Source: a virus. From it: 64,000 nucleotides of DNA. This document shows positions 1 to 64,000 of the stretch, piece after piece. The translations under genes were made by a program, and so were the position numbers. Under the pieces are notes generated by a model. That model searched no databases. It worked only from the letters and a program-made list of their open reading frames with translations, and was not told the origin of the DNA. Location: positions 30,441-94,440 of IMG/VR virus record IMGVR_UViG_3300009184_000001; one strand, written 5' to 3'. Numbering within the stretch: position 1 is the first letter of the stretch; every line of letters starts with the position of its first letter.

Positions 1-1346
1 GTTCCAGCAGAGTTCTGCCATTCCTGTAAGTTAGCAGATTGTGATGAAGCACCACGAACTACTACTCCAGTATTTGCAGCAGAAGTTGTTAAAAAATAGG
101 CTTGAGTGTTTGCTATAGCAGTCGCAGTGCCATTAGAAAAAACTCCTCCAGAAGTAATTTGAAAGTTGCTACCTACAATGCTTGGCGCACGAAGTTGACC
201 AGTATAAGCTACGCTTGATAGCACAGTTCCAGCAGAATCCTGCCATTGTTGTAAATCGGCAGATTGACCATTTACGCCCCTAGCAACTATGGCTTTTTCA
301 GTTGGATATGCACTGGCCGCAGCAAACGCCGTATCGCTTATAGATAAGCCATATGTTCTTACGCGCATTTGACCAAAATTATTTACAGCAGTAGGTATAC
401 CACCAGTAGACTCTTGCCATTCTTGTAAGTTTGCAGTCTGAGAAGCAACTCCTTGAATTACAAGCCCTTTGTTAGTAGCAGTTCCTGAGCCAATAGAAAC
501 AGCAGTAGATGAAAAACCTGAATTTAGGCCACCAAGTGCTGCACCATTTTTGCTTACAAAAAATCCATTTCCACCAATAAAAGTTTGAACTGTTCCGTCC
601 GACTGCTGCCATTCTTGCAAGTTTGCAGACTGCGAAACAGCACCTCTAATAATTGTTTTAGAAGTTGCCAAAGGAAGAACAATATTTAAAGGTATTGACG
701 ATGAACCCGATGCCCCAACGCCAAGATAAGCAATGTTTGTAATGCCGCTTGTAAAAGTAAACCCTGAGCCTGGTGCTTTAGAAATTGTGGCATCACCAAG
801 GTTTAATGTGCCGGTACCAGAAATATTTACACTTAATGTTCCAGTCATAGACTGGTTTCCTGTGAATGAGTTATTACTATCAAGATTTGCTTTACCATTC
901 AAAGCTGTAACTAAACCTGTAATTTGTGTTTGTGCCAGCGTTAGACCTGTTTGGTCTATTCCAATATTTGCTGCTGTACTAGTACCTGTGTTGGTTATAG
1001 GAGAAGTTACAGAAACAACCCCGGTAGCTCCAGTATCTCCCTTGTCACCTGTGTCACCTTTGCCAGCAAAAGTACCCGGTATTCCTTGAGGACCTTGAGG
1101 CCCCTGTGGCCCTGTAGGGCCAGTAGGACCTAAATAACTAGTAGATGTCTCAATCCAGTAAGAATCATAGTAAAAGTAAAGTTGTGCGGTCGATGACTTA
1201 AACCAAAGTTCACCATTTACCAAATTTCCTGTTGGGGCAGTTTCAGAAATTGTGTATCTGCCAGTTTCACCTTGAGGTCCTTGCTTACCAACAACAGCGT
1301 ACTCCCATTGCGCTGTGGTAGGATTATAAAATTTTAAGGTACTCAT
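1..1346 (-). CDS. Tail fibre protein, collagen-like, C-terminus beyond window
   Basis: The reading frame starts at ATG 1346 and stays open to base 1 (448 residues visible), so its 3' end lies outside the window. The N-terminus (MSTLKFYNPTTAQWEYAVVG) matches the starts of the next two fibre genes. Gly-X-Y collagen-like tracts follow at about residues 27-32 and 73-110. The rest is a beta-rich shaft with at least four copies of a unit containing SANLQEWQ or close variants, spaced 50-60 residues apart. Such repeats are typical of phage fibre shafts. It is the last gene seen in the late transcript and probably forms part of a trimeric receptor-binding fibre. The role is inferred from architecture; no receptor-binding or chaperone domain is visible in this part. 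Confidence 0.8.
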   Translation of the reverse strand, partial: MSTLKFYNPTTAQWEYAVVGKQGPQGETGRYTISETAPTGNLVNGELWFKSSTAQLYFYYDSYWIETSTSYLGPTGPTGPQGPQGPQGIPGTFAGKGDTGDKGDTGATGVVSVTSPITNTGTSTAANIGIDQTGLTLAQTQITGLVTALNGKANLDSNNSFTGNQSMTGTLSVNISGTGTLNLGDATISKAPGSGFTFTSGITNIAYLGVGASGSSSIPLNIVLPLATSKTIIRGAVSQSANLQEWQQSDGTVQTFIGGNGFFVSKNGAALGGLNSGFSSTAVSIGSGTATNKGLVIQGVASQTANLQEWQESTGGIPTAVNNFGQMRVRTYGLSISDTAFAAASAYPTEKAIVARGVNGQSADLQQWQDSAGTVLSSVAYTGQLRAPSIVGSNFQITSGGVFSNGTATAIANTQAYFLTTSAANTGVVVRGASSQSANLQEWQNSAG

Positions 1347-1371
1347 TTAAGACTCCTATATAAAATACTCA

Positions 1372-2973
1372 TTAAGACAACCTAAAGAACCAAGGAGAAG
1401 CTATACCTAAAGCGCTTGAAGATGCTACGATATCAGTTGTTGCTACTTGTTGAGTTATTTGTGGGAGGTATGTTGCACTAGATAAGTTTCCATTGGCATT
1501 TGGCCATATAGCAAGAGATGGGACTGTTGGAGTACCTCCCCAGTTTACAACCATGCCTACTGCGTATGTTGTTCCTGCGGTCAGCGTAGTTGATGGAATA
1601 GTGAAATCATATAATAGAGTTGTTCCACCTACAAATGGATAATTCTGCCATGCTGAAGTAGCAATTGGTGTAGTAGTCGAACCGCTAACGCTAAACAATG
1701 CTGCTTTAGCAGCTGCAATTTGGCTTAGTGTGATGACACCAGATACTGTACCAGTATTAGGAAGGTCTAAAGTTATTGTTAAATTGTTAGAGCTAACTGA
1801 AACAATTTTTGCACCCGATGCAATTCCAGCACCTGAAACTCCATTGTTAGGAAATGGTAGTCCTGCACTCCAAATAGTGTTTGTCATGGTAATAGTGTAA
1901 GCTCCCTGTACACCCGATGAAAGGTTGGAGCTAATTGTTAGCACTCCAGATACTGTACCAGTGTTAGGAGTGTCCAAAGTAAGCACTAAACCATTAACAT
2001 TTGTAATTTTTGCACCTGTTGCAATTCCAGTACCAGAAATTGTAGCTCCAACTGTAGGTGTAGTTCCGTTAGACCATTGAGTGTTTAGCATAGTAACAGT
2101 GCTTGCACCTTGCGCACCTGATGAACCATTAGAGCTAATTGTAATAGTTCCAGAGACTCTTCCAGTATGAGGAGTGTCTACAGTAATTATTAAACCAACA
2201 GATGCAATAATTTTTGCACCTGCTGCAATTCCAGTACCAGAAATTGTAGCACCGACTAGAGGGGTTCCTGAGCCCCATGAAGTAGTGTTGTTTACCATAG
2301 TAATAGTATCTCCACCAATTGAACCTGATGAACCACCACTGTTAGTGCTTGTACTTACTGAAATACCGGTCTCTCTTGAAAGACTTGTAGTAGGTGCAGA
2401 CCAGTTGCCTACGGATGCATTGCTAACATAATTTGAAATTTTTGTAACTGTGATGTCTTGTTCGGGAGTAAAAAAGAATGTTCTTAGAGAGCCACTAACA
2501 ACGGCTAAGGTAGAGGTAGCAAATAGTCTTGGAGGGACGTCTAATGTAGTAGTGCCTTGGTAAAACTTTGCACGTTGTTGAGTTAAAGTTGAAGCAATAC
2601 CGGAAATTTTTGATGGGGCAATGGCTGCAGTAGAAGAAATATCAGCATCAACAATAGTTGTAGCGGATAGAACATCAGAACCATTTGATTTAACTACACC
2701 AGCAGTAGAACCAAATGTAGTCTTACCAGTTCCACCATTAGCAACAGCAACAGTCCCAGTAACATTAGTAGCGGTTGCTGCGGAAATAGTGCCAGTAAGT
2801 TTTGAGCCATCAGTTGCATAAGTCAAACTAGTCCAAGTACTGGAGCCAGTACCGATTTTAAACTTTCCTGTGTTACTTTCAAACCCAACCTCACCAGCAG
2901 CTAGGGTAGGGTTAATTGTGGTCCAATTTGCGTCTGTATCCCTTCGGACCTGAATTTGTGTAATTTGTGCCAT
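1372..2973 (-). CDS. Tail fibre protein with Mtd-N-like head and tandem repeats
   Basis: This 533-residue protein opens with a short domain (QIQVRRDTDANWTTINPTL, then GEVGFESNTGKFKIGTG) like the N-terminal domain of the Bordetella phage major tropism determinant, a common adaptor in fibre proteins. The middle contains three to four tandem repeats of roughly 45-50 residues, each with VGATISGTGIA.GAKI and LTLDTPNTGTVSG. The C-terminal 100 residues are unlike the repeats and may be the receptor-facing tip. Its start codon overlaps the stop of the SGNH fibre gene upstream. It is a virion component by composition and neighbourhood; the receptor is unknown. Confidence 0.8.
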   Translation of the reverse strand: MAQITQIQVRRDTDANWTTINPTLAAGEVGFESNTGKFKIGTGSSTWTSLTYATDGSKLTGTISAATATNVTGTVAVANGGTGKTTFGSTAGVVKSNGSDVLSATTIVDADISSTAAIAPSKISGIASTLTQQRAKFYQGTTTLDVPPRLFATSTLAVVSGSLRTFFFTPEQDITVTKISNYVSNASVGNWSAPTTSLSRETGISVSTSTNSGGSSGSIGGDTITMVNNTTSWGSGTPLVGATISGTGIAAGAKIIASVGLIITVDTPHTGRVSGTITISSNGSSGAQGASTVTMLNTQWSNGTTPTVGATISGTGIATGAKITNVNGLVLTLDTPNTGTVSGVLTISSNLSSGVQGAYTITMTNTIWSAGLPFPNNGVSGAGIASGAKIVSVSSNNLTITLDLPNTGTVSGVITLSQIAAAKAALFSVSGSTTTPIATSAWQNYPFVGGTTLLYDFTIPSTTLTAGTTYAVGMVVNWGGTPTVPSLAIWPNANGNLSSATYLPQITQQVATTDIVASSSALGIASPWFFRLS

Positions 2974-4439
2974 TATTGACTCCTTGTATAATTCTTGATA
3001 ATATCGAAAACTCTATTAAACATTCTAGCAGCATAATACTTATTGCCGGCAGCATTTAGGTGGTAATCAGCACCAGAAACATAAATTTGACCATTGCCTA
3101 AAGTTCCTGTTGAAGTTGAATCTGTGTATGTTCCAGTAACCCATCCTTCACCATAAATATTTACTGCGCCAATAACGTTAGGTGCAGCCAGTGCAGCTGA
3201 ATATACAGTTGAAGCATTAAGTGAGTAGTTTGAGCCAGATAGCGCGTTTGAGCCACGTGTAAAAACAATTACTTTAGTATTAGGTAAGTTAGTTGCAATA
3301 TAATTGTAAACATAAGTTGCATGTGCGCTCAGCTGATAGGTAGACCCGGTATACCCGTCATCATTGGTAGTTCCAAGGAATATGACAAGGTCAGGGTTAA
3401 TAGTCGTCAATATAGATAGACGTGTAGGGGCACACCAGTTGCCTCCACCAGCAGTAGCGTCTGTTACATAACCAAGAATTGGGTCCACGTTTGTTCCACG
3501 TACATACCCAGTTCCACCGATGGAAACATTGTGATAGTCCGCGTTTATCATCTCACCAAACTGTATAGACAACTGGTCAGATGTGTTAGTCGCCCCTCCT
3601 TGGTAGCCGTCTAACCAAGACCCATCAAATAGAGCAACTTTTAAAAGGTTTTGCTCGACTGGGTAGATAGTCTCAGTGGCATCTTTCAAACCAATTCCAC
3701 CGAAATCTGCTTGAGTCAACATAATTCGTATACGACGTTGGTCAGTAGATGGTAGCTCTACATTGTAGTAATTATTCACATTATAACTAGTAGTCGGTCT
3801 TACTGCTGAATCAGTAGTAGGAACGCCATTTATCCATACCCAAATTTGAACAGCGTTGGTTCCAAGAGAGTTATAAAGGACATCAAAATTACTACCGTAG
3901 TAATCAAACTCAACCCAAAAGGTTTTAGCTCCACCATAATTAGTATTGCGATAGCAGGGTGTACCGTTAGCGTTTATAATAACGCTTGAAGTTAACCCCC
4001 GGAAATAAAATTTGCCGCTATCGTAAGCATAGCGGGTAGCTCCAGAGATTGCGGTATTGCTAGTACTGGAAATTAGTGAAGGGTCAGCAGTAGGAAAAGC
4101 TTTAAGTGGGCCAGTAGCTCTAGCAAGAAAACCATCAAACTTAGACTTTATAGCAGAACTGCCTTTAGCATCGTAGTTACTAGTTAAAGACACTGCACCA
4201 GTAAGGCCGTCAACAGATGACACACCTGTTGTAATAGCTTGCCATTGGGTGTCATAATCTGTGTTAGACCTTTTAACTAGTGCTTGTCCTGTAGTTCCAC
4301 CTGCGACAACTCCTACACCAACTGCGCCTGTTGGGCCTGTAAGGCCAATATCGCCTTTTTCTCCCTTGTCGCCCTTAACACCTTGAGCAAGATATTTCCA
4401 AGTTCCTGAAGTAGTGTCATAATATTTTATTGCGCTCAT
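2973..4439 (-). CDS. Tail fibre/spike with SGNH (GDSL-like) hydrolase domain
   Basis: The 488-residue protein has the same N-terminal stub as the other fibres, a collagen-like GVKGDKGEKGD tract at residues 20-36, then from about residue 260 an SGNH-hydrolase-like domain. Visible blocks are FDGSW (Ser274, in place of the usual GDS), a Gly-rich block II near SIGGTGY (306-312), LGTTND (355-360, block III) and ADYHLNAAG (457-465, block V, with Asp-x-His rather than Asp-x-x-His). SGNH enzymes are esterases and deacetylases, so the spike may remove acyl groups from a host surface glycan. Function is inferred from motifs; the altered block I leaves activity uncertain. Confidence 0.65.
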   Translation of the reverse strand: MSAIKYYDTTSGTWKYLAQGVKGDKGEKGDIGLTGPTGAVGVGVVAGGTTGQALVKRSNTDYDTQWQAITTGVSSVDGLTGAVSLTSNYDAKGSSAIKSKFDGFLARATGPLKAFPTADPSLISSTSNTAISGATRYAYDSGKFYFRGLTSSVIINANGTPCYRNTNYGGAKTFWVEFDYYGSNFDVLYNSLGTNAVQIWVWINGVPTTDSAVRPTTSYNVNNYYNVELPSTDQRRIRIMLTQADFGGIGLKDATETIYPVEQNLLKVALFDGSWLDGYQGGATNTSDQLSIQFGEMINADYHNVSIGGTGYVRGTNVDPILGYVTDATAGGGNWCAPTRLSILTTINPDLVIFLGTTNDDGYTGSTYQLSAHATYVYNYIATNLPNTKVIVFTRGSNALSGSNYSLNASTVYSAALAAPNVIGAVNIYGEGWVTGTYTDSTSTGTLGNGQIYVSGADYHLNAAGNKYYAARMFNRVFDIIKNYTRSQ

Positions 4440-4606
4440 GCAGAACCCCCGTCAATAGCATTTATATACGTTACATCGTTTGGGTCTACCCAAAGTTGTG
4501 AAATGTCTGTTGGAGCTGACGTAGAAATTTTTACATTGTTTTGTTGGGTTAATGTCAGTGAAACCCATTGTTGAGTAGGTACATCCCAAATTTTTAAGGC
4601 TGTCAT
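4436..4606 (-). CDS. Small fibre-associated protein, 56 aa
   Basis: An open frame of 56 residues (MTALKIWDVPTQQWVSLTLT at the start) lies between two fibre genes with ATGA overlaps at both ends, which argues for translational coupling. The N-terminus repeats the pattern seen in the neighbouring fibres (a short strand ending in QWV.L), and QLWVDPNDV matches the phrase LWVDTDD in the upstream gene. It looks like a fibre N-terminal module standing alone. It may be an assembly or adaptor protein; nothing in it indicates an enzyme. Confidence 0.6.
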   Translation of the reverse strand: MTALKIWDVPTQQWVSLTLTQQNNVKISTSAPTDISQLWVDPNDVTYINAIDGGSA

Positions 4607-5178
4607 GCTGAACCCCCCGATATTGTGCCGCCGTAAACAGTCGCACCAGTTATATTGATAGTTCCACTTAAAGTTGGGTTATTAAGGTCAGCAAGAGCTA
4701 CTGCGTATCCTAGAGAAGTCCATGGTGTAGAGCCGTTACCAATCTTAAATTTGCGAGTATCTAACTCAAACCCAAATTCACCAGCATCTAAGATTGGGTT
4801 AACAGATGTCCATACTGAAGAATTTCCACGTCTAGTTCTCATAGAACTTAATTGCCCTGCAGGTGTTCCGCCATCAAAAACTGCAACTTGCGCTAAAGTA
4901 GTTGAGGTATCAGCCCACAACTGTGCGTGACTTGGAGGTGTATCCGAAATTATAATACCAGCAGGAGAAGAAGATATTTCAGTACCAATATCGTCTGTAT
5001 CTACCCACAGAACTTTAGTGTCTGAAGGAGCGTTTGGCTGAGCTAGGATTCCAGGCAATCCATTAGGGCCTCGTTGTCCTGGGACACCTGGCAGCAAAGT
5101 AATATCAATTACTTGATTAGCTTCCTCGTTTGGTTGAAGAAGCGTTATATCTTTTTCTGGTAAAGGTAAAGGGGCCAT
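4603..5178 (-). CDS. Tail fibre adaptor-like protein, 191 aa
   Basis: Two short LPGVPGQRG/LPGIL collagen-like tracts lie near residues 28-45, and a domain around residues 112-160 (RRGNSSVWTSVNPIL.AGEFGFEL, then KIGNGSTPWTSLGYA) is of the same Mtd-N-like type as in the gene at 1372-2973. It starts directly at the stop of the connector-like gene and overlaps the 56-residue gene. Its length and position suggest a short fibre or the joint between tail and long fibres. Assignment as a virion protein is firm by composition; the exact place in the tail is inference. Confidence 0.65.
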   Translation of the reverse strand: MAPLPLPEKDITLLQPNEEANQVIDITLLPGVPGQRGPNGLPGILAQPNAPSDTKVLWVDTDDIGTEISSSPAGIIISDTPPSHAQLWADTSTTLAQVAVFDGGTPAGQLSSMRTRRGNSSVWTSVNPILDAGEFGFELDTRKFKIGNGSTPWTSLGYAVALADLNNPTLSGTINITGATVYGGTISGGSA

Positions 5179-6476
5179 TATATAATCACCGTACTAGAAC
5201 GAGCAGTAAAGAAATTCCCGCCTTTGATTTCGGTAACATCACCGGTAAAGTCATCTACTGTAGAAAGAGACCAGTAAGCACGTTCTGCCAGTCTAAGTGT
5301 CTGGTCCTTAGTAAACGACATTGTAAAGGTGTAATCTTTAGAAACGTTTGTTTCTACTTGCGCAGCTAAACCAGTTAATGACAAGACAGTTGTAGAAGTA
5401 CCAGTAACAGTAAAAGTTGTGCCAGTAGGAGTGGCGTTACCAATAGTGTACACACCGTCTACTGTGCTGTCTACACCAGTAATAACTACTGAGTTTCCTG
5501 TGGTCAAACCATGAGCAGCACTGGTAGTAATTGTGATAGTTCTATTTCCTGAAACTCTAGCTGCATTAGTGATTGTATCAATACCAGGAGCGTTTACAGA
5601 AAGAGTAAAGTCTTGAATTGCAAGTGCTGAGCCACGTTGGTTTAATAGTTTTGCTGTGAATGACTTACCAGCAAAGTTGTCTATAATATCTAGTGAGGTA
5701 CTGAACGAACGTCCTTGGTAGGCAGTAAACTCTCCACCATCAGTAGGCCAAGCAGTTGGCTTATCTCCATAGGTAGAGTGCTGGTCTGCAACTCTTTGTG
5801 GGAATGAACGGTCATCGACTTCTTGAGGCTTGTAAACAGGAATTAAACGTCCGGTAGCCTTAGAGATTCTGCGAAGACTAAATACGTCAATTTTATATAA
5901 GCCAACGCCTAATTGAACACAGAGTTCACGGTATTGGGTTTGACGAGTTTGAACCATCTCCATAAGCTGACGGAAACGTTCTGAACGAGGGATAGTAACC
6001 CCATCTGGAGCTTGGATGTCAATATCAAACGAGGCATCAGTGGCTAAAGTATAAAGAGCAATAGTGGTAGCGTAAATAGCTACAGGGTATTCTTCAATAA
6101 AAGGAAGAGTAGAAATATCCATTTTACGGCCCAAGGAGTCTGTGTGTCCCGCAGAATGTTGGGTAATGGCGTCATTAACAATAGTAGTTAGTTCTGCTCC
6201 AGTAAAATAACGGTAATAGTTTCCGCTAACAGTAACTTCAGTCATGTCAGCCAGCACATCTGCTGTAACTAAAATACCAGTAGATTCTTCAACATAACTA
6301 GTAGAACTAATGTCGGTAGTTCCTGCATATACTATAACAGTAGTTGCATCTAAAGGAGCATAGTGTAGTTTAAAACGGTTGGTTGTACCATCTGCAACGA
6401 ACTTGGTTACGAAAGTTTTTCCAGCGTCGCCAAGTTCAAGGCGAACTCTGTCAATAAGGCTAGAAGTAGTAGCCAT
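5178..6476 (-). CDS. Virion structural protein, possible head-tail connector
   Basis: The 432-residue product starts LIDRVRLELGDAG, an opening often seen in phage head-completion/connector proteins. An alpha-helical middle (about 95-235) follows, then a C-terminal Ig-like/beta part with GLTTGNSVVITGV. The ATG at 6476 is preferred over the TTG one codon earlier because a GGAGG lies 4 bases upstream of the ATG. It follows the capsid and the 122-residue gene and precedes the fibres, which fits a neck or tail-tube role. No specific family is recognised with certainty. Confidence 0.55.
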   Translation of the reverse strand: MATTSSLIDRVRLELGDAGKTFVTKFVADGTTNRFKLHYAPLDATTVIVYAGTTDISSTSYVEESTGILVTADVLADMTEVTVSGNYYRYFTGAELTTIVNDAITQHSAGHTDSLGRKMDISTLPFIEEYPVAIYATTIALYTLATDASFDIDIQAPDGVTIPRSERFRQLMEMVQTRQTQYRELCVQLGVGLYKIDVFSLRRISKATGRLIPVYKPQEVDDRSFPQRVADQHSTYGDKPTAWPTDGGEFTAYQGRSFSTSLDIIDNFAGKSFTAKLLNQRGSALAIQDFTLSVNAPGIDTITNAARVSGNRTITITTSAAHGLTTGNSVVITGVDSTVDGVYTIGNATPTGTTFTVTGTSTTVLSLTGLAAQVETNVSKDYTFTMSFTKDQTLRLAERAYWSLSTVDDFTGDVTEIKGGNFFTARSSTVII

Positions 6477-6537
6477 CAATCCTCCAAAGTCTTATATAAC
6501 TATGTTCTCTTAAAAGTGTATAAAATTCATGGTAAAA

Positions 6538-6579
6538 GTCCGCCCTGCTGGTGAGGAGGGCGGGACCAGCAGGACGGAC
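6538..6579 (-). terminator. Probable intrinsic terminator after the 122-aa gene
   Basis: A long inverted repeat pairs 6538-6552 with 6565-6579 (GTCCG..CTGCTGGT against ACCAGCAG..CGGAC). On the minus strand it is followed by TTTT. It sits between the 122-residue gene and the connector-like gene, so it may attenuate late transcription. An alternative CCGCCC/GGGCGG stem uses part of the same bases. Confidence 0.5.
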
Positions 6580-6595
6580 AGATTGGGGAGGCGTA

Positions 6596-6964
6596 CTACT
6601 GACGCCAGACGTAACCAAGTTCTTCTAGATACTGTGCAAGAGCACGTGGTACCGAGTAGCGAACTCCAGCTTTAAAAGTATAGGAGTTTCCAACACCATA
6701 AGTCATATCTTCGATATCGTGGTGTGTACGGATAACAACCTTGTCGTTATTTACTGAGACTCCAACTTCTTCAATTTCATCAATTAAAAGAGGTTGACTT
6801 GGATTCAATGGGTCAAACACATCATTCTCAAGGCTGATAGCCTCTGCCTGACGTGAAATGGAAATTTCATCTTTACGAGCAGCTAGTTCAGCTGCATTAC
6901 GCTTTGCAGCATCTTCTGCTGCGCGTCCTGTTGTGTCCTGTGGACTAGTGGGTTTATTTGCCAC
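6596..6964 (-). CDS. Conserved virion-region protein, 122 aa
   Basis: It starts at GTG 6964, nine bases after an AAGGAG. The N-terminal 45 residues are charged and Ala-rich (probably helical). The C-terminal half (VVIRTHHDIEDMTYGVGNSY then F.AGVRYSVPRALAQYLEEL) is a compact beta/alpha domain. The position just after the major capsid gene suggests a head decoration, stabilisation or completion protein, but I do not recognise the family. Confidence 0.6.
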   Translation of the reverse strand: MANKPTSPQDTTGRAAEDAAKRNAAELAARKDEISISRQAEAISLENDVFDPLNPSQPLLIDEIEEVGVSVNNDKVVIRTHHDIEDMTYGVGNSYTFKAGVRYSVPRALAQYLEELGYVWRQ

Positions 6965-6991
6965 GATATTATTCTCCTTGTTATTTGTTTA

Positions 6992-7025
6992 TTTGTTTGT
7001 GTTGGGGGGCCCCGAAAGGCCCCCC
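6992..7025 (-). promoter_or_regulatory. GC-rich hairpin plus ACACAAACA element
   Basis: GGGGGGCC (7004-7011) pairs with GGCCCCCC (7018-7025) around a six-base loop. Reading with transcription (minus strand), the hairpin is followed directly by AACACAAACAAA (7003-6992), about 30 bases before the start of the 122-residue gene. There is no U-tract, so a plain terminator is unlikely. The same hairpin-plus-motif arrangement recurs elsewhere in the window. Confidence 0.55.
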
Positions 7026-7044
7026 TCGACGAAGGGTTTGGCTA

Positions 7045-8202
7045 TTAGTTGGTGTAAACCTTGTTGATAGCCTGGTCTGTGATGATACCTAGACCCCAGA
7101 TGGCGTACCATGCTAGTGCGTGCTCACGACCAAAGTCTAGAACACCACCATCACGAAGCTCAACTGGAAGAGCGATTGCGTGACCAAATGCGTTGTCACC
7201 AATCATGATTGACTCGTATACATCCTTTGCAGGAGTAGTACCAGTCGAACCACCAGCAGGGTTAGGTGAAGCTGACCCAGTAGGGTTACCACCTGAACCA
7301 GGAGCAGTGTTAGCCTTAACAGCACCATTAGCGTATTCATACTGGTTGCTTGGAGCACCAGTTACAGAGGTGTAGTCAACAGCAGTAGACTGAGCAAGTA
7401 GCTTAACCTGAGTAGTCTCGATGAAGACTACGTCGTATAGACGACCAATCTCACCTAGCATGAAGTTACCTGGAGCAGCGTACTTGGTTACTTCGATGAA
7501 CTCTGGGTTCGAGCGAAGGTCACGAGACTGCTTAGGGTGGATGAACATAACGTAAGTCTCACCAATTCTAGGAATGTTCTTAGAAGCAAGGGTAAGAGCT
7601 GAGTCCTTGATAGCACCAGTTGTCAACTTAAAACCACCAGTTAGTTCAGACAGGTTAGCTGCCAACTTACCTTCGTTGTAGTTAGCAAATCCGCTAGAAG
7701 TATCTGCGGAACCGTCAGCTTTCAATGTACGGTCATAACCAAAGGTCGCTGAAGTAGCAGCCGATAGTGTGTTGCGAGCCTGTACGTCAAGGTACTGTGC
7801 CATGTGGCGACCTAGCAAACGAGATGCAGAAGCCATGATGTCGTCGAACGAAGCGTTCAGTAGCAGTTCTGAAACTGCAACTGCGTAGCCGTGCTCTGCA
7901 ACGGTGATAGCAATCTGCTCTGCGGTTAGAGCGTTGGTTGACATACGGACACCTTCAGTTAGTGGAGTTGGGTCCACGCTGAAGTTTTTGTAACGAAGGA
8001 AGTTAACACGCAGACCTGGTGAAACACCAAGCTCTGTCTTCTTAACTGCAAACTGCTCAAAACGAAGAATAGGCATCGCCTGGAACAGAATTTCCTTCGA
8101 CCAGATGGTTTGAATAGCCTGTGAAAGCTGGCTATTTGAACCTGAATATGCGGTAGGCGCAGTAGCTAATGCCTGCGTACCTGTAACAGCAGAACCTGCC
8201 AT
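7045..8202 (-). CDS. Major capsid protein, N4-gp56 family
   Basis: The 385-residue protein builds the icosahedral shell. Hallmarks of the N4-gp56 capsid family are visible: RVNFLRYKNFS near residue 65, LTEGVRM..N.LTAEQI.ITVAEHGYAVAVSELL around 80-113, and IGETYVMFIHPKQSRDLRSN followed by YAAPGNFMLGEIGRLYDVVF around 214-258. A Gly/Pro/Ser-rich insertion (about 275-305) probably forms a surface loop. It lies downstream of the scaffold gene with an AAGGAG site before the ATG. Family assignment rests on remembered motifs, but the order portal-scaffold-capsid supports it strongly. Confidence 0.92.
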   Translation of the reverse strand: MAGSAVTGTQALATAPTAYSGSNSQLSQAIQTIWSKEILFQAMPILRFEQFAVKKTELGVSPGLRVNFLRYKNFSVDPTPLTEGVRMSTNALTAEQIAITVAEHGYAVAVSELLLNASFDDIMASASRLLGRHMAQYLDVQARNTLSAATSATFGYDRTLKADGSADTSSGFANYNEGKLAANLSELTGGFKLTTGAIKDSALTLASKNIPRIGETYVMFIHPKQSRDLRSNPEFIEVTKYAAPGNFMLGEIGRLYDVVFIETTQVKLLAQSTAVDYTSVTGAPSNQYEYANGAVKANTAPGSGGNPTGSASPNPAGGSTGTTPAKDVYESIMIGDNAFGHAIALPVELRDGGVLDFGREHALAWYAIWGLGIITDQAINKVYTN

Positions 8203-8303
8203 TTTTTGCTCCTTTCAGAAGCGGTCGTTAGATTATTGTTTTAGGGGTGTTGCGGATTATATGGCTGTTATGAAACTTTTATAACAACGCATAACTTCCA
8301 TAT

Positions 8304-9059
8304 TTATCCAAAGAGCCCTTGTCCACTGTTTTTACCTGAGCCAAGTAACTTAGCTCTATTCTTCGCATAGTCTGCCATTGACATGTTATTAATGTCATTA
8401 GGTGAATACGTACGTGAGTCCGAGTCGTTGTCGAGGGGTCCGGAAGCCGGGCTCGTAATACGAGTTCCAGCCATTTCCTTGCGGCTCTGCTGTGCAACTT
8501 GCGCAACAGAATCGAAGATTTTCGCAGAGCGTTCTTTAAGACCAAGGATGCTCTGCTCAATTTCATCCTTAGAATTACCAGAAATTAGGTCAACTAGTTC
8601 TGGAATAATATTATCGCGTTCTGTTTCCATACGCTGTTGGCGGTATGCCGATAGTTCCTGAAACTCACGCTCACGTTCAAGAAGAGCAAATGCCTTCTCA
8701 CGTTCTTGGCGTTCAGAGTTAAGCTTTTCAGCCCACTCCTGCTCTTTAACCGCAAGTAGGTCACGAACTTCAAGTTCAGCCTCTTCTTGCTTCTTACGTT
8801 CTGCTACGGCCTGTGCTTCACGTGCTGCACGTTGTGCCTTACGTTCTGCGTCCTTAGCGTCACGCTCTTGCTTTTCATTACGAAGACTAGCAAGTTCTTC
8901 TTGTAGCTTCTCTACCTGAGGGTATAGCTTAGCCTTCTCCTGAGCACGCGCCTTTGCAATATCATCGGCACTGAACTGGTTCTGCACTGCTACCTCCTCA
9001 GCAAAAGCTGCATTAGTAATTGATTCAGTAGATTCTACTACTTCTAGGTTTTCATCCAT
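8304..9059 (-). CDS. Capsid scaffolding protein
   Basis: The 251-residue protein is acidic at the N-terminus, has a long Glu/Lys/Arg/Gln-rich coiled coil (about 30-150), and ends in a Ser/Asn-rich tail with MADYAKNRAKLLG. This is the usual composition of a phage scaffold that guides capsid assembly and is then removed. It lies directly between portal and major capsid. No protease motif is present in it, so it is a scaffold alone and not a fused protease-scaffold. Confidence 0.85.
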   Translation of the reverse strand: MDENLEVVESTESITNAAFAEEVAVQNQFSADDIAKARAQEKAKLYPQVEKLQEELASLRNEKQERDAKDAERKAQRAAREAQAVAERKKQEEAELEVRDLLAVKEQEWAEKLNSERQEREKAFALLEREREFQELSAYRQQRMETERDNIIPELVDLISGNSKDEIEQSILGLKERSAKIFDSVAQVAQQSRKEMAGTRITSPASGPLDNDSDSRTYSPNDINNMSMADYAKNRAKLLGSGKNSGQGLFG

Positions 9060-9143
9060 TATTATTCTCTTTTCATTCTCTTGGTCGTTTTCCGTATTAA
9101 TGCCACATGACCTTGTCAGTCGTACTTATTAAGTAACATCATA

Positions 9144-9149
9144 ATTATA
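9144..9149 (-). promoter_or_regulatory. Possible -10 box upstream of scaffold/capsid
   Basis: The 128-base gap upstream of the scaffold gene contains a perfect TATAAT on the minus strand inside an AT-rich stretch, but no convincing -35 at 16-18 bases. It could support extra transcription of scaffold and capsid. The evidence is weak. Confidence 0.25.
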
Positions 9150-9187
9150 TTTTGTTACCTAATTAAATAATGCCTTAAACTAAAGCA

Positions 9188-10918
9188 TTAATCTTTGTCA
9201 ACTTGTCTGCGTGCTGGAATTTGTGTTCCATACGCTCCAGCTACCAAAGAATTCCTTATTTCATCTTCACCCTGCAACTGCTCTTGAGCTACTGCTTGGT
9301 CTTCCTCTGCGGCTACTCCTGAGCCTTGAGGGCCTAGTTGACCGTCACCTAGTAAGTCTCCATTGCCCATCATCATTGGGTCCATAGGAGTAGCAGTGCC
9401 GTCAGGGCCTACCATCATTCCAGTTAAGTCCATAAGCTGCTTAGTAATTTGAGCCTTAACAAGGTTAAGTGCACCTTCAGACTTAGCGTCCTCAATAAGT
9501 TCAGAACGAATCTCCTGCAGCTTTTCTTCAGGGAATTCTTCACCCAGAGCACGCAAAGCGCCTTCTTTAGACTCAAGACCCATAGACATTTTTTGCTGAA
9601 GTTCGTTCAACATAACAATCTTGTCTAGTGGTAGAGGCGGTTCAAAGTGAACATAGTTGCTGTATGTAATTGGGTCGTTAGGGTCAAGCTGAGGAAGTTG
9701 ACCCTCTTTAATTGGCCCATCCTCTTCAGGATTATAAACCATAGTTTCTGGTTCTTTAATAGCAAGGTTAAGAATAACAAGCTGGTTAATCTTTTCAATA
9801 CCTTTACCGTATTGTGTGCTCTTCTGTGACCAACGGTTCATCAAAGGCTGGAACTGGATAGAAAGCGCAACACCGGAGGTATTCGAAATAGGCTGTGCTT
9901 GACCCAATGCAGACTCTGGAATGTTCATCATTTCGTGCATGGAGCGCTTTAATGTTTCAAGGTATTGTAGAGCACCCTGAATACCTGCACCGCCGCCTTC
10001 AAGGTTAAACACCTGGGCGTCTTTAGGTAGACCACCCCAAACCTTCTTAGCACCCTTTTCAAGGTTAGAAGCCTTAGCACCAACGATTACTGTAACAGGT
10101 GCAGCATGGTAGTTAATGATATCCGCGATGTCTGTAGAAATTTCGTTATATGCACGGTTGATAGTAATGATATCGTGGGCATCAGCAAGGCCCCATGGAG
10201 AACCAGATACAGGGATGTTTGGGATATGTACTACAGGAATCATTCCCAGTGGGTTTGGGCGAGAGTCAATCAACTCATCATTAACGTATTCTTCAATGAT
10301 GTCATCAGTAAGAATTTCAGTGTAAGTAAAGACCTGACGAGTTCCTTCTAGAGATGTGCCCCAGAAACGGTACTTCTGCTTAAATCTAAGCAATCTTTCG
10401 CGGTCGTGAGGATGGAACTCAGGGAAACAGAAAGCAGGGTTTAATGGAAGAATGCGTACGCGGCCAGGGTGGAAACGGCCAATGGTATCTTCCCAGGCTT
10501 CTTCGTAAGCTACTTTAACAAAGCAGTCACCAGTGATTCCACCAGTCTGTGCCATTTCAAATAGGATACGTTGCTTATTGTTATCAAGTTCCCAAACACG
10601 TTCTAGACGGTCAGGAATAATAGCTTCAGTTGCTTTAGGGGAGCGAAAGTGCACTCCATTACCAAAAGTAAATCTTGCTAGGTAATCAATGAAAGCACGG
10701 TAGTAATTTACCGAAATCTGCATTTCGCCTTGCTCACGGCGGTAACCCCAGTGATGCCCGAGGTACATCGCCCAGTTGAGCGAGTAACGGTTTAGACGAG
10801 GACCGTGAACCTCAAACTCTTCATCAGCAAGTTCTACAAGACCCAGAGGGGAGATGCTGATTGTAAGGTCAGAAGAGGAAGCTCTATAGCTTGGTGGTGA
10901 AAAGTCTAAGAATGACAC
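9188..10918 (-). CDS. Portal protein
   Basis: The 576-residue protein would form the dodecameric ring at the unique capsid vertex through which DNA is packaged. Visible portal-like features are an N-terminal region with YYRAFIDYLARFTFGNG.HF, the ITGDCFVKVAYE strand, a central NPLGMIPVVHIPN segment, AYNEISTDIADIINYHAAP before the wing/stem, and MMNIPESALG..QPISNTSGVALSIQF. The C-terminal 60 residues are low-complexity Asp/Gly/Gln. The start is GTG at 10918 in a TAGTG overlap with the upstream gene, so translation is coupled. Confidence 0.92.
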   Translation of the reverse strand: MSFLDFSPPSYRASSSDLTISISPLGLVELADEEFEVHGPRLNRYSLNWAMYLGHHWGYRREQGEMQISVNYYRAFIDYLARFTFGNGVHFRSPKATEAIIPDRLERVWELDNNKQRILFEMAQTGGITGDCFVKVAYEEAWEDTIGRFHPGRVRILPLNPAFCFPEFHPHDRERLLRFKQKYRFWGTSLEGTRQVFTYTEILTDDIIEEYVNDELIDSRPNPLGMIPVVHIPNIPVSGSPWGLADAHDIITINRAYNEISTDIADIINYHAAPVTVIVGAKASNLEKGAKKVWGGLPKDAQVFNLEGGGAGIQGALQYLETLKRSMHEMMNIPESALGQAQPISNTSGVALSIQFQPLMNRWSQKSTQYGKGIEKINQLVILNLAIKEPETMVYNPEEDGPIKEGQLPQLDPNDPITYSNYVHFEPPLPLDKIVMLNELQQKMSMGLESKEGALRALGEEFPEEKLQEIRSELIEDAKSEGALNLVKAQITKQLMDLTGMMVGPDGTATPMDPMMMGNGDLLGDGQLGPQGSGVAAEEDQAVAQEQLQGEDEIRNSLVAGAYGTQIPARRQVDKD

Positions 10919-11160
10919 TACTTATCGTCCTTATCTTTACCCCGGTTGCGTGCCAGGACTTCTCTGCGGTGCTCTATAACCCTCTTCATTAGAGACTTAC
11001 GTTCTGCAAGTTTTGCACTATCTTCAAACCTTCCGCCAAGTTCTAGGTAACGTTGGTGTACCCAGTGGCTTGCTCCTGGAGAAGGATAGATTCTGTACTT
11101 AGCTTTAGCTTGGCCTACCACCATAGCGTAAAGCTTTTCATTCAAAGGTACCTCTGCCAT
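10918..11160 (-). CDS. Small conserved phage protein between portal and terminase region
   Basis: This 80-residue basic protein contains KYRIYPSPGASHWVHQRYLE, which resembles small phage and virus proteins with a YPSxxAxxWVxxxY core; their function is unknown to me. It ends RNRGKDKDDK and overlaps the portal start codon by one base (TAGTG). It may be a head-assembly cofactor. A good ribosome site (GAGGAGAAT) precedes the ATG. Confidence 0.65.
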   Translation of the reverse strand: MAEVPLNEKLYAMVVGQAKAKYRIYPSPGASHWVHQRYLELGGRFEDSAKLAERKSLMKRVIEHRREVLARNRGKDKDDK

Positions 11161-11181
11161 AATTCTCCTCTAATCGAAGAC

Positions 11182-11204
11182 ACCCCGCCCTTGCGGGCAG
11201 GGGT
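11182..11204 (-). promoter_or_regulatory. GC-rich hairpin between two late genes
   Basis: ACCCCGCCC (11182-11190) pairs with GGGCAGGGGT (11195-11204) with a TTGC loop and one bulged A. No U-tract follows on the minus strand, so it is more likely a processing or stabilising stem than a terminator. Confidence 0.4.
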
Positions 11205-11219
11205 CCATCGAAGCCCTAA

Positions 11220-11615
11220 TTAGTCCTGAACAACTGTTGCGTTAAGACGCATCATGCGTCCGCCCGAAACAACCTTGGTCTCTACAACCTGTTCAGCATT
11301 GTTTGAGAATGAGCCATGAGCAAATTCTCCTAGGAATGTTGGTGCCTCTGCCCAAGAAGCTGAACCTACGTGAGCACGCTCACCCATAGTTTCTTCAGCA
11401 GTCTTAGTGTGTACTGGTGCATTACGGTTTGGACGACCAGGAGCAGCAGCAAAGCCGCTCATGATTCCAGTCTGAAACTCAGTTGGGACGTCAGTATCTG
11501 TAGCAAGACCTTCTTCAAAACGAAGAGGGCCACGACGCTCAGGGTTACCTGACATCTTCATTTCATAGCCTTGAGGTGCGCGTTCAGGGAACTGTGGTTG
11601 TGGGGCGATACCCAT
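11220..11615 (-). CDS. Hypothetical virion-region protein, 131 aa
   Basis: The ATG at 11615 is chosen because AAAGGAG lies five bases upstream; longer frames lack a site. The protein is Pro/Gly/Arg-rich in its first half (PQPQFPERAPQGYEMKMSGN) and ends in a small beta-like segment VVETKVVSGGRMMRLNATVV. No domain is recognised. Its place between terminase and portal suggests a minor head or packaging role. Confidence 0.55.
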   Translation of the reverse strand: MGIAPQPQFPERAPQGYEMKMSGNPERRGPLRFEEGLATDTDVPTEFQTGIMSGFAAAPGRPNRNAPVHTKTAEETMGERAHVGSASWAEAPTFLGEFAHGSFSNNAEQVVETKVVSGGRMMRLNATVVQD

Positions 11616-11709
11616 GGGAACTCCTTTAAAGTTAAATTGGAAAGGAACTAGTATTTCCAATATCTAGTTTGTCTGTTTTATCGAAATATTTCATAGTCAA
11701 CTCAGATTT

Positions 11710-13371
11710 TTAGAAAAAAGCTGAATTTGATACTTCAATCTCTGGCATTACTAGTGACTGGGTTAGAGAACAAGCAATAGCTAAAGAGTCTACAAAGTCA
11801 TCGTGGGCGTAGGATTCATCCGGAGCTTCGACTACAAAGTTTGGTCCTTTATATTTTATTTCAACATCTGTCATTTGTTGTATAAAACGTTTATGTACTC
11901 TTAGTCTACGTGTTTTTGCGTGGTTTGGGTAGCTAAGCGAACGTCTTTGTATTAAAGCTTGTAAATGTTTAAATCTTTTAGATTGTTCGCTCTGGCTAGA
12001 GGTTAAAGGGAATACATCTGAACGGCCTAATAATAGTTTAAGACGTTGGGCTACTGCGTCACCAACACCATTGGCGTCTACTCCAACTGCAAGTACATCA
12101 TAGTTAGAAAGGAAGTTTACTATTTGGAAGTATTGTTCTTCCCAGTCATCGCCTTGTATTTCAAGCCAGTTAAGGATTCGGTGGTCAAAATAGCCAAACT
12201 CATCGGGCCTGTCCCAGTCCACCCAGACAACTGTGACAACAGTGGAGTCCATTTTTCGAGCAGGGTCGATTCCGACCACAACAGGGGTTTTATGCCATGT
12301 CTTGACGAGCTCTTGAGATGTGTCACCAAGCTCATCCAATAAGGTAGTCGTAACAAACATGCCTCGTTCAAGTAGCCATTTGCAGTTGTACGACATCTGG
12401 AACTCATCAGAATCTTCTCCAATTCTTAACATCTCTTGTTTAATAAACGTTTTATAGTTTGTGTTGACTTTAGATACATCTCTCCAGTCCCATTGGAAAT
12501 GGTTCTGTCTTCTGCCTCGTTCAGTCTGTAATCTTTTATTTAGTTGAATCGCTTTATAGAAGTTGTTCTTAGAAGTTGTTGGGGTACCAGTCTTAACCAT
12601 GATACCTGCGTAATACGCTAGCATAGGGGCAATAGACTTAGAAACAACAAAGTCATCAGCTTCTTGGCACTCATCAATAACGATAAGATGGAACGACTTA
12701 GATTCAATCTTAGCTCTAGGGTTAGCAGTCATCATTGTTATGCTACTGCCTGAGTTCTTTAGGCGTACCATTCTTGTTACACCACCAATTTTAGCAGCCT
12801 GGTCGTCAATCTCTGGGTCACCCAAAAGCTCTTGGGCACGTTCAGAAGTTAACCTACTAACAGTTCTACCAAATAATGTTTCTGCCTGGCCTTCAGTAGG
12901 AGCAAACAATCCAACCCAAATACCATTTTTATATTTGTCTAACAACTCTGGGTAAAGTATAGATAGCTTTGGAAGAAGCACCATAAGTGTGGATACTGTG
13001 TTAGCAATAGTTTCTGACTTACCAGACTGACGAGATGCTAGAGCGGTAATCTCATCACCCTTACCAATTAAGACAGACTCAATAATTCTTCTAGCTAATG
13101 GTTGCTGGTAATCATGAAGAGCATATCCTACTAGGCCTTCCATAAAGAGCATGATTTTATCTACTAATCGGTCGATAAAGTCTTGAGAAAAGACATCTTC
13201 TTCTTTTTCGTCTTCTTCTTCATCTTCTTCAAGAGCCTCTAGATTACGATAAAACTCTGGGTCAATTTCTTCAAACTGAACTTCTTCATTGTCGTAGTCA
13301 ATTTCTGGGTCTAAGTCCCATGCCGAGGAGTCAAACTCTTGTTCTTCTTCGTACTCTTCTTCGGAGTTCAT
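11710..13371 (-). CDS. terL: Terminase large subunit
   Basis: The 553-residue packaging motor pumps DNA into the prohead and cuts it. An unusually acidic N-terminal 60 residues precede the ATPase: Walker A-like SRQSGKSE at 113-120, Walker B LIVIDECQE, then a coupling motif TGTPTT. The C-terminal RNase H-like nuclease shows VVGIDPARKMDST, AVGVDANGVGD and HDDFVDSLAIA with the acidic residues expected for metal binding. No separate small subunit is recognisable; the 77- or 108-residue neighbours are candidates by position only. Confidence 0.95.
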   Translation of the reverse strand: MNSEEEYEEEQEFDSSAWDLDPEIDYDNEEVQFEEIDPEFYRNLEALEEDEEEDEKEEDVFSQDFIDRLVDKIMLFMEGLVGYALHDYQQPLARRIIESVLIGKGDEITALASRQSGKSETIANTVSTLMVLLPKLSILYPELLDKYKNGIWVGLFAPTEGQAETLFGRTVSRLTSERAQELLGDPEIDDQAAKIGGVTRMVRLKNSGSSITMMTANPRAKIESKSFHLIVIDECQEADDFVVSKSIAPMLAYYAGIMVKTGTPTTSKNNFYKAIQLNKRLQTERGRRQNHFQWDWRDVSKVNTNYKTFIKQEMLRIGEDSDEFQMSYNCKWLLERGMFVTTTLLDELGDTSQELVKTWHKTPVVVGIDPARKMDSTVVTVVWVDWDRPDEFGYFDHRILNWLEIQGDDWEEQYFQIVNFLSNYDVLAVGVDANGVGDAVAQRLKLLLGRSDVFPLTSSQSEQSKRFKHLQALIQRRSLSYPNHAKTRRLRVHKRFIQQMTDVEIKYKGPNFVVEAPDESYAHDDFVDSLAIACSLTQSLVMPEIEVSNSAFF

Positions 13372-13605
13372 CTATGCCCTTGTTTGTAGTTCTTTAATAA
13401 TTGCAATAAGTGCCTCTGCACCTAACAGAGCTTCATCAAGAGAGTCTTGGCTTTTATTGCGCTGGTAGTGGGTTATTTCTTTTCCAATAACAAATAGTGC
13501 GTTCTCAACCCACATAACTAAATCAAGCGTCCCAATCCCAGATACCCTTTTCTGCAGTTTGCTGCTTGGCTGGTGTCCAGCCTTTTTCCTCTTGAAAATC
13601 TTCAT
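13372..13605 (-). CDS. Small protein next to terminase, 77 aa (start uncertain)
   Basis: The protein lies immediately upstream of terL. The conserved-looking part is MWVENALFVIGKEITHYQRN through ALLGAEALIAIIKEL, a helical segment. Starting at ATG 13605 gives 77 residues and an 83-base overlap with the gene before it. Starting at the internal ATG 13515 gives 47 residues and no overlap, but neither start has a clear ribosome site. Function is unknown; by position it could assist packaging. Confidence 0.55.
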   Translation of the reverse strand: MKIFKRKKAGHQPSSKLQKRVSGIGTLDLVMWVENALFVIGKEITHYQRNKSQDSLDEALLGAEALIAIIKELQTRA

Positions 13606-13849
13606 CAGTTAGTACCCGTCCTTGTATAGCGTTATTTAGTGCCGACTCTTCGTCTATTTGTTTTCCAGTCCACATACCAAAGACTACTGCCTTATGAAAG
13701 GGTAGTCTAAAGATTAATGGAGTTGCTGTACGGAATGGCTCTTTAATTTCTTGAGTCCATCCACGTACTACTAGTTTATACCCCCATTTTACAGGAAAGT
13801 CTATAAACTGTATAAATCTTTTAGTTCCGATGTCGTGTGTCCGAGGCAT
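13523..13849 (-). CDS. Hypothetical late protein, 108 aa
   Basis: The start at ATG 13849 has AAGGA four bases upstream and avoids overlap with the KTSC gene, so it is preferred to the longer frame. Residues PRTHDIGTKRFIQFIDFPVK and VVRGWTQEIKEPFRTATPLI are beta-rich; the tail is acidic with WDWDA at the end. I do not recognise a family. Confidence 0.6.
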   Translation of the reverse strand: MPRTHDIGTKRFIQFIDFPVKWGYKLVVRGWTQEIKEPFRTATPLIFRLPFHKAVVFGMWTGKQIDEESALNNAIQGRVLTDEDFQEEKGWTPAKQQTAEKGIWDWDA

Positions 13850-13856
13850 GTATTCC

Positions 13857-14828
13857 TTATGGTCGTCTAGCTCTTCCTGCGTTTTTGTTTGGGTTATACC
13901 CCGCTTTTTTAGCAAGTTTATTTAAATCTCGTTTACGTTTAGCCCTAGTGTTTTGACCAGAACCTATTGATGGTTTACCAGTAGCTTGGTTAACTGTAGC
14001 AGTTTTATTTCTGTAATAAATCTGTGATGTTCTAGCAATTTTATATAAGAACTCTTGAGCAGTTGGGCTTAAGTTACTCATATCAGCAGGGCCGTGTTTG
14101 TAAGATAGAAGTTTACCGTCTATAGCTTGCCCACCGTTTTTAGTTTTACGGTTAAGCATTGGGCCTTTTGAAAAAGAGTCATGAAACTCAATCCAAACAG
14201 AAGGTGGTACATCATAATAATTATAGAAGGTTCCGTCACGAAACACAACTGTTAGTACACCTGTATCTGTATCTTGGTTATAATCGTAACCAGCGGCTAC
14301 TGTTCTAGGGCGTCTCCAGTTTGTTGTTGAGGTAGGAATGTCAGCTAAAGCTGAGGCTGCAGCCGGGGTTCCCTTGTATGTCCAACCTGACCTTTTACCC
14401 TGTGTTCTTTCTGGGGTTTCATACCCCGAACCTAGATAGGAATCTGCTGTAATACCTCGTTTATACAAAAGATTTTCAGTACTATTTTCTCCAAATTTAA
14501 AGAACTCATCTCCAAGACCGGAAAGCTCTGCAACTTGTGCTCTATTTTTAAATTGATTATTATTTATATTAAAAATAGCTCGTTGAATTTCAGCTTGTCT
14601 AGAAGCTGTTGTTGAAGAAGCTAGACCCCCAAGAAAACCACGTTCATCATACTCTTCCCCAGCTAAACCTAAAGCTTCTCTTCGAGTATCAACATCCATA
14701 AACTCAGACACTTGACGCATGACTGTTTCACTAGCACCAAGCTGTTTACCTACCGGGTCAAATGCTTGAACGCCTGAACTCCGCAAGGCAAATTGGCCTA
14801 GGTTACTAGAGTTCAGGCGTTCAGCCAT
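13857..14828 (-). CDS. KTSC-domain protein
   Basis: The 323-residue protein has a helical, Ala-rich N-terminal half and, around residues 195-245, a KTSC-like domain: VAAGYDYNQDTGVLTVVF, then GTFYNYYDVPPSVW and SKGPMLN. KTSC domains occur in many phage proteins and sometimes next to lysyl-tRNA synthetase; their role is not established. The C-terminus is strongly basic (KRKRDLNKLAKKAGYNPNK), which may bind nucleic acid. Context among virion genes suggests a minor virion or packaging-associated protein. Confidence 0.65.
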   Translation of the reverse strand: MAERLNSSNLGQFALRSSGVQAFDPVGKQLGASETVMRQVSEFMDVDTRREALGLAGEEYDERGFLGGLASSTTASRQAEIQRAIFNINNNQFKNRAQVAELSGLGDEFFKFGENSTENLLYKRGITADSYLGSGYETPERTQGKRSGWTYKGTPAAASALADIPTSTTNWRRPRTVAAGYDYNQDTDTGVLTVVFRDGTFYNYYDVPPSVWIEFHDSFSKGPMLNRKTKNGGQAIDGKLLSYKHGPADMSNLSPTAQEFLYKIARTSQIYYRNKTATVNQATGKPSIGSGQNTRAKRKRDLNKLAKKAGYNPNKNAGRARRP

Positions 14829-14846
14829 TTTAAATTCCTTTAACTA

Positions 14847-15881
14847 TTAAGCCCAAGGAGTGATAGTGATTGCGGCTCCAGGAGCGGTACTTGCAGTCTC
14901 TGCAGCAATGCTCTGAGTCTTTACAGTTCCAGTAGCACCAGTTAGCTGGTTAGTTGCAGTTAGGCTTGCTGTGTTAGTAGCTGTACCAAATGCTGCGGAG
15001 CTAGTAATGGTTACGTAACCAGTACCAGAACCAGTTACAGTCCAAGTACCTACTACAGCAGCTGGAACAGAGTTACCAGAAGCAATAGTAATCTTAGTGT
15101 TTAGTAGGTAAGCAGTGTCTGCGCTAGCCGCGTAAATGTTGGCCGAGCTAGGCGTGGTTACATCAACACGGGTAATTGTCTTAGCGGTGTTTGTTGCAGC
15201 AGTCGCAGTGGTAATAGTGTTAACTTCACCCTTTAGGCCACTTCTGATAGTTCCGGTAGAGTTAATATTTGCTGTGTCAGCAACAGTAAATGCTGCAGAG
15301 CTAGTAATAGTTACATAACCAGTTCCGTTACCAGCCACAGTCCACTCACCAAGAACGTAAGAAGGAACCTTAGTTGAACCTAGGGTACCAGCTACGATTG
15401 TAATCTTACTGTTAATTGGGTAAGTAGTATCTGCGTTTAGTGCGTAAATGTTAGCGCTACTAGTGGTTGTTACGTTAACACGGGTAATGTCAGCAAATAG
15501 CTTGACGAAACCAGCATCTTCAAGTGCATCAATAGCAAGAGCAGTTGTCTTACCAAGAACTAGTGGGACCTTGATGTAGTCAATTGTAGTGCTAGTGTCG
15601 GCACCACGGGTTCCCTGGTAGAATCCGTAGCTGTCTTTTGCTCCGATTTCATACAAAGGGTAACCATTGTAAGCTCCAACAACAGTATTGTGAACGCTTA
15701 CAGTTGGGTCAAGTAGGGTGGACGGGAAAATGTTTCCGCTGTTTGTTGGGTTATCCTGACGGTCATCGTTAGGCTGCATAGGGAAATTACCCCATACAAA
15801 GTCAACTTGAACGTTTGATTTGTCATCCAATGAATGACCATTATTATTTGTTGTGGCTCCAAGGCCGTTAACAATTGGCAT
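14847..15881 (-). CDS. Virion structural protein with PASTA-like segment and beta repeats
   Basis: ATG 15881 lies just after the stop of the zinc gene and is preceded by AGGAAGAAG; the longer frame is rejected. At about residues 108-130, VPLVLGKTTALAIDALEDAG reads like one PASTA unit. Two tandem repeats of about 105 residues follow, each with ITRV.VTT.SSANIYA..ADT and GTGYVTITSSAAF. The composition (Thr/Ala/Ser-rich) is that of a decoration or tail protein, which could bind host wall or capsid surface. No enzyme motif is present. Confidence 0.6.
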   Translation of the reverse strand: MPIVNGLGATTNNNGHSLDDKSNVQVDFVWGNFPMQPNDDRQDNPTNSGNIFPSTLLDPTVSVHNTVVGAYNGYPLYEIGAKDSYGFYQGTRGADTSTTIDYIKVPLVLGKTTALAIDALEDAGFVKLFADITRVNVTTTSSANIYALNADTTYPINSKITIVAGTLGSTKVPSYVLGEWTVAGNGTGYVTITSSAAFTVADTANINSTGTIRSGLKGEVNTITTATAATNTAKTITRVDVTTPSSANIYAASADTAYLLNTKITIASGNSVPAAVVGTWTVTGSGTGYVTITSSAAFGTATNTASLTATNQLTGATGTVKTQSIAAETASTAPGAAITITPWA

Positions 15882-15883
15882 TT

Positions 15884-16126
15884 TTATTCTTCTTCCTGAT
15901 TGCAATCATGAGTGTATAGTTCATCCTCGTAGAGAATGTCGCCACAGTATTTACAACGAAACATGCGGACATCATCTAGTGCTTCGTGTAAGGAGTCGGA
16001 GTTTGGGAGCTCATCTTCTGCCCTGGGATTCTGCGCGAAAATCTCAGGAGGAAATGGTCCCCGAGGACTTGAGTAGCCACTAGGGACGGGGTGTCCCTGA
16101 ACAGCGAACTTACGAATGAGAGGCAT
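15884..16126 (-). CDS. Small zinc-knuckle protein, 80 aa
   Basis: The C-terminal part has MFRCKYCGDILYEDELYTHD followed by C, that is Cys-x2-Cys and His-x-Cys, a C2HC zinc-finger pattern. The N-terminal half is Pro-rich and probably disordered. It ends two bases before the start of the structural gene downstream. Role unknown. Confidence 0.65.
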   Translation of the reverse strand: MPLIRKFAVQGHPVPSGYSSPRGPFPPEIFAQNPRAEDELPNSDSLHEALDDVRMFRCKYCGDILYEDELYTHDCNQEEE

Positions 16127-16190
16127 TTACCCAACCTTCTTTAAGTCTAATACTAGAGTGCACCATTTTAGCATATTTTTCAGTCTAAAT

Positions 16191-16700
16191 TTAAACGGCT
16201 TGAATAAACGGTTTTGAAGTGTCTGGCAAATCATTTTGGAATGTAGTACCAAGTTGTCCGCCTCTAGGAACATAGTACTTAGTTATTGGTGCTGGATATT
16301 TTTTAGTAGGGGATTGGTTTGTTGGCTCAATAGCTTGAATAGCACGATTACCCGGTTGAAGCAATTGTTGGCGGGATAACGCTGAGTTATACGCTAAGTG
16401 CCTTGCTTTCCAAGCACTATAATTACTTTTTTGACTATTGGTTGGCCTATTAGAAAGAATGCTCATATCAGCATTGTGTCTAGAAAAAACGTTGTTAGTT
16501 TCTAAAGTTGCTAGTGGACGGGCTTTACGAGTAGCGTCCATTTTTTCTTGCATTACTTGAGACATTGGCTTAGTAGGTCTACTGCTTACCCAGTTTTTAA
16601 ACTGTTTAGAATTTTTAATACTAGAAAGAGAGTTTTTTCCTTTTAATTTCCCTGTAGCAGTTGCAAGATGGTAACCTACTGTTTTAGGTGAACTAGCCAT
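16191..16700 (-). CDS. Hypothetical basic protein, 169 aa
   Basis: The protein is rich in Ser, Lys, Asn and Gln with no hydrophobic core pattern, for example SSIKNSKQFKNWVSSRPTKP, and probably disordered. Its start overlaps the stop of the membrane-protein gene by 8 bases. It resembles the other low-complexity virion-region proteins of this genome. Function unknown. Confidence 0.55.
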   Translation of the reverse strand: MASSPKTVGYHLATATGKLKGKNSLSSIKNSKQFKNWVSSRPTKPMSQVMQEKMDATRKARPLATLETNNVFSRHNADMSILSNRPTNSQKSNYSAWKARHLAYNSALSRQQLLQPGNRAIQAIEPTNQSPTKKYPAPITKYYVPRGGQLGTTFQNDLPDTSKPFIQAV

Positions 16701-17040
16701 TTATTTTACCCTCAATATTATCAAAGCGGTTGTTTCCCTCATCAAGTCTAGCATCAATTTGTTCTAGCTTCTTTTCAACTCGAGTGATAGCGTCTTTCAT
16801 GGAAGAGCCGCCGTTACGCTTCAACTCACCGTCAATACGGTTTAAGCGCTCCATTACACCTGGCACGGCGGAACGACCAGGTGTTGCCGGTTCTCCAGCC
16901 CAATCTCTGTGGAAATCATCCCAGGCATCCATAGCAGCGTGTACACGGTCGCATACCGGCTTTAGAAGCCTCCAAAGCAATCCGAGTGCAGTTCCGACTG
17001 TTATGACGCCTGCGGCCCAATAAAAGACAATTTGGTCCAT
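16693..17040 (-). CDS. DUF2746-like membrane protein in lysis region
   Basis: The 115-residue protein has one N-terminal transmembrane helix (IVFYWAAGVITVGTALGLLW), then WDDFHRDWAGEPATPG, VMERLNRIDGEL.RNGGSSMK and a C-terminal coiled coil. The phrases WDDF..DW.GE..TPG and GVMERL.RI match the DUF2746 family of actinobacteriophage membrane proteins, some of which sit in lysis cassettes. With the M23 lysin 120 bases away it may act as a holin-type or lysis accessory protein; that role is inference. Confidence 0.65.
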   Translation of the reverse strand: MDQIVFYWAAGVITVGTALGLLWRLLKPVCDRVHAAMDAWDDFHRDWAGEPATPGRSAVPGVMERLNRIDGELKRNGGSSMKDAITRVEKKLEQIDARLDEGNNRFDNIEGKING

Positions 17041-17041
17041 A

Positions 17042-17158
17042 TTACTTTATCCCCTTTTTTACTCGATAGCCCCCGCCAAATCCTTCTCCAATAGGACGCC
17101 CAGGACCAGCCCACGAAATTTGTGAGCTAAGTGCTGGATGTCCTATGGAGCCTTGCAT
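17042..17158 (-). CDS. Possible 38-aa protein
   Basis: A short frame (MQGSIGHPALSSQISWAGPG, then a Gly-rich basic tail) fills the gap between the lysin and the membrane-protein gene. It lacks a good ribosome site, and its composition resembles small virion-region proteins here. It may simply be spacer. Confidence 0.35.
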   Translation of the reverse strand: MQGSIGHPALSSQISWAGPGRPIGEGFGGGYRVKKGIK

Positions 17159-17159
17159 T

Positions 17160-17618
17160 TTACTTAAATAGCTTTAGTGGGTCTACTAGACGCTCAAATG
17201 GAAGTAAGTGTGCTTCTACACCTGAAAAGTCTTTACCCATAGTAGCGACAGTCATATGTAGATGAGCGCCTGTTGAGGCTGAGCCTGATGGGGTGTTCTT
17301 GCCACCACCAACTAGTCCTAGAACAGTTTGTCCACCAACAACCTTGTCACCCTTTTTTAGGGTTGGCTTTTCAGCTAGGTGAGCGTAAAGAACCCAGTGC
17401 TTAGCATCTTTTGATGAGTGGACAATAATCCAACCTAGAACGTCAGTCCATTCAACAAGACCGACAGTTCCATCACAGATAGCTTTGATTGGGCTCTTTT
17501 CTTTTGGTGCCCAGTCCTGCCCGCGGTGTGGTCTACCATTGCGGTATGGAGCTAAGTTACCGAGCTCATCTCCTCTAAGTTTTTTATCAAATGGTTCATG
17601 GTATACAAGTTCAGACAT
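17160..17618 (-). CDS. Endolysin, M23-family metallopeptidase
   Basis: The 152-residue enzyme matches LytM/M23 zinc endopeptidases that cleave peptide cross-bridges in peptidoglycan. Metal ligands are visible: PHRGQDWA (His31, Asp35) and GAHLHM (His119, His121), with the additional catalytic His80 in YAHLAE. Strands GTVGLVEW and GDKVVGGQTVLGLVGG are typical of the fold. No signal peptide or cell-wall-binding domain is seen, so release would depend on a holin, probably the 84-residue gene upstream. AAGGAC precedes the ATG. Confidence 0.88.
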   Translation of the reverse strand: MSELVYHEPFDKKLRGDELGNLAPYRNGRPHRGQDWAPKEKSPIKAICDGTVGLVEWTDVLGWIIVHSSKDAKHWVLYAHLAEKPTLKKGDKVVGGQTVLGLVGGGKNTPSGSASTGAHLHMTVATMGKDFSGVEAHLLPFERLVDPLKLFK

Positions 17619-17649
17619 GTTTGTCCTTTCGGGGTTATGTATCTATTGT

Positions 17650-17823
17650 CTATGATTTTTGTTTTAGTTTCCGCTTATACGTAGAAATAAAGCCTCTTTG
17701 GTATGCTATACACTCATTTGCGGTGTACTTACGAGTACTATTCGCGGTGTGTTCACGCCAACTTATTAGTGCCAATTCTACCAACTCTTTATGTTTTGGC
17801 ATATTTGGGTTACGTTTAAACAC
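17650..17823 (-). CDS. Small protein in lysis cassette, 57 aa
   Basis: A GTG start at 17823 overlaps the holin stop as TAGTG and has AAGAGGA upstream, giving a 57-residue basic protein (MFKRNPNMPKHKELVELALI at the start). It is too short for a standard ORF filter but shows coupling and a ribosome site. No membrane helix; function unknown. Confidence 0.6.
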   Translation of the reverse strand: MFKRNPNMPKHKELVELALISWREHTANSTRKYTANECIAYQRGFISTYKRKLKQKS

Positions 17824-18077
17824 TAGTCCTCTTTTTTAACATTTTTTAGCTGAACAGACTGCTGGAAAGCAGCGTTGATTTCAGCGTTAGATAATTTACC
17901 ATCTTCTAGGAAAGCAATAGACAAGCGTTCAATAACCTTGGCTACAGCAAGAATACCGCCAACAAGAGCGGCAGTAGCAGGAGCAACGCCCCCAAGGGAA
18001 CCAGCACCGATAACACCAAGAGCGGACGCAACAAATGTTGCCAAAATTCTGAGAAGAACATTTCCAGTAAGTTTCAT
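17823..18077 (-). CDS. Probable holin
   Basis: The 84-residue protein has two hydrophobic segments, roughly residues 7-30 (LLRILATFVASALGVIGAGS) and 31-50 (VAPATAALVGGILAVAKVIE), and a charged C-terminus ending KKED, which is holin topology. It is encoded 200 bases upstream of the M23 lysin in the same transcript. Holins open the membrane at a set time to release lysin. The assignment is by topology and context. Confidence 0.7.
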   Translation of the reverse strand: MKLTGNVLLRILATFVASALGVIGAGSLGGVAPATAALVGGILAVAKVIERLSIAFLEDGKLSNAEINAAFQQSVQLKNVKKED

Positions 18078-18170
18078 TTAGTACCTCTAACTAATATAAA
18101 GATGTTACAGATTGTAAGTGTATTAGTAAAGGAATTGTATTTTCTATATTAAGAATACAAAAAAAGTTTG

Positions 18171-18512
18171 TTAATTACTTGGCATACCATTCAAACCAGA
18201 CGGATTTCCAGTTTCTACGTCACTAACACCAGCATCTCTAGCTAATCCTTGAGCTCCCTGCTGTACTGCACTTAGATTAGAGCCAGGCAACAATGTAGAA
18301 GGGTCATAGTTAGTTTGCCCCGACACCATGTAAGGCCACTGATTAAAAGCATAGTTACTTGGAGTTTGTTCTCCACGAGTTTGCTGTTGAAGTTCATACG
18401 GCTGTGTGCCACTAGTCATTTTAAGATTATCATCAAGATACTGACCAATGTCTGTTGCTTGGCCAGCATACATTCCTTTAGTTCTTTTAGAAAGTTTTGA
18501 TTGAGATGGCAT
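18171..18512 (-). CDS. Hypothetical protein, 113 aa
   Basis: The protein is Gln/Ser/Asn/Gly-rich and probably disordered (PYELQQQTRGEQTPSNYAFN). Its start overlaps the stop of the next gene upstream. It belongs to the group of small low-complexity proteins near the lysis genes. Function unknown. Confidence 0.5.
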   Translation of the reverse strand: MPSQSKLSKRTKGMYAGQATDIGQYLDDNLKMTSGTQPYELQQQTRGEQTPSNYAFNQWPYMVSGQTNYDPSTLLPGSNLSAVQQGAQGLARDAGVSDVETGNPSGLNGMPSN

Positions 18513-18721
18513 TATTGCCTTCCAGTATATTGGGCTTCTGTTGCTCCAGTGGATTTACCTGGAGCCATTCCCTCAAACTTTTTACCTTGACCACTGTCTC
18601 CATCATATTTGGTGTCATCCTTCATTGCTACACCATCATCCCCCATTGAGCCGTTTTTAGTACTGGTAAATGGTTTGTCATCAAAGTCTTTACTTTGTAC
18701 ACTTCTGCAACCAGAACACAT
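18512..18721 (-). CDS. Hypothetical protein, 69 aa
   Basis: This small Asp/Lys/Gly-rich protein starts MCSGCRS, so two cysteines could bind metal, and has GKKFEGMAPGKSTGATEAQY near the end. It is coupled to the 113-residue gene. Function unknown. Confidence 0.5.
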   Translation of the reverse strand: MCSGCRSVQSKDFDDKPFTSTKNGSMGDDGVAMKDDTKYDGDSGQGKKFEGMAPGKSTGATEAQYTGRQ

Positions 18722-18768
18722 GCCTAATTCCCTTACTATTCAATATAAACAGTATGACAGAAACAGAA

Positions 18769-18796
18769 AGCCCCGCCAGTCTAAACCAGCGGGGCT
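18769..18796 (-). terminator. Intrinsic terminator after NlpC/P60 gene
   Basis: AGCCCCGC (18769-18776) pairs with GCGGGGCT (18789-18796). On the minus strand it is followed by TTCTGTTTC, a weak U-rich tract. It starts six bases after the end of the lipoprotein gene. Confidence 0.6.
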
Positions 18797-18801
18797 ACTG
18801 C

Positions 18802-19341
18802 TTATAGAGTTTTGATTACTCTCACAAACCTTATCTGACTCTTTTTATAGTCTGATAAAGGTTGAACTATCGTAGACTGTGTTCCACGATGTGCATTAAT
18901 CATTTTTCCATTTCCGATGTAAATGGCGGCATGATAGAAGTTAGTGCTGCCATTGTAAGCAAACACTACAATGTCTCCAACTTTAGGGTTAGAAACTCTA
19001 GCTCCAATATGTGCTTGGGCATCTGCCGAGTGTGGTAATACTATACCAAATTGTTTATAAGTCCAGCGTACTAGACCTGAACAGTCCCATCCACGGGGAC
19101 TGGCACCTGAGAATACATAGGATGTACGTCCTACGCGAGTCTTCAGATACTTTACTACATGAGCCATTTGAACAGAATTACGTTTAATCTTTTGTATTTG
19201 GATTAAACCCGTTTTTAATGACTGCTCTTTTACTTGGTGTTGCTGTACTGCCTTTGTGTTTTCAATCTGAGCTATTGCCGCAGAAGCGGAGCAACCAGCG
19301 AGAGTTAAAAGAACGCTGGCTATTATTACGTACTTTTTCAT
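18802..19341 (-). CDS. Secreted NlpC/P60-family lipoprotein
   Basis: The 179-residue protein begins with a lipoprotein signal peptide: MKKYVIIASVLLTLAGC, lipobox LAGC with Cys17. The C-terminal NlpC/P60 domain has the catalytic Cys87 (GWDCSGL), His137 (FYHAAIYIG) and a polar third residue His151 (NAHRG). These enzymes cut gamma-D-Glu-diaminopimelate links in peptidoglycan. The protein would be exported by the host and anchored outside, unlike a classical endolysin. Its own hairpin terminator downstream and a regulatory element upstream suggest separate control. Roles in lysis, host-wall modification or superinfection exclusion are possible. Confidence 0.82.
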   Translation of the reverse strand: MKKYVIIASVLLTLAGCSASAAIAQIENTKAVQQHQVKEQSLKTGLIQIQKIKRNSVQMAHVVKYLKTRVGRTSYVFSGASPRGWDCSGLVRWTYKQFGIVLPHSADAQAHIGARVSNPKVGDIVVFAYNGSTNFYHAAIYIGNGKMINAHRGTQSTIVQPLSDYKKSQIRFVRVIKTL

Positions 19342-19430
19342 TTAGCGACCTTACCTTTCATTGCTTTAGTACTGGGGTCGTTTATTGTCGAAGTGACATT
19401 CTCTATTAAGTTATAAAAACACCCTAGCAC

Positions 19431-19447
19431 AGATGTTTGTGTTGGGC
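19431..19447 (-). promoter_or_regulatory. ACACAAACA element upstream of the lipoprotein gene
   Basis: On the minus strand the sequence reads GCCCAACACAAACATCT. It shares CCNRACACAAACA with the other copies in this window and, like the other intergenic copies, reads in the direction of transcription. A weak TATAAC lies downstream of it and may be a -10 box. Confidence 0.5.
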
Positions 19448-19452
19448 AACTA

Positions 19453-19788
19453 TTAACTAGTTAGGTAGTCTAAAAGCTCGGGGTTGTCTTTTAGTACCAT
19501 TAAAAGGGTTTCTTCGTACATTCCAATGAAGTAATGCTCTGTTTCTTCAAAGGTTAGCTTAGGATTCATTTTACTTCCTGTAAAAAAAGTAAATCTAATA
19601 GCATGTAGAATCTCGTGCATTAGCACTTGCTTCTTACGGGTTGTGGCTGCATCTATATCAATAATAATCATGTTACGACGTTCTAGTGTATACCCGTAGT
19701 TATCCTCATACAACATGCCATCTTCTTTAGAACTGTGTTCTACTATGTCCCATATCTGAGTACCAATAAGTAACGTTTCTGGAATCAC
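19453..19788 (-). CDS. HExxH metallopeptidase-like protein, 111 aa
   Basis: MHEILHAIRF contains His58-Glu59-x-x-His62, a zincin motif. EETEHYFIGMYEETLLMVL downstream may supply the third ligand. Small phage proteins of this kind resemble the catalytic part of ImmA/IrrE peptidases, but no DNA-binding domain is attached. The GTG start overlaps the stop of the FmdB-like gene (GTGA). Its target is unknown. Confidence 0.65.
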   Translation of the reverse strand: MIPETLLIGTQIWDIVEHSSKEDGMLYEDNYGYTLERRNMIIIDIDAATTRKKQVLMHEILHAIRFTFFTGSKMNPKLTFEETEHYFIGMYEETLLMVLKDNPELLDYLTS

Positions 19789-19958
19789 CTGTCAGACCCC
19801 CATCCTGAGCCTTTAAAGGTGAGTGACGGTGCTGAGAAGACACGAGTCATCTCTTTCTTGCACTCTAAACATTCTGGAACTATACGTTGCTCTGATATGG
19901 TTACAACGTGACTAACAGTAGTCTCACAAGTTTCACATTTGTACTGATAAGTAGGCAT
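19785..19958 (-). CDS. FmdB-family zinc ribbon protein, 57 aa
   Basis: The frame MPTYQYKCETCETTVSHVV, then CLECKKEM.RVFSAP.LTFKG, GWGSD is the pattern of FmdB-type zinc ribbons (YxYxCxxC, CxxC, F..P.F.FKGSGW). Such proteins are common and small; they are proposed regulators but have no firmly known function. It is coupled to the HExxH gene by a four-base overlap. Confidence 0.8.
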   Translation of the reverse strand: MPTYQYKCETCETTVSHVVTISEQRIVPECLECKKEMTRVFSAPSLTFKGSGWGSDR

Positions 19959-19960
19959 TG

Positions 19961-20062
19961 TTAAGCCTTAACTAATTTACGTTTGATTGGGTCAAATACT
20001 TTTGGAGACTTCTTAAAAGCCTTCCCACTATTTCTTTTATCGTTACGGGCACCTTTTGCCAT
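19961..20062 (-). CDS. Very small basic protein, 33 aa
   Basis: The frame encodes MAKGARNDKRNSGKAFKKSP and ends in KRKLVKA. AGGAG lies six bases before the ATG, which supports translation. The peptide is highly basic and could bind nucleic acid. It sits between the tRNA-Trp gene and the FmdB-like gene. Confidence 0.55.
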   Translation of the reverse strand: MAKGARNDKRNSGKAFKKSPKVFDPIKRKLVKA

Positions 20063-20088
20063 TTTATTCTCCTATCTGTTATTGTTCG

Positions 20089-20159
20089 CTGATTCTGTAG
20101 GAGTCGAACCTACGCTAACGGTGTTGGAGACCGCTGTGCTACCGTAACACTTAGAACCA
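20089..20159 (-). tRNA. tRNA-Trp (anticodon CCA)
   Basis: A full cloverleaf folds on the minus strand: acceptor TGGTTCT/AGAATCA with one G-U pair, a three-pair D stem GTG/CAC, anticodon stem GCGGT/ACCGT with loop CTCCAAC (anticodon CCA), and T arm GTAGG-TTCGACT-CCTAC. The 3' CCA is not encoded and must be added. It lies in the late transcript between the heat-shock gene and the 33-residue gene. It may supplement host tRNA-Trp. Confidence 0.88.
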
Positions 20160-20202
20160 TTAGTGCAACTACTCCCAAGGACGAAACAATGGGCGGAGTT
20201 AT

Positions 20203-20226
20203 CCACGGCTAGTTGCCATACCGTGG
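20203..20226 (-). other. Hairpin between tRNA-Trp and tRNA-like element
   Basis: CCACGG (20203-20208) pairs perfectly with CCGTGG (20221-20226). It may mark processing of the tRNA precursor. No gene is seen in this spacer. Confidence 0.35.
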
Positions 20227-20229
20227 CAG

Positions 20230-20309
20230 TGGACCAGCACAGAATTGAACTGTGGTCTTACAGAGTCCTACTGGAGGCTTTGTTCTGCAATCGACACCAT
20301 TTCTAGCCC
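20230..20309 (-). tRNA. tRNA-like element, possibly degenerate
   Basis: A canonical T arm (CACAG-TTCAATT-CTGTG, 20238-20254) is followed by CTGGTCC, which can pair with GGGCTAG (20303-20309) using two G-U pairs to form an acceptor stem. The D and anticodon arms between them do not fold canonically and no anticodon can be assigned. It may be a decayed tRNA, a tRNA mimic, or an unusual tRNA I cannot fold by eye. Confidence 0.35.
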
Positions 20310-20397
20310 TTGTGCCAGGATGATTGCCACTAGGCTCACGCGAGAACATACGGTGCTCCTGGCGAACACACGCTCTTGTAATTAGTATACACCAAAA

Positions 20398-20931
20398 TTA
20401 CTTGATGTCAATTACCTTAGGTTTCTTTTCTTCAGGAAGCTCTTTCTTAAAAGTAATTACTAGTAGTCCATTATCTAGTTCAGCACTTGTTACTACCCAG
20501 TACTCAGCAATAGCAAGAGATAGAGTAAAGTCTCTAGTAGCTATACCTTGATATAGTACTTCTCCTTTAGCCTTACTCTCCTTGTTACCTTGAATAGTAA
20601 TAGTAGAGTCTTTAACAGTAACAGTAATTTCTTTTTTACTAAAACCAGCAACAGCTACATTGAGTAGGTTAGTTTCATCATCCAATTGAACAATGTCGTA
20701 TGGGGGATAGGTTGGTTTATTTGAGGTAATTTCCTTGAGTTGGTCAAGGATAGGTGACCAGCCAATAGATAGACGGTCTAGACGAGGGAATAGGTCAGCA
20801 ATGGTAATAACCTTAGGCTTCTCTGATTGCCACTTCTTATAACTATCTTCGTGGATATTTGGACCCCAGGGAGTATAAGGTGGTTTTTTGTTTTTATCCC
20901 ATGGGTCATTTGAATATGGTTGTATATGCAT
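20398..20931 (-). CDS. Small heat-shock protein, Hsp20 family
   Basis: The 177-residue protein carries an alpha-crystallin-type domain from about residue 75: PYDIVQLDDETNLLNVAVAG, KKEITVTVKDSTITIQG, YQGIATRDFTLSLAI and AELDNGLLVITF. Small heat-shock proteins hold unfolding proteins; phage copies of the same type are known from cyanophages and are thought to aid capsid or tail assembly. The N-terminal 45 residues are Pro/Trp/Lys-rich. It is the first gene after the promoter at 21030-21058, with a structured 5' leader. Confidence 0.88.
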   Translation of the reverse strand: MHIQPYSNDPWDKNKKPPYTPWGPNIHEDSYKKWQSEKPKVITIADLFPRLDRLSIGWSPILDQLKEITSNKPTYPPYDIVQLDDETNLLNVAVAGFSKKEITVTVKDSTITIQGNKESKAKGEVLYQGIATRDFTLSLAIAEYWVVTSAELDNGLLVITFKKELPEEKKPKVIDIK

Positions 20932-20950
20932 TTTGTCTCCTTAGACGACA

Positions 20951-20993
20951 ACTGTGCTACGATACCATTTTCACAAACTGTCCGAAGCACAGT
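20951..20993 (-). promoter_or_regulatory. Structured 5' leader of hsp20 with alternative stems
   Basis: In the leader RNA, ACTGTGCT (from 20993) can pair with AGCACAGT (to 20951). Alternatively its first five bases can pair locally with ACAGT (20981-20977) around a seven-base loop. The two stems exclude each other. The distal strand lies about 15 bases upstream of the ribosome site, so the leader could act as a thermometer or switch; this is inference. Confidence 0.45.
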
Positions 20994-21029
20994 ATTAATT
21001 TACGACACCCAATTGGCGTGTCTATATTT

Positions 21030-21058
21030 ATATTATATATTTAATGACTATTTGTCAA
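21030..21058 (-). promoter_or_regulatory. Sigma70-type promoter for hsp20 and late genes
   Basis: On the minus strand a perfect TTGACA (21058-21053) and TAATAT (21035-21030) are separated by 17 bases. This is a strong vegetative promoter sequence, placed about 100 bases upstream of the hsp20 start. No terminator with a clear U-tract is seen between here and the zinc genes, so it may feed a long transcript. Confidence 0.75.
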
Positions 21059-21067
21059 GTTTAACTA

Positions 21068-21265
21068 TTATCTAAATCCTGGATTAGCTTTATGCCATGC
21101 TTCAACTACTTTAGACACATGGTCTTCTTGTTCTATCTTAGGCGCTTCTGACAGCTGCTGAGACACGACAGGGTGAGCTTCTTCCCTCTTCTTAGGAGTT
21201 TCTGGCCATGAACCTGTACGTTCATAGTGCTCTTTACGAGCCCAGTAGGCTGCATCTCTAGCCAT
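21068..21265 (-). CDS. Hypothetical protein, 65 aa
   Basis: A charged helical protein (ARDAAYWARKEHYERTGSWP). It is the last minus-strand gene before the strand switch. An AAGGA site lies before the ATG. The 125 bases upstream hold a TTGACA on this strand (21362-21357) but its spacing to TATAAA is 20 bases, so a promoter is doubtful. Function unknown. Confidence 0.55.
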   Translation of the reverse strand: MARDAAYWARKEHYERTGSWPETPKKREEAHPVVSQQLSEAPKIEQEDHVSKVVEAWHKANPGFR

Positions 21266-21390
21266 AGCTATCCTTGTTCAACAACGAGAGGCTTTTTTAC
21301 GGCCCCGCCACTTTTTTAAGTCTTAATTAGTTTATACCTTAATGTCTATGATAGTATGTCAAAATAAAGATATAAGATAAAGGATTGAAT

Positions 21391-21741
21391 ATGTCTAAGA
21401 AAAACCCAAAAGCTACTATGCAGAGCTTAAAGAGTCGTCTAGTATCCCACCCATTAGCTTTAGGTGTTGCTGGAGCTATGGCTGCTGGTGGAGGAAACCG
21501 TGTTGGTGAACCTGCAAACAACTTTGTTGGAGATTTTGCTCAGCCTTATTTTGATATGATTAGTGCTCACCCTAATGGTGCTCCTGCAGCTGGTGCTGCT
21601 ATTGGTGCCGGAGTTGGTGTAATTAGTGCTTTGGTAGCACAGCGTCGTGATGCTAAAGCTTATCACCAACAGCAGAATGTTGCTGCTAGAACTGCCAGCT
21701 TAAATCCTCATATCACTAGAAACTACAAAAACCCTAAGTAA
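21391..21741 (+). CDS. Gly/Ala-rich membrane protein, 116 aa
   Basis: This is the first gene of the plus-strand island. ATG 21391 is chosen over a TTG two codons earlier because AAAGGA gives better spacing. Two hydrophobic stretches are visible (LALGVAGAMAAGG near 25-37 and AAGAAIGAGVGVISALVA near 68-86), separated by a polar loop. The topology would fit an antiholin or a membrane-protecting protein, but there is no family match. Confidence 0.6.
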   Translation: MSKKNPKATMQSLKSRLVSHPLALGVAGAMAAGGGNRVGEPANNFVGDFAQPYFDMISAHPNGAPAAGAAIGAGVGVISALVAQRRDAKAYHQQQNVAARTASLNPHITRNYKNPK

Positions 21742-21763
21742 TCCTTAAAACGCCCCTGCCATT

Positions 21764-22051
21764 ATGAATCCTTATACACAGGACATGTCTTGCCCCGGGG
21801 GATGTGGGCAATCTATAACCTATAATAAAAGCAAAGACACCTGGTCTCATGCAGGTCTACACGATAGTTCTTGTCCATTTCATCAATATGAACCTATGGA
21901 CCACAGACATGTATTAAATATTAGGTGGGGTAGACTTAAATTCAATGACCAGGGTGAAATTGAAGAGGTAAAAAGGGAACCTAAGCCTGTTCCTGAGCCC
22001 AAATTAGCTGATGTAATCAGTCTGGCTCAATATCGTAAGAAAAAATCTTAA
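21764..22051 (+). CDS. Putative zinc-binding protein, 95 aa
   Basis: The N-terminal part has SCPGGCGQSITYNKSKDTWS followed by HAGLHDSSCPFHQY, with Cys and His residues spaced for metal binding. The C-terminal half is Pro/Lys/Glu-rich and ends LAQYRKKKS. No clear ribosome site precedes the ATG. Function unknown. Confidence 0.55.
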   Translation: MNPYTQDMSCPGGCGQSITYNKSKDTWSHAGLHDSSCPFHQYEPMDHRHVLNIRWGRLKFNDQGEIEEVKREPKPVPEPKLADVISLAQYRKKKS

Positions 22052-22058
22052 AAAACAC

Positions 22059-22087
22059 TTGACAAGCTCTTAACTAGGCTATAGATT
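22059..22087 (+). promoter_or_regulatory. Sigma70-type promoter before HNH gene
   Basis: TTGACA (22059-22064) and TAGATT (22082-22087) are separated by 17 bases. An ATG follows seven bases after the -10 box, so the transcript from it would be nearly leaderless. Confidence 0.6.
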
Positions 22088-22093
22088 AGCCGT

Positions 22094-22180
22094 ATGAAGT
22101 TAATTGAGCAGTTTTATCTCCCATCAATGAAACACTCTCTACGGGCCTCACAAGGGCTTACAGGGGCATTCTATGCCTAG
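22094..22180 (+). CDS. Possible leaderless 28-aa leader peptide
   Basis: ATG 22094 begins about seven bases after a promoter -10 box and the frame reads MKLIEQFYLPSMKHSLRASQ to a stop that overlaps the HNH start by 8 bases. Leaderless translation is common in Actinobacteria, so this may be a leader that couples translation of the endonuclease. It may also be chance. Confidence 0.4.
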   Translation: MKLIEQFYLPSMKHSLRASQGLTGAFYA

Positions 22181-22679
22181 ACCGACACCGCCATGTGGAA
22201 CTAGGGCCGGATATCGTCTTCATGTTAGGGTGCAGGGGCGTCCTAAGGATGAATGTGAGCTATGTTACAACGCTGAACTACAGTACTGGCGTGACAAAAG
22301 AAACCCAAACCATCCAGATTACCGTGGAAAAGAAATAAACAAAATAAGAAGGCGGGCTACGTTCCTCAAAAAACATGGCCTACCTAAGATTAACTACCGG
22401 ATACGCAATGAAACCCTAGAAAAACGTAATCCACGTAAATGGGGCTGGGAGCACTACACTACAGAGATGATAATAGAGCGTTGGGGCATCATTTGCTATC
22501 TTTGCAGTGAAGAGATAGACTTAGAGCTATCAAGGACAAGTCTAGAAGGTCTCCACCTAGACCATGTCATACCAATATCAAAGAAAGGCTGCGATATCAT
22601 CGATAATATAAAACCCACACATGCACGCTGCAACCTCGCCAAATCAGACAAAATGTGGCTAAATGGCGAACTCGTTTAG
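22173..22679 (+). CDS. HNH endonuclease
   Basis: The 168-residue protein has an N-terminal zinc-like part (CGTRAGYRLHVR, CELCYNAELQYW) and a C-terminal HNH nuclease core: CYLCSEEIDLE, LHLDHVIPIS (catalytic His-Asp-His), then DIIDNIKPTHARCNLAKSDK. HNH proteins in phage genomes are often free-standing homing enzymes or packaging cofactors. This one lies at the border of the small-gene island far from the terminase, so homing is more likely. Confidence 0.85.
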   Translation: MPRPTPPCGTRAGYRLHVRVQGRPKDECELCYNAELQYWRDKRNPNHPDYRGKEINKIRRRATFLKKHGLPKINYRIRNETLEKRNPRKWGWEHYTTEMIIERWGIICYLCSEEIDLELSRTSLEGLHLDHVIPISKKGCDIIDNIKPTHARCNLAKSDKMWLNGELV

Positions 22680-23048
22680 GCTACTGCTTAATATTAAAAG
22701 AGCTCAACCGTGTTTTTCACCTGGCGATAATATATCCTGCTTGCGTTAGGGTTGTCCCAAAATTACCGTTATCCTAACACCATCATAAATAGTGATGGCA
22801 CACTACTTATGTGAATAAGGTTTCGTGCTACCTATGGCGTGTAATTCCTATTTATAGGCATAACCCTTAGTAATACGGCTAAGGGTTATGCTCATAAAGT
22901 AATCGCTGACTATCTCCCCTTATTGCTACGGCACGGCTTATTCATTAGGGTTATCTCCCCTAATGTGTGAACTGTGCCGTAGTTAGGTGCAGTAAACGCT
23001 ATAACAACCGTTATAGTGAAACCCTTTACGCTTAGGAGCGTGATAGCG
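22680..23048 (+). ncRNA. Structured non-coding region, 370 bases
   Basis: No gene is supported here. Several inverted repeats stand in line: CCATCA/TGATGG (22780-22798), CCTAT/ATAGG (22847-22858), a 13-pair perfect stem GCATAACCCTTAG/CTAAGGGTTATGC (22858-22891), a nested element with CTACGGCAC/GTGCCGTAG outside and CATTAGGG/CCCTAATG inside (about 22925-22982), and CTATAAC/GTTATAG (22999-23016). None is followed by a U-tract. The density suggests a structured untranslated RNA or a protein-binding region; the strand is assumed from neighbouring genes. Confidence 0.5.
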
Positions 23049-23660
23049 ATGAACACTACAACATCGCAAACAGTATTAGTTGCTGACTCAACTGACGTAA
23101 CTGGCAACGATGTGCCAGTATCCCTGTTTGAACGTGCCCTTGGTACGTTCACTGGTGACGGTGTTGGCTCTATCTTCAGGACTATTCCTGAATTAGAGCG
23201 ACTAGTCCTTACTGAAATGGTGGCTCGACTAGAGTCCACTATGGAAGTAAACGGCGTAACATTCACCGTATCAGAAGCGCGTAGTTCCTTTAAGGCACTA
23301 CACGTTCAGGGTGTCAAGACAGGCAAGCGAACCTGTGAGCAACTCCCAACTTGGGCAAAGAAGTCTGATGCCCCAGAGACAGAGTACGCAGAGACCATCA
23401 TAGATAAAGAAATCTATGACATCTTCACAGTTGAGCGTGGCTTCATTGACGTAAAGTCAAACGAAGAGGGTGTCCGTGACTATGTAGGTGTTCCTTGCCT
23501 GCTTAGAGGAGCAGATGCTCGCCTGTACAACGCCATTGACGAGTTCATTGGTGAACTTGGTATGGGCAGAAGCCGTCGTGGCAACAAGGGGTACTGGTCA
23601 GAGTATGACTTGGACGAGTTGGTCGCCGAGATGAAAGCCAGAATAGCTGAAATTAGCTAA
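23049..23660 (+). CDS. Hypothetical protein, 203 aa
   Basis: ATG 23049 with AGGAG ten bases upstream is preferred to an upstream GTG frame. The protein is soluble, acidic and mixed alpha/beta, with segments VSLFERALGTFTGDGVGSIF, LERLVLTEMVARLES and a C-terminal helix LDELVAEMKARI. No motif is recognised. It is flanked on both sides by structured non-coding DNA. Confidence 0.6.
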   Translation: MNTTTSQTVLVADSTDVTGNDVPVSLFERALGTFTGDGVGSIFRTIPELERLVLTEMVARLESTMEVNGVTFTVSEARSSFKALHVQGVKTGKRTCEQLPTWAKKSDAPETEYAETIIDKEIYDIFTVERGFIDVKSNEEGVRDYVGVPCLLRGADARLYNAIDEFIGELGMGRSRRGNKGYWSEYDLDELVAEMKARIAEIS

Positions 23661-23924
23661 TCTGGCTACTGCTCAACACACGGGCAGGCTAAGTGAGTCT
23701 ATCACCAGACTTACGAAGCCTGCCCGTTGCTGTTATCAAGTAAGACGTCGAGCAACGTCTATAAATAATGCAGAAGTTACGCACGCTCTATGCTCCTAAC
23801 TGCTAGGGAAAGTTAGGCGGGAAAGCCAGTGTTATTCCGATAAGGCAGTCAGCCCTAGAGACACTTTAGGTGTAGGTGTGCAAAGCCCCTCTAGGGCACG
23901 CTCATTATAGAAAGGAGCCAAACT
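23661..23924 (+). ncRNA. Structured non-coding region, 260 bases
   Basis: A ten-pair stem CGGGCAGGCT/AGCCTGCCCG (23681-23690 with 23717-23726) contains a second AGTCT/AGACT stem. Further on, CCTAAC/GTTAGG and a nine-pair GCCCTAGAG/CTCTAGGGC (23852-23860 with 23889-23897) enclose ACAC/GTGT. No open frame with a ribosome site fits. It may be an untranslated RNA or the leader of the gene at 23925. Confidence 0.5.
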
Positions 23925-24146
23925 ATGGCTAAGAGCAAGTATGTCTTTGGAAATGCTTACTATAGCAAAGCCCTAGCTATGAAAGATTACTATTATCATA
24001 GGGCAAAAGCAGTGAAGTGGTGGTGCGAGACATTTAACTCAGCACCAACTGTAAGGTCTGATAGAAGAACCTTACGTAAAGCAAAACAAGTCACTAACTG
24101 GGACTTGTCAACAATGAATCTCTGGGAAGGAGAGCAGTATGTGTAA
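23925..24146 (+). CDS. Hypothetical protein, 73 aa
   Basis: A basic, Tyr/Trp-rich protein (NAYYSKALAMKDYYYHRAKA) preceded by GAAAGGAG. It overlaps the next gene by 8 bases. Function unknown. Confidence 0.6.
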   Translation: MAKSKYVFGNAYYSKALAMKDYYYHRAKAVKWWCETFNSAPTVRSDRRTLRKAKQVTNWDLSTMNLWEGEQYV

Positions 24147-24432
24147 ACACACAGAGATAATAACAGCAAGCCGTAATGCTGTTGTAGCCCTAAGGGCTAA
24201 AGTCCAAAGAAAACTACTTGTATTAGAGAACCCTTTTACAAGCGGCTCTGTAATAGGAGAGTTCTCTAGGCAAGAGAATGCCTATGACTTTCTCCTTATG
24301 GAAATAGAAGAGGTTGGCTGTAAGTCCTGTAAATATGATGCTCTAGACCCTGGTAGAAAGAGTAACTACCTTAGGTTTCTAGATGATTATGTTACACACT
24401 TTGCTAATGGTAAGTGTGAAGACTGTGAGTAA
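24139..24432 (+). CDS. Cys-rich hypothetical protein, 97 aa
   Basis: Two Cys-x2-Cys pairs, GCKSCKYDAL in the middle and CEDCE at the C-terminus, suggest zinc binding. The N-terminal half is helical and basic. GGAG lies upstream inside the preceding gene. Function unknown. Confidence 0.6.
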   Translation: MCKHTEIITASRNAVVALRAKVQRKLLVLENPFTSGSVIGEFSRQENAYDFLLMEIEEVGCKSCKYDALDPGRKSNYLRFLDDYVTHFANGKCEDCE

Positions 24433-24491
24433 GTCTTTCTCATAGAAGCAAGGATAGTATTTGGGTTATCTATCCTCTAAGTCTTCTCTAT

Positions 24492-24532
24492 ATCTCTACA
24501 AATAAGACCCCCGTAGAGATGAATAAAGGGGG
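24492..24532 (+). ncRNA. H-type pseudoknot, copy A
   Basis: Stem 1 is ATCTCTAC/GTAGAGAT (24492-24499 with 24513-24520). Its loop carries AATAAGA and CCCCC (24508-24512), and CCCCC pairs with GGGGG at 24528-24532 after a seven-base linker. The same architecture with two compensated base-pair changes appears 130 bases downstream, which argues that the fold is real. Confidence 0.7.
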
Positions 24533-24547
24533 CAAGTCGTCCTAGTA

Positions 24548-24614
24548 GCGCACTCCAAGTGGCATTCCCCTAGAAATACGCAGGGTGAGTAAGGTTCGAA
24601 TCCTTACAGTGTGT
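24548..24614 (+). ncRNA. tRNA-like minihelix between the two pseudoknots
   Basis: GCGCACT (24548-24554) pairs with AGTGTGT (24608-24614, two G-U pairs) next to a T-arm-like hairpin GTAAGG-TTCGAAT-CCTTAC (24589-24607) with a canonical T loop. Only 34 bases lie between the acceptor-like strand and the T arm, too few for both D and anticodon arms, so this is not a normal tRNA. It may mimic a tRNA acceptor/T domain. Confidence 0.5.
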
Positions 24615-24622
24615 GAAAGGCT

Positions 24623-24675
24623 CTCTCTATATAATAAGTCCCCCATAGAGAGCAGTAAAAGGGGGCAAAGCCCCC
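24623..24675 (+). ncRNA. H-type pseudoknot, copy B, with competing hairpin
   Basis: Stem 1 is CTCTCTAT/ATAGAGAG (24623-24630 with 24645-24652). The loop has AATAAGT and CCCCC (24640-24644), which pairs with GGGGG at 24661-24665. The same GGGGGC can instead pair with GCCCCC (24670-24675), a hairpin with an AAA loop that excludes the pseudoknot. Compared with copy A, the outermost and innermost pairs of stem 1 are both changed and still pair. Confidence 0.7.
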
Positions 24676-24713
24676 TTAGACCCCCGTACAAGGGCGTTCT
24701 AAGGGTAACCAAA

Positions 24714-24784
24714 GGGGCTTGGCTACGACCAAGGCAAGCACAACCGCTGGCGGTAGCTGTCTTCTCTAGAAGTAGTCAAGCCCC
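24714..24784 (+). ncRNA. Long stem domain downstream of pseudoknot B
   Basis: GGGGCTTGGCTAC (24714-24726) pairs with GTAGTCAAGCCCC (24772-24784), 13 pairs with one G-U. Inside are the small stems CCGC/GCGG and TTCT/AGAA. With the two pseudoknots this makes 24433-24811 an RNA-coding rather than a protein-coding stretch. A further small stem, AGGATAG/CTATCCT, is at 24451-24476. Confidence 0.55.
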
Positions 24785-24811
24785 TCAACCTATATGAAAG
24801 GTAGGTAAGCA

Positions 24812-24997
24812 ATGACTAAATCAGTCAAGCAAGCAACACCTGTTACACCTGTTACACCAGCTAACACTAGCAAGCGAGCAATCGCTAGGCTCAAAGTTAG
24901 AGAAGCAAAGCACGGTGCAGAATGTCTTTACTGTGATGGTAGTGACCACAACCGTAAGCAAGTGTGGGATGCTGAAACACACAGTTGGGTAAAATAA
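24812..24997 (+). CDS. Small protein with one CxxC, 61 aa
   Basis: Thr/Pro-rich N-terminus (VTPVTPANTSKRAIARLK) and C-terminal ECLYCDGSDHNRKQVW, a Cys-x2-Cys with nearby His. A GAAAGGTAGG site precedes it. It shares its last base with the next start (TAATG). Function unknown. Confidence 0.55.
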   Translation: MTKSVKQATPVTPVTPANTSKRAIARLKVREAKHGAECLYCDGSDHNRKQVWDAETHSWVK

Positions 24998-25140
24998 TGA
25001 CTGAGCACAATCAATATTATGTAAAGTTCAAGCCATTTGATATAGCCGTAGCCCTAAAAGGTAACGCTGTGCCTAATGGTTGGGTAAGGATAAGCCATAG
25101 TATGTGGCTTATGTTAGTAGCACTAAAGACAAGGAGATAA
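24997..25140 (+). CDS. Hypothetical protein, 47 aa
   Basis: TAATG coupling to the previous gene and the placement of the next gene's ribosome site at its end support translation. The sequence MTEHNQYYVKFKPFDIAVAL continues to a basic end. Function unknown. Confidence 0.5.
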   Translation: MTEHNQYYVKFKPFDIAVALKGNAVPNGWVRISHSMWLMLVALKTRR

Positions 25141-25142
25141 CA

Positions 25143-25298
25143 GTGCAACTTATATGTAATGAGTGCGACTTCAATAGAGTCGCTAAATATAGACAGAGTG
25201 CTAAGCGTTTCTTGCGAATGTTTCACGTGGAACATTGGCACTACGCACAGTTGATTAGCTGTTCACAAGCATTCCGTAACAAGCCAAGGGGTATGTAA
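25143..25298 (+). CDS. Small Cys/His-rich protein, 51 aa
   Basis: The GTG at 25143 lies six bases after AAGGAG, so it is preferred over a longer ATG frame. MQLICNECDFNRVAKYRQSA has a Cys-x2-Cys, and HVEHWHYAQLISC adds His and Cys that could complete a zinc site. Coupled by TAATG to the next gene. Confidence 0.6.
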   Translation: MQLICNECDFNRVAKYRQSAKRFLRMFHVEHWHYAQLISCSQAFRNKPRGM

Positions 25299-25516
25299 TG
25301 GCTATGTGTAGGAAGTGTGACTCCGAGGGTCACAAGACTAAGGCAGAGTTCGCAATAATTGTGAAACGAGCCCTGCATACATACAAAGATAACAACCAAG
25401 TAGATAGGTCATTTTTTGTAGATGTAAGTCCACGTATCAAGGCGTATCTATGCCAACCCTGCCTGAAATACACAAAAGAAACCGAAGTAGTTCAGTTTGA
25501 TACTGAAGTGCTCTAA
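25298..25516 (+). CDS. Zinc-finger-like protein, 72 aa
   Basis: MCRKCDSEGH and YLCQPCLKYT give two Cys-x2-Cys pairs about 45 residues apart, a four-cysteine zinc site. The middle is helical. Function unknown; it could regulate the small-gene island. Confidence 0.6.
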   Translation: MAMCRKCDSEGHKTKAEFAIIVKRALHTYKDNNQVDRSFFVDVSPRIKAYLCQPCLKYTKETEVVQFDTEVL

Positions 25517-25530
25517 CAAAGGAGATAACA

Positions 25531-25713
25531 ATGGCTAGTTCGCTAACCGAATTACAGTATAGGCAAGGCACACTCACTAATAGATTAGAGAGATTGCTAA
25601 GCTTACAATCTATGATGGCTAACCCTGACAAGCGTTTAGAGAATGATATAAGACTGACACGCTTGTCCCTAGATGATGTGAGGAAACAAATTGCCAACAG
25701 AAACAATCGCTAG
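25531..25713 (+). CDS. Coiled-coil protein, 60 aa
   Basis: A heptad-like helical protein (LTELQYRQGTLTNRLERLLS) ending NRNNR, preceded by AAGGAG. Function unknown. Confidence 0.55.
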   Translation: MASSLTELQYRQGTLTNRLERLLSLQSMMANPDKRLENDIRLTRLSLDDVRKQIANRNNR

Positions 25714-25727
25714 TATTGCCAGCCAGC

Positions 25728-25750
25728 CTAGCCAACACAAACAAACTAAG
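25728..25750 (+). promoter_or_regulatory. ACACAAACA element, copy before HTH gene
   Basis: CTAGCCAACACAAACAAACT has the core CCNRACACAAACA shared with the other copies. It lies between the coiled-coil gene and the HTH start preferred here. If the longer HTH frame (from 25691) is used, the element would be inside coding sequence. Confidence 0.45.
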
Positions 25751-25798
25751 TGGGTCACAACCACTAAAGATTACCCAACATATAGTCTTACAGCACAG

Positions 25799-26014
25799 AT
25801 GGGTAGAACCATCAGACGACTTCGTACAAACCAAGATAAAACATTACGACAACTTGCTGACACAAGTTATATAGCATTGTCTTTCTTGGCTGAAGTAGAA
25901 ACAGGTAAAAAGAACGCTAGTCCACATACTGTTGAAAGCATATGCATAGGGCTAGGAATAACAACGCTAGAGTTCATGCAAGAACTCTGCGTAACAATAG
26001 AAAAAGGATGGTAA
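25799..26014 (+). CDS. XRE-family HTH regulator, 71 aa
   Basis: The protein is essentially one Cro/CI-type helix-turn-helix domain: GRTIRRLRTNQDKTLRQLAD, SYIALSFLAEVETGKKNASP, VESICIGLGITTLEFM. Such proteins repress phage promoters. The frame can be extended to ATG 25691 (107 residues), but the extension overlaps the upstream gene and holds a regulatory element, so ATG 25799 is preferred although no ribosome site is clear. It is a good candidate for an early repressor. Confidence 0.75.
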   Translation: MGRTIRRLRTNQDKTLRQLADTSYIALSFLAEVETGKKNASPHTVESICIGLGITTLEFMQELCVTIEKGW

Positions 26015-26016
26015 CA

Positions 26017-26316
26017 ATGGCTTATATAAATAGGTCCCCGCATCATTTGCACTATGACCCATCAAATGATGAGTCAAAAAAATATGCTATGGAAAAAGCA
26101 AAACAATCATTCCTACAAGCATTAATAGATGGGCTTGAAACTAGGCAGTACACTTGGGAAGTTATAGGCGACCCAGACCTTGACCGTGTTCATCTAATCT
26201 CTTGTAAAAATGAGCAAGGAGCAAAAGAGTTTGCTAGCAAAGGGCTAGTAAATGGTGCATCACTTGGTGCACTAATTGAATCACGAGTGTTGAAGTTGGA
26301 GGATTTCAATGAGTAA
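26017..26316 (+). CDS. Hypothetical protein, 99 aa
   Basis: ATG 26017 follows AAAAGGATGG. The protein reads AYINRSPHHLHYDPSNDESK, then a helical part and WEVIGDPDLDRVHLISCKNE. It looks globular and single-domain; no family recognised. Overlaps the next gene by 8 bases. Confidence 0.55.
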   Translation: MAYINRSPHHLHYDPSNDESKKYAMEKAKQSFLQALIDGLETRQYTWEVIGDPDLDRVHLISCKNEQGAKEFASKGLVNGASLGALIESRVLKLEDFNE

Positions 26317-26479
26317 AAATATAGATATACCTAGAAAGCTATACTATCGCCTGATGTTCTGGCACCAGTTAGCCAAGTTTATATATATGCTACACCGTAA
26401 GGCTAAGTGGAGAGAAGACTTAGTTGGCATCAAAATCCATAACAACAATAACAAACAACTGAAAGAAGCAAGCAAATGA
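26309..26479 (+). CDS. Basic hypothetical protein, 56 aa
   Basis: A strong GGAGG site lies six bases before the ATG and the stop overlaps the next start (ATGA). The peptide is basic and aromatic (RKLYYRLMFWHQLAKFIYML), possibly amphipathic. Function unknown. Confidence 0.6.
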   Translation: MSKNIDIPRKLYYRLMFWHQLAKFIYMLHRKAKWREDLVGIKIHNNNNKQLKEASK

Positions 26480-26742
26480 CACTAGCAGAACAATACCGTA
26501 ATGTAATCGCTGACCTAGAACAGGACATTGGTTATGAAGAGAGTGCACAAGAGACAGCACTTAGTGTGCTCAAAGGCAGACTACACGAGATAGAGAACGT
26601 GTTGCCTGACCTGTTCAACGAAGACATTGACAAGATGTTTAGTTGGATACCTGAAGTGTTTGAAGAGACACCTACCACTCAAATTGTCGATGAGTTGAAT
26701 GCTAGATTTAGTAAGTTCTCTCAAGAAGACGACAACAAATAA
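26476..26742 (+). CDS. Acidic helical protein, 88 aa
   Basis: An acidic, probably all-helical protein (ALSVLKGRLHEIENVLPDLF) coupled by ATGA to the previous gene. Function unknown. Confidence 0.55.
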   Translation: MTLAEQYRNVIADLEQDIGYEESAQETALSVLKGRLHEIENVLPDLFNEDIDKMFSWIPEVFEETPTTQIVDELNARFSKFSQEDDNK

Positions 26743-26749
26743 GATTCTT

Positions 26750-26779
26750 TTAGCAATTCCGCTAACAGATAGCTATAAC
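26750..26779 (+). promoter_or_regulatory. Possible promoter upstream of 26798 gene
   Basis: TTAGCA (26750-26755) and TATAAC (26774-26779) are 18 bases apart, a moderate sigma70 match. It could drive the gene at 26798 and the large structured RNA after it. Confidence 0.4.
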
Positions 26780-26797
26780 AAATAGAAAGGCACCACA

Positions 26798-27205
26798 ATG
26801 GCAGTAACAACAAGTATCCGAGTAGATACACAAGCAGCAAAGGCTAAACTTCAGGCTCGTCTTGACGACCACAAGAAAGCATTTGCTGCATACAATAAGG
26901 CAGTTGAAAAGTATGAAACTGACCTTGATAAATGGGCACTAAAGGTAATTAAGCACAAGGATGCTATTAAAGTATCTGTAGGTCACGGTAACTCAGTAGG
27001 TGTAGAAGTTCCTCAGTCTATGCGAGACAGTAAGCCAGTTCATCCAAGGGAGATTGACTTTGCTGGTATGTTGAACTACCGTAGTTCATACAACTCACCA
27101 AGTGATGTAGAGGCCATTGAGAATGCCTTAGGTATTCTTGGGATTGCTATTGATGCAACAATTAACGTCAATGCAATCAAAGGTGTTGGCTCATTCCTTA
27201 AGTAG
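26798..27205 (+). CDS. Hypothetical protein, 135 aa
   Basis: The N-terminal two-thirds is a long Lys/Ala/Asp-rich helix (AKAKLQARLDDHKKAFAAYN); the C-terminal part carries VGVEVPQSMRDSKPVHPREI and a short helical end. GAAAGG precedes the ATG. It is directly upstream of the large structured RNA and may be co-transcribed with it. Function unknown. Confidence 0.6.
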   Translation: MAVTTSIRVDTQAAKAKLQARLDDHKKAFAAYNKAVEKYETDLDKWALKVIKHKDAIKVSVGHGNSVGVEVPQSMRDSKPVHPREIDFAGMLNYRSSYNSPSDVEAIENALGILGIAIDATINVNAIKGVGSFLK

Positions 27206-27220
27206 TATGTAAGGAAATGG

Positions 27221-27703
27221 CACTAGGAGCAGAGATGTTCCTAGTGTCTAACCTTTACATAAAGTAAAGGACGTAGTGCCTGTCTAGAACCAAGAGCTAA
27301 GATGCAATAGGACAAAAAGCATCCACTAGCCCCATCAAAGTAAGGGAAATTCCCCCAAACGTGGACAGAGTCGATTAGGTTGTATGAGCATTTGTAACTC
27401 TAGAACTAGACAGGCACTACAAATTAAGAATTCTATGTAGCAATACATAGCATCTGGAGTGGGCGGCCAGTAAAAAGAAAACCCTATGTCGGTGCAAGAC
27501 CGAACTTCTATGCTGTGGCGAACATAGTCGGAGTTGCTGTGGTTTTAATAGTAGTTGAGTTAGCGATTGCTGAGTGCGTTACTACTGGTCATTGTCCACT
27601 TAGTTTGACTAAGAATAATACGTAAGACGAACTCACATCAAGCCCCCTGTTACACTGTCACACAATGAGTTTATATAACTAGTGCTGATGTAGCAGGGGG
27701 CTT
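27221..27703 (+). ncRNA. Large ornate structured RNA, about 480 nt
   Basis: No protein gene fits, but the stretch is packed with perfect stems: CACTAGGA/TCCTAGTG (27221-27246), CCTTTAC/GTAAAGG (27252-27270), a 15-pair long-range helix 27273-27287 with 27406-27420, CTATGTA-GCAA-TACATAG with a GNRA loop (27433-27450), long-range GGCCAGTA/TACTGGTC (27465-27472 with 27583-27590), TCGGT/ACCGA (27489-27503), CTATG/CATAG (27508-27527), CTTAGT/ACTAAG (27599-27613), and a 15-pair closing stem with one G-U, 27640-27654 with 27689-27703. Size and complexity recall the phage-associated ornate RNAs GOLLD and ROOL, but identity with either is not shown. Confidence 0.75.
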
Positions 27704-27719
27704 GCTTATAACACAGAGC

Positions 27720-27795
27720 GGCTAGCCCGACACAAACACCTAGCCCATAAGTTTCCGTAGCAATACGGTTTGCTATTAGCAACCCCGCTAATAGC
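27720..27795 (+). promoter_or_regulatory. ACACAAACA element and two hairpins before 27824 gene
   Basis: GGCTAG (27720-27725) pairs with CTAGCC (27739-27744), presenting CCCGACACAAACAC in the loop. It is followed by CCGTA-GCAA-TACGG (27755-27768) and a nine-pair GCTATTAGC/GCTAATAGC (27772-27795). They fill the leader of the next gene and may be an extension of the structured RNA or an independent control region. Confidence 0.5.
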
Positions 27796-27823
27796 CAAAT
27801 ATATATAGAAAGGTTGATGTCCT

Positions 27824-28198
27824 ATGGATAACAACGTGCCTAAGATTACTCAAGATAATCTACCTAATGATAGCTATTTCATTGTAAGAATGTGTGTTCA
27901 TTGTCAGGATATTACAGACACTATAGCAGTACCATTTCATATGCCATTCCCTAGTGTACGAATTGCTAAAGCAATGATGCTAGGAATGATTGAAGATGCT
28001 ATAGATGACGACAAGTCAGTGAACTTTACTGATGGAGTTGTACACATGACAGATGATGAGGGTGAGCAACACAAGTACATTCAGGCTATCATCCACATCA
28101 CCAACAAGATTGTTTGGCGTCCAGGTGACGACGAGCAGATAGACTCTAAGTTCAACGACATCATTGGTGCTCTTGACTTAGATACCCCAACCGAATAG
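27824..28198 (+). CDS. Hypothetical protein upstream of AAA+ ATPase, 124 aa
   Basis: The protein is acidic with MCVHCQDITDTIAVPFHM near residue 23 and a C-terminal DQIIH-like strand region (YIQAIIHITNKIVW). It lies 11 bases before the ATPase and probably shares its transcript, so it may be a partner. No family recognised. Confidence 0.6.
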   Translation: MDNNVPKITQDNLPNDSYFIVRMCVHCQDITDTIAVPFHMPFPSVRIAKAMMLGMIEDAIDDDKSVNFTDGVVHMTDDEGEQHKYIQAIIHITNKIVWRPGDDEQIDSKFNDIIGALDLDTPTE

Positions 28199-28209
28199 AA
28201 AGGCAACAA

Positions 28210-29544
28210 ATGTACGCAGCTATGATGAAGTGCCAAACTTCTACAGGAGATGTACGCACAGTCGCAGTAGTTCCTACTACTGATGATGTACGTATCTTCT
28301 CACGATTAGGAGAGGGGCGTGGTCGTGCTGGTGCTTGGCTAGAAGGAGATGTACTCATTGAACAAAATGAGTTACTTATTGGAAGCCCAGTATCACTCAA
28401 GACTACTCCGTCAGAAGACAGAGTAATCAACTCTACTATCACACCGTCAATGTTCTTGGTGAAGTTAGGCAAGAAATTGCCTGAAAGCAGCACACCTAGT
28501 TCAACGTCAGCACTAGAAGAGTTTCAATCTCTACTAGAGCAGGCATTGAATGACCCAAGTTCATTGTCTGTATATGAGCAAGCAATTGTTCATACACAAG
28601 CCACACCACAGCCAGTGGTGCAACAGCAGGTAGCAAGCCCGTTGCCTGTTCAACCCGAGATGTCTAAGGAGACACCTATGGAATACTCACAACCCCTACC
28701 AGCATCAAGCAACAGCCACAGTGTATTGCTTGTGCCAGAAATCAAGCCACACTTCACTAGGACATTCGATGAACTAGACGAAGTAACTATCCTTGATTCA
28801 GCACGAGCAAGAAAAAAGACTGTGCTTATCACAGGTCCCGCTGGTACAGGCAAGACTAGTTGTGCTTACAACTATGCCGCAGTCAATCATCTACCATTCG
28901 TAGTTATTGAAGGCACACGACAGATTGACGAGACCAAGGTTCATGGTCGCTTCATTCCTACTGGTGTTGGTAACAGCACTGCTTGGAAGTACAGTCAGTT
29001 CGTTACTGCTATCCAGCAACCGTCAGTAATCCTTATCAACGAGTTGAGTCGTATGCCTGCCAAAGCAGCCGACTTGTTCCTTCGTGTACTCAATGAGCGA
29101 GAACTAATCATTGACCAACTCAATGAGGTTATCAAGGTGCACCCTGAGTGTCTGTTCATTGTAGACCAGAACACAGGTACTGGCTATGCTGTTACAGCAC
29201 AAGACAAGGCATTGCTTGACAGAATGCAACCTAAGATGGAGTTTGATTACGACATCAAGCTTGAGTCTAAGTTCATCAAGTCCGAGTCATTGCTGTTGTT
29301 TGCACAGTCTATTCGTGAAGCAGCGACTATGACTGACCAGTTCACAACACCTATGTCGCCTCGTATCCTGCTTGACTTCGTAGACAATGCTAAGCACCTC
29401 AACTTAGCATTCGCTGTGCGTTCATTGCTCAACAACTTCCCTAAGGATGATGGTGAGCGTGAAGCAGTCAAGATGACTCTAGACTCCAACATTGACGCTA
29501 TTGCGTCAGAGTTGGGTGTAGAACTAGGCAGTTACTCAGCCTAG
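28210..29544 (+). CDS. MoxR/CobS-type AAA+ ATPase
   Basis: The 444-residue protein has an N-terminal domain of unknown type (1-120), a Gln/Pro-rich linker, then an AAA+ module: Walker A GPAGTGKT (209-216), Walker B-like SVILINELSRM, sensor region FIVDQNTGTGY and arginine-finger area QDKALLDRMQPKMEFDY. The ELSRMPAKAADLFLRVLNER stretch is typical of MoxR/CbbQ/CobS ATPases, which work with VWA-domain partners as chelatases or chaperones. The next gene encodes such a partner, separated by 107 bases with a regulatory element. Confidence 0.85.
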   Translation: MYAAMMKCQTSTGDVRTVAVVPTTDDVRIFSRLGEGRGRAGAWLEGDVLIEQNELLIGSPVSLKTTPSEDRVINSTITPSMFLVKLGKKLPESSTPSSTSALEEFQSLLEQALNDPSSLSVYEQAIVHTQATPQPVVQQQVASPLPVQPEMSKETPMEYSQPLPASSNSHSVLLVPEIKPHFTRTFDELDEVTILDSARARKKTVLITGPAGTGKTSCAYNYAAVNHLPFVVIEGTRQIDETKVHGRFIPTGVGNSTAWKYSQFVTAIQQPSVILINELSRMPAKAADLFLRVLNERELIIDQLNEVIKVHPECLFIVDQNTGTGYAVTAQDKALLDRMQPKMEFDYDIKLESKFIKSESLLLFAQSIREAATMTDQFTTPMSPRILLDFVDNAKHLNLAFAVRSLLNNFPKDDGEREAVKMTLDSNIDAIASELGVELGSYSA

Positions 29545-29559
29545 TCCCTCAAGTCTTAT

Positions 29560-29620
29560 GTAGCACAGTCGCGTTGGCTAGTCGGCTAGCCGACACAAAC
29601 ATCTAGCGTGACTGTGCTAC
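29560..29620 (+). promoter_or_regulatory. Inverted repeats and ACACAAACA element before VWA gene
   Basis: GTAGCACAGTC (29560-29570) pairs perfectly with GACTGTGCTAC (29610-29620). Inside lie the 14-base palindrome GTCGGCTAGCCGAC (29581-29594) and GCCGACACAAACATCTAGC. The gap separates the ATPase from the VWA gene and could be a processing site, attenuator or operator. Confidence 0.6.
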
Positions 29621-29651
29621 CTAAGCACCAATACAATACAAGGAGAAATAT

Positions 29652-31589
29652 ATGCAAATAATACCTAACGGTTACAATCCCCTTGAACTTGACAGTGATA
29701 AATATATTGCTGTCAATACCGACGTTGAAGACCTGAATGCTGAGCGTGCTGAGCGTATGACGAGAGTCATATCTAAGTTCTCTAGTGCGATTACATCCCG
29801 GGTTGTCAATGTGTCTGTAGTAAATGACAAGCAGGTCAACCTGCCTAGTGCAGACGCTACAGCGTGGTCAGATGCTGAGAACATCTGGTTCAATATAGAC
29901 AAGTTAGGTGACCTCAATGACCCCGACACTGCGTTAGCAATCAAGGGTGTCAGTCTTCACGAATTAGGTCACATACAACTAACACCTCGTGCTGGTAGCA
30001 ATCTAGTCAAGTGGGTTCGCGGTAACAACTTTGAGCGTGCATTCAATATACTCGAAGACCAACGCACCGAGTTGTTCTTGTCTACTAAGTACAGTAACGT
30101 AAAGCACTGGTTCACAGCAGCAGTTACTAAGTATCTTATAGACAATCCACAAGCAATACCTAATGCGTTCCCACTCATACACGGTAGGTCATTCTTACCA
30201 GCAGAGTTGCGTCAAGCAATTCGTAGTGCGTATGCCAATCAATCTATAGCCAATCAGTTGGCTAGTATTATTGACAGGTACACAGTACTCAATCTATCTG
30301 ACAGTGTTAGTATCCCTATAGCACAGCAGTTGATTAGAGAGTTCCACGAGTTGATTGCTTCAACTGGTCAAGGTTGGTCAGATGTACCTAACCCAGACAA
30401 GAATGGCAGTGGCGCAATTATGAAGTCATCAGAGAAGTCTAAGCCTATGAACAAAGCAGGTCAAGACCGTATCATTGACAAGATAAACAAAGAGCGTGGC
30501 AATCAGCAGTCTAATCCTAGTGGTGACGAAGAGGGTGAAGAGTATGAGCCTAGTGACGAGCCTAGTGATGAGCCCGGTGAAGATGGTGAGGGTGAGTCTA
30601 GTGACGGTGATGCACCTAAGCAACATCAACTTCCACAGTCTGACGGTAACCCCGGCAAGCAAGCAGGCGAAGGTGTTGAAGGTGCTACTAACAACGTTAC
30701 ACAGGTAGCACAGAAACATCTCAACAATGCTAAGCAGATATTGCGTGAAGACCTACAAGATATGGTAGCCCAGTTCAATGGTGAGTCTTCACTTACTAGC
30801 AAGCATCAGAAAACACCAGAGCGTAGTTATTATGAGCGTGAGGTAGCTGTGCCTGTAGACGTTGTTACTCAAGTCAAGTCATTCGTTAATCAACTAGAAC
30901 TGATACGTGCTGAGCATGACCCAGGTTGGAAGCGTAGAGTTAGTGCTGGTAAGTTAAATGTTTATCGTTATATGACTGGTGCTGAGCCTGACGAAGTGTT
31001 TGACCTATGGGATGAGGGTCGTGAAGATGTTGTAGACATTGAGACCGTTGTCCTGCTAGATAACTCAGGCTCTATGGGTTGGACTATTGACTCAGCACAC
31101 GATTCTATGTGGGCTATCAAGCGTGCTATGGATAAGATAGGTGCTTCTACTACAGTAGTTACTTTTGCTGATGATGCTCGTATATTGTACGGTGCCAATC
31201 AAAAAGCCAAGGTTACTAAAGCGTATGTAGGCGTAGCAGGTGGTACTAATCCTAAGCAAGCCGTTGACTATGCTAAGTACATTCTTGCTAACAGTGAGCG
31301 TGCTATCAAGATACTTATCGTCATCACTGATGGTGAATGGTGGAACTCAGAAGAGCAAGATAGAATCATAAGTCAGATGCGTAAGGCTGGTGTTATTACA
31401 GCCCTAGGTTATATTGACCCTCGTGGTGCTTGGTCTGAAGAAAACAGGCAGAGGTTTGCTGATGATAGAAAACAGCAGGTCAATGGTCACGGTGCTGAGA
31501 TTGTTGTAGCGTTAGACAACGGCAACTCACTGCTAAATCTTGCCAAAGCATTGGTCAAGGCTGGCATCAAACGTAACTTATCTAAGTAA
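29652..31589 (+). CDS. Zincin-VWA protein, CobT-like partner of the ATPase
   Basis: The 645-residue protein has an N-terminal metallopeptidase-like part with HELGH (103-107) and a downstream acidic helix NILEDQRTELF that may give a third ligand. A Glu/Asp/Pro/Ser-rich linker (about 285-350) follows, then a C-terminal VWA domain with a complete MIDAS: DNSGSMG (Asp470), GGTNPKQA and VITDGEW. This layout is like CobT/ViaA-type partners of MoxR-family ATPases. Together the pair could remodel or degrade a host protein complex or insert a metal; which is unknown. AAGGAG precedes the ATG. Confidence 0.8.
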   Translation: MQIIPNGYNPLELDSDKYIAVNTDVEDLNAERAERMTRVISKFSSAITSRVVNVSVVNDKQVNLPSADATAWSDAENIWFNIDKLGDLNDPDTALAIKGVSLHELGHIQLTPRAGSNLVKWVRGNNFERAFNILEDQRTELFLSTKYSNVKHWFTAAVTKYLIDNPQAIPNAFPLIHGRSFLPAELRQAIRSAYANQSIANQLASIIDRYTVLNLSDSVSIPIAQQLIREFHELIASTGQGWSDVPNPDKNGSGAIMKSSEKSKPMNKAGQDRIIDKINKERGNQQSNPSGDEEGEEYEPSDEPSDEPGEDGEGESSDGDAPKQHQLPQSDGNPGKQAGEGVEGATNNVTQVAQKHLNNAKQILREDLQDMVAQFNGESSLTSKHQKTPERSYYEREVAVPVDVVTQVKSFVNQLELIRAEHDPGWKRRVSAGKLNVYRYMTGAEPDEVFDLWDEGREDVVDIETVVLLDNSGSMGWTIDSAHDSMWAIKRAMDKIGASTTVVTFADDARILYGANQKAKVTKAYVGVAGGTNPKQAVDYAKYILANSERAIKILIVITDGEWWNSEEQDRIISQMRKAGVITALGYIDPRGAWSEENRQRFADDRKQQVNGHGAEIVVALDNGNSLLNLAKALVKAGIKRNLSK

Positions 31590-31601
31590 GGAGATAATAG
31601 A

Positions 31602-32366
31602 ATGGGTTACTGGATTAATCATAATATAAGGGCTGAAGGTAGTAAGGAAGATATAGAAGCGTTAGCATCTAAACTTACTCAACGTCGCCCTAAGTCATTG
31701 AATGATGAAGGAGATATAGTATGGAGTGAAGAAGAGTTTTCATTTTATAATATAATCTCTCCACCGGAAGAGATGATAAAGTCTGGAGAATGGTGGGAAG
31801 AAGAGGGCAATCAATGGAAACAACAACACTGGCAATGTTATGATGCACCTGCTGAAGAGTTTGATGTGTTTACGCCTTTTGGAAGTAATAACAGTAATAC
31901 ACGTATGCTTACCATACGTATTGATACTAAATACGATTGGCCAGTAGATATATTCCATGAGTTAATACGTCAATATCCTTCCATAAAATTTAGTATATGG
32001 TCTGAAGGTGAAGAGTCTGAAGCAATTCATATTACAGGTGTTCAAGGCTCATATAGTCAAGTAGACTATCCATCACCTAACTCTCACGCTGACTGGGAAA
32101 GCCGTGGTGATATAGATAGTTGTTGGTGTGGTAGTTATGATAACCCTGATGACTGGTATGAAGACTGCCCTAGAGATGACCCTAAAACATACAAGGTAGT
32201 AGTAACACATACCCATTATGTCAAAGCACTTTCTATGAAGGATGCTGCACTTGCAGTAGAAGCATACGATAATAACTTTAATATGCCAGAGGATACAGAG
32301 ATGGTTAAATATAGTATCATACCTAATGTACTTGCTGAACTAGTAGATAAAGAGGAGGTGAAATAA
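31602..32366 (+). CDS. Api92/DUF1281-like protein, 254 aa
   Basis: The first 190 residues resemble the ferredoxin-like Api92/DUF1281 proteins of phages and plasmids: an N-terminal strand-helix unit, FYNIISPPEEM, a Trp/His-rich segment (QQHWQCYDAPAEEFDVFTPF) and a helix DIFHELIRQYPSIKFSIWSE. The C-terminal third is acidic, with CWCGSYDNPDDWYEDCP and a separate small domain. It follows the VWA gene by 12 bases and likely shares its transcript. Function of the family is not known. Confidence 0.6.
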   Translation: MGYWINHNIRAEGSKEDIEALASKLTQRRPKSLNDEGDIVWSEEEFSFYNIISPPEEMIKSGEWWEEEGNQWKQQHWQCYDAPAEEFDVFTPFGSNNSNTRMLTIRIDTKYDWPVDIFHELIRQYPSIKFSIWSEGEESEAIHITGVQGSYSQVDYPSPNSHADWESRGDIDSCWCGSYDNPDDWYEDCPRDDPKTYKVVVTHTHYVKALSMKDAALAVEAYDNNFNMPEDTEMVKYSIIPNVLAELVDKEEVK

Positions 32367-32558
32367 ATGATAGAAGATGAAAAAGAAGCAATGGCTGTTG
32401 TCCGTGCGTTACTTACAGCACGAACAATATATAGCAAAATGGTTTCTGATGCTTCAGAGGTGCTTGATAAAGAAGACATCGATAGAGCAACAGAAGACAC
32501 AGAAATACTTACTAAAGTAATTGTCAAATTATTAGGTAAAGACCCAGACGTACAGTAG
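32367..32558 (+). CDS. Hypothetical helical protein, 63 aa
   Basis: A charged helical protein (EKEAMAVVRALLTARTIYSK) starting directly after the previous stop, with GAGGAGG as ribosome site. Function unknown. Confidence 0.55.
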   Translation: MIEDEKEAMAVVRALLTARTIYSKMVSDASEVLDKEDIDRATEDTEILTKVIVKLLGKDPDVQ

Positions 32559-32568
32559 TATATACACA

Positions 32569-32613
32569 GGCTGACCTAGTCGGTAGTGGGCTAGGTCAGC
32601 CCAACACAAACAA
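32569..32613 (+). promoter_or_regulatory. Hairpin plus ACACAAACA element before DUF3846-like gene
   Basis: GGCTGACCTAG (32569-32579) pairs perfectly with CTAGGTCAGCC (32591-32601). CAACACAAACAAACT follows at once and then the AAGGAG ribosome site of the next gene. There is no U-tract, so simple termination is unlikely. It is the clearest example of the hairpin-plus-motif element. Confidence 0.6.
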
Positions 32614-32628
32614 ACTAAGGAGCAACAA

Positions 32629-32994
32629 ATGGAAAAAGTACTAAGCATTACAACTGACAACTCAGTTGAGATAAAAGAAGTAGACAGCATTGAATACGAA
32701 ACATTATATGAAGCAGTCAATGGTTTAGTTGAGTTAGTTAGTATCAACGAAGACATTGATATGTGGTTAAACGAAGAAGGTAAACTGATTGGTCTTGAAC
32801 CTAATGTTCTAGCAACCCTATTGTTTAACAAGGCGTTTAGTCAAAAGGATGTTATTATGGGCAACATCATTATTACAGGTGGAGCAGATGACGAAGGTAA
32901 CACAGTAGGGCTATCAGATGCATCAATTATAGATATCTTTGCTATGCTACAAGACGCCATCGACGAAGCAGTTAACTACACAGACAATGACTGA
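32629..32994 (+). CDS. DUF3846-like protein, 121 aa
   Basis: YETLYEAVNGLVELVSI, WLNEEGKLIGLEPN and NIIITGGADDEGNTVGLSD match the pattern of DUF3846 proteins, small alpha/beta proteins frequent in phages and plasmids with no known role. It starts after AAGGAG and overlaps the following gene by 8 bases. Confidence 0.7.
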   Translation: MEKVLSITTDNSVEIKEVDSIEYETLYEAVNGLVELVSINEDIDMWLNEEGKLIGLEPNVLATLLFNKAFSQKDVIMGNIIITGGADDEGNTVGLSDASIIDIFAMLQDAIDEAVNYTDND

Positions 32995-33151
32995 TGTAGA
33001 TACAACAAGGGTGTGCGGTTATTGCTATACCAAAAACCACGATAGATGTCGTCCAGTAATTAAATGGTATGACAAAGAGTGGTATTGCTATTGTAAATGC
33101 CAAACTAAAGAAGGAGAAACAAATGAACACGATATACTGCCCGAGCTGTGA
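32987..33151 (+). CDS. Zinc-knuckle protein, 54 aa
   Basis: ATG 32987 overlaps the upstream stop by 8 bases, and longer frames are not needed. VCGYCYTKNHDRC and WYCYCKCQT supply at least four cysteines and a histidine. It is the first of three consecutive tiny zinc-binding genes. Function unknown. Confidence 0.55.
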   Translation: MTDVDTTRVCGYCYTKNHDRCRPVIKWYDKEWYCYCKCQTKEGETNEHDILPEL

Positions 33152-33257
33152 TGAGCCTACAACTCAATCAGCACTAGACAAATGGGAAATGTGTTACAAC
33201 TGCGAAAAGCAAATGTGTCCAGAGTGTAGTCAACCATTCTGTGACCACGACCAGTAA
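33123..33257 (+). CDS. Double zinc-ribbon peptide, 44 aa
   Basis: The ATG at 33123 follows AAGGAGAAACAA, a ribosome-site context repeated before several genes here. YCPSCDEPT, MCYNCEKQMCPECSQPFC gives three Cys-x2-Cys pairs in 44 residues. Overlaps the previous gene by 29 bases. Function unknown. Confidence 0.6.
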   Translation: MNTIYCPSCDEPTTQSALDKWEMCYNCEKQMCPECSQPFCDHDQ

Positions 33258-33267
33258 AGGGAAACAA

Positions 33268-33405
33268 ATGAGTAATGATTATATGGAGCCAACCACTTGT
33301 GATTGGTGTAGCAAAGTATATGAACTATCGGAAGGTGGGTATACAATGGGGGATAAGTTATGCCCTGAATGTGTAAACACAATGGAAGAAACGAGATACG
33401 AATGA
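33268..33405 (+). CDS. Zinc-ribbon peptide, 45 aa
   Basis: TTCDWCSKVYEL and KLCPECVNTM form a four-cysteine site. GGGAAACAA precedes the ATG. Coupled to the next frame by ATGA. Function unknown. Confidence 0.55.
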   Translation: MSNDYMEPTTCDWCSKVYELSEGGYTMGDKLCPECVNTMEETRYE

Positions 33406-33491
33406 AGTGTGAACATAACCTAGTACATATTTACAAAAGACATGAGTGTGATGGGTGTTGTGCTCAAGTTATATTAAAGGAGGGAAAATGA
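33402..33491 (+). CDS. Possible 29-aa Cys-rich peptide
   Basis: A short frame, MKCEHNLVHIYKRHECDGCC and a basic end, coupled by ATGA on both sides. Very short, so translation is likely only by coupling. Confidence 0.4.
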   Translation: MKCEHNLVHIYKRHECDGCCAQVILKEGK

Positions 33492-33694
33492 GTGTAATAG
33501 AACGTAGTAAACGATTGGTAGTAAGGCGTCACTGGTACCACAAAGGACAACAAGCTGAGCAAGCAAGAGTTGTTGAACTACTCAGCAACATTGCGTGGAC
33601 ATCAATAGCAAAAACAAATGATGACTCTCGTATGGTAAGTACTAACGACATCATCAAACTAATACAAGGAGAAACAGATGAAATATCAAGTTGA
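33488..33694 (+). CDS. Hypothetical protein, 68 aa
   Basis: ATG 33488 follows AAAGGAGG. A basic N-terminus (SVIERSKRLVVRRHWYHKGQ) and the phrase QQAEQARVVELL resemble the later gene at 35011 (GAQHEQERIIEYLLKMN); the two may be distant paralogs. Function unknown. Confidence 0.55.
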   Translation: MSVIERSKRLVVRRHWYHKGQQAEQARVVELLSNIAWTSIAKTNDDSRMVSTNDIIKLIQGETDEISS

Positions 33695-33845
33695 ATTAAA
33701 TATAACTCTTGAATATGAAATGGATGACTCTGGTAGAACTACTGAACAAATTGCAGAGCAGATACTAGAAAACATTTGTTGGAGCTATCAACCAGCAACA
33801 GGCAAAGTAATAAACATAACTAAACTAGGAGAAACAAATGGCTGA
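33678..33845 (+). CDS. Hypothetical protein, 55 aa
   Basis: MKYQVELNITLEYEMDDSGR with a strand-helix pattern; AAGGAG precedes the start. It resembles the peptide encoded at 34699 (VYQLQVATIVEF), suggesting duplication. Overlaps both neighbours. Function unknown. Confidence 0.5.
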   Translation: MKYQVELNITLEYEMDDSGRTTEQIAEQILENICWSYQPATGKVINITKLGETNG

Positions 33846-34020
33846 AAAATATGTAAAGCATCTTACTAATGATGAACTGTTAGAACGTATGGCAGAAGAG
33901 TTAGTAGCAACTCACAGAGACACAGGTATTGACTTGGGTTATTGGGAGACTGCAAGAGAGATTGTAGAAAGGTTCTACGATGTTAAGATACACTTATCAA
34001 TTAGTAAAAAGGAGCAATAA
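33838..34020 (+). CDS. Acidic helical protein, 60 aa
   Basis: A helical protein (LTNDELLERMAEELVATHRD) after TAGGAGAAACAA, the recurrent start context. Function unknown. Confidence 0.5.
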   Translation: MAEKYVKHLTNDELLERMAEELVATHRDTGIDLGYWETAREIVERFYDVKIHLSISKKEQ

Positions 34021-34152
34021 ATGAGTAATGTATGGCAATCAACACTAACTAAAGATATGGTATCTCATCTTAATGATGATACAATCGCAGAGATTGTAGA
34101 AATGTTGGATGATGCCGTAGCAAATATCTGTGAGGAGTACGACATTGAGTAA
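34021..34152 (+). CDS. Hypothetical protein, 43 aa
   Basis: AAGGAG lies just before the preceding stop, at proper distance for this ATG. Acidic helical peptide (DDTIAEIVEMLDDAVANICE). Function unknown. Confidence 0.5.
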   Translation: MSNVWQSTLTKDMVSHLNDDTIAEIVEMLDDAVANICEEYDIE

Positions 34153-34324
34153 AACAATATGGAGAATATACGTAGACTATGGTTCAGGCTATGGATGGGT
34201 ACCAGTTAACTGGGCTCCTACGTTTGATACAAAAGAAGAAGCACACGAATGGATTAATGATGACCATGATTGGGAGTCACCAGTAACAGCACATGAAGAG
34301 GAAGTAGAAGAAGATGAAGACTAG
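34145..34324 (+). CDS. WAPTFDT-type small protein, copy 1, 59 aa
   Basis: TTG 34145 lies seven bases after GAGGAG and is preferred to an upstream GTG. The core NWAPTFDTKEEAHEWIND is shared with the next gene, so the two are tandem paralogs. The tail is very acidic (EEEVEEDED). Function unknown. Confidence 0.55.
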   Translation: MSKTIWRIYVDYGSGYGWVPVNWAPTFDTKEEAHEWINDDHDWESPVTAHEEEVEEDED

Positions 34325-34481
34325 GTATATGATACAAGAACGTTTTCCAGGAGAAGGCTGGCAACTTGCTCACTGGGCACCAACGTTTGATACTAAGCAA
34401 GAGGCACTAGACTGGATTAATGACCCAGAGAAAACGTGGGAGACACACGCTTCAGTACTTGAAATACAAGTAGAAGAATAA
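34314..34481 (+). CDS. WAPTFDT-type small protein, copy 2, 55 aa
   Basis: The core AHWAPTFDTKQEALDWINDP repeats that of the preceding gene with conservative changes. It overlaps that gene by 11 bases. A single small alpha/beta unit is likely. Function unknown. Confidence 0.55.
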   Translation: MKTRYMIQERFPGEGWQLAHWAPTFDTKQEALDWINDPEKTWETHASVLEIQVEE

Positions 34482-34486
34482 AAAGA

Positions 34487-34699
34487 ATGGATGAGCAACA
34501 CATGAGAAAAGCAATGGAAACACTACTACTCGATAAAGAAAATGTTGAGACGTTTATCGATGAAACACTAGCCCACAGGTTAACTGATGCTGAGTGGGAA
34601 GATATCTGTGACGCTATTGATAACAGCATAGCAGAGTACCTTGATATGGAACTATGGCATATCGTGGAAGATTACAAAGCAAGTAAAGGAATCAATTAA
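34487..34699 (+). CDS. Acidic hypothetical protein, 70 aa
   Basis: Helical and acidic (METLLLDKENVETFIDETLA, WEDICDAIDNSIAEYL). TAATG coupling to the next gene. Function unknown. Confidence 0.5.
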   Translation: MDEQHMRKAMETLLLDKENVETFIDETLAHRLTDAEWEDICDAIDNSIAEYLDMELWHIVEDYKASKGIN

Positions 34700-34857
34700 T
34701 GCCTGTATATCAATTACAAGTTGCAACTATTGTTGAGTTCTATGCTGAGAACGAAGACATTGCAATAGATATGGTCGATAAAATAACCGACAATATCGTG
34801 GAATCAAACGTGTATCCAACTATGGCACACGTAGTTAAACGAATCGAGGTAGATTAA
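34699..34857 (+). CDS. Hypothetical protein, 52 aa
   Basis: MPVYQLQVATIVEFYAENED has the same strand-helix pattern as the gene at 33678. TAATG links at both ends show it belongs to a coupled run. Function unknown. Confidence 0.5.
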   Translation: MPVYQLQVATIVEFYAENEDIAIDMVDKITDNIVESNVYPTMAHVVKRIEVD

Positions 34858-35024
34858 TGGAACAGCACGAACTAGGTGAGGTCGTATGGAAGATGAACTT
34901 ACGTGAATTACAAGTCAACCATATGGATGAACTAGAACTACACCTCTTCTATAATTCTTTAGAAGATGCAATTAATGATGTACTAACAAACTATGAAGTG
35001 GAGCTAACCTTTGGAGACGAATGA
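34857..35024 (+). CDS. Hypothetical protein, 55 aa
   Basis: An acidic helical protein (LRELQVNHMDELELHLFYNS) coupled by TAATG to its neighbour. Function unknown. Confidence 0.5.
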   Translation: MEQHELGEVVWKMNLRELQVNHMDELELHLFYNSLEDAINDVLTNYEVELTFGDE

Positions 35025-35202
35025 TGGAACAACCCGTAGTGGTGACTACCATTTAGGGGCACAACATGAACAAGAAAGAATCATTGAGTATTTACTCAAG
35101 ATGAATGTCCTACGTGAAGCAATGTTTTACGAAGGATGGGTAGCAATGGATGTCGATGGCAATAGTGGCGTTGACCTAGATATTAAGTTAGGAGGGATGT
35201 AA
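35011..35202 (+). CDS. Hypothetical protein, 63 aa
   Basis: The frame can only start at TTG 35011, which has TGGAG seven bases upstream. GAQHEQERIIEYLLKMNVLR resembles part of the gene at 33488. The end DVDGNSGVDLDIKLGGM carries a ribosome site (GGAGGG) serving the next gene. Function unknown. Confidence 0.5.
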   Translation: METNDGTTRSGDYHLGAQHEQERIIEYLLKMNVLREAMFYEGWVAMDVDGNSGVDLDIKLGGM

Positions 35203-35375
35203 TGAGTAAAATCAAGTTATCAATAGATACTGTAGATAGTATTGTTGACTACATAATGATGTTGGAATCAAGAGTACCAGCTGAAAATATGTTCGACAAA
35301 ACTAAAGACCAGTCAGAAGCAATTGCTGATATGTTAATCAAACTTGCAGATGCAAGGGACAGGGAAGACGACTAG
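35202..35375 (+). CDS. Hypothetical protein, 57 aa
   Basis: TAATG coupled, helical (SIDTVDSIVDYIMMLESRVP). Function unknown. Confidence 0.5.
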   Translation: MSKIKLSIDTVDSIVDYIMMLESRVPAENMFDKTKDQSEAIADMLIKLADARDREDD

Positions 35376-35536
35376 TGGAAGAAGAGTTTGACGAACTGTT
35401 AGATGAAATGTATGAGCCCTATGAAATTGTAGGGCTCATACTATCCCCCTCTAAAATACTAAAAGAGTGTGACCCTGTAGCCTATCGTCTTACATTTAAC
35501 GACTGGCTTAGCCTAAATGAAGAAGAAGGAGAGTAA
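35375..35536 (+). CDS. Acidic hypothetical protein, 53 aa
   Basis: A GTG start in a TAGTG overlap with AGGGA upstream. Acidic ends surround GLILSPSKILKECDPVAYRL. Function unknown. Confidence 0.5.
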   Translation: MEEEFDELLDEMYEPYEIVGLILSPSKILKECDPVAYRLTFNDWLSLNEEEGE

Positions 35537-35539
35537 ACA

Positions 35540-35764
35540 ATGGAACAACTACATGGGTATGACGCGTGGCTAGAAGCGCCCTACACAAACCAATCTGAAG
35601 CTTGTGAACACGAGTGTGATGAATGCGGTGGTGTAGGAACGCTTGATGATGTCAAGTGTGATTACTGTGATGGTCGTGGTGAGTGTGAAGGTGACTGTGA
35701 ACCACCAGAACCACCAGAGCCAGACTATGATTGGGAACCTGACTACGGGCCTGAAGATGAATAA
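35540..35764 (+). CDS. DnaJ-type zinc-finger protein, 74 aa
   Basis: CDECGGVGTLDDVKCDYCDG followed by RGECEGDC contains two Cys-x2-Cys-x-Gly-x-Gly repeats as in the DnaJ cysteine-rich domain, without a J domain. The C-terminus is a Pro/Glu/Asp tail. Such free zinc modules could bind unfolded protein or act as regulators; function not shown. Confidence 0.65.
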   Translation: MEQLHGYDAWLEAPYTNQSEACEHECDECGGVGTLDDVKCDYCDGRGECEGDCEPPEPPEPDYDWEPDYGPEDE

Positions 35765-35978
35765 AGAATTAAAGTTACTATTAATTTCTTTACTATGTCT
35801 GACCTTAGGTATAGGATATCTTTACTGGCATCAGAACTATACTTGCTCTACTATTGAGTACCAAGATTTACAGGGTACTCATAGTATGAGTGAGTGTACT
35901 AAAAACAAACCAAAAACCTGTTGGGACAACTACCCAACAGAACAAGCCGCAATACAAGCATGTGAAGGAAACCAATGA
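35757..35978 (+). CDS. Small exported or membrane-anchored protein, 73 aa
   Basis: ATG 35757 overlaps the upstream gene by 8 bases. One N-terminal hydrophobic helix (LLLISLLCLTLGIGYLYW) is followed by a polar domain with four cysteines (YTCSTIEY, SECTKNKPKTCWDNYP, IQACEGN) that could form disulfides outside the cell. Function unknown; a surface role such as superinfection immunity is possible. Confidence 0.6.
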   Translation: MNKELKLLLISLLCLTLGIGYLYWHQNYTCSTIEYQDLQGTHSMSECTKNKPKTCWDNYPTEQAAIQACEGNQ

Positions 35979-36262
35979 TAGAAGAAACAACCGTAGAAAC
36001 CGAGCCAAAACAAACACCCCCTAGAGTATGGGACTATGTGTTCCACTGTGAAACAAACAATGGCTATTTACTAGTCAAGATTGATGCCGACTCTGAAGAT
36101 GAGGCTATCAAGATGGCTAAGGAAGAGTTTGATGAATGGGGTACAGACATCTGGACACCAGACATGCCTGTGTATATAGGTAAGTTCTCGTATGAACTAA
36201 ACAAAGGTAACACTATTACAACCGAGCGTGGAGAAGTAGTAGACTTCTCTTCAATACAATAA
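35975..36262 (+). CDS. Hypothetical protein, 95 aa
   Basis: A mixed alpha/beta domain (WDYVFHCETNNGYLLVKIDA, DEAIKMAKEEFDEWG) coupled by ATGA to the membrane protein. Function unknown. Confidence 0.55.
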   Translation: MIEETTVETEPKQTPPRVWDYVFHCETNNGYLLVKIDADSEDEAIKMAKEEFDEWGTDIWTPDMPVYIGKFSYELNKGNTITTERGEVVDFSSIQ

Positions 36263-36273
36263 GGAGCAATACA

Positions 36274-36516
36274 ATGGAAAAAGAAACCCTAGTAAGTAAC
36301 ACAGCAGAGATGCTACTAGACAAGGTTCGTGTACAAATGGAAGAGTCATTTACTCTTGGCATGAAGTACAAGCGTCTATCAGTAGTAGACAAGTTGATTC
36401 CTATCCTACGTGAGAACGAGTTTAGCGAAACTACTATTGCACTAATATTGCAAGACATTGGCCTATTAGATGAGGAAACATATGCAGACGTTTTTGCCGA
36501 TATCGATAACAGTTAG
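36274..36516 (+). CDS. Helical hypothetical protein, 80 aa
   Basis: A helical acidic protein (AEMLLDKVRVQMEESFTLGM) after AAGGAGCAATACA. Its last 35 bases overlap the glycosylase-like gene in another frame and provide that gene's ribosome site. Function unknown. Confidence 0.55.
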   Translation: MEKETLVSNTAEMLLDKVRVQMEESFTLGMKYKRLSVVDKLIPILRENEFSETTIALILQDIGLLDEETYADVFADIDNS

Positions 36517-37066
36517 AAGAGATACCTACGATGCAGACACTGCTGACAGTAAGGCTATTCTCCAATGGGCAAGTGATATAGCTCGTCAACTAGACAACAA
36601 GCGTCTATTTAAACAGGCTCTTGAAGGTTGGCAGATTCTTATGAATCTAACAGAACTTGACCCGCAGAATAACTATCGTAAGCCTGCAGGGTGGTCCAGC
36701 CACCCTGCAGTTAAGATGTGGCGTGGTTCAGAGTTAATATTGTACTTCTATATTCAAGCAATGATTAATGAGTGGAGAGCACGTGGGTTTAAAACTACAC
36801 TTGCTGTTAAAGCAATGTCAACAATCATTAAAGCAAAAGAACATGGTAAAGCAGGTAACTTTATTCCTGCTTGGATGCGTGACCAAAAAATGTTTGATGC
36901 AATGGCAGCCAGTCATCGTAAAGCATTATTATCTAAGCACTACGAGCACTACAATCAATTCAACTGGGAAGAAGATAAAGGCTATGCACCAGAGTCTTAT
37001 GACTATGTATGGCCAATAAAAGGAGGAAAAGATGCCGACGTTGAAAGAACTCCGGTCTTTGCTTGA
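36482..37066 (+). CDS. MSMEG_6728-type pyrimidine-dimer glycosylase-like protein
   Basis: ATG 36482 has GAGGA five bases upstream and gives the typical start MQTFLP. Family features are LDNKRLFKQALEGWQILMNL, GWSSHPAVKMWRGSELILYF and MINEWRARGF. These proteins are common in actinobacteria and their phages and are related to T4 endonuclease V-like excision proteins, which would repair UV damage. The C-terminal 70 residues (KEHGKAGNFIPAWMRDQKMF, then HRKALLSKHYEHYNQF) also fit the family. Enzyme activity is inferred from family resemblance only. Confidence 0.7.
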   Translation: MQTFLPISITVRRDTYDADTADSKAILQWASDIARQLDNKRLFKQALEGWQILMNLTELDPQNNYRKPAGWSSHPAVKMWRGSELILYFYIQAMINEWRARGFKTTLAVKAMSTIIKAKEHGKAGNFIPAWMRDQKMFDAMAASHRKALLSKHYEHYNQFNWEEDKGYAPESYDYVWPIKGGKDADVERTPVFA

Positions 37067-37253
37067 GCTAGCAACTCAGCAAGGATGGAAAGTAGAACAA
37101 CGCAGTAACAACCACTATAAATTAGTAGCACCAAATGGTAAAGTGGTGTTCACCTCATCCACACCATCAGACAAACGTGCAATAGAAAATATTAAACGTG
37201 ACCTACGGTCTGGCGGGTTAGTAATTATAAAGAAAAATGAAAGGCGCAAATAA
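37032..37253 (+). CDS. HicA-like mRNA interferase fold protein, 73 aa
   Basis: LLELATQQGWKVEQRSNNHY, KLVAPNGKVVFTSSTPSDKR and an end helix match HicA-type proteins: a single dsRBD-like domain with the catalytic His in the NHYKL context. No HicB antitoxin gene is adjacent, so this is probably a solitary phage HicA-like regulator. It overlaps the previous gene by 35 bases and shares a base with the WhiB start. Confidence 0.65.
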   Translation: MPTLKELRSLLELATQQGWKVEQRSNNHYKLVAPNGKVVFTSSTPSDKRAIENIKRDLRSGGLVIIKKNERRK

Positions 37254-37471
37254 TGGATATGGAACAAGCTGGATGCAGGGCGGTTGACCCCGACTTATTC
37301 TTTCCTGAGGGCAAGAACAAAAGAGAGCAAGAGTATAACGCTAAACAAATATGTGCTTCATGCCCTATAATTACAGACTGTTTACAGTTTGCAATAGATA
37401 ATAAACAGGTAGGTATATGGGGTGGAACTACGGATGATGAACGTAGACACCTTAATGTAATTATTAAGTAA
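37253..37471 (+). CDS. whiB: WhiB-family iron-sulfur regulator
   Basis: Four cysteines bind a [4Fe-4S] cluster: Cys8, then ICASC (Cys34, Cys37) and Cys43, the canonical C-xn-C-x2-C-x5-C spacing. The GIWGG turn follows, with DDERRHL. WhiB proteins are found in Actinobacteria and their phages and act with the main sigma factor; phage copies can dampen host whiB genes or block superinfection. It is the last gene of the plus-strand island before a bidirectional terminator. The C-terminal DNA-binding tail is short. Confidence 0.92.
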   Translation: MDMEQAGCRAVDPDLFFPEGKNKREQEYNAKQICASCPIITDCLQFAIDNKQVGIWGGTTDDERRHLNVIIK

Positions 37472-37474
37472 TAA

Positions 37475-37513
37475 AAAGCCCCCTGCCTGGCAATTAGCTG
37501 GGCAGGGGGCTTT
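37475..37513. terminator. Bidirectional intrinsic terminator
   Basis: AAAGCCCCCTGCC (37475-37487) pairs perfectly with GGCAGGGGGCTTT (37501-37513). T-runs exist on both strands after the stem. It lies between the converging WhiB gene and the minus-strand coiled-coil gene and would end both transcripts. Confidence 0.9.
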
Positions 37514-37523
37514 ATTATTTAAA

Positions 37524-37697
37524 TTACTTCTTAACTGAAGCCTTAGCTGGTGTCTCTACAACCTTAGAGGTTGTCCTCTTCTTAGGCTTTAGAGCACTGA
37601 TGTCAGCCTTTAGCTGTTCAATGTCATTTGCGTGAGACTGAAGTAGCATAAATAGAGCTTCTAGGTCTGCGATTACTTTCTTTAATTTACCGAACAT
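37524..37697 (-). CDS. Small coiled-coil protein, 57 aa
   Basis: KKVIADLEALFMLLQSHAND, IEQLKADISAL gives a heptad pattern, followed by a Lys/Thr-rich tail. It starts 3 bases after the ribonucleotide reductase stop and ends 10 bases before the terminator. Function unknown. Confidence 0.6.
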   Translation of the reverse strand: MFGKLKKVIADLEALFMLLQSHANDIEQLKADISALKPKKRTTSKVVETPAKASVKK

Positions 37698-37699
37698 TA

Positions 37700-39742
37700 T
37701 TATTCCTTATTGTTTTCTGATATTAGTTTTACTTCACATGCGTCAGTGGTGCAATAAGCCTCACCAACAGCATCTGCTGCCATACCAGCATACACCCCAG
37801 TAAAGTCAATTGCAAATAATTGCATTGCATACTCGGCGTATTCCTCCTCTGATATTTGAGTGTATGGCATCTGTGGGTACACATGGTTACCCATAGGGAG
37901 GAAGCTTACAGTTTTCAGTTGGCCGTCATACATATGCAAGACAGTGCCAACATCATTCTTTTCTTTTTCTGCATCGAACGTGATAGTCACAGAGACAGAG
38001 TTGTCTGACCACCAACGTTGAGCAGTAGCAGCTAGGTTCACCTTTTCATATATAGACACTTCCTTCTCACTACGCTTAGCGTCAGTCTTGATAGGGAAGA
38101 ATACTACAGATGTAGTGTCTGGTGATTCGCTAGCTGGTTCTACACGATAGTTAGCCATCTTAAACAAAGGCAACATAGGGTCATTGTTTCCAAAACGTAT
38201 AGCACGTAGGAAGAACTTACCACCACTAGGCCAGTGAACGCCTGGAGACTCTCCAGCCAAGATAGACACAGTACCAGAAGGCTTAACTGTAGTCATCTTG
38301 ATTGACTCACGAATACCTAGCCACTCTGAGTAAGAGGTGTCGTAGTCACGTACAGTCTTGTAGCCTTCATCCATCCACTCACGTAGAGCCTGCATACCTT
38401 TATTGTCAGCAAAGTTAGCCACACCAGAAACAGAGGTACCAATACGGCGGTTCCTCTGCATGATAGCATTAGTTTCTTCCCAGTGTGTTGGCAGTAGTGT
38501 CACAGTCTTAGCGTACAAGTACGCAAACTTCAATGTGCGCTTGAAATCCTCAAGGGATTCGTGGCGGTTCAAATATGTTTCCACCAGTGTACACATCTCA
38601 AAGCTTTCAAGGCTCTGCTCTGCACAAGGGTTGTAGCCAACCACACGCCTGTCTTTATTATTAGGCGCGTCAACTAGGCGTCCATATTTACGAGAGACGT
38701 CCATCCATATAACTCCAGGCTCACCGTTGCGTACAATACCATCAACGATAGGGCTGAAGTCTGTCCCAACACAAACATCTACTGAGTTGTTACTCATCCA
38801 TGCCCATCCAGGATTCTCAGGGTCATATGAATTACGGCTCGGGAACTTGTCGGCATTCTTTAGGTTTAGGAAATCCTCATCATCAATACGGCCAATCAAC
38901 AACTCAGCTGAACGGCGTACGTTACCTGAAACTACGCAAACGCCAATCATATTACCAATATCGGCAATATCAATACGTGTTAACTTTTCGCCCTTGCGAC
39001 CATAAAACATCTTTTTAATGTTTTCATGCAACTTAATCAATGGCTCTGGACCGGATGCTGTGCCACCAAATGTCTTGATAACTGTTCCATATGGCCTAAT
39101 ATCATCATAATTGAATTCATATAATGGCTGGTCTGGCTTCAAATACGAATTAATCAACGCTGTTGTTGATTCTGCCCAGCCTTCGCGGGTATCCGGAATC
39201 ACATACTCCTGAACAATTACTGGCTCGTATATATCAAACCCTTTATCTGCACCTTTATCATCAAACCCTACGCCCACTCCCAACATGCTTGCTTCCATCA
39301 GGAATGCGAACGGCTTGCCTGGATTGTTTTTGGTCATTTCATTGGTGCTGACAAACGCGCAATTCTGCAATGCTGCTGAATTCTTTTGCTCATTTACAAT
39401 ATCAGTACCCATTACCCACAACCCACGCCCTGGCGGTGTCCACTTTAAATTAAATAAACGGTCATACGCTTCTTTGGCTGACGCCGCAGCTTTTGCGTCG
39501 CTCCATGGCAAACGGTTCTGCTTTGCGTGGTCTTTCTGTAATGAATACATACCATTAATAACACGCTCACATACTTCTGCCCATGTTTCTTTGGTACCAT
39601 CTTCCTTTTTACGGGAATATGTGCGTAGGAATGTAACTTCTCCTACCGAGTTTCCGGCAACGTCTGCATAACCAAATGGTGCTTTCTTGTTCTTGTATCC
39701 TGCAACGAACTCTTCTGCTAATTTAAATGAAAAACTTGTCAT
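37700..39742 (-). CDS. nrdJ: Class II (B12-dependent) ribonucleotide reductase
   Basis: The 680-residue enzyme reduces ribonucleotides to deoxynucleotides with adenosylcobalamin. It is of the monomeric Lactobacillus type. Visible features are QNCAFVST (first redox Cys), GVGVGFDDKG, NVRRSAELLIG, the active-site loop NPCAEQSLESFEMC with finger-loop Cys residues, MTTVKPSGTVSILAG and a C-terminal EAYCTTDACE redox pair. It needs B12 from the host. It has its own promoter upstream and terminator downstream, so it forms an independent unit with the 57-residue gene. Confidence 0.92.
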   Translation of the reverse strand: MTSFSFKLAEEFVAGYKNKKAPFGYADVAGNSVGEVTFLRTYSRKKEDGTKETWAEVCERVINGMYSLQKDHAKQNRLPWSDAKAAASAKEAYDRLFNLKWTPPGRGLWVMGTDIVNEQKNSAALQNCAFVSTNEMTKNNPGKPFAFLMEASMLGVGVGFDDKGADKGFDIYEPVIVQEYVIPDTREGWAESTTALINSYLKPDQPLYEFNYDDIRPYGTVIKTFGGTASGPEPLIKLHENIKKMFYGRKGEKLTRIDIADIGNMIGVCVVSGNVRRSAELLIGRIDDEDFLNLKNADKFPSRNSYDPENPGWAWMSNNSVDVCVGTDFSPIVDGIVRNGEPGVIWMDVSRKYGRLVDAPNNKDRRVVGYNPCAEQSLESFEMCTLVETYLNRHESLEDFKRTLKFAYLYAKTVTLLPTHWEETNAIMQRNRRIGTSVSGVANFADNKGMQALREWMDEGYKTVRDYDTSYSEWLGIRESIKMTTVKPSGTVSILAGESPGVHWPSGGKFFLRAIRFGNNDPMLPLFKMANYRVEPASESPDTTSVVFFPIKTDAKRSEKEVSIYEKVNLAATAQRWWSDNSVSVTITFDAEKEKNDVGTVLHMYDGQLKTVSFLPMGNHVYPQMPYTQISEEEYAEYAMQLFAIDFTGVYAGMAADAVGEAYCTTDACEVKLISENNKE

Positions 39743-39789
39743 ATTATTTCCTATATCTTTATTGTTGAATGTCTAGTATCTCAGGTATT

Positions 39790-39818
39790 ACACTAATACT
39801 CTTCTACTAACTTGTCAA
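39790..39818 (-). promoter_or_regulatory. Probable promoter of the ribonucleotide reductase unit
   Basis: A perfect TTGACA (39818-39813, minus strand) is followed after 17 bases by TAGTGT (39795-39790), a weak -10. It lies 50 bases upstream of the nrdJ start. Confidence 0.5.
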
Positions 39819-39873
39819 ATAAAATGTCGACTATATCGATTCATATACTTAACATGCCTATTATCAGATAACT

Positions 39874-41343
39874 CTACTCGAGGGCATCCCGTATAATGTG
39901 TGTGGTTTGGTCTTCAGATAATGGCTTATCTAGGTTGCGTAATACGGATGCGCGGTCACCAAAAATACGTGATAATGCGCCTCCCTCTGTCTGACGACTT
40001 GCGGTAATCTGGATGAACTCTTTATTAGTTTCCAGCTCTTTCATACTACTTACTAATTTGAATAAACGGTCTATCTCCTGGGATACATTTGGGTCTGCGT
40101 ATCCACCGTTCATTTCCTCTGCGAACCGCATGAATGCTACTCTTTGCCCCTGCATTTCAACGATTGCGGTTAATAATGACTTCAATTGTTCTTTGGTTTT
40201 TACCTCTACTGGCAGGTTGAACGCACATGTGTTTGCTGGCTTAAATGCTGGGCAATTGGCGGCTACGAAACAGGTATCACACTGACGTAAACTGCTGTTA
40301 TTCGACTGTACAACTGGTACTTCTCTTAATACTTCATGGCCGTCTATATTGTCTACAATGGACTTCATTTGGTACCCAAAAACAGGCATTGGAACTACCT
40401 CATTTGGGTCTCTTTGCACTACTTCTGTGCGTTCAAGTTTCCGCTCTTCACCATCACTGTTATTAGATGACCCCACCCCTAATTCCATCAAACCACTGTA
40501 TAGGGTATCATCACTGTTATCAGATACTATACGCTTTTTATTGTTATCCATTGTCTTCTCTAACTGTAAATACGACCAGATTGCAACTTTTGTTGCTTCT
40601 AGTGTGTCATCTTCTACGAACTTTTTGAAATCTAACCCAGCTTTTTCTACAACTGATTTGTACCTTAAACGGGCCTGTGCCTTCATATTTTTAGGATAAC
40701 GTATTAGTTTAGTATTATCCCATATAATGGTCTCACCGCGTCTCATAGGGCTTATCCAGGCCAATGTAGAGGCATGGTCAAACGGTATTTGACGTAGGTT
40801 ATCTGGTTTTGCTGTTGCTAACGCCATAAACTGTGTTGAACTGGTTAGTTTTATGGAACGAACAATCGCTGCCAGGGATGTTAACGACTCTACTGCATCT
40901 CCGGGAATTGCAATATTAGCGTACTCTGTACCCCAACGCTTTAATAAATTTTGTCCATAAATCTCGTGCCAAACAACCCACATCTTTGGGTCATTTTCAA
41001 ATGCATCTCGCTGTTCTAGAATCCAATTAAATCCCATAACCTGTGAATCAAATTCAATCCAACCTTCAATACGGTCGTAATTCATTGCTATAAACTCTTC
41101 GTAATCTGCGGCGTATTCTTCTAACTCCATCTTGGACAGGTTAGCTTTGTCTGCTTGAACTGCTCCTGAATCTACCCATACTTTCATATTAGGTAGGAAA
41201 TGTTCACCAATCAAATATGGCTTAGTCTTTGGCAGCCCACGCTTTTTCAACCCCCAGTAATTTAGGATGACGTGTTCTGCCCCGCTGCGTTCCAACAATG
41301 TACGATTACTTGGAATCTCTACCCCGCCAAATATTATCTTCAT
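39874..41343 (-). CDS. DpdA/TGT-like TIM-barrel protein with Cys-rich C-terminal part
   Basis: The N-terminal 240 residues look like phage DpdA-type tRNA-guanine-transglycosylase homologs: MKVWVDSGAVQAD, RIEGWIEFDSQVMGFNW, WVVWHEIYGQNLLKRWGTEY, ANIAIPGDAVESL and ATAKPDNLRQIPFDHASTLA. DpdA puts 7-deazaguanines into DNA. After about residue 300 comes an acidic linker, then CDTCFVAANCPAFKPANTC, a metal-binding-like cluster, and a helical end. No preQ0 synthesis genes are in the window, so the base would have to come from the host or from genes elsewhere. Assignment is by motif pattern only. Confidence 0.5.
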   Translation of the reverse strand: MKIIFGGVEIPSNRTLLERSGAEHVILNYWGLKKRGLPKTKPYLIGEHFLPNMKVWVDSGAVQADKANLSKMELEEYAADYEEFIAMNYDRIEGWIEFDSQVMGFNWILEQRDAFENDPKMWVVWHEIYGQNLLKRWGTEYANIAIPGDAVESLTSLAAIVRSIKLTSSTQFMALATAKPDNLRQIPFDHASTLAWISPMRRGETIIWDNTKLIRYPKNMKAQARLRYKSVVEKAGLDFKKFVEDDTLEATKVAIWSYLQLEKTMDNNKKRIVSDNSDDTLYSGLMELGVGSSNNSDGEERKLERTEVVQRDPNEVVPMPVFGYQMKSIVDNIDGHEVLREVPVVQSNNSSLRQCDTCFVAANCPAFKPANTCAFNLPVEVKTKEQLKSLLTAIVEMQGQRVAFMRFAEEMNGGYADPNVSQEIDRLFKLVSSMKELETNKEFIQITASRQTEGGALSRIFGDRASVLRNLDKPLSEDQTTHIIRDALE

Positions 41344-41825
41344 TCGAAATTTAAACCTTCTGTGCGGTTTAACCTGGCGTCTTTTGTGCGCAATTCATTT
41401 TGTTTGTTTATTGACTCTTCAATATCATTCCATGCCCTAACTGCTTTAGGTGCATCTGGGCGAAACTCTACACGGGTATAACTAGGCACGGCAAACATAA
41501 CACTAGGAATTCCCATGTTAAATGCGTACGCCCATGCCTTTGGGTTGTTTGTTATAAATAAATCTATTGCACCTTTTGCCCTGACAACGTTAATCTGACG
41601 CTCAGCTAAATCTTCGCCCTCTAGGTGAACGGATGAGTCAACGATGTTATCAAAATCAACAATCTTATTGGTGTCTAACCAATGTTGAATTTCATTCTTG
41701 GATGCTGATGCCATTAATGTTACTTGGTTCCAACTGCTTAGGGTTCCAACCATGATAACCCCAGTTGATATTGGTACGTCGTTAGTACCTCTTAATACTC
41801 CGTCTAGTTCTACTAATACATGCAT
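41340..41825 (-). CDS. HAD-like protein with altered nucleophile motif
   Basis: ATG 41825 follows AAGGACGATTA and overlaps the upstream stop; the longer frame is rejected. The 161-residue protein starts MHVLVELDGVLRGTN, where HAD phosphatases have DxDGT; here the first Asp is Glu. It continues with IMVGTLSSWNQVTLMASASK and a late AKGAIDLFITNNPKAWAYAF and GIPSVMFAVP, consistent with a Rossmann-like HAD fold. It is coupled to the DpdA-like gene. Activity is doubtful because of the changed nucleophile. Confidence 0.5.
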   Translation of the reverse strand: MHVLVELDGVLRGTNDVPISTGVIMVGTLSSWNQVTLMASASKNEIQHWLDTNKIVDFDNIVDSSVHLEGEDLAERQINVVRAKGAIDLFITNNPKAWAYAFNMGIPSVMFAVPSYTRVEFRPDAPKAVRAWNDIEESINKQNELRTKDARLNRTEGLNFE

Positions 41826-41935
41826 TAATCGTCCTTGTAGGTCTCTCCATAACAATCACATTTACAGTGGTCTTCGGTGCAAATTCCTTGGTATAGCTCA
41901 TGTGCGCATAAACGGCACGTGTCTGCTAATGACAT
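41825..41935 (-). CDS. Cys-rich zinc peptide, 36 aa
   Basis: MSLADTCRLCAHELYQGICT, EDHCKCDCYGE has six cysteines and two histidines in 36 residues. TAATG overlaps on both sides and AGGA upstream support translation. It may be a small zinc-binding subunit of the neighbouring enzymes. Confidence 0.55.
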   Translation of the reverse strand: MSLADTCRLCAHELYQGICTEDHCKCDCYGETYKDD

Positions 41936-42816
41936 TATTTGTTCCTGTATACTGCTGCTCTGCGAATCAGCGTTCTTGCGTCTGGTAGTTCAACTCCATA
42001 AGGGTTATTACTTTGTAGGGTAGTCATCATATGCTCCCTAACTTTTCTTAACGATTGAATTGCACCACTACGCTTACCTGCTTGCCAGCGGTAGTTATGG
42101 AAATCTCCGTAACCTTCTCCGCTTCCGGAAAATGCCATTGACCTGTTAGTATGAATCTCATTATATAGGGCATTGCCCTGTGCAGCTGCCATTGTTACGT
42201 TGTTTTCTGCATTACGTCTGATGGCATCATTTCTAGAATATTTAATATCCTGCATTGATGTTGTAAACTTGGCTTCAATACTGGCAGCGGTGCTTAAATC
42301 TTTACTGGCAATACTATCCCATTCTGGGTTGGATGGTGGTTCCTGGTTTGGGTTTGGTGTAACTACCCATTCGTCATACTTTAAATCATACGCTGCATAT
42401 GGTTTAATATCGCGGATATCTTCTGTGGCTAATGCGTAAAAGGTTAGCTCGTATCCATTCCAGTTTTCAGTGCTGCTCTGCAACTCATCGTGAAACTGCT
42501 CGTTTAACTGGTCAGAAATCTCTTTGTTTGATAAACCTGCATAATCAATATTGGCTTTACGAAACTGTACAAAATTAATTCCAATTAAACAATCCAGGTC
42601 TTTAGGTTCTCTGGCTGCGTTCCATTGGTAGGAAACTCCGGAACCAGCTAGATATGGGTGTGTCCACAACTGTGCTTGCTGGTATTTACGACCAATAAAA
42701 TCGTTTAATATGCTTATAATGCCTGAACGCACCCACGACTTTATTGCCCGTCCACTAAAAAGTACTGGGTCTAATTCGGTCGCAGGTGCGCTGAAGTATG
42801 ATGTAGGATTGTTCAT
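41935..42816 (-). CDS. Nucleotidyltransferase-like protein, 293 aa
   Basis: LAGSGVSYQWNAAREPKDLD followed by CLIGI reads like a polymerase-beta-type nucleotidyltransferase signature (Gly-Ser, then Asp-x-Asp). The N-terminal IKSWVRSGIISILNDF and a C-terminal helical, Asn/Arg-rich part lack other known motifs. It forms an overlapping group with the zinc peptide, HAD-like and DpdA-like genes, so it may act on a nucleotide or nucleic acid in the same pathway. This is inference. Confidence 0.5.
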   Translation of the reverse strand: MNNPTSYFSAPATELDPVLFSGRAIKSWVRSGIISILNDFIGRKYQQAQLWTHPYLAGSGVSYQWNAAREPKDLDCLIGINFVQFRKANIDYAGLSNKEISDQLNEQFHDELQSSTENWNGYELTFYALATEDIRDIKPYAAYDLKYDEWVVTPNPNQEPPSNPEWDSIASKDLSTAASIEAKFTTSMQDIKYSRNDAIRRNAENNVTMAAAQGNALYNEIHTNRSMAFSGSGEGYGDFHNYRWQAGKRSGAIQSLRKVREHMMTTLQSNNPYGVELPDARTLIRRAAVYRNK

Positions 42817-42825
42817 ATACCTAGT

Positions 42826-43134
42826 TTATGCTGTTACTTCAGGGCTTTCTGGCTTAATCTTACGTTCTGCAAGTTTTTCGCTAATTACCTCAGATACTGT
42901 TGGCTCTGATGGTGGTGTTAGCAACTGTACAATAGTCGCTGCTAGACGTTCTACCAAACGCTGGTCATCTACTTCTTTAATTAGTACATGTGCCCACTGG
43001 TAAACATCAGATACTGACGCATCTACTTGGGTTTCTGGCGCATCTTCTGGTTTCTTTAGGTCAACAGAAAATGTGTCATCTTGGTAAATGTTAACTACGA
43101 ATTGTGACTTGATTTCTTTAGTTGTTTGTTCCAT
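42826..43134 (-). CDS. Hypothetical protein, 102 aa
   Basis: An acidic protein with a beta N-terminus (KSQFVVNIYQDDTFSVDLKK) and a helical middle (DVYQWAHVLIKEVDDQRLVE). Located 9 bases before the nucleotidyltransferase-like gene. Function unknown. Confidence 0.6.
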   Translation of the reverse strand: MEQTTKEIKSQFVVNIYQDDTFSVDLKKPEDAPETQVDASVSDVYQWAHVLIKEVDDQRLVERLAATIVQLLTPPSEPTVSEVISEKLAERKIKPESPEVTA

Positions 43135-43145
43135 TTTATTCCTTC

Positions 43146-43697
43146 TTAATATAGGCCAAGGATTTGGCGTTTACGTTCTAACACTTTACCATGATACGGG
43201 CAGAAATGGCAAGTGTATACTTGGGGCCCTTGCAAATGTTCTGGCTTAGGCATTCCCAATTCTTTGCGTTCCATTGCTGTATCCGGCAATAAACGCTTTT
43301 TAGGTGTCTCATAATCTTCACAATTAGTTGTGACTTTATTATGTGCTATCCAGCAGCTCATAGCCTCATCAGCAAATGTCATTTTTGTTTCATAAAATGC
43401 TTTGTTAGGGTCTAATTCATCTAGGCCCTTTGAACCACCATCTGCTAGTTGTGCTAGGATAGCTTTCTTTTCTTCTGGATTGGCCCATGACTTTACTGGT
43501 ACTTTAAACAGTTTACCTACGTGTGGGTCACCCGATGGAAACTTGTGTTTTTCTATCGAAATCTCTAATAGGTAATCAAAATTAGATGGGCCCTCGTAGT
43601 CTGGTAATTCTTCCCAGGTTTCGCATACCATACAACGTAGCAGACGAATGATTGGTCCATCAATCGGCTTGGACCCAATTACTGGTTTATTTGACAT
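43146..43697 (-). CDS. Zinc-binding hypothetical protein, 183 aa
   Basis: LLRCMVCETWEELPDYEGPS at the start and YTCHFCPYHGKVLERKRQIL at the end each hold a Cys-x2-Cys, and Cys115/Cys125 (SCWIAHNKVTTNCE) lie between. AAGGAG precedes the ATG inside the upstream gene. Similar two-ended Cys proteins occur in actinophages. Function unknown. Confidence 0.6.
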   Translation of the reverse strand: MSNKPVIGSKPIDGPIIRLLRCMVCETWEELPDYEGPSNFDYLLEISIEKHKFPSGDPHVGKLFKVPVKSWANPEEKKAILAQLADGGSKGLDELDPNKAFYETKMTFADEAMSCWIAHNKVTTNCEDYETPKKRLLPDTAMERKELGMPKPEHLQGPQVYTCHFCPYHGKVLERKRQILGLY

Positions 43698-43863
43698 TGT
43701 TCTCCTTAGGTTCCATATAATAACCCGGTCCCATCGAAGGCATGGCTATATGGCCATTACTACGTACATACACGTATGCACCTACATGTGGGTTTTTGTA
43801 CTCAGGGTTAACTTCCCAGTCGTATGGGAGTTGTTTTAATTCATCCGGAATATCTTGTTCCAT
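43687..43863 (-). CDS. Hypothetical protein, 58 aa
   Basis: The frame reads MEQDIPDELKQLPYDWEVNP, then YVYVRSNGHIAMPSMG. AAGGAG lies six bases before the ATG, and its last codons carry the ribosome site of the next gene. Function unknown. Confidence 0.6.
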   Translation of the reverse strand: MEQDIPDELKQLPYDWEVNPEYKNPHVGAYVYVRSNGHIAMPSMGPGYYMEPKENNVK

Positions 43864-43923
43864 TTTATGCTCCTTATATTTATACTTTTATACTACTACA
43901 TATTTTTATTTATGCAACTAAAA

Positions 43924-45417
43924 TTAACGAATAGTCTTAGTGTCTAACGAAGGTCCTTCAGTATCCGAGTTATATCCTTCAGTGTTTCCCAGTCCACCCA
44001 ATAGTGGGTTAGTGGTGTCCTGTGTCGCTCTAATTGATTCTTCTCTAGAACGCTTTTCTTCTTCTGGGTCAGACAGGTCAACATATGAGATATTTCCTAC
44101 CTTAGTTTTAAGTGCCCGTATCTTTTTATTAATTTGGTGAACTTGCAGTAATCTACGCTGTACTGGGTCGCCATTTTTGTCAAGTTTTGGATTGCCATTA
44201 GCGTCTGTAAGTGTGACACTTGGTACCAACCCTTTTTTGTGGGCTGCGGCAAAAGCTTTTTGCTTATCGTGGTACTCTTTGAAAACATCAACAATCTTGT
44301 CTGGTTGACTCATGATGTCTTTATACGCGGCATCTTCTTTATCAGGATATAACGCAGGAATAATCTTATTTTTAAGAGTATCTCTAGTCCAGTTACTTTT
44401 TTCGGTATCGCCTTTACGCCACCTTGACTCTTTGTTACCACCTGTTGCATAGGCATCGTAAAGCTTTCTTCCATGCTTATACAATGGGTGGTTAGTGTTA
44501 TCTATATAGATTGTGTTAGCCGGGTCTGCTGGGTACGTAATAGTACCTGTTACTGGGGTAGCTTTTACTGTAGGTTTTGAAGGCTGTGCAGGAATACTTT
44601 CTTCAGCTGGTTTAATGACTGGCTTTGGCCTCATAGCTTCATAAGATGAATTATCTGCATCAATTTTTGCCTGTCTGTCTGACATCATCTGCTTGTGTGC
44701 AGTCATACCTGGCCATGGAACACCTGGGAACGCTTGTCTGTGCACCTGTTTTGCAACACCAATTGCCATAGTGTTAGTCTGTTCTTCAGCATCTGCTGCT
44801 CTTAGTCGTGAAAGCTCGGTACGGTTAGCAACTTGTTGTGGGGTACTATAAGGAGTAGAAACGCGTCTCCCAGGAATTGCGTAAACTTCCTTACTCATAA
44901 CCGGTTCACCACGCTGTACAGACGCAGGAATTATTTCCCCGGTTCTTGTATCTTTTTGTTCAGGTACAATATTAATTTTTGAGGCAACTTGGCGAGGTGC
45001 AAATGATACTTCCTGTGACTCAACACTACCTGATGTTCCAAACGCACTATTAAATGCGGCATCTCTTCTGCCTCTAAAAGTTCTTGTAGGAACTACCGCA
45101 CCAGTTTGTTGCGCCTGTGTATTGCGCATGGCAAATTTTCTAGATAAATCAGACGGAGTATAACTAATATCGCCTGCTTCAGTTGTTTGAAGGTCAACTG
45201 CGTTTGATATTAAAGACTTTTCTGGCTTGTAGTTGGGTCCAAGAGCTTTTGCTTCAGACTCCTGCTGACTAGCAACGGCTCTAATTTGTGCTATCTTATC
45301 TGCGTTTTCTGGGTTGCTGCCTAAAGTATTTTCTAATGGTGCTGGGGTAAATTTCTTATTTAATGAGGGTGCTTTACGCGGACGCTTAGATTCTCCACCC
45401 GGAGTTTTTTCTGCCAT
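43924..45417 (-). CDS. Large low-complexity protein, 497 aa
   Basis: The protein is Lys/Pro/Ala/Thr-rich and mostly disordered in the first 250 residues. A more ordered part around 300-440 includes HPLYKHGRKLYDAYATGGNK, WTRDTLKNKIIPALYP and LLQVHQINKKIRALKTKVGN. It begins a block of unusual proteins (43.9-51.7 kb) that may be virion or DNA-packaged proteins. Function unknown. Confidence 0.5.
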   Translation of the reverse strand: MAEKTPGGESKRPRKAPSLNKKFTPAPLENTLGSNPENADKIAQIRAVASQQESEAKALGPNYKPEKSLISNAVDLQTTEAGDISYTPSDLSRKFAMRNTQAQQTGAVVPTRTFRGRRDAAFNSAFGTSGSVESQEVSFAPRQVASKINIVPEQKDTRTGEIIPASVQRGEPVMSKEVYAIPGRRVSTPYSTPQQVANRTELSRLRAADAEEQTNTMAIGVAKQVHRQAFPGVPWPGMTAHKQMMSDRQAKIDADNSSYEAMRPKPVIKPAEESIPAQPSKPTVKATPVTGTITYPADPANTIYIDNTNHPLYKHGRKLYDAYATGGNKESRWRKGDTEKSNWTRDTLKNKIIPALYPDKEDAAYKDIMSQPDKIVDVFKEYHDKQKAFAAAHKKGLVPSVTLTDANGNPKLDKNGDPVQRRLLQVHQINKKIRALKTKVGNISYVDLSDPEEEKRSREESIRATQDTTNPLLGGLGNTEGYNSDTEGPSLDTKTIR

Positions 45418-45437
45418 TATAATACTTTCTTTATTAA

Positions 45438-45650
45438 CTATTTACCAGGGTTTACTTTAGACGCAGCAGGTGCCTCTGAAGTGGCGAACCCGTATCCAAA
45501 GAATGGGTGCAGTGTTTGGCGGTTGTCTAGAGTTTTTTCGTGACCATCGTGGTCCATAACCTCAGTGTCAGGGCGAACCTTACGGTACTTACCATCAGTT
45601 GCACCTTCGTCTAGGCTGGCATTCATTGAACGGCTAGTATTTACGGCCAT
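45438..45650 (-). CDS. Hypothetical protein, 70 aa
   Basis: ATG 45650 with AAGGAAG upstream is preferred to an ATG five codons earlier. The peptide (AVNTSRSMNASLDEGATDGK, KTLDNRQTLHPFFGYGF) is low-complexity and resembles other small proteins of the block, such as the one at 51213. Function unknown. Confidence 0.5.
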   Translation of the reverse strand: MAVNTSRSMNASLDEGATDGKYRKVRPDTEVMDHDGHEKTLDNRQTLHPFFGYGFATSEAPAASKVNPGK

Positions 45651-46020
45651 TATTTCTTCCTTCATTCATGTCATTCGCAAAGTTATTTACGAATTCCTGT
45701 TGGTGCTCACCCATCTGGGATTGCAAAATATCTGTAGTTAAAGGGTAGTCTACCCTTTGACCCATTTCATCTCTTATATCAAACGATTTTGCTGCTTGAT
45801 TTAAGTGGTGCCCTGCGTCTGATAGTTCTAGCATAGCAGATGCGCTGTATGGTTGCTTATTATGCTCATTTTCAGAGGACTTAATAGCAGACATAGCATT
45901 CTTTAAATGTCCTGTTATGTTTTTTACATTTTCGTAACCCAAATTACGGCCATGTTCGCTTGCGTAATCCAACATATGGAAATACAAGTTTTTGGCTTTA
46001 TCAAATGACGGGTGAGACAT
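45634..46020 (-). CDS. Helical protein, 128 aa
   Basis: Amphipathic helices with His/Ala spacing (FDKAKNLYFHMLDYASEHGR, MLELSDAGHHLNQAAKSF) resemble a helical unit present in the two large genes just upstream. Possibly a stand-alone copy of the same domain. Function unknown. Confidence 0.5.
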   Translation of the reverse strand: MSHPSFDKAKNLYFHMLDYASEHGRNLGYENVKNITGHLKNAMSAIKSSENEHNKQPYSASAMLELSDAGHHLNQAAKSFDIRDEMGQRVDYPLTTDILQSQMGEHQQEFVNNFANDMNEGRNNGRKY

Positions 46021-46223
46021 TATACCATTTTTCTATTAATACGGTCCTGACGACGCTTTTCAGCGCAATCAGGGCAAATACCTAGTTTAGTGTACATATA
46101 TTCTACTGGATTCATAATTATACCACATGTTGGGCACGGGTGAGAACCTCGATAATTTACTGCATTCTTTGCTATTTGAAACGCTTGAAGTTCTAGCGTT
46201 AGAGAGCCATCTCCATCATCCAT
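46020..46223 (-). CDS. Zinc-ribbon protein, 67 aa
   Basis: HPCPTCGIIMNPVEYMYTKL, GICPDCAEKRRQDRI is a four-cysteine ribbon followed by a basic helix, a layout that can bind nucleic acid. It is coupled at both ends. Function unknown. Confidence 0.65.
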   Translation of the reverse strand: MDDGDGSLTLELQAFQIAKNAVNYRGSHPCPTCGIIMNPVEYMYTKLGICPDCAEKRRQDRINRKMV

Positions 46224-48043
46224 TATTTACCTGCACCACTACCATCTTCAAAATGAACTTTTAATCCACGTTTAGCAGCTACTGCTGATTCAACTGCAGG
46301 AGTAAGTTCCGTATCTGCAGCAACAGGAGCGCCAGATGTCATACGTCGTCTATTAGCTGTTGCAGGTGTTGCAGGAGTAATAGCCTCTTGTTGTTCCGCA
46401 GTATCTAGAGTTGCGCCAGTTTTTCTTGCGTTTTTAAGCTGTACTGCTTCTCTTTCAGGGGAAATTGTATCCGATTTGTCCGCAAAGTCCGTTGCTTTAG
46501 GATAAAATGCTTTTAAAGTTCCTTGGGTTGGAGATATACCTCTGCCCTTGTCTTTAAGGGTTGCTAAGTCCTCAGCAAAAATTCTTTGAGTAACAGGGCT
46601 TTTTAAGTCCAGTTTGTAATCTGTCCGTGCAGCCAATACCTCCGTCTTTACTTGAGGCTTTTTAGTTTTTAAACTAGGTAGCTCGCTAAAAGGGGATAGT
46701 TTAATAGGAGATTTTGTTGTTTTTGTTGATTCTATATACCCATGTGGGTCTAACGCAGGAGCGCTAGATTCAAAATCTTCTGGTCTTGCACCTTTATTAT
46801 TTGCTAACCAATGGGTTTTTACTTGGTTAAGAACGTGCCATTGTTCTGGATTCTGATGAGCAAGTGAGCCTACCCAAGATTTTTTAACGTAACTTTTTTT
46901 AGCATTTGCTGCAGAATCTGCATTACGTGCTTCATCAGCTTCAAAGTGTGGCTTTATAAGCTCTCTTGGGGCAGTAATAGAGTCATACCTGGTTATTCCT
47001 GTATCTTGTGCTTCTGAAGGACCTTGCCAATCTCCTGAGTCTGGTACTGCAAAAGTTGCACCAGTAGTAATAGCCTTTGACCTATTTCTAGAGTCTTTTT
47101 GGGCTGCAGCTCGTTCTGTTTTTCGTTGAGCAATTGCTTCTTTAGCTTCTGGAGTTAGAGGTACATATCTACCTAGGGCTTTAGTAATATAACTAGGCTG
47201 AAGTTCAGTATCATATTCTCTATTTAAAATGTTCTTAACTTCCGATGCAGCTTCTGGGTGTACTTTTCTAGCACCTACACCCATAGTTAAAGCATGGTTG
47301 ACATACCCATTTGTTGCTGCGGTTAACTTTGCCATTGAATCATAGTTAATTATAAATGGGCTTTTTTTGTCACCGTATCTAGAATCTTTAAACACTTCGT
47401 TGTACTCGCTTGAAGGTTTTCCTAGAGCTTCAGTGCTGTTAACGTGGCGAAGAGCAGCCGCTACACTATCAGAAGCATTAGTGAAATGTTCTGCAGCACT
47501 AATGTGGTCACCTGCATGGTGAGCTAACCAAGACTGAGTTAAACTCTTTTTAGCTTGAGACATTATAGTTCTGGCAGGAGTCATGCTATCGATTGTAGCA
47601 TTTGAAACTGACTTTGCTGTAGTGCTAGTTCTTGGGAGCTCATTTACTGTAACTCCAAGTTCCTTAGCTCTTAGCTCTTGCTCTTCTTTACGTGCTTTAT
47701 CTGAATCATAGGTAAGTTGACTAACTCTGTTATCAAAGTCACCAATAATACTAGCTAAAGCATTGTGGTAAGAAGTATTTTCACTAATTTTATTAGGGGC
47801 TTGTTCTTGAGGAACTAGTAACTCAGACTCTGAAGTAACTTTGTTACCTTCTAAAGAGTTAGAAAAATTAGATACGTTTTCTTTAAAGGAGGTTCTTTCC
47901 GCCTCAACCTTGGCCGTAGCAACTTTTTCTCTAACCTTTTTAGCGGTTTCTTTTTTAGACTCTGCTTTTTTAGTCTTTTTTGCGTTTGTTTTAGCTGCAA
48001 GGGCCTTGATAGCTGCTGGGGATAAATAGTTTCTTTCAGCCAT
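46223..48043 (-). CDS. Large Lys/Ala-rich protein, 606 aa
   Basis: The N-terminus is a basic coiled coil (KKTKKAESKKETAKKVREKV). A helical unit around 170-260 reads SLTQSWLAHHAGDHISAAEH, FTNASDSVAAALRHVNSTEA. The rest is disordered with many short Lys/Pro/Thr stretches. It shares style and the helical unit with the next gene, so the two may be paralogs. It may coat DNA or be a virion-internal protein; no firm evidence. Confidence 0.5.
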   Translation of the reverse strand: MAERNYLSPAAIKALAAKTNAKKTKKAESKKETAKKVREKVATAKVEAERTSFKENVSNFSNSLEGNKVTSESELLVPQEQAPNKISENTSYHNALASIIGDFDNRVSQLTYDSDKARKEEQELRAKELGVTVNELPRTSTTAKSVSNATIDSMTPARTIMSQAKKSLTQSWLAHHAGDHISAAEHFTNASDSVAAALRHVNSTEALGKPSSEYNEVFKDSRYGDKKSPFIINYDSMAKLTAATNGYVNHALTMGVGARKVHPEAASEVKNILNREYDTELQPSYITKALGRYVPLTPEAKEAIAQRKTERAAAQKDSRNRSKAITTGATFAVPDSGDWQGPSEAQDTGITRYDSITAPRELIKPHFEADEARNADSAANAKKSYVKKSWVGSLAHQNPEQWHVLNQVKTHWLANNKGARPEDFESSAPALDPHGYIESTKTTKSPIKLSPFSELPSLKTKKPQVKTEVLAARTDYKLDLKSPVTQRIFAEDLATLKDKGRGISPTQGTLKAFYPKATDFADKSDTISPEREAVQLKNARKTGATLDTAEQQEAITPATPATANRRRMTSGAPVAADTELTPAVESAVAAKRGLKVHFEDGSGAGK

Positions 48044-49830
48044 TATCTACTCCTTTTTTTCGGGTTACGGGCTGGAGTGTTTTCCTCGATAAGTTGAGAG
48101 GCAGCACGTTCAGCAGAAATTCTAAGAGTTTTTTCGTTTTCTAGTTCGTTAATTCTGGATTTAATAGCCCTTTCAGCTTCAATTTGCCTGTTGCTAATAG
48201 CAGCACGCTTTCTCTTAGGAAGAGTGTCCCAGTTTCTTGGCTTTTCTGTTGCAGGTTTTGCGGGCTTAGTAGCTTGTGGAAGAGGCTGTACAGGAGTGCG
48301 AACTGTTTGAACCATAGTGTGAGCAGGGGAAGAGCTTAGTTCTTTCCAAGTCATTGGCTTATTGTTTTCATCCATGTGAGGAACTTCGTAGCCATTTTTG
48401 TCAATAACTTTTAAACCAATGTGTTTTCCAAATTCAACAAATTTTCTGTCTTCAGCTTTAGGGAAAGGAATCTCGTTTCCTTTGTGTATAAGCTTCCTGG
48501 TTCCTGGGATAATTTTTCCAGTAACAGGGTCAGTATCATTTGCCACAAAAGCTCCTTGAGGAGCAGGGTTTGGGTGTACCGCAACCATAAGTCTATTAGT
48601 CTTCACAACATTTTCTGGGCTTCCAGTAACACTGGACTGTACTGCAGCACCTGACCCACCAAAACCAATTGCATCAAAAGGACGACCCATAGATGTGCTT
48701 ACGGCAGTTTGTGGACCTGCGTTTGTATCGCTCCACTCTTGTGAGCCTTTAACAGTTCCTGCTTGAGAGAACTTTAACATTTTTCTGACTACAGAAGGGT
48801 TTAGTCCTGCGTAAAGACCTCTAATAGATGGGTCCTTAGACATCATTCCTAGTCTTATTCTTGCTAGTTTTTCAAAAGTGTCTCGACTGTTTTCTACTTG
48901 AGACATCTCTCCTCGGCCAATTTTTAGGGTCTTGTTTAATTTACCTGCAGATTTTGCCATAGGGAATTCTACTAATGAATGAGCTCTGTCTTCATCAGTT
49001 ACACCAGTACCAATAGGTGGTTGTCCAGCTTTGGTAATATCAAATACTGAACTATGCATGACTCTGTTTGCGGTGTGCAGTGCGTCAGTTGCAGTACGCA
49101 TGTGGTTGTTAGCTTCTTCAACATTGTTTGACGCTTTAGCTTTTTTAGCTAAACCTAAATAGTATTCTGCTGTAGCTAAATGCGCTCCAGCATTTGCATG
49201 GCTGTCATAAGCTGGGTGGTCAACAAGCTCATTTCCTTTGCCGTCTGTAAGTTCGGCCCCAATATTGTCATGGTGGGTGTTTAATATAACTAAATTAGCT
49301 GCAGCATTTTGAAGTATTTGTCTTTGGCTTCTAGTAGCTTTTCCTGTTCCAGGTCCTTGCGGCATATTTTTGCGAAGCTTTGCTTCATATTCGCTACCTG
49401 CACCTGTACCAGATGATACTGGGCGTCTTTCTTTAACAAACTTCTCTGGGCGTACTGGTTGGTTAAACGCTTCTACTTTTTCATTTGCTATTGGGTTACC
49501 CTGTGCGTCGTGAGTTTCACCAATAATTGCTCCACCAAGACCAAGGAATCTGTTTCTTTTTCTTTGGGCATCTGCTGCGTGTGAGCCGGGATACTTTTCT
49601 TTAACTTCTCTAGGACTAACTGGGTCAAACTCGTCAGAAAATTTAGCTGGCTCTAGTTTTTTAGATACTGGGTTAAGAATTAAAGGACGCTTGACTCCCT
49701 CTTCGTCTACAATGTGTTGTAGTCCTGCAGCAGGAGCAGATTCTGGTGCTACACTATTTGGTTCACCGGCTACAGGAGCTCCTCCTGCACCACCGTGACC
49801 ATTACTAAATTCGCCTAAATTACCTGCCAT
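48043..49830 (-). CDS. Large low-complexity protein, 595 aa
   Basis: A Gly/Ala/Pro-rich N-terminus is followed by a helical unit around 205-260 (HANAGAHLATAEYYLGLAKK, NNHMRTATDALHTANRVMHS) similar to that in the neighbouring 606-residue protein, and by a Lys/Arg-rich C-terminal coiled coil ending NPKKRSR. No catalytic motif is seen. Function unknown; it belongs to the 43.9-51.7 kb block. Confidence 0.5.
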   Translation of the reverse strand: MAGNLGEFSNGHGGAGGAPVAGEPNSVAPESAPAAGLQHIVDEEGVKRPLILNPVSKKLEPAKFSDEFDPVSPREVKEKYPGSHAADAQRKRNRFLGLGGAIIGETHDAQGNPIANEKVEAFNQPVRPEKFVKERRPVSSGTGAGSEYEAKLRKNMPQGPGTGKATRSQRQILQNAAANLVILNTHHDNIGAELTDGKGNELVDHPAYDSHANAGAHLATAEYYLGLAKKAKASNNVEEANNHMRTATDALHTANRVMHSSVFDITKAGQPPIGTGVTDEDRAHSLVEFPMAKSAGKLNKTLKIGRGEMSQVENSRDTFEKLARIRLGMMSKDPSIRGLYAGLNPSVVRKMLKFSQAGTVKGSQEWSDTNAGPQTAVSTSMGRPFDAIGFGGSGAAVQSSVTGSPENVVKTNRLMVAVHPNPAPQGAFVANDTDPVTGKIIPGTRKLIHKGNEIPFPKAEDRKFVEFGKHIGLKVIDKNGYEVPHMDENNKPMTWKELSSSPAHTMVQTVRTPVQPLPQATKPAKPATEKPRNWDTLPKRKRAAISNRQIEAERAIKSRINELENEKTLRISAERAASQLIEENTPARNPKKRSR

Positions 49831-50180
49831 TAGTTATTTCCTAAATCATTTCTGCTTGAACCAGAGTAGCCGCCTACTCCGCCTGAATACCATGAAACTC
49901 TTGGTTCTGTATATATTCTATTAATACTTACAATATCATCTATACCTGGTTGCTGACGGTCCCCATACCCATATCTAGGTGGGAAAAGCTGAATCTGTGG
50001 CAATGGTGCTTTAACCATTTGCTGCAGGTTAGCTCCAGGAACTGTCATAACCATTAAAGCTTGTTGGGTAAGTCTTTCTTCATTACTTGCCCAAGGTCCA
50101 TTATACGACCATTTTGGCTGTTGTGGGGCCTGAGTCCAAGGTTTTGTATAATCATATCGGCCATCAAAAGAGTACGACAT
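49830..50180 (-). CDS. Tyr/Pro-rich protein, 116 aa
   Basis: ATG 50180 overlaps the upstream stop (TAATG) with AAGG upstream. The protein is Tyr/Gly/Pro/Gln-rich (SYSFDGRYDYTKPWTQAPQQ, SWYSGGVGGYSGSSRND), probably disordered, and could be a structural or phase-separating protein. Function unknown. Confidence 0.5.
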   Translation of the reverse strand: MSYSFDGRYDYTKPWTQAPQQPKWSYNGPWASNEERLTQQALMVMTVPGANLQQMVKAPLPQIQLFPPRYGYGDRQQPGIDDIVSINRIYTEPRVSWYSGGVGGYSGSSRNDLGNN

Positions 50181-50713
50181 TACGCCCACCTTGGTTTTAG
50201 ATATGACATTCTGTTAGCTCTTTTAGCGTCAAACGCCATTGGAGAGTCTGAACGCATGTTAGACTTGCCGTCGTTTACTAGGTGAGGCGCAGGAACCAGC
50301 GACTGTTCTGGAGTAGCTCTAGGAATCATATAAACAAGGGCACCATTAATATTAACTTGTTTAGCTTTCATTTGGCGTTTTATACCTGATTGGTCGCTAA
50401 AATCTAGGCTCCAGTAATAGGCGTTAGGCTCAATTCGTTCACCTTTGTGAACACCACGCTGATACGCTTTTTGATTAACTCGGTTTTTAATTGAGTCAAG
50501 AAGGCGGTCATCACGTCTAGAACGGATTGTTCCTAAATAACCGTCAGGATATTCTGCTGAGGGAACGCGGCCTGTACCAATACGCATAGCGTCAAGGTCA
50601 CCACGTGCAACAGCACCACCATAGCCACCTTGATTGTTATAGCCGTTAAGACCATTGCCACCAATAGATTGCCAGTTTTGTTGTGGGCTAAAATTGTTTA
50701 CTCCACCAGCCAT
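50180..50713 (-). CDS. Hypothetical protein, 177 aa
   Basis: A Gly/Asn/Gln-rich start (NNFSPQQNWQSIGGNGLNGY) then a basic part with RRDDRLLDSIKNRVNQKAYQ and a beta-like segment KAKQVNINGALVYMIPRATP. Coupled to both neighbours. Function unknown. Confidence 0.5.
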   Translation of the reverse strand: MAGGVNNFSPQQNWQSIGGNGLNGYNNQGGYGGAVARGDLDAMRIGTGRVPSAEYPDGYLGTIRSRRDDRLLDSIKNRVNQKAYQRGVHKGERIEPNAYYWSLDFSDQSGIKRQMKAKQVNINGALVYMIPRATPEQSLVPAPHLVNDGKSNMRSDSPMAFDAKRANRMSYLKPRWA

Positions 50714-50964
50714 TAGAATCCTGTATCTACGAGAGTTCCACGGTTACTCAGTTGGTAACCAGCCAATGAGCCTGGTCCACGATTAACGTCAGCAGATTCC
50801 CAAGTAATATTAGCAGAACCTGTGTTAGATTTCATAAGTGATTGAGTTCTTGTTCTACCTTCAAAATGGTGAACATCTGCAACATTCTGACTAACAGGAC
50901 TAATTATTTTAGCAAATTGACTTGCACTCATCTTAGGTGGGTTGGGGTGTGCCATACTTTGCAT
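50713..50964 (-). CDS. Hypothetical protein, 83 aa
   Basis: ATG 50964 overlaps the upstream stop (TAATG), with GGAG nine bases upstream; a TTG five codons earlier is less likely. HPNPPKMSASQFAKIISPVS then a Ser/Gly/Asn-rich end. Function unknown. Confidence 0.5.
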   Translation of the reverse strand: MQSMAHPNPPKMSASQFAKIISPVSQNVADVHHFEGRTRTQSLMKSNTGSANITWESADVNRGPGSLAGYQLSNRGTLVDTGF

Positions 50965-51203
50965 TACTGTTGACTCCAAGTTGTAGAGGCCATGGTTTTA
51001 GCACTATATGGTCGAACTTTTTGTCCAATACCTTTTGCATGACGAAAGTTTGAAGCCATATCTGCGTTATAGCTTCCCAAAGAAGATGCATTTAATGACA
51101 ACGGAGTAGGTGTGTAGGAGTTTGCGTCCATCATTCCGCGTGCACCAGGGTCGCTATCGACCTGTACATTATTAAACTGACCCGCTGCTAAAGCATCGTT
51201 CAT
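50964..51203 (-). CDS. Hypothetical protein, 79 aa
   Basis: A Ser/Ala/Asn-rich small protein (SYTPTPLSLNASSLGSYNAD, FRHAKGIGQKVRPYSAKTMA). It looks like a partner of the other small proteins in this block. Function unknown. Confidence 0.5.
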   Translation of the reverse strand: MNDALAAGQFNNVQVDSDPGARGMMDANSYTPTPLSLNASSLGSYNADMASNFRHAKGIGQKVRPYSAKTMASTTWSQQ

Positions 51204-51212
51204 TTTAACCTC

Positions 51213-51647
51213 TTATAGGTAAGACTGGCCTTCAGCGTCCTGGAATGAACCATTGACGCCGGCAACAGAAGGTACAATTCTAGCACTTGCCATTGTTGGA
51301 CCAGCTGATGGGTCTAACTGAACAAAAGTAGTCTTTGGAGTAATGCGGTAAGTTGCACCAGTCTTCTCAATGTTCTGACGGTTCTGCTTAGTACCTGCAG
51401 CAGTTGGGTCCATTGCCTGAGTGTTCTTCTTAGGCATTAGGGTTCCAACAAGTGCCGGTGCTGCAGTTACCTTGTAGGCATCCATGCCCATAGGTACTCT
51501 GTGACTACCTGCCATTGCTGCATCTTGCATAGCTTCGTGGTGAGTTTGGTGTGAACGTGACATGCTGTTTCCTAACGATTCTAGATAGTTTGATGGTTCA
51601 CCGGTACGACGTCTCATACCATGGCCCATTGATGACTTAGTTGCCAT
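51213..51647 (-). CDS. Hypothetical protein, 144 aa
   Basis: Met/His-rich N-terminus (SSMGHGMRRRTGEPSNYLES, then HQTHHEAMQDAAMAG) and a C-terminal segment of short strands. AAGGAGCTCC precedes the ATG. It resembles the 131-residue gene at 11220 in its simple composition and Arg/Arg/Gly motif. Function unknown. Confidence 0.5.
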   Translation of the reverse strand: MATKSSMGHGMRRRTGEPSNYLESLGNSMSRSHQTHHEAMQDAAMAGSHRVPMGMDAYKVTAAPALVGTLMPKKNTQAMDPTAAGTKQNRQNIEKTGATYRITPKTTFVQLDPSAGPTMASARIVPSVAGVNGSFQDAEGQSYL

Positions 51648-51662
51648 TGGAGCTCCTTAAAA

Positions 51663-51956
51663 TTAACTTGCTGATATTGCGAATACTATTGCAGAGATTT
51701 CGCCATCTCTTGATTCAATAGTAGTAAATCCAGGCTTGCATGTCAGGTCTAAACCACGTGGTGCTACATATCCACGTGCAATAGCGATTGATTTTACTGC
51801 CTGGTTAACTGCTCCAGCACCTACAGCACGAAGCTTTACAGCTTTGTTTTCATAGATAGCGTGGGCGATTGCCGATGCTACGGATTGTGGGTTTGACCCA
51901 GCTGAAACTCGAAGAAAGGGTTCTTCGGTTGATGGGACGACTAATTCTTCACTCAT
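51663..51956 (-). CDS. SpoVS-family protein
   Basis: ATG 51956 follows AAGGA and is preferred to a longer frame. From residue 14: LRVSAGSNPQSVASAIAHAI, LRAVGAGAVNQAVKSIAIAR, GYVAPRGLDLTCKPGFTTIE, and a final strand EISAIVFAI. This is the compact SpoVS fold, related in shape to Alba nucleic-acid-binding proteins. In Bacillus SpoVS affects sporulation; phage copies may bind nucleic acid. It sits at the head of the recombination genes. Strong family match; role inferred. Confidence 0.85.
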   Translation of the reverse strand: MSEELVVPSTEEPFLRVSAGSNPQSVASAIAHAIYENKAVKLRAVGAGAVNQAVKSIAIARGYVAPRGLDLTCKPGFTTIESRDGEISAIVFAISAS

Positions 51957-52011
51957 TTGTATTCCTTGGGTGTACGGGTTGTATGCCATCCTCATATTAA
52001 GATTACAGGTT

Positions 52012-52584
52012 TTACTCTATAAAATCCCTGTATTTGTCGTCTTTTATTTTTTCTTGGGTTTCTCGCTCAATAGCATCAATTGCTGACCCTGAGGCCAGTC
52101 TAGCTAGAGCATACGCATCTGCGGCGTTATCATCATTAAATTCTACTCCCCAACGTTTGTACATCTGTAGAAGCATTTCTTGCTTCTTGGCAGTACCTTT
52201 GCCTGTAGCATACTTTTTAAGTGTCATTGGGGGTATTTGAAGAGGAGGTTCAGGAAGTCTATACCAAAGTACTAGCTTTACTATAGCGGCTAGTTCTCCC
52301 AAAGCCAGGGCAGAATGGGAAGCTAAAACAGTGCCTTCCATTGCTGAGTCTTTAATAGTCCAGCCATGATATTGAAATTCAAATATTTTGCCATCAAGCC
52401 AGTTGTAGATATCAACAAGGCGTTGAATACCTCGGTACTCGGATTTTGCAACCCAAGTCATATGCAGATTAGGGAACTCAACAGACACCACCGAGAGAGC
52501 GAACCCTGTTAGTGATTGGTCAATACCTATAGTTACTTCTTGGTTGCCTGGGAGGAGGCCTCCATCAAATTCCTTAATCTTCAT
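52012..52584 (-). CDS. ruvC: RuvC-like Holliday junction resolvase
   Basis: The 190-residue protein has the RNase H-like resolvase pattern: TIGIDQSLTGFALSVV (first Asp), DSAMEGTVLASHS (Glu), a KKYATGKGTAKKQEMLLQMY segment typical of RuvC, and FNDDNAADAYALARLA with the last two Asp. It would cut branched DNA during replication and before packaging. Its operon also holds PD-(D/E)XK nucleases. Start with a short spacer after the nuclease gene upstream. Confidence 0.88.
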   Translation of the reverse strand: MKIKEFDGGLLPGNQEVTIGIDQSLTGFALSVVSVEFPNLHMTWVAKSEYRGIQRLVDIYNWLDGKIFEFQYHGWTIKDSAMEGTVLASHSALALGELAAIVKLVLWYRLPEPPLQIPPMTLKKYATGKGTAKKQEMLLQMYKRWGVEFNDDNAADAYALARLASGSAIDAIERETQEKIKDDKYRDFIE

Positions 52585-52591
52585 TATATAC

Positions 52592-53023
52592 CTAGTCCGT
52601 AGACTTCCACATCTTTAAATATTTCATTAGGCCTTTCATAGAAACTAGTAGCCCTAGGCTAGCAGCAGAATGTGCGTTAGAAATGGGCTGTGAGCTCTTT
52701 GGAGGCTCTACAAGGTCGATATACTTACGTAGCGCTTCTGTCTTAATTAAGAGCACAGCGGTACCATCAGGGGACGCCTGAGCCCACCATTTAGACTCTG
52801 TACCGTTAATTCCTGAAGGAACTGCATCCTCTACTTTGCCATCACGATACTTATGAGTTTCAACGTAAATGTTCCCAGTAATGTTAGTTTTATAGTCCGT
52901 TTTGACTTCAATAGTTACATTAGGGTCCTTGCTGTCTTCAAACAGTAAATCTAGTAGTTGTTCACCTACTTCACCACGTTCCATGTCGCGGTCAAAACGT
53001 GGTTCAAATCCTTGTGCTTTCAT
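52592..53023 (-). CDS. PD-(D/E)XK-fold nuclease-like protein, 143 aa
   Basis: RGEVGEQLLDLLFEDSKDPN, VTIEVKTDY and GNIYVETHKYRDG are the Glu helix, the E-x-K strand and the following strand of a PD-(D/E)XK nuclease core. AGGAGATAAATA precedes the ATG, which overlaps the upstream stop. It may process recombination or replication intermediates. The substrate is unknown. Confidence 0.65.
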   Translation of the reverse strand: MKAQGFEPRFDRDMERGEVGEQLLDLLFEDSKDPNVTIEVKTDYKTNITGNIYVETHKYRDGKVEDAVPSGINGTESKWWAQASPDGTAVLLIKTEALRKYIDLVEPPKSSQPISNAHSAASLGLLVSMKGLMKYLKMWKSTD

Positions 53024-53118
53024 TATTTATCTCCTAATTTGTCAATTAATTTCATAGCTAACTTCATACTTACATACCCAATAACTAGCCCTATTACAAT
53101 TACTACTGCACTATTCAT
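53023..53118 (-). CDS. Single-pass membrane peptide, 31 aa
   Basis: MNSAVVIVIGLVIGYVSMKL and a short basic tail form one transmembrane helix. GGAGAG lies seven bases before the ATG, and it overlaps both neighbours (8 bases and 1 base), so translation is likely. Function unknown. Confidence 0.6.
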   Translation of the reverse strand: MNSAVVIVIGLVIGYVSMKLAMKLIDKLGDK

Positions 53119-53515
53119 TTGGCCACTCTCCATCTAATACTAGCATTGCAATAATAGCATAGTTAGCCATGTCCAAGAATGAGTCACGTAAACTTTCATT
53201 CTCAGGTCTAGCCTTGTTGTCAATCAAATGGTTGATGCGAGCAAACTTATCCCACATACGAACACGCAAACCGTTCAGTGGTCCACCTGGACTATGTGCA
53301 ATATTTTTTGGTCCATAGTCTTTGTGCTTGCTAAGAAGTACGTGCTTTGCATGTTGAAACTTCTGTTGAACAGCCTCTTCAAACTTTGTGTTTAAACCAT
53401 TTTTACGAATTTCTTCTTTCATAAATTCTGGTAACTCTTCAAATTTTCCCATATTATCTTCTTCTTCTAGTTTTTCTGTATGCATGTCTGTGTACAGTTC
53501 CTTCATATATCCCAT
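53111..53515 (-). CDS. DUF1599-type (nucleotide-modification-associated domain 1) protein
   Basis: The 134-residue protein contains KHKDYGPKNIAHSPGGPLNG, LRVRMWDKFARINHLIDN and SLRDSFLDMANYAIIAML, the pattern of the DUF1599/nucleotide modification associated domain 1 family, which is related to all-alpha NTP pyrophosphatases. A role in nucleotide-pool cleaning or DNA modification is assumed for the family but not proven. AGGAGG precedes the ATG. Confidence 0.75.
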   Translation of the reverse strand: MGYMKELYTDMHTEKLEEEDNMGKFEELPEFMKEEIRKNGLNTKFEEAVQQKFQHAKHVLLSKHKDYGPKNIAHSPGGPLNGLRVRMWDKFARINHLIDNKARPENESLRDSFLDMANYAIIAMLVLDGEWPNE

Positions 53516-53961
53516 TATATATTCCTCCTATAATCATTAGAACGACGTGTGATTTCACGGCTAACCAAGGATAGGTCACGCTCGTGATTTGTAAGTAGCA
53601 TTTCAACTAACTTACGATAAGCATACTTCTCTTCATAATCGTTGTCAAGTTGCACAATCTCTGTATTAATAGAGACTTCTGCTTTGATAGCTGTGATACG
53701 CTCACCCTTTGCCTGAGAACCCATACGCCTAATTAGCATAGTGTTTTCAGTAAAGTCTTTCTTCTTAAGGGCTCCACGTTCTTCCAGTTGAGCCATGGTT
53801 AACTGAGAGTTAATATAATCAGTCCAAGCAGTTAGGCGAGTAAAGAGTTCACCTAGCTCCTCTGAATCAAGTGTTGTTATATCTGACGGTAACCTTACCT
53901 GCTCACCTTCCGGCTTGTAGAAGGTAAGGCCCCAGTCTTTAAACTTCTCCATTGCACTCAT
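53515..53961 (-). CDS. Hypothetical helical protein in recombination operon, 148 aa
   Basis: A mostly helical protein (ELGELFTRLTAWTDYINSQL, MLLTNHERDLSLVSREITRR). Similar proteins sit next to Cas4-like nucleases in actinophages as far as I recall, so it may be a partner; no motif proves it. Coupled on both sides. Confidence 0.6.
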   Translation of the reverse strand: MSAMEKFKDWGLTFYKPEGEQVRLPSDITTLDSEELGELFTRLTAWTDYINSQLTMAQLEERGALKKKDFTENTMLIRRMGSQAKGERITAIKAEVSINTEIVQLDNDYEEKYAYRKLVEMLLTNHERDLSLVSREITRRSNDYRRNI

Positions 53962-54815
53962 TAGTCCTCCTTATATGGTGCACACTGCTTGCATGTTCCG
54001 CCAGGAACGTTATTACACTCTGGTGCAATACCAGCCTCTACGGCATCTACAACTAATTTAGCGTTGTCAAACACGTGACGTACAAGCTCGTAATCACGCT
54101 TAACACTAAACTCTTTATAATCTTGGTCAGCTTTGAGTTCATAAATAAATACAATCTCGTTTACATCGTGGCCCATACGTTGCATAAGTTCAAGGTAAAC
54201 CTGACCCTGCATAATGTGAGTAGGGAATGGGCGACGAACGTTCTTCCATGCCTCCATAAAGTTACCATCGGCATCCATAAACAAGTTAGGAGCTTCTGAG
54301 CGAATAGTTCCTGGACCAATAGATTTTATTTCAATTAGGGTATCGTCTCCAATACCTTTAATCCAGCCGTCAGTGTGACCAGCAATACGTAGTTCATCGT
54401 CAATAAGAGTAACTTCACGGTACTCTACAGTGTCACGTCCACAATTATCACAGGTAATTTTTCCAATGCCAAAATAAGAAAACCCACACCCGGTACAACC
54501 AAAGCGACCGTAAAGTACACCCATTTCCTGGAACCAACGTTGCCATTTAGCGTGGATTGTGTGGCCCTCGTCAAAAATAGACTGCAACCGTAGGTTAGGC
54601 TTTTCAGCAATTTTAGTGTGGCCACTTAGTAGGAAGAATCCTGCACGACGACAGTAATCCCTTTTAATAATTTCTGATGGGTGAAGTACAGTCGTACTAC
54701 GGTCACCCACAGGACGTGCCATGAGGTGACGTTCAATATCTCCCATTAAACGTGTTGGTTTCTTTTTTGCATCTAAGAACCTTGCAAGGTCTGATTTACT
54801 TGATGATACCGCCAT
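53961..54815 (-). CDS. Cas4/RecB-like exonuclease with iron-sulfur cysteines and zinc insert
   Basis: The 284-residue protein shows IIKRDYCRRAGFFLL (first Cys), IFDEGHTIHAKWQRWFQEMG, LRIAGHTDGWI...LIEIKSIG (the PD-(D/E)XK core Asp, Glu, Lys), HIMQGQVYLELM, and C-terminal CNNVPGGTCKQCAPY, which with the first Cys gives the four Cys of a Cas4/AddB-type iron-sulfur cluster. A zinc ribbon (CTGCG, CDNCG) is inserted near residue 110. It likely resects DNA ends for RecA-mediated recombination. Confidence 0.85.
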   Translation of the reverse strand: MAVSSSKSDLARFLDAKKKPTRLMGDIERHLMARPVGDRSTTVLHPSEIIKRDYCRRAGFFLLSGHTKIAEKPNLRLQSIFDEGHTIHAKWQRWFQEMGVLYGRFGCTGCGFSYFGIGKITCDNCGRDTVEYREVTLIDDELRIAGHTDGWIKGIGDDTLIEIKSIGPGTIRSEAPNLFMDADGNFMEAWKNVRRPFPTHIMQGQVYLELMQRMGHDVNEIVFIYELKADQDYKEFSVKRDYELVRHVFDNAKLVVDAVEAGIAPECNNVPGGTCKQCAPYKED

Positions 54816-55157
54816 TTACTTTTCCTTTTTATTTAATTGAAAGACATATTCTTTCAAGGTCATACTATCTTTATACTGCCTTTGCCATTTACGCACAAGT
54901 GCATTTCTTTCACGGTGACTTAACCCGCCCCATATTCCATGTTGCTCATCTGATTCTATTGCAGACCACAGACATTCTTTACGAACTGGGCAAGGTGGAA
55001 CTTCCCCGTCTACTCCAAAACAATATCTTTTTGCTGCATCTGCTGTTGGTTTATAAAGAGCTTTATCTCTCGGTGGAAAAAATATATCAGGGTTTGGTAT
55101 ATCTTTGCAAGCAGAATCATTAATCCACTCTAAATCATTTAGATTAAACGTTTGCAT
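54816..55157 (-). CDS. WhiB-family regulator with expanded Cys spacing
   Basis: Cys17, Cys46, Cys56 and Cys62 and the GIWGGLSHRERN turn mark a WhiB protein of 113 residues. The spacing between the second and third Cys is nine residues (YCFGVDGEVPPCP) in place of the usual two, which is unusual. It lies inside the replication operon, directly before the Cas4-like gene, and could control middle genes or host promoters. Confidence 0.85.
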   Translation of the reverse strand: MQTFNLNDLEWINDSACKDIPNPDIFFPPRDKALYKPTADAAKRYCFGVDGEVPPCPVRKECLWSAIESDEQHGIWGGLSHRERNALVRKWQRQYKDSMTLKEYVFQLNKKEK

Positions 55158-55464
55158 TAAGTTTATCCCATAATTCTAAGAAGTCCGTCTCCATTAGAAT
55201 GACATAATCTTTTCCATCTAAGTGAATTCCAAATACTGGAAGCCTACCATCCATAATAGCCTCATCGCTGATTTTCTTCAACTCTGCGGAGCTAATAGTT
55301 TTTGATTTCTTTCCTGTCCATTTATGCTCAATTAAAAGTGTGTCACTACGTACATCACCTTTACGGGACCAGAAGGCCCCAGAAGCAGCCGTGGTTTGCC
55401 CTCCTACAGCTTTAGCGAGGCGTTTCTCGTGCTTCTGGGACTGCTTCTGTCCTTCGCTTTTCAC
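55144..55464 (-). CDS. Hjc/VRR-type PD-(D/E)XK resolvase-like nuclease, 106 aa
   Basis: HEKRLAKAVGGQTTAASGAF, WSRKGDVRSDTLLIEHKWTG (Asp ... Glu-x-Lys) and KISDEAIMDGRLPVFGIHLD match small Holliday-junction-resolvase-like phage nucleases. It is coupled to recA upstream and overlaps the WhiB gene. A second, unrelated resolvase (RuvC) is 2.7 kb away in the same direction. Confidence 0.72.
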   Translation of the reverse strand: MKSEGQKQSQKHEKRLAKAVGGQTTAASGAFWSRKGDVRSDTLLIEHKWTGKKSKTISSAELKKISDEAIMDGRLPVFGIHLDGKDYVILMETDFLELWDKLNANV

Positions 55465-56480
55465 TACTCAGTCACCGCCATAGGGCCAGTTGGAGTGGAA
55501 AGTACTTTATCACGTAATTCTTCAAACAAGTCAACCTCTTCGCGAATGGATGTAACAAGTGCTTCTTGGCCCTGCCACTTACGCTCTCCGTAATAAATCC
55601 ATCCTCCACGACGGTCAACAATCTCTTTAATAATAACCATAGCTGCAACTTCTTTTGCCTTATCGTATTCTCCGGCATGATAGATGCTGTGGTCACTAAA
55701 GTAATAATCAATATAAGCAATCTGCTGTGGTGGGGCAGTCTTGTTCTTAATAACACGAATCTTAATACGCTGGCCTACACGCACCTTGTTGTTACCTGAA
55801 CCAGTCTCAATCCACTCATCACGCTTAACTTCTGAGCGTGTGAAGTAAGCGTAGTCTTTACCTACACCACCTGGAGTAGTACGTGGGTCTCCGTGCATTA
55901 CTCCAATCTTCATACGCCACTGATTAATAATAATTCCTAGAATAGGGCGTTCGTCTTCTGTTAGGCTACGCTTCATGGCCATTCCAGCTTTGCGGAAGAA
56001 CTTGTTGGTGATAAGAGCTCCACGACCAACAGTCATCTCACCCATGTTCTTTTCATCTTCAGGCCCTGGAACTAATGCGGGGAGAGAGTCAATGACAATA
56101 GCATCAACTGACTTAGACTCGGCAAAAGCTAGTACAGCATCAAAAGCTTCTTCCATAATATTAGTTTCAATAACAATTACACGACTGCTATCTACTCCAC
56201 ACATTTCGGCGTACTCTGGAACCCACTGCTCTGCAGCAACCCATACTGTGGTATATTCTGGGTCAAGCGCCTGGTTAGCCGCGATTGTTTTAAGAGCAAT
56301 AGCTGTTTTCCCGTGGCTTGGTTCACCAATGAGTTCGTTCCACTGATTAGTAGGGAAGCCCCCACCAAGAACGTAATCAAAAGTGGTAGAGCCAGTGGTA
56401 GCATGTCCAATAAGGTCTTCACGAATATTTCCTCCTATTACAACAGAGCCTTCTCCTAACTTTTTGTTAAGAGCAACCAT
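55464..56480 (-). CDS. recA: RecA-like recombinase
   Basis: The start at ATG 56480 (MVALNKKLGEGSVVIGGN) gives the typical N-terminus; longer frames run into the upstream gene. Walker A is GEPSHGKTAIAL, Walker B DAIVIDSLPALV, followed by MTVGRGALITNKFFRKAGMA, IIINQWRMKIGVMHGDPRTT (loop region) and RIKIRVIKNKTAPP. The 338-residue protein catalyses strand exchange on ssDNA made by the neighbouring nucleases. The C-terminal domain is the small phage type. Confidence 0.9.
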   Translation of the reverse strand: MVALNKKLGEGSVVIGGNIREDLIGHATTGSTTFDYVLGGGFPTNQWNELIGEPSHGKTAIALKTIAANQALDPEYTTVWVAAEQWVPEYAEMCGVDSSRVIVIETNIMEEAFDAVLAFAESKSVDAIVIDSLPALVPGPEDEKNMGEMTVGRGALITNKFFRKAGMAMKRSLTEDERPILGIIINQWRMKIGVMHGDPRTTPGGVGKDYAYFTRSEVKRDEWIETGSGNNKVRVGQRIKIRVIKNKTAPPQQIAYIDYYFSDHSIYHAGEYDKAKEVAAMVIIKEIVDRRGGWIYYGERKWQGQEALVTSIREEVDLFEELRDKVLSTPTGPMAVTE

Positions 56481-56499
56481 AATTTTTAGTGCCTCGGAA

Positions 56500-56685
56500 T
56501 TAATCACGAGCTTCCTCCAGTACATCGTATAGTGAGATGAATGTTGGGGTGCTGTTGTGCACCCACCATCCAACAGAGCCATTGTGTGTATCTAATATAT
56601 TTTGCTCTACTAATATTGTAGCAACTTTCTCTCTTATATCCAAAAAAGTTTTGTCTTTAATTAATTTAATTTGTAATTCATCCAT
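56500..56685 (-). CDS. Hypothetical protein, 61 aa
   Basis: A small alpha/beta protein (ELQIKLIKDKTFLDIREKVA, WWVHNSTPTFISLYDVLEEA) that ends 19 bases before the recA start. Function unknown. Confidence 0.55.
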   Translation of the reverse strand: MDELQIKLIKDKTFLDIREKVATILVEQNILDTHNGSVGWWVHNSTPTFISLYDVLEEARD

Positions 56686-56689
56686 TTTA

Positions 56690-57079
56690 TTATCCTAACT
56701 TTTGTCCGTTGGCTCCATAGCCATCTGGTATTGCGCTAAATCCACTGGTGCTGCTATTTCCTGTTGCTGCTTGCGGTGTTCCTGTAACGTTCGCACCAGC
56801 GAGGCCACCGTAACGTGAGCCAGACTGTTGTATGGGATAGCCGCAGTCGTAACAACGGAATGACGTTTGAGCCGTTGCAGCAAAGTAATTGCCCGACCCG
56901 CAGTCAGGACAAGTAGCAACCTGGTTAGCAGATTGCGCTTTACTAACCTGCGGTTGTTGAAAGGAAGGCATCGGCTGCATAGGTTGTTGTGAAGGTGGCA
57001 TTCCCGGAGTTGGGTCAGGACGGCCTTGAGGGACCTGTGGTTGACCTAGCTTTTTAGCCCACCAATCTGCGTTATTCAT
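56690..57079 (-). CDS. Pro/Gln-rich zinc-ribbon protein, 129 aa
   Basis: NADWWAKKLGQPQVPQGRPD starts a disordered Pro/Gln segment, then ATCPDCGSGNYF and FRCYDCGYPIQ form a four-Cys ribbon, followed by a Gly/Ser/Thr tail. Similar proteins are frequent in actinophage replication regions. It may tether replication proteins; function unknown. ATGA overlap with its upstream gene. Confidence 0.65.
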   Translation of the reverse strand: MNNADWWAKKLGQPQVPQGRPDPTPGMPPSQQPMQPMPSFQQPQVSKAQSANQVATCPDCGSGNYFAATAQTSFRCYDCGYPIQQSGSRYGGLAGANVTGTPQAATGNSSTSGFSAIPDGYGANGQKLG

Positions 57080-57504
57080 TTCTTCTTTCCTTTCGGGAGC
57101 TTTAAAAGCCCCATATCAACTAGCTGAGATACTGAACCAAGTAAAGCTGACATAGCAACCTGCTCAAGAAGCTTGCGTGATTCCCACCAAGTTTCGTTAG
57201 TTAGTCCATCGACCTCTTTATTAATATTTGACTTTTGGTACTCTACTGAACTTTCAGCAAGAGCATGAGATTGCGCAAATAAAAGAGGAACTAGATGAGA
57301 GATGCGTTCAACACGCTTGTCGCTTTCATCTTCTTCCATCTCCCGTAGTTCCTCGCTGAGAGGTGAGCATCCTAGTATTACTGCTAGTTCATGAGCATTT
57401 TGAATCTGAGAGTCTATCAAAAACCCACGTAAACGTGATGTTACTTCTGATAAAGATACAGGGTCATTTACTTTTTTATTTTTCTTTTTCTTTTTTTTTG
57501 ACAT
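57076..57504 (-). CDS. Poly-Lys-starting hypothetical protein, 142 aa
   Basis: ATG 57504 overlaps the polymerase stop (TAATG). The N-terminus MSKKKKKKNKKVNDP is encoded by long A-runs on the coding strand (nine A in a row), a potential slippage site. The rest is helical (SEVTSRLRGFLIDSQIQNAH, HLVPLLFAQSHALAESSVEY). Function unknown; the basic start could bind DNA. Confidence 0.6.
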   Translation of the reverse strand: MSKKKKKKNKKVNDPVSLSEVTSRLRGFLIDSQIQNAHELAVILGCSPLSEELREMEEDESDKRVERISHLVPLLFAQSHALAESSVEYQKSNINKEVDGLTNETWWESRKLLEQVAMSALLGSVSQLVDMGLLKLPKGKKK

Positions 57505-59495
57505 TACTTTGCCTCTCCCCACTTGTCAACGATTTGCACATCAGCAAGAAGTGGGACTTTGATTTGCTTGAGGTGGATACCCTCCATAGATTGGCGGATT
57601 GCGTTAGCTACTTCTTCTGCTTTGTGCTCTGGAGTGATAGTCACCAATTCATCATGAACAGTAAGAATAACGTTTACTTCTGGGTCGTCTTTGAAACATG
57701 AGTGAGCCCTGATAAGGGCTAGTTTCATAATATCTGCAGCTGAGCCTTGAATCATAGTATTAAATGCTTGACGCTCTGCACGACCCAACATACTAAAATC
57801 TTTTGATAATAGCTCAGGGATGTAGCGACGACGACCAAACATAGTTTCTACGAACGGTATCTTACCTGCATCTTTTGCCATACGGATAACCTTGGCTTTG
57901 TATTTTGATATAGAAGAAAACTCTGCCTCAAAGCGATTGAGTAAGTCTTTTGCCTCTTTTAAAGAACAGCCAACAGATGCGGCAATCTTATCTGGTCCTA
58001 CACCATACGAGATAGCCAATACAAGAACCTTACCGGCTTTGCGGTCAACACCCATAGTATCACCAATCGCGGTGTAGACGTCACCACCATCGAGGTAGTT
58101 CTTTACAAGGACCTCGTCATCTGAGAAAGAAGCAATAATACGTGGCTCAATCTGAGAGTAGTCGGCAACAACTAACTTGTGACCTGGAGGAGCAACAAAA
58201 AGATTACGTACTAACTTACCGTAGTCACCTGATGACGGGATGTTTTGTAGGTTAGGCTCGCTGGATGAGAACCTACCTGTTTCTGCTCCATGTGCTTTAA
58301 AGTTAGTATGGACCCGACCATTTATAAGAAGGCTCTTACGCTCTTCAATCTTTATTTTGCCATTGGTTGTACGTTTGACTTCTCCACCGGTGTAGGGAGT
58401 TACGTAAGTAGTCATAAGTTTATTTAAGTCTTGATATTGCAACAAAGCGTCTACTAGGTCATCTTTACCACGATAAAACTCAAGTGCCTCAGCTGAAACT
58501 GAATAATGAGCCTGATTCAACTCTTCTTTGTTCTTTTGTGCTTCAAATCCTTTAAGAGTCAAAACGTGCTTGAACTTTGTGTTTGGCCTAATACGTGGAG
58601 ACTCTCCACCAAATAATAACTCCTGCTTGACTGGAACTGAGTTGATAGAGAAAGCTTTGCCAGCAATCTTGTAGCAACGAGCCTCAGCATCCTGCTTGCC
58701 TTTCTCAATCTCTTGAGCAAGAATCTTAAGAGCATCTTGGTCAATATAAGCACCAGTTAACTCCATATCGCATAGGGCAACTAGCACATCCATCTCCAAG
58801 GTCCAGACCTTCTGTAGGTTCCCAGTAATCCTTGGAGCTAATGCTTGATATAATTTCCAAGTTAGTTCTGCGTCAATACCAGAATAATTAGCAACATCAG
58901 AAAAACTGTGTAAAGCGACATTTTCACCGACTCCTTTTTCCATATCTACGTGAAGCTCTCTAAGAACACACGACTTTAAACCTAAATCAAATTTATTAAG
59001 ATTGTTAATAATAAAAGAAGCCATAAGAGTATCAAAGTGAGGCCCTGCAGGAACACGACCACCGTAGTATTTTGCAATAGATTTTAAATCAAACTTTGCG
59101 TTATGTGCAACCTTTAGTTGTGGACCAAACATTATTGGCTCAATAGCATCAAAAACTTGGCGAGGAGTCAATTGAACTGGAGGCTCACCAAATTTAGCTG
59201 TCCACTTACGCTCATCTTTAGAGTAATGGGACTCAAGCAGAGCCTTACCTTCGGCTAGACGACGCTGGCCTTGTAGGAGAAGAGGTTTATCATGGCCTTG
59301 AAGTTCACCATTAGGGTGCCCCATAGGAATAACATCTACACGTCCTTCGGTTGCAAAAGAAATCCAACAGACATCATTAATGACTGGGTATAAGCGATTA
59401 TCGCCAATTGTTTCTACGTCAAACGCAAATGCATCGACTTTGGAGTAGTACTCCACAAATTCTTGTAACTGTTTGACAGTTGTAATTATGTTCAT
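57504..59495 (-). CDS. polA: Family A DNA polymerase with 3'-5' exonuclease
   Basis: The 663-residue replicative polymerase has the proofreading motifs FAFDVETIGDN, VAHNAKFDLKSIAKYYGG and YSGIDAELTWKLY, and polymerase motifs A (LVVADYSQIEPRIIASFSDD), B (RKAGKVLVLAISYGVGPD) and C (VILTVHDELVTI). No 5'-3' exonuclease domain is present. In the position corresponding to residue 762 of E. coli Pol I it has Ile or Leu rather than Phe by eye, but this should be checked by alignment. It follows the ssDNA-binding gene in the operon. Confidence 0.93.
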   Translation of the reverse strand: MNIITTVKQLQEFVEYYSKVDAFAFDVETIGDNRLYPVINDVCWISFATEGRVDVIPMGHPNGELQGHDKPLLLQGQRRLAEGKALLESHYSKDERKWTAKFGEPPVQLTPRQVFDAIEPIMFGPQLKVAHNAKFDLKSIAKYYGGRVPAGPHFDTLMASFIINNLNKFDLGLKSCVLRELHVDMEKGVGENVALHSFSDVANYSGIDAELTWKLYQALAPRITGNLQKVWTLEMDVLVALCDMELTGAYIDQDALKILAQEIEKGKQDAEARCYKIAGKAFSINSVPVKQELLFGGESPRIRPNTKFKHVLTLKGFEAQKNKEELNQAHYSVSAEALEFYRGKDDLVDALLQYQDLNKLMTTYVTPYTGGEVKRTTNGKIKIEERKSLLINGRVHTNFKAHGAETGRFSSSEPNLQNIPSSGDYGKLVRNLFVAPPGHKLVVADYSQIEPRIIASFSDDEVLVKNYLDGGDVYTAIGDTMGVDRKAGKVLVLAISYGVGPDKIAASVGCSLKEAKDLLNRFEAEFSSISKYKAKVIRMAKDAGKIPFVETMFGRRRYIPELLSKDFSMLGRAERQAFNTMIQGSAADIMKLALIRAHSCFKDDPEVNVILTVHDELVTITPEHKAEEVANAIRQSMEGIHLKQIKVPLLADVQIVDKWGEAK

Positions 59496-59520
59496 AAGAG
59501 CCCCTTATAAAAAGAGTGGA

Positions 59521-59556
59521 GGGTCAGGTAGAAAGGCGTTTCAAAAACCCTGACCC
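59521..59556 (-). terminator. Probable intrinsic terminator between SSB-like gene and polA
   Basis: GGGTCAGG (59521-59528) pairs with CCTGACCC (59549-59556). On the minus strand the stem is followed after a few bases by CTTTTTA. It may reduce polymerase expression relative to the ssDNA-binding protein. Confidence 0.5.
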
Positions 59557-59573
59557 CCCACAGTATTGAGTGG

Positions 59574-60230
59574 TTAGGAAATGAGCTGGCGAGCAACCTT
59601 TAGCAGGTCTTCGCGGGGGCTCACGTAGACTGCGCTCTTGTCATATGCTACCGCAGTAGCTGCGAAAGTAATAATACTTTCATCATCCAGCTCCCACTCG
59701 TCTGCAAGGTCAGTTCCACGTACACGGTCAAGTGTGTATTGGGTCGTGTTGCCTGAACCTGTACGAGATACAGCCCAGTAGTACTTGGTTAGTGGACCAC
59801 GACGTGGGTCATCGTTTGCAGCCTGTAGCTGACGAGCGAATGACGGTGGCGCAGTCATAATCTGTACGTTTGGCTCACCGTCAGATAGAACGATGATGTT
59901 GAATGCAAACTTAGGGCGAGGCTTGTCACCAGCAATAGTACATAGTGGACACTCGTCACCTAAACAAACAAATGAGCGACGGCCTTCCTTGATGGCATCA
60001 ATCCAGTGCATTTCATAAACTGCGAATGGCTCGTCCTGCATAAAACGGACAAGTTGTGCTTGGTCGCTGAAACGGAAGTCAGTCGGGTAGTCCCCTGCTT
60101 CACGCTTTGGCTTTAGTGCTGTTGCAGCAGCTCCCCATCCAGACTGGACAGTGGTGCCGTGCTTTGGGGCAATGTCAACGGTGTCTTCGGCTAGGTAGCT
60201 GTCTGCGTTAACGCTTGGTGAGTATGTCAT
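59574..60230 (-). CDS. Probable ssDNA-binding protein
   Basis: The 218-residue protein has a disordered N-terminus, then DYPTDFRFSDQAQLVRFMQD, EPFAVYEMHWIDAIKEGRRS, a zinc-like CLGDECPLC, KFAFNIIVLSDGEPNVQIMT and an acidic end region. The combination of an OB-like core with a Cys-x-x-x-x-Cys-x-x-Cys element is seen in phage ssDNA-binding proteins including gp32-type ones. Its place between the MerR-like gene and the polymerase, and a terminator after it, support abundant expression. Not proven. Confidence 0.65.
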   Translation of the reverse strand: MTYSPSVNADSYLAEDTVDIAPKHGTTVQSGWGAAATALKPKREAGDYPTDFRFSDQAQLVRFMQDEPFAVYEMHWIDAIKEGRRSFVCLGDECPLCTIAGDKPRPKFAFNIIVLSDGEPNVQIMTAPPSFARQLQAANDDPRRGPLTKYYWAVSRTGSGNTTQYTLDRVRGTDLADEWELDDESIITFAATAVAYDKSAVYVSPREDLLKVARQLIS

Positions 60231-60297
60231 AATTTACTTTCTTGTCTTGAGTCTTGCGACTACTTTATTTACTTGAGGCAATCTGCCTACTATTACA

Positions 60298-60768
60298 TTA
60301 TAGTGCGTCTTTCCATCTTTGCACAAGTGTTTCTGTTAAATCGTGCAAGTCTTTCCATTCTACACGGGCGGAGCCAAGGAGCCCACGTTTTGCAAACTCC
60401 TCAATGGCAATCTCAATTAACTTTTTAGTATAAACGCGATTACCATTTACCTTTTTACCATTAAGTGACTTAGAACGCAAGCGATATGGAGCAATTGGTA
60501 TATAACCTTTTTTCTCCCACAAACGAATAGTTACTACCTGTTTGTCTAATGCTAACGCTAGAGCCTTAATTGTAAAAACTTCTGTTTCAACTCCCTTAAG
60601 AGTCTTAATTATTGGATTGTTATCCCAACCATTAGACTCACCGGAAGCTACCTTACGACGCTTGTCTGCTACTGGAGTAGACTCACGACGTTTTTGTTTT
60701 GAACCAGGTGCGCGGTCTAGACCCTCAAAAGCTTTGAGAATCTCTGCATCACTACGCATTCCTGCCAT
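60298..60768 (-). CDS. MerR-like winged-helix DNA-binding protein
   Basis: ATG 60768 is preferred because the longer frame overlaps the upstream gene. The central part FTIKALALALDKQVVTIRLW, EKKGYIPIAPYRLRSK and NGNRVYTKKLIEIAIEEFAK is the MerR-type recognition of a winged helix; the N-terminal 50 residues are basic and disordered. No effector domain is present. It may regulate the replication operon or act as an origin-binding protein. Confidence 0.7.
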   Translation of the reverse strand: MAGMRSDAEILKAFEGLDRAPGSKQKRRESTPVADKRRKVASGESNGWDNNPIIKTLKGVETEVFTIKALALALDKQVVTIRLWEKKGYIPIAPYRLRSKSLNGKKVNGNRVYTKKLIEIAIEEFAKRGLLGSARVEWKDLHDLTETLVQRWKDAL

Positions 60769-60770
60769 TA

Positions 60771-61211
60771 TTATTTCTTTACTGTGCGTAGAGCCCAAGT
60801 TACTGTGACTGGGAACATTTCATCTAGTTGGTCTTCTGTAAGCTTATCTTGGTAATAAGCCGCCATTAGTGAGTCCTCATTAATAACCCGTTTCATTTCG
60901 TATATATCGTCTCCGATGCCTACTTCATCAATGATTTCTTCTGCACGGAACTCATTTAGTTTACGGCTAGAACGACGTTGCTTTTCTAAACGAACAACGC
61001 TATCAACAGGGGTTTCTAAATCAAACTGAAGATTACCCTTTTCGTCTTCAAGACCCTCGTCATCTAGAACTGCAAATAGTTTTTCACGAAGCTCTTTAGC
61101 ACGGGCCTCAAAGATTTCCATTGAATTTTTAATTTTTATGTATTCACGTACCTGTGAGTTAAAATCATCAGGATTAGCTACGCGACCTTCTTCAGGTATT
61201 AGATTTGCCAT
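60771..61211 (-). CDS. Coiled-coil hypothetical protein, 146 aa
   Basis: IKIKNSMEIFEARAKELREK forms a coiled coil; the rest is acidic and mixed (NLQFDLETPVDSVVRLEKQR, INEDSLMAAYYQDKLTEDQL). The layout recalls phage proteins of the exonuclease/Gam neighbourhood, but no family is certain. Located between SNF2 helicase and MerR-like genes. Confidence 0.55.
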   Translation of the reverse strand: MANLIPEEGRVANPDDFNSQVREYIKIKNSMEIFEARAKELREKLFAVLDDEGLEDEKGNLQFDLETPVDSVVRLEKQRRSSRKLNEFRAEEIIDEVGIGDDIYEMKRVINEDSLMAAYYQDKLTEDQLDEMFPVTVTWALRTVKK

Positions 61212-61220
61212 TTTTGCCTC

Positions 61221-62771
61221 CTATAGTAGTTTGTCTGTTAAGAAGTTTATCAGACTTCCAACAGTTAAGTCAACTCCACCTTTAGAGTTGATGTTAGCTC
61301 CATCCAGGATTGCTCCTGCAACAGCGCCCTTCTGCTTAAGCATGTCATACTGACGCTGCTCAATTGAACCATTAACTAGTATATCTTGAATTGTAATTGT
61401 TGTCCAATCGCTTGACGTACGGTTTATTCTACCGTTACGTTGTACAGAAAGTCCAGAAGACCAGGGTTGGTCGTAGTTTACTAATAAGTTAGCTTGAGGC
61501 AAATCCACACCGTAACCACCAGCATCAGAGCTGACCAAAACGCGGATATCAGGTGTTGTTTGGAATCTAACCTTGGCGTCTTCTTTTTGCTTTGCATTCA
61601 TCTCTCCTGTATATGGTACTGCTTTAATATTATTTTTTTCTAGCTCTTTAACTATAGAATCCACGGAGTCTAGATAAGAAGAAAACACTACGGCTTTGTA
61701 TGAGTCCGCAATATTTAAATGTTCTTTAAGATAAGTAACAGTATAGTCCAGCTTGTTATTCCTGGTCAAGCCAGTTAATAGCTCTCCTAAAGAATGTATG
61801 TACATACTTCCACCGGTTTGTTTTTCAAAGTTAGCCGCACTCTTTACTAAAGAACTAGGGCTAGAACACAGCATTCGTAACGCTGAAATTCTAGACATTA
61901 TTTGCCCCCGCAGTTCATTTGCTGGGTCACCTGCATCGTAAGTCTGACCGTAGTGTGCTGCCAGATTAAAGTTGGCACCAAACATTTCTCGAGCATCCAT
62001 TAAAAGACCATACAAGTCTTCTGATATATAAGTGTATATTTTTGCTGCAGTACTATCTAGATTGACTAGCATAGGTTCTCGGTACACCGCATCAGGAAGG
62101 TACGGCTTTACATCCTCGTCCTTCTGAGACTTGCGTACAGAATGTTTAACCAGTATGTCATGTAACGTTTGCAGGTTTCGGTATCGCTGAACTCCACCAA
62201 AATGGTTTCGTACAATAAATGTCTTGTCAAACAAATCAAATCTACCCAAAACTTTAGGGTCAATGAACTGCATAATAGAGTATATTTCTTCAGGCTTGCC
62301 ATTCTCAATTGGAGTACCCGTCAGTGCAAATCTAATAGGAATGTTTTTAGAAAGGTCTTTAACCTTTTTAGCTCGCTTAGCTCGGAAGCCTTTAATAGCT
62401 GTTGCTTCATCGCAAACTATAGCCCCAAAATCAAAGTTCTTTAGGTAGTCCCAGTCGTTTACTACCTGCTCATAGTTCATAATAATATAATTATGCTCTT
62501 CAGCAGTTGCGTATTGTTTAAATCGTTGAGTTGGTGTGCCATCAATAACAACAGCTGTGGAGTCGCTAAACTTTTCAATCTCTTTTTGCCACTGGTATTT
62601 AAGGCTAGCAAGGCAAAGTACAAGAGTAAGTTTAGGTTTGAGGGCTTCAATAGCCGCAATAGTCATAGGAGTTTTACCTAGACCCATTTCATAAGCAACT
62701 AGTATGCGTTGCTGAGAAACCATTTTCTTAACGGCTTCAGTTTGATACGGTTTCAGTGTCCCTTTGAACAT
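61221..62771 (-). CDS. SNF2-family DNA helicase/translocase
   Basis: ATG 62771 with TTGGAG upstream gives MFKGTLKPYQTEAVKKMVSQ; the longer frame overlaps the primase gene more. Motif I is YEMGLGKTPMTIAA, II is IVCDEATAIK (DEAT), III LTGTPIENG, V VLVSSDAGGYGVDLPQANLL, VI QRNGRINRTS. The 516-residue protein is of the short phage type, likely a branch-migration or replication-restart helicase. It overlaps primase by 35 bases. Confidence 0.9.
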   Translation of the reverse strand: MFKGTLKPYQTEAVKKMVSQQRILVAYEMGLGKTPMTIAAIEALKPKLTLVLCLASLKYQWQKEIEKFSDSTAVVIDGTPTQRFKQYATAEEHNYIIMNYEQVVNDWDYLKNFDFGAIVCDEATAIKGFRAKRAKKVKDLSKNIPIRFALTGTPIENGKPEEIYSIMQFIDPKVLGRFDLFDKTFIVRNHFGGVQRYRNLQTLHDILVKHSVRKSQKDEDVKPYLPDAVYREPMLVNLDSTAAKIYTYISEDLYGLLMDAREMFGANFNLAAHYGQTYDAGDPANELRGQIMSRISALRMLCSSPSSLVKSAANFEKQTGGSMYIHSLGELLTGLTRNNKLDYTVTYLKEHLNIADSYKAVVFSSYLDSVDSIVKELEKNNIKAVPYTGEMNAKQKEDAKVRFQTTPDIRVLVSSDAGGYGVDLPQANLLVNYDQPWSSGLSVQRNGRINRTSSDWTTITIQDILVNGSIEQRQYDMLKQKGAVAGAILDGANINSKGGVDLTVGSLINFLTDKLL

Positions 62772-63732
62772 AAGACGATTCTCCAAGTATTGACGATTTA
62801 GCGTTGGCAATACCCCACGCAATCTCATCATCTGTTAAATCACCAGGGTCTTTTGCTCCACTACTAGGATAGCTGAAAAAGAACAGATTTAAACCGTATT
62901 TACGGGCAAGCTTGCGTAGCTCCTCTGATGCTTTGTACCCTGCAGCATCTTGGTCAAAGGCAGCAATAATCTTGTCAGAACGCCTAAGAAGCTTGACCTG
63001 CTCTTCTGATATAGAAGAACCACAAATAGCCACGGCACCAGCAATGCCTGCACTAGCTATACGTGCACAATCAAGTGGAGATTCTACAACAATAACTACA
63101 TCATCACGCTGATTCTCTGCACCAAACAAAGTTTTAGATTTCTGTAGACCACCAGGACGGTTGAAGAATGTGCGATGTACAGTACCTTTTTCTTGCCATC
63201 CCATCAACTTGTTATTCTCTGGCTCACGCAGTGGAAGAACCCAAGCTGCTTTTTTCTCATCCCAAAGAATACCATACTTCTCTGCAACCTCAGGAGTAAT
63301 ATTACGCTTGGCTAGCTCTTCTAATGGTGGTGCAACAAACACAGCAAGACGAGCCTCTGACATTGCCAACGGCTTAGGCATGGCCTCAATCCGATTAGGC
63401 AATGACTGAATCATCTCAAGCAACTTCTCAATAGGAATCTCAGAAACCTGAGACAACCATAAACGAGCAGCTACATAGTCATATGCGTAGTCCTTGCCCC
63501 AGACATCCTTGTAGAACTCATTAACGTCACAGACTAACTGGACTAAGTTACCCTTGTATCCACACGAGAAGCAGATGTGCATACCAGTCTCAGTATTAAT
63601 CCACCAAGATGGAGAGTTATCTACACGACCGGTACGAGCATGATGCATAGGGCATAAAGCGTGAGACTCTACACCCCGCTCATCATGCTCAATACCAAGA
63701 GCATCAAGAACTAAAAGAATATCAACTAGCAT
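62737..63732 (-). CDS. dnaG: DNA primase with zinc finger and Toprim domain
   Basis: The N-terminal CHC2-type finger is visible (SHALCPMHHARTG, MHICFSCGYKGNL). After a linker come Toprim motifs VVIVVESPLDCARIAS and IIAAFDQDAAGYKA, as in DnaG-type and phage primases. The 331-residue protein lacks a helicase domain, which is supplied by the gene directly upstream. It makes RNA primers for replication. Confidence 0.88.
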   Translation of the reverse strand: MLVDILLVLDALGIEHDERGVESHALCPMHHARTGRVDNSPSWWINTETGMHICFSCGYKGNLVQLVCDVNEFYKDVWGKDYAYDYVAARLWLSQVSEIPIEKLLEMIQSLPNRIEAMPKPLAMSEARLAVFVAPPLEELAKRNITPEVAEKYGILWDEKKAAWVLPLREPENNKLMGWQEKGTVHRTFFNRPGGLQKSKTLFGAENQRDDVVIVVESPLDCARIASAGIAGAVAICGSSISEEQVKLLRRSDKIIAAFDQDAAGYKASEELRKLARKYGLNLFFFSYPSSGAKDPGDLTDDEIAWGIANAKSSILGESSYVQRDTETVSN

Positions 63733-64000
63733 TAGTATTTAGCCGACCAAGGAGTGCAAAACTTACAAGAACCAGCCGCAGACTCATCATGGAAACAACC
63801 TGTGTCCCACTTCCAAGTAATCGAAGTCTCCGATGGAGGACAGTTACGAGCCTGCACAACCTTCAAAATACGAATCTCATCATCCGACTCAACTGGCTCA
63901 AGACCAAGAATAACATCCGAATCCTGAAAGAATGACGAAGAATAACCAATAGAGTCAGCTGACACCTTGCCACCTTTCATCTTCCACAACAATGTTTGTG
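63732..64000 (-). CDS. Replicative DnaB-like helicase, C-terminal end (partial)
   Basis: The frame is open to the window edge, so only the last 89 or so residues are seen. GGKVSADSIGYSSSFFQDSD, VILGLEPVESDDEIRILKVV and QARNCPPSETSITWKWDTGC resemble the end of RecA-fold DnaB/RepA helicases. A final CKFCTPWSAKY adds a Cys-x2-Cys. It shares its stop with the primase start. The start lies outside the window. Confidence 0.65.
   Translation of the reverse strand, partial: QTLLWKMKGGKVSADSIGYSSSFFQDSDVILGLEPVESDDEIRILKVVQARNCPPSETSITWKWDTGCFHDESAAGSCKFCTPWSAKY

Follow-up and report, generated by a model that had tools for sequence, protein, structure and literature searches.

The 618-nt gap at 27206-27823 of the window, the 64,000-nt stretch of viral DNA analyzed here, almost certainly encodes a structured RNA. 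Five related phages share this RNA, and compensatory changes keep its stems. Phages have so far yielded few large structured RNAs. We tentatively interpret this one as a new class, about 540 nt long with two folded domains, whose folded body within a polycistronic transcript may work like GOLLD and ROOL. An alternative in terms of separate cis-acting elements explains the data about equally well, and we prefer the first reading narrowly. A single compact RNA that functions as GOLLD and ROOL do is only a possibility, since genes separate the two domains in some relatives and the first domain is replaced in another. A further class, unrelated to these and backed by covariation, with five natural variants and room for protein genes at its domain joint, would offer a new test of whether RNA scaffolds arise repeatedly in phages or whether such RNAs are just very large leaders.

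The window derives from a 94,440-bp virus record, and the RNA occupies a single intergenic gap on the plus strand, between two plus-strand genes (Table 1). No protein gene fits the gap, as the first-pass annotation had stated; its longest ORF encodes 49 aa, and the longest on the plus strand 36 aa. Among the window's large proteins are matches to phage families for packaging, capsid and replication. The virus is most likely an actinobacteriophage, because, for both its helicase and its CobS-like ATPase, the named relatives that match best belong to phages of Streptomyces, Brevibacterium and Gordonia. The ATPase gene is followed by that for a VWA protein (28210-31589), a pair also present in Gordonia phage GMA6.

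The gap folds at -213.9 kcal/mol, against -154.6 +/- 5.7 kcal/mol in shuffled sequences (z -10.5), in line with the earlier suggestion of an ornate structured RNA. That suggestion placed the RNA at 27221-27703. The conserved element does cover that stretch, but it starts at 27206, directly behind the upstream stop codon, where an outer stem encloses the first hairpin; its 3' end lies near 27745. The architecture is in two parts, a 5' domain A (27206-27420) and a 3' domain B (27427-27745). The z-score of domain A is -9.6 for the window, against about -5 for relatives. The 3' arm has z -5.3, with values of -5 to -6 for the P13-P15 arm across the window, L003 and L012. The middle of domain B (27427-27635, mid-B) is near zero, with z just -1.6 in the window. 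Support for mid-B comes from covariation and one long conserved segment, TATCTGGTGTGGCTAGGCCAGTCAATCAAAGCC, rather than from folding energy; the segment is present in L006, L010 and L012, nearly identical in L003 and altered in the window.

Table 1. Elements of the RNA and neighboring genes (window coordinates).
Feature	Position	Strand	Observation
Upstream gene, no assigned function	26798-27205	+	stop codon abuts P1
P1	27206-27214/27253-27261	+	outer stem enclosing P2; 8 counted pairs kept in 4 sequences
P2, 13-pair hairpin, GNRA loop (GAGA; GAAA in L006)	27219-27231/27236-27248	+	13 pairs kept in 4 sequences
P1alt, alternative hairpin	27252-27258/27264-27270	+	7 pairs possible in 4/4 sequences; CCUUUAC common to P1
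P3, 15-pair closing helix of domain A	27273-27287/27406-27420	+	paired in all 4 A-bearing sequences
P4	27293-27296/27398-27401	+	paired in every A-bearing sequence; invariant internal loop AACCA/AGAA
Hypervariable core of domain A	27297-27397	+	40-48% identity to relatives
Candidate A-B tertiary pairing	27391-27395/27518-27522	+	UUUGU/GCGAA; CCGGU/GCUGG in relatives; 3 covarying pairs
A/B junction	27421-27430	+	insertion site of protein genes in L006 and L010
P6, GCAA tetraloop hairpin, start of domain B	27433-27450	+	2 pairs double-changed in L012
P7, GGG/CCC (GGC/GCC in relatives), around GGCCAGU segment	27461-27484	+	alignment reading
P8, 5-pair hairpin	27489-27503	+	4/5 pairs double-changed; 100% paired in 5 sequences
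P9, 5-pair hairpin, 10-nt loop with UGGC	27508-27527	+	4 pairs double-changed
P11, 6-pair hairpin stem	27550-27586 (27550-27555/27581-27586)	+	similar stem in 4 sequences, register slips; weak
P12, 6-pair hairpin	27599-27613	+	3 pairs double-changed
P13, long GC-rich arm with apical stems	27639-27704	+	invariant in 4 sequences
P15, hairpin, loop CCCGACACAAACAC	27720-27745	+	loop nearly fixed, stem varies
P16 (GCAA hairpin) and P17, leader hairpins 5' of next gene	27755-27795	+	covarying pairs
Downstream small gene	27824-28198	+	homolog also 3' of RNA in relatives
CobS-like AAA ATPase	28210-29544	+	phrog_249, AAA_5
VWA-domain protein, adjoins ATPase	29652-31589	+	pair also in Gordonia phage GMA6

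The first-pass annotation had called for homologs and a covariation check. IMG/VR (2.9 million viral contigs) was searched with DNA patterns and protein queries, yielding four diverged relatives whose changes preserve the stems. A search with the ATPase protein recovered L003, which shares about 71% identity with the window across the intergenic region; DNA patterns and additional protein searches added L006, L010 and L012, and a near-identical second contig, L002, was found as well. L008 matched a DNA pattern and was dropped, as it had no further similarity in blastn or to the domain A model. The RNA is thus known from five related phage genomes only, in all of which it lies directly 5' of homologs of the same small gene and ATPase. 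Blastn against INPHARED phages returned no match, protein and pattern searches of GTDB genome contigs returned nothing, and domain A occurs nowhere else within the five phage records. A related ATPase gene also occurs in Brevibacterium phage Cantare and Gordonia phage GMA6, with no long intergenic RNA in front of it. More distant homologs may have been missed, because the scans require short exact matches.

Domain A is carried by four of the five sequences, L012 being the exception. Its closing helix had been predicted from the window, and it proves exact there and is retained by every carrier. Covariation in the domain comprises 5 pairs and 8 double-sided cells with 100% pairing; when partners were slid by 1-3 columns, pairing fell to 28-43% with zero double changes. 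P1 and P2 together contain 4 pairs with both sides changed. The outer frame is 85-90% identical in the same relatives whose core has diverged as listed in Table 1. Predicted folds of the relatives take either P1 or P1alt, and the two stems could form a two-state switch.

Over the counted structure of domain B, covariation comprises 16 pairs and 21 double-sided cells, a level reached by 0/500 shuffles; the covarying hairpins are P6, P8, P9 and P12. The GCAA tetraloop hairpin noticed in the window is P6. Its stem covaries in L012 with the GCAA loop kept, and the loop reads GTAG in L003 and L006. A closing stem had also been recognized at 27640-27703 and is present as P13. Its 10 outer pairs are sequence-invariant in four sequences, and an unrelated 18-pair stem occupies its place in L012; a U tract is absent downstream. 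P15 stem variants, read directly, include GGCUAG/CUAGCC, UGGCGAG/UUUGCCA and AGCCUA/UAGGCU, among others. The P11-P15 stems of L012 were read by hand, as MAFFT misaligned this sequence there. The long-range GGCCAGTA/TACTGGTC helix of the first-pass annotation (27465-27472 with 27583-27590) can form in the window, where it competes with the local P11 hairpin, but it is absent from L003, L006, L010 and L012. We rejected it for this lack of conservation.

An unguided search for helices returned 6 with at least 2 covarying pairs and none in the reversed control, and its top helices are the same hairpins already assigned. The covariation counts reflect few independent events, coming from 4-5 sequences of which L003 and L006 are nearly identical over much of their length, inner A and B included; the most distant contrasts are provided by L012 and the window. 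A candidate loop contact between A and B (Table 1) has a chance probability of about 0.007 in single-column shuffles and 0.14 in 3-column block shuffles, and effectively represents one evolutionary contrast. A contact between GCCA in the P7 loop and UGGC in the P9 loop was also weighed; it is invariant in four sequences and mutually exclusive with the A-B pairing.

The joint between domains A and B accepts protein genes. In L006 two small ORFs, and in L010 one different small ORF, lie between the domains; the inserted ORFs of both phages begin with the same ACACATTAACAAAGGAGAAACAAATG and have an AAAGGAG ribosome-binding site. In L012 the order is the two L006 genes, about 300 nt of different and mildly structured sequence (z -2.8) in place of A, and then B. 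These same two small genes lie at L006:10145-10797, between A and B, and at L012:3348-3892, upstream of B.

In the reading we prefer, the RNA would be transcribed as part of the plus-strand operon, since it begins at the preceding stop codon and no promoter stands out: a promoter scan gave nothing above chance expectation. Each domain would fold on its own before the two dock by way of loop contacts, and the folded body would itself be the product, acting in trans or as a scaffold by analogy with GOLLD and ROOL, which form homo-oligomeric RNA cages and likewise have variable linkers. The size, the folding excess, covariation in both domains, the candidate A-B pairing and the lack of an Rfam match all favor this reading. 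So does the persistence of domain A in the window and L003: neither has a cargo gene at the joint, yet some 620 noncoding bases survive in a compact phage. Weighing against it, domain B occurs in L012 with another sequence for A, and the genes between the domains in L006 and L010 suggest separable elements. The small downstream gene and the ATPase gene invariably follow the RNA, the arrangement expected of a cis element; mid-B shows little thermodynamic excess; and the sample is five genomes, two of them near-identical in their inner parts.

A comparably plausible account splits the intergenic region into at least two separate cis-acting elements. Domain A would then serve the slot behind it, either as a leader or as an mRNA-end element and possibly through the P1/P1alt switch, and B with P13-P17 would be a leader of the downstream gene and AAA/VWA operon, serving processing, antitermination or translation. 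Cargo genes starting about 25 nt behind domain A with AAAGGAG sites (L006, L010), the constant synteny with the ATPase operon, the mutually exclusive P1 and P1alt stems and the replaceable domain A fit this account, as does the P15 loop motif CCRACACAAACA, which also precedes the ribosome-binding sites of other genes in these phages. However, a phage leader of 540 nt would be large, the window and L003 conserve A with no gene directly behind it, and the candidate A-B pairing would be unexpected.

Between L003 and L010, identity is 0.70 in the A core and 0.69 in mid-B, compared with 0.84 at fourfold sites of the ATPase and 0.96 in the frame. Recombination between phages is the plain explanation for this divergence, and diversifying selection is possible. 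A modular phage RNA scaffold seems rather unlikely, though conceivable; its joint would be a protein-gene slot in which a translated cargo gene is flanked by folded RNA, and phages would trade its inner parts, as might suit a device for counter-defence or packaging. Less probable still is a decoy or counter-defence RNA, in which a rapidly evolving core, held in an unchanging frame, would titrate or inhibit a host factor. The excess divergence over fourfold sites and the swapping of modules between phages would suit such a decoy, but phage mosaicism alone yields the same pattern.

A DNA inverted repeat or decayed gene with no functional RNA is very improbable: the antisense strand of domain A folds well too (z -7.3), as with any inverted repeat, but the stems covary, which contradicts this reading, and double-sided changes, plus-strand G-U pairs, conserved loops and the absence of a decayed ORF all speak against it.

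Cmscan with all 4227 Rfam 15 models, as the first-pass annotation had advised, found only a tRNA in the window, and no Rfam 15 family, including group I/II introns, riboswitches, HEARO, OLE and tmRNA, matched at gathering score. At E up to 10 the only match in the stretch was mir-263, below gathering score, which we regard as chance hairpin similarity. Up to E = 10, the GOLLD model (RF02032) matched neither the window stretch nor the L003 stretch nor any of the five phage records. The ROOL model (RF03087) matched neither the stretch, up to the same E, nor the five records, the latter in a scan whose control genomes went unmatched too; the membership of either class raised earlier was thus not borne out. 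In GOLLD the 5' and 3' regions are separate domains and the linker can hold tRNAs (PMC12286853). The present RNA resembles GOLLD as a large phage RNA with 5' and 3' domains diverging at different rates, a candidate loop contact and a joint that takes inserts, which are tRNAs in GOLLD and protein genes here (PMC12286853). In contrast, it is shorter, has no sequence or structure match and adjoins no tRNA array, a location usual though not universal for GOLLD; the only tRNA called in the window lies 7 kb away on the opposite strand. ROOL is similarly phage-borne, ornate and of similar length, but again its model does not match. We therefore read the two domains and insert-taking joint as likeness, not membership. 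As a kind, the RNA is a large structured phage RNA, with covariation-backed extended structure and no coding capacity. A diverged GOLLD or ROOL is scarcely credible, as its size, complexity, two domains, insert-taking joint and phage setting (PMC12286853) are outweighed by the unmatched models and missing tRNA array.

The 12-mer CCRACACAAACA occurs in 7 copies in the window against 0.05 expected, at 6994-7005 and 19434-19445 on the minus strand and at 25732, 27727, 29590, 32601 and 38766. Several copies directly follow a strong hairpin and precede a ribosome-binding site, and the motif recurs in related phages; it is possibly a phage-wide start-associated or processing element. Cluster K mycobacteriophages have start-associated sequences with extended inverted repeats (PMC3203893), likewise a repeated motif near gene starts and often behind an inverted repeat. 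As far as tested the two are not the same, and CCRACACAAACA also forms the P15 loop in a much larger RNA.

Elsewhere in the window, a Queuine tRNA-ribosyltransferase-like protein (phrog_887) at 39877-41343 on the minus strand points to possible 7-deazaguanine modification of the phage DNA. A tRNA-like sequence at 24546-24615 has a perfect T arm (GTAAGGTTCGAATCCTTAC, 24589-24607) and is called a tRNA by neither ARAGORN nor Rfam. Further strong folding excess occurs at 22680-22900, 23660-23920, 24440-24800 and, on the minus strand, 18751-19000; the first three of these stretches adjoin the gene array that bears the RNA.

Follow-up and report, generated by a model that had tools for sequence, protein, structure and literature searches.

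The virus genome analysed here carries a cassette in which a gene for a DpdA-like protein is locked to a gene for a nucleotidyltransferase-like (NTase-like) protein, with a gene for a HAD-like protein between them. The DpdA-like proteins of this cassette form a well-defined DpdA-related clade, from which, according to the family alignment, the catalytic aspartate is gone. The best reading of these results, which is held tentatively, is that a nucleophile-less DpdA platform docks on DNA and works together with an active NTase partner, by a mechanism that we infer. The sequence analysed (hereafter the window) is a 64 kb stretch of a 94,440-base IMG/VR virus record, and the coordinates of its relevant features are summarized in Table 1.

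Table 1. Genes, domains and codons of the cassette region in the window
Feature	Position	Strand	Remarks
NTase-like gene	42816-41935	-	293 aa; first in transcription order
Zinc peptide gene	41935-41825	-	36 residues; CxxC...CxxxxCxCxC; second in transcription order
HAD-like gene	41825-41340	-	161 aa from ATG; ORF listing starts earlier, at TTG; third in transcription order
DpdA/TGT-like gene	41343-39874	-	489 aa; last in transcription order
D58 codon (DSGA motif)	41170..41172	-	Alignment of 91 homologues
S192 codon, at the place of the DpdA/TGT catalytic Asp	40768..40770	-	Family alignment; profile alignment with DpdAs
C-terminal Cys4 domain of the DpdA-like protein	39958..40287	-	Residues 353-462; hhalign, tblastn
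Conserved neighbour, 102 aa	42826..43134	-	82 loci
Conserved neighbour, 183 aa, Cys-containing	43146..43697	-	102 loci, including Streptomyces phages and actinobacterial chromosomes
B12-dependent ribonucleotide reductase (RNR)	37700..39742	-	Outside the cassette; usual downstream neighbour in lake phages, 67 loci

The initial annotation described four overlapping genes at 39874-42816. This arrangement is confirmed on the minus strand, with a stop/start overlap of 1-4 bases at every junction. The pN/pS values against one relative are all close to 0.2 (0.19 for the NTase-like gene, 0.20 for the zinc peptide gene, 0.22 for the HAD-like gene and 0.19 for the DpdA-like gene). The four are genuine genes, coupled to one another and subject to purifying selection. 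In the window, the cassette is located between replication genes (UvsX-like at 55.5 kb, DNA polymerase at 57.5 kb and helicase at 61.2 kb) and the RNR gene (37.7-39.7 kb), and the TerL gene is located roughly 26 kb from it.

Wherever the NTase-like, HAD-like and DpdA-like genes occur together (89 loci, a few of which represent one contig counted twice), they share a single strand and a single order; in 80 of these loci, the last two genes overlap or are separated by 10 bases or less. Scans of IMG/VR give 14 matches to the DpdA-like protein and 199 to the NTase-like protein, 80 of which were retained. When the three large proteins are used as tblastn queries, all of them are detected in the same order in the Streptomyces phages BRock, LuckySocke, Alone3, GiJojo and pSt2308, with identities of 28-35%. 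The carriers of the cassette are lake phages, Streptomyces phages and actinobacterial chromosomes, and soil phages are also among them. The three genes are a fixed cassette, and the earlier proposal that their coupling reflects one pathway is supported in the sense that constant order and strand argue for one functional unit. Chromosomal cassettes are found in Streptomyces diastatochromogenes, S. rimosus, Nonomuraea and Herbidospora. One of them, when its surroundings are read by eye, adjoins a long recombinase-like reading frame, and these copies are therefore likely to be prophages.

The DpdA-like protein matches PHROG 887 ('queuine tRNA-ribosyltransferase') over its whole length (1.8e-58). 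When the family profile is aligned by hhalign with a profile of validated or typical phage DpdAs (CAjan, Dp-1, Rosebush type, CRB2, Cracklewink and Vibrio AL-2), the probability is 97.6 and the E-value is 2.9e-12 over 231 columns, and tblastn from a cassette relative reaches validated DpdAs at 8e-5 to 4e-4. The Pfam TGT profile (PF01702) matches neither any protein of the window phage nor any of 49 family members, and searches with the barrel in Pfam, NCBIfam and PDB sequences yield nothing useful. Structure models were calculated with AlphaFold2 from alignments of the window and IMG/VR sequences only. Residues 1-265 are modelled as a confident barrel (pLDDT ~90), followed by a low-confidence linker and little confidence after residue 270. 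In the viral fold library, the barrel matches, at 1.5e-8 to 3.4e-5, proteins that bear the name queuine tRNA-ribosyltransferase in phages of Microbacterium, Arthrobacter, Dinoroseobacter and Mycobacterium; in the PDB fold search it matches generic TIM barrels only. The structure prediction thus gives viral DpdA-type folds and not an unrelated fold. The profile alignment with validated phage DpdAs, together with the fold, establishes that the barrel is a true DpdA/TGT relative, as the initial annotation had it.

The nucleophile of phage DpdA is located, as we take it from the alignment and from established family knowledge, in the motif P-[WF]-[YF]-S-x-D-S-x-x-W. At the corresponding position, the window protein has Ser192, and the 91 cassette proteins have serine (81), alanine (8) or threonine (2), but never aspartate. 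This aspartate is kept in all 18 other phage DpdAs compared, four of which (Salmonella S107, SfI, Vibrio 1.100.O and Vibrio D169) come from phages whose sequence, as far as it was read, contains no preQ0 gene. In the fecal phage MT835482, the frame of a Bacteroides-type DpdA contains a long intein-type insertion (ending in ...VVVHN) exactly at the S-x-D-S motif, which fits the assignment of this motif as the active site. The eight cassette sequences included in a 26-row tree form one clade with a support of 100/100. These alignments indicate that the nucleophile is lost in the whole cassette clade, and the assumption that the barrel swaps bases as DpdA does is not supported.

Of the two catalytic acids of TGT, Asp280 is the nucleophile and Asp102 is the second acid (PMC6165067). 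In the cassette family, Asp58 of the DSGA motif is aspartate in 47 and glutamate in 44 of the 91 homologues, Asp99 (the base-recognition aspartate) is invariant in all 91, the FD pair is retained, and His173 is kept in 86 of 91, with methionine in the window copy. The residues invariant in the barrel, M and some gaps aside, are E97, D99, R112, K120, W196, S198-P199, T205, R215, K218, R225 and E249, and Asp181 is nearly invariant. The new invariant residues (all of the invariant ones except D99 and W196) argue against decay. Because the site residues are kept and the nucleophile is gone, the binding site probably persists and the known covalent exchange probably does not. When compared with the phage DpdAs of the CAjan, 9g and Rosebush type (PMC6884629), the cassette protein is alike over 231 columns in the barrel fold, DSGA, D99, His173 (in most of the family), W196 and G203, but differs in lacking the catalytic Asp, whose position is taken by Ser, Ala or Thr, and in having a fused Cys4 domain, invariant NTase-like and HAD-like partners, and no QueC.

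The barrel might use another acid, such as the invariant Glu97 or the nearly invariant Asp181, and still be catalytic. According to this explanation, the DpdA-like protein would exchange or modify bases through a relocated acid (Glu97, Asp181 or Asp/Glu58), the base would not be a 7-deazaguanine, and the NTase-like and HAD-like proteins would make or finish it. The very strong conservation of the barrel is consistent with this possibility, as is the presence of E97 and D181 as acids characteristic of the cassette family. However, the aspartate that forms the covalent intermediate of TGT is gone from every member, the Gly-Gly base-binding stretch of canonical DpdAs cannot be seen at the corresponding alignment position, and the HAD nucleophile is not conserved. 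A relocated acid is therefore considered rather unlikely.

A TGT fold with changed catalytic aspartates is also seen in QTRT2, the non-catalytic subunit of eukaryotic TGT (PMC6165067), which is a partner and not an exchanger. QTRT2 pairs with the catalytic QTRT1, whereas no catalytic TGT is found in the cassette phages or the Streptomyces genomes. A second, canonical DpdA as the catalytic partner in the phages was rejected, because each cassette record has at most one DpdA-like match, which is at the cassette gene, and none reached the threshold in the window record.

The initial annotation stated that no queuosine or preQ0 synthesis genes are visible, so that the chemistry may be new or rely on the host. 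QueC is indeed not found in any of 34 cassette phage records, although many phage records are fragments; the QueC of a Vibrio phage used as a control is found. Among seven bacterial genomes with NT-like loci, QueC is not found in the cassette-bearing S. diastatochromogenes, Nonomuraea and Herbidospora, and is present in S. rimosus and a MAG. Across 61 Streptomyces species, full-length QueC is present in nine, the other matches being weak (20-28 bits), and TGT is present in none. Reliance on the host therefore receives little support, since three cassette actinobacteria and most Streptomyces lack QueC. Loss of the aspartate and scarcity of QueC and TGT make ordinary 7-deazaguanine insertion by the cassette unlikely, and its chemistry may be new.

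The initial reading, in which a canonical DpdA would take preQ0 supplied by the host and insert it into the phage DNA, is consistent with the clear DpdA homology and with the trace of dADG in Salmonella phage 7-11, which has DpdA only (PMC6884629). It is very improbable, however, because the nucleophile is lost in 91 of 91 proteins and QueC is missing from the cassette records, from three cassette actinobacteria and, as a full-length gene, from all but 9 of the 61 Streptomyces species. Hutinet et al. (2019) report that phages with DpdA and without preQ0 genes are the largest DpdA phage group, that the modification in this group is difficult to predict, and that Mycobacterium phage Orion has no modification, and they leave functional divergence open (PMC6884629). 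Given the lost aspartate, labels such as 'queuine tRNA-ribosyltransferase' or 'dpdA-like' on cassette proteins are no evidence of 7-deazaguanine DNA.

The Cys-rich extension noted earlier on the DpdA-like protein is present as the cluster C355-x2-C-x5-C-x8-C373, in which all four cysteines are invariant, within a domain of low-confidence structure prediction. By hhalign, this Cys4 domain matches BS162P1_00088 (E-value of 2.9e-18) and part of the terminase small subunit (TerS) of Tsukamurella phage TIN2 (E-value of 1.5e-5). A terminase small subunit from a Gordonia phage is also among the Foldseek hits (1.1e-3). The likeness to TIN2 TerS comprises the C-x2-C...C-P...C cluster and the following helix; the rest of this TerS has no match to the barrel. 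In Bacteroides phage BS162P1 and fecal phage MT835482, the Cys4 domain is encoded by its own gene directly after DpdA, a homology that is also backed by tblastn, and QueC precedes DpdA (PF06508, 4.6e-14, in BS162P1; read from the sequence in MT835482). The Cys4 domain is thus common to these modification loci and the cassette, but their DpdA keeps the aspartate and has QueC and a QueE-like radical SAM gene nearby, and no NTase-like or HAD-like match is present in the stretch read. The Cys4 tail, judged by these likenesses, points to DNA. The initial annotation left open whether phage DNA or tRNA is modified. Because the Cys4 domain has a gene of its own next to DpdA and QueC in Bacteroides-type phages and resembles TerS, and because no TGT is found in the 61 Streptomyces species, the link to phage DNA is favoured and that to tRNA is not.

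The HAD-like protein has a changed nucleophile, as first noted: Glu6 in the window, and S 34, E 23, D 12, V 7, A 6 and N 5 among 92 homologues. Since aspartate occupies this position in just 12 of them, the HAD-like protein is probably not a phosphatase in most members. It has no match to Pfam HAD, and is annotated as 'phosphatase' or 'hydrolase' in two Streptomyces phages. Its identity as HAD_SAK_2 is unsupported, with a weak hhalign match. A match to the phage polynucleotide kinase PHROG is found in two family members (1.2e-4). These two matches, the TGT ancestry of the barrel and the occurrence of NTases and HAD phosphatases in phage RNA repair (PMC7824862) are what a tRNA-directed unit would predict, in which a TGT relative, an NTase and an end-processing HAD protein carry out tRNA modification or end repair. 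This explanation is nevertheless improbable: the HAD nucleophile varies, the cassette has no recognisable ligase or kinase domain, the Cys4 domain accompanies DpdA and QueC and resembles TerS, and TGT is not found in the Streptomyces genomes.

The Gly-Ser...Asp-x-Asp motif that led to the initial assignment of a nucleotidyltransferase-like protein is confirmed, with G58-S59...D73-x-D75...E123 invariant among 94 homologues. The family thus has the Pol-beta features, GS...DxD and a third acid on the next strand, and the model (pLDDT of 87) shows, in our own reading, the strand order expected of a Pol-beta core. When aligned by hhalign with PF22014/DUF6932, which we take to be an NTase family, it gives a probability of 69.5 and an E-value of 4.3e-5 with the GS...DxD motif aligned, as compared to 0.1 for an unrelated control. 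Foldseek with the model against PDB lists no NTase, its results being dominated by the helical tail. Motif, strand order and this modest profile match suggest an NTase fold.

Streptomyces sp. A0642 and MH60 each have an NT domain that follows a GNAT domain in a fusion; the gene that comes next in A0642 encodes Arr, ART-PolyVal and 2'-5' RNA ligase domains. In lake phages, genes of Arr, GNAT and endonuclease-like type occupy the slot between the NT and HAD genes. The domain list of polyvalent proteins includes Pol-beta NTases, ARTs and GNATs (PMC5512222). These associations would be explained if the cassette were a polyvalent-type effector unit, in which the NTase is a late or virion-carried host modifier and the DpdA-like and HAD-like proteins are adaptors to DNA or cargo. 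The NT domains of the two Streptomyces chromosomal loci, near GNAT and ART domains, resemble the polyvalent-protein NTases in this respect, whereas the NTase of the window is a stand-alone protein locked to HAD-like and DpdA-like genes. An effector role is unlikely, because no delivery domain is recognised in the cassette, the window cassette is located among replication genes and RNR, far from TerL, and the fixed coupling to a DpdA relative is left unexplained.

The preferred reading of a DNA-docked platform with an NTase partner consists of four steps. First, by homology, the barrel is a DpdA relative and its tail is the TerS-like Cys4 domain that elsewhere stands beside canonical DpdA. Second, the alignments show that the DSG acid, the FD pair, His173 (except in the window copy) and the new invariant residues are kept without the nucleophile. 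Third, the Cys4 domain would anchor the DpdA-like protein to phage DNA, where the protein would recognise or flip a guanine-like base without exchange. Fourth, the NTase-like protein, with its invariant GS...DxD...E set, would be the catalytic member, and the acceptor of the nucleotidyl group that it transfers would be either the DNA site so presented or a protein bound to the DNA; the HAD-like protein would be a structural partner, because its nucleophile is not conserved. The phage would probably benefit by having its DNA marked or protected in replication or packaging. As part of this reading, the cassette is possibly a DNA-acting phage unit that arose from the DpdA machinery and abandoned the DpdA reaction. 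The more specific proposal, that the NTase, the nucleophile-less DpdA and a pseudo-HAD scaffold place a nucleotidyl or other non-7-deaza decoration on guanines of phage DNA, seems unlikely at present. We know of no description of an NTase that adds a nucleotidyl group to phage DNA guanines. If the NTase does act on DNA, it would represent a new route of DNA modification. A literature search for DpdA together with nucleotidyltransferase, judged by title and abstract, gives nothing on this cassette. The presence of the cassette in the five cultured Streptomyces phages makes the question directly testable.

The zinc peptide described in the initial annotation as a member of the cluster is encoded by a real gene, but lies outside the core. 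It is not found in the Streptomyces or more distant forms of the cassette, and its role as a core subunit was rejected for this reason. The peptide, located between the NT and HAD genes in about 20 close relatives only, is a lineage-specific extra.

The slot between the NTase-like and HAD-like genes, which holds a 36-residue zinc peptide in the window, varies in content among five comparison loci. The cargo is an Arr-type ADP-ribosyltransferase, GNAT, endonuclease-like or endonuclease VII gene, and in one case it is located in the HAD-DpdA gap instead. The N-terminal motif L[NS]xxQF[GK] is detected six times in 2440 reading frames, each time in the gene immediately downstream of the NTase-like gene. 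Five of these genes are located within the slot, and the sixth is that of L090, where HAD is not seen. Either a targeting tag common to these genes or common descent could account for this motif.

In fecal phage MT835482, DpdA seems to contain an intein at the catalytic motif. In the Streptomyces sp. A0642 chromosome, a GNAT domain and a following NT domain are fused in one gene, and the next gene encodes Arr, ART-PolyVal and 2'-5' RNA ligase domains. These genes resemble polyvalent phage proteins.

In the window, a 183-aa Cys-containing protein adjoins the cassette and is conserved across 102 loci; a family search with this protein gives no match. The AAA-type ATPase is adjoined by a 645-aa protein, the sole match of which is weak and to a family of unknown function. 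By eye, two adjacent window genes seem related to an adjacent pair that Bacteroides phage BS162P1 carries close to its DpdA locus, a hint that the two phages are distant kin.

Features in the window and comparison loci (L; locus coordinates)
Feature	Position	Strand	Remark
Cargo gene	L051:6882-7214
Cargo gene	L098:6876-7202
Cargo gene	L088:5969-6325		read by eye
Cargo gene	L043:6888-7397
Cargo gene	L087:7435-7914
L[NS]xxQF[GK]	L065:6882, L081:2970, L084:6879, L088:5969, L090:6876, L098:6876
DpdA, apparent intein	L103:5521-7719		fecal phage MT835482
GNAT-NT fusion; Arr/ART-PolyVal gene	L111:4792-6795; 6792-9923		Streptomyces sp. A0642
183-aa protein	window 43146-43697
AAA-type ATPase	window 28210-29544	+	best PHROG match 'porphyrin biosynthesis', 2e-30
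Look-alike gene pairs	window 53515-54815; L004:1664-2977		L004, BS162P1
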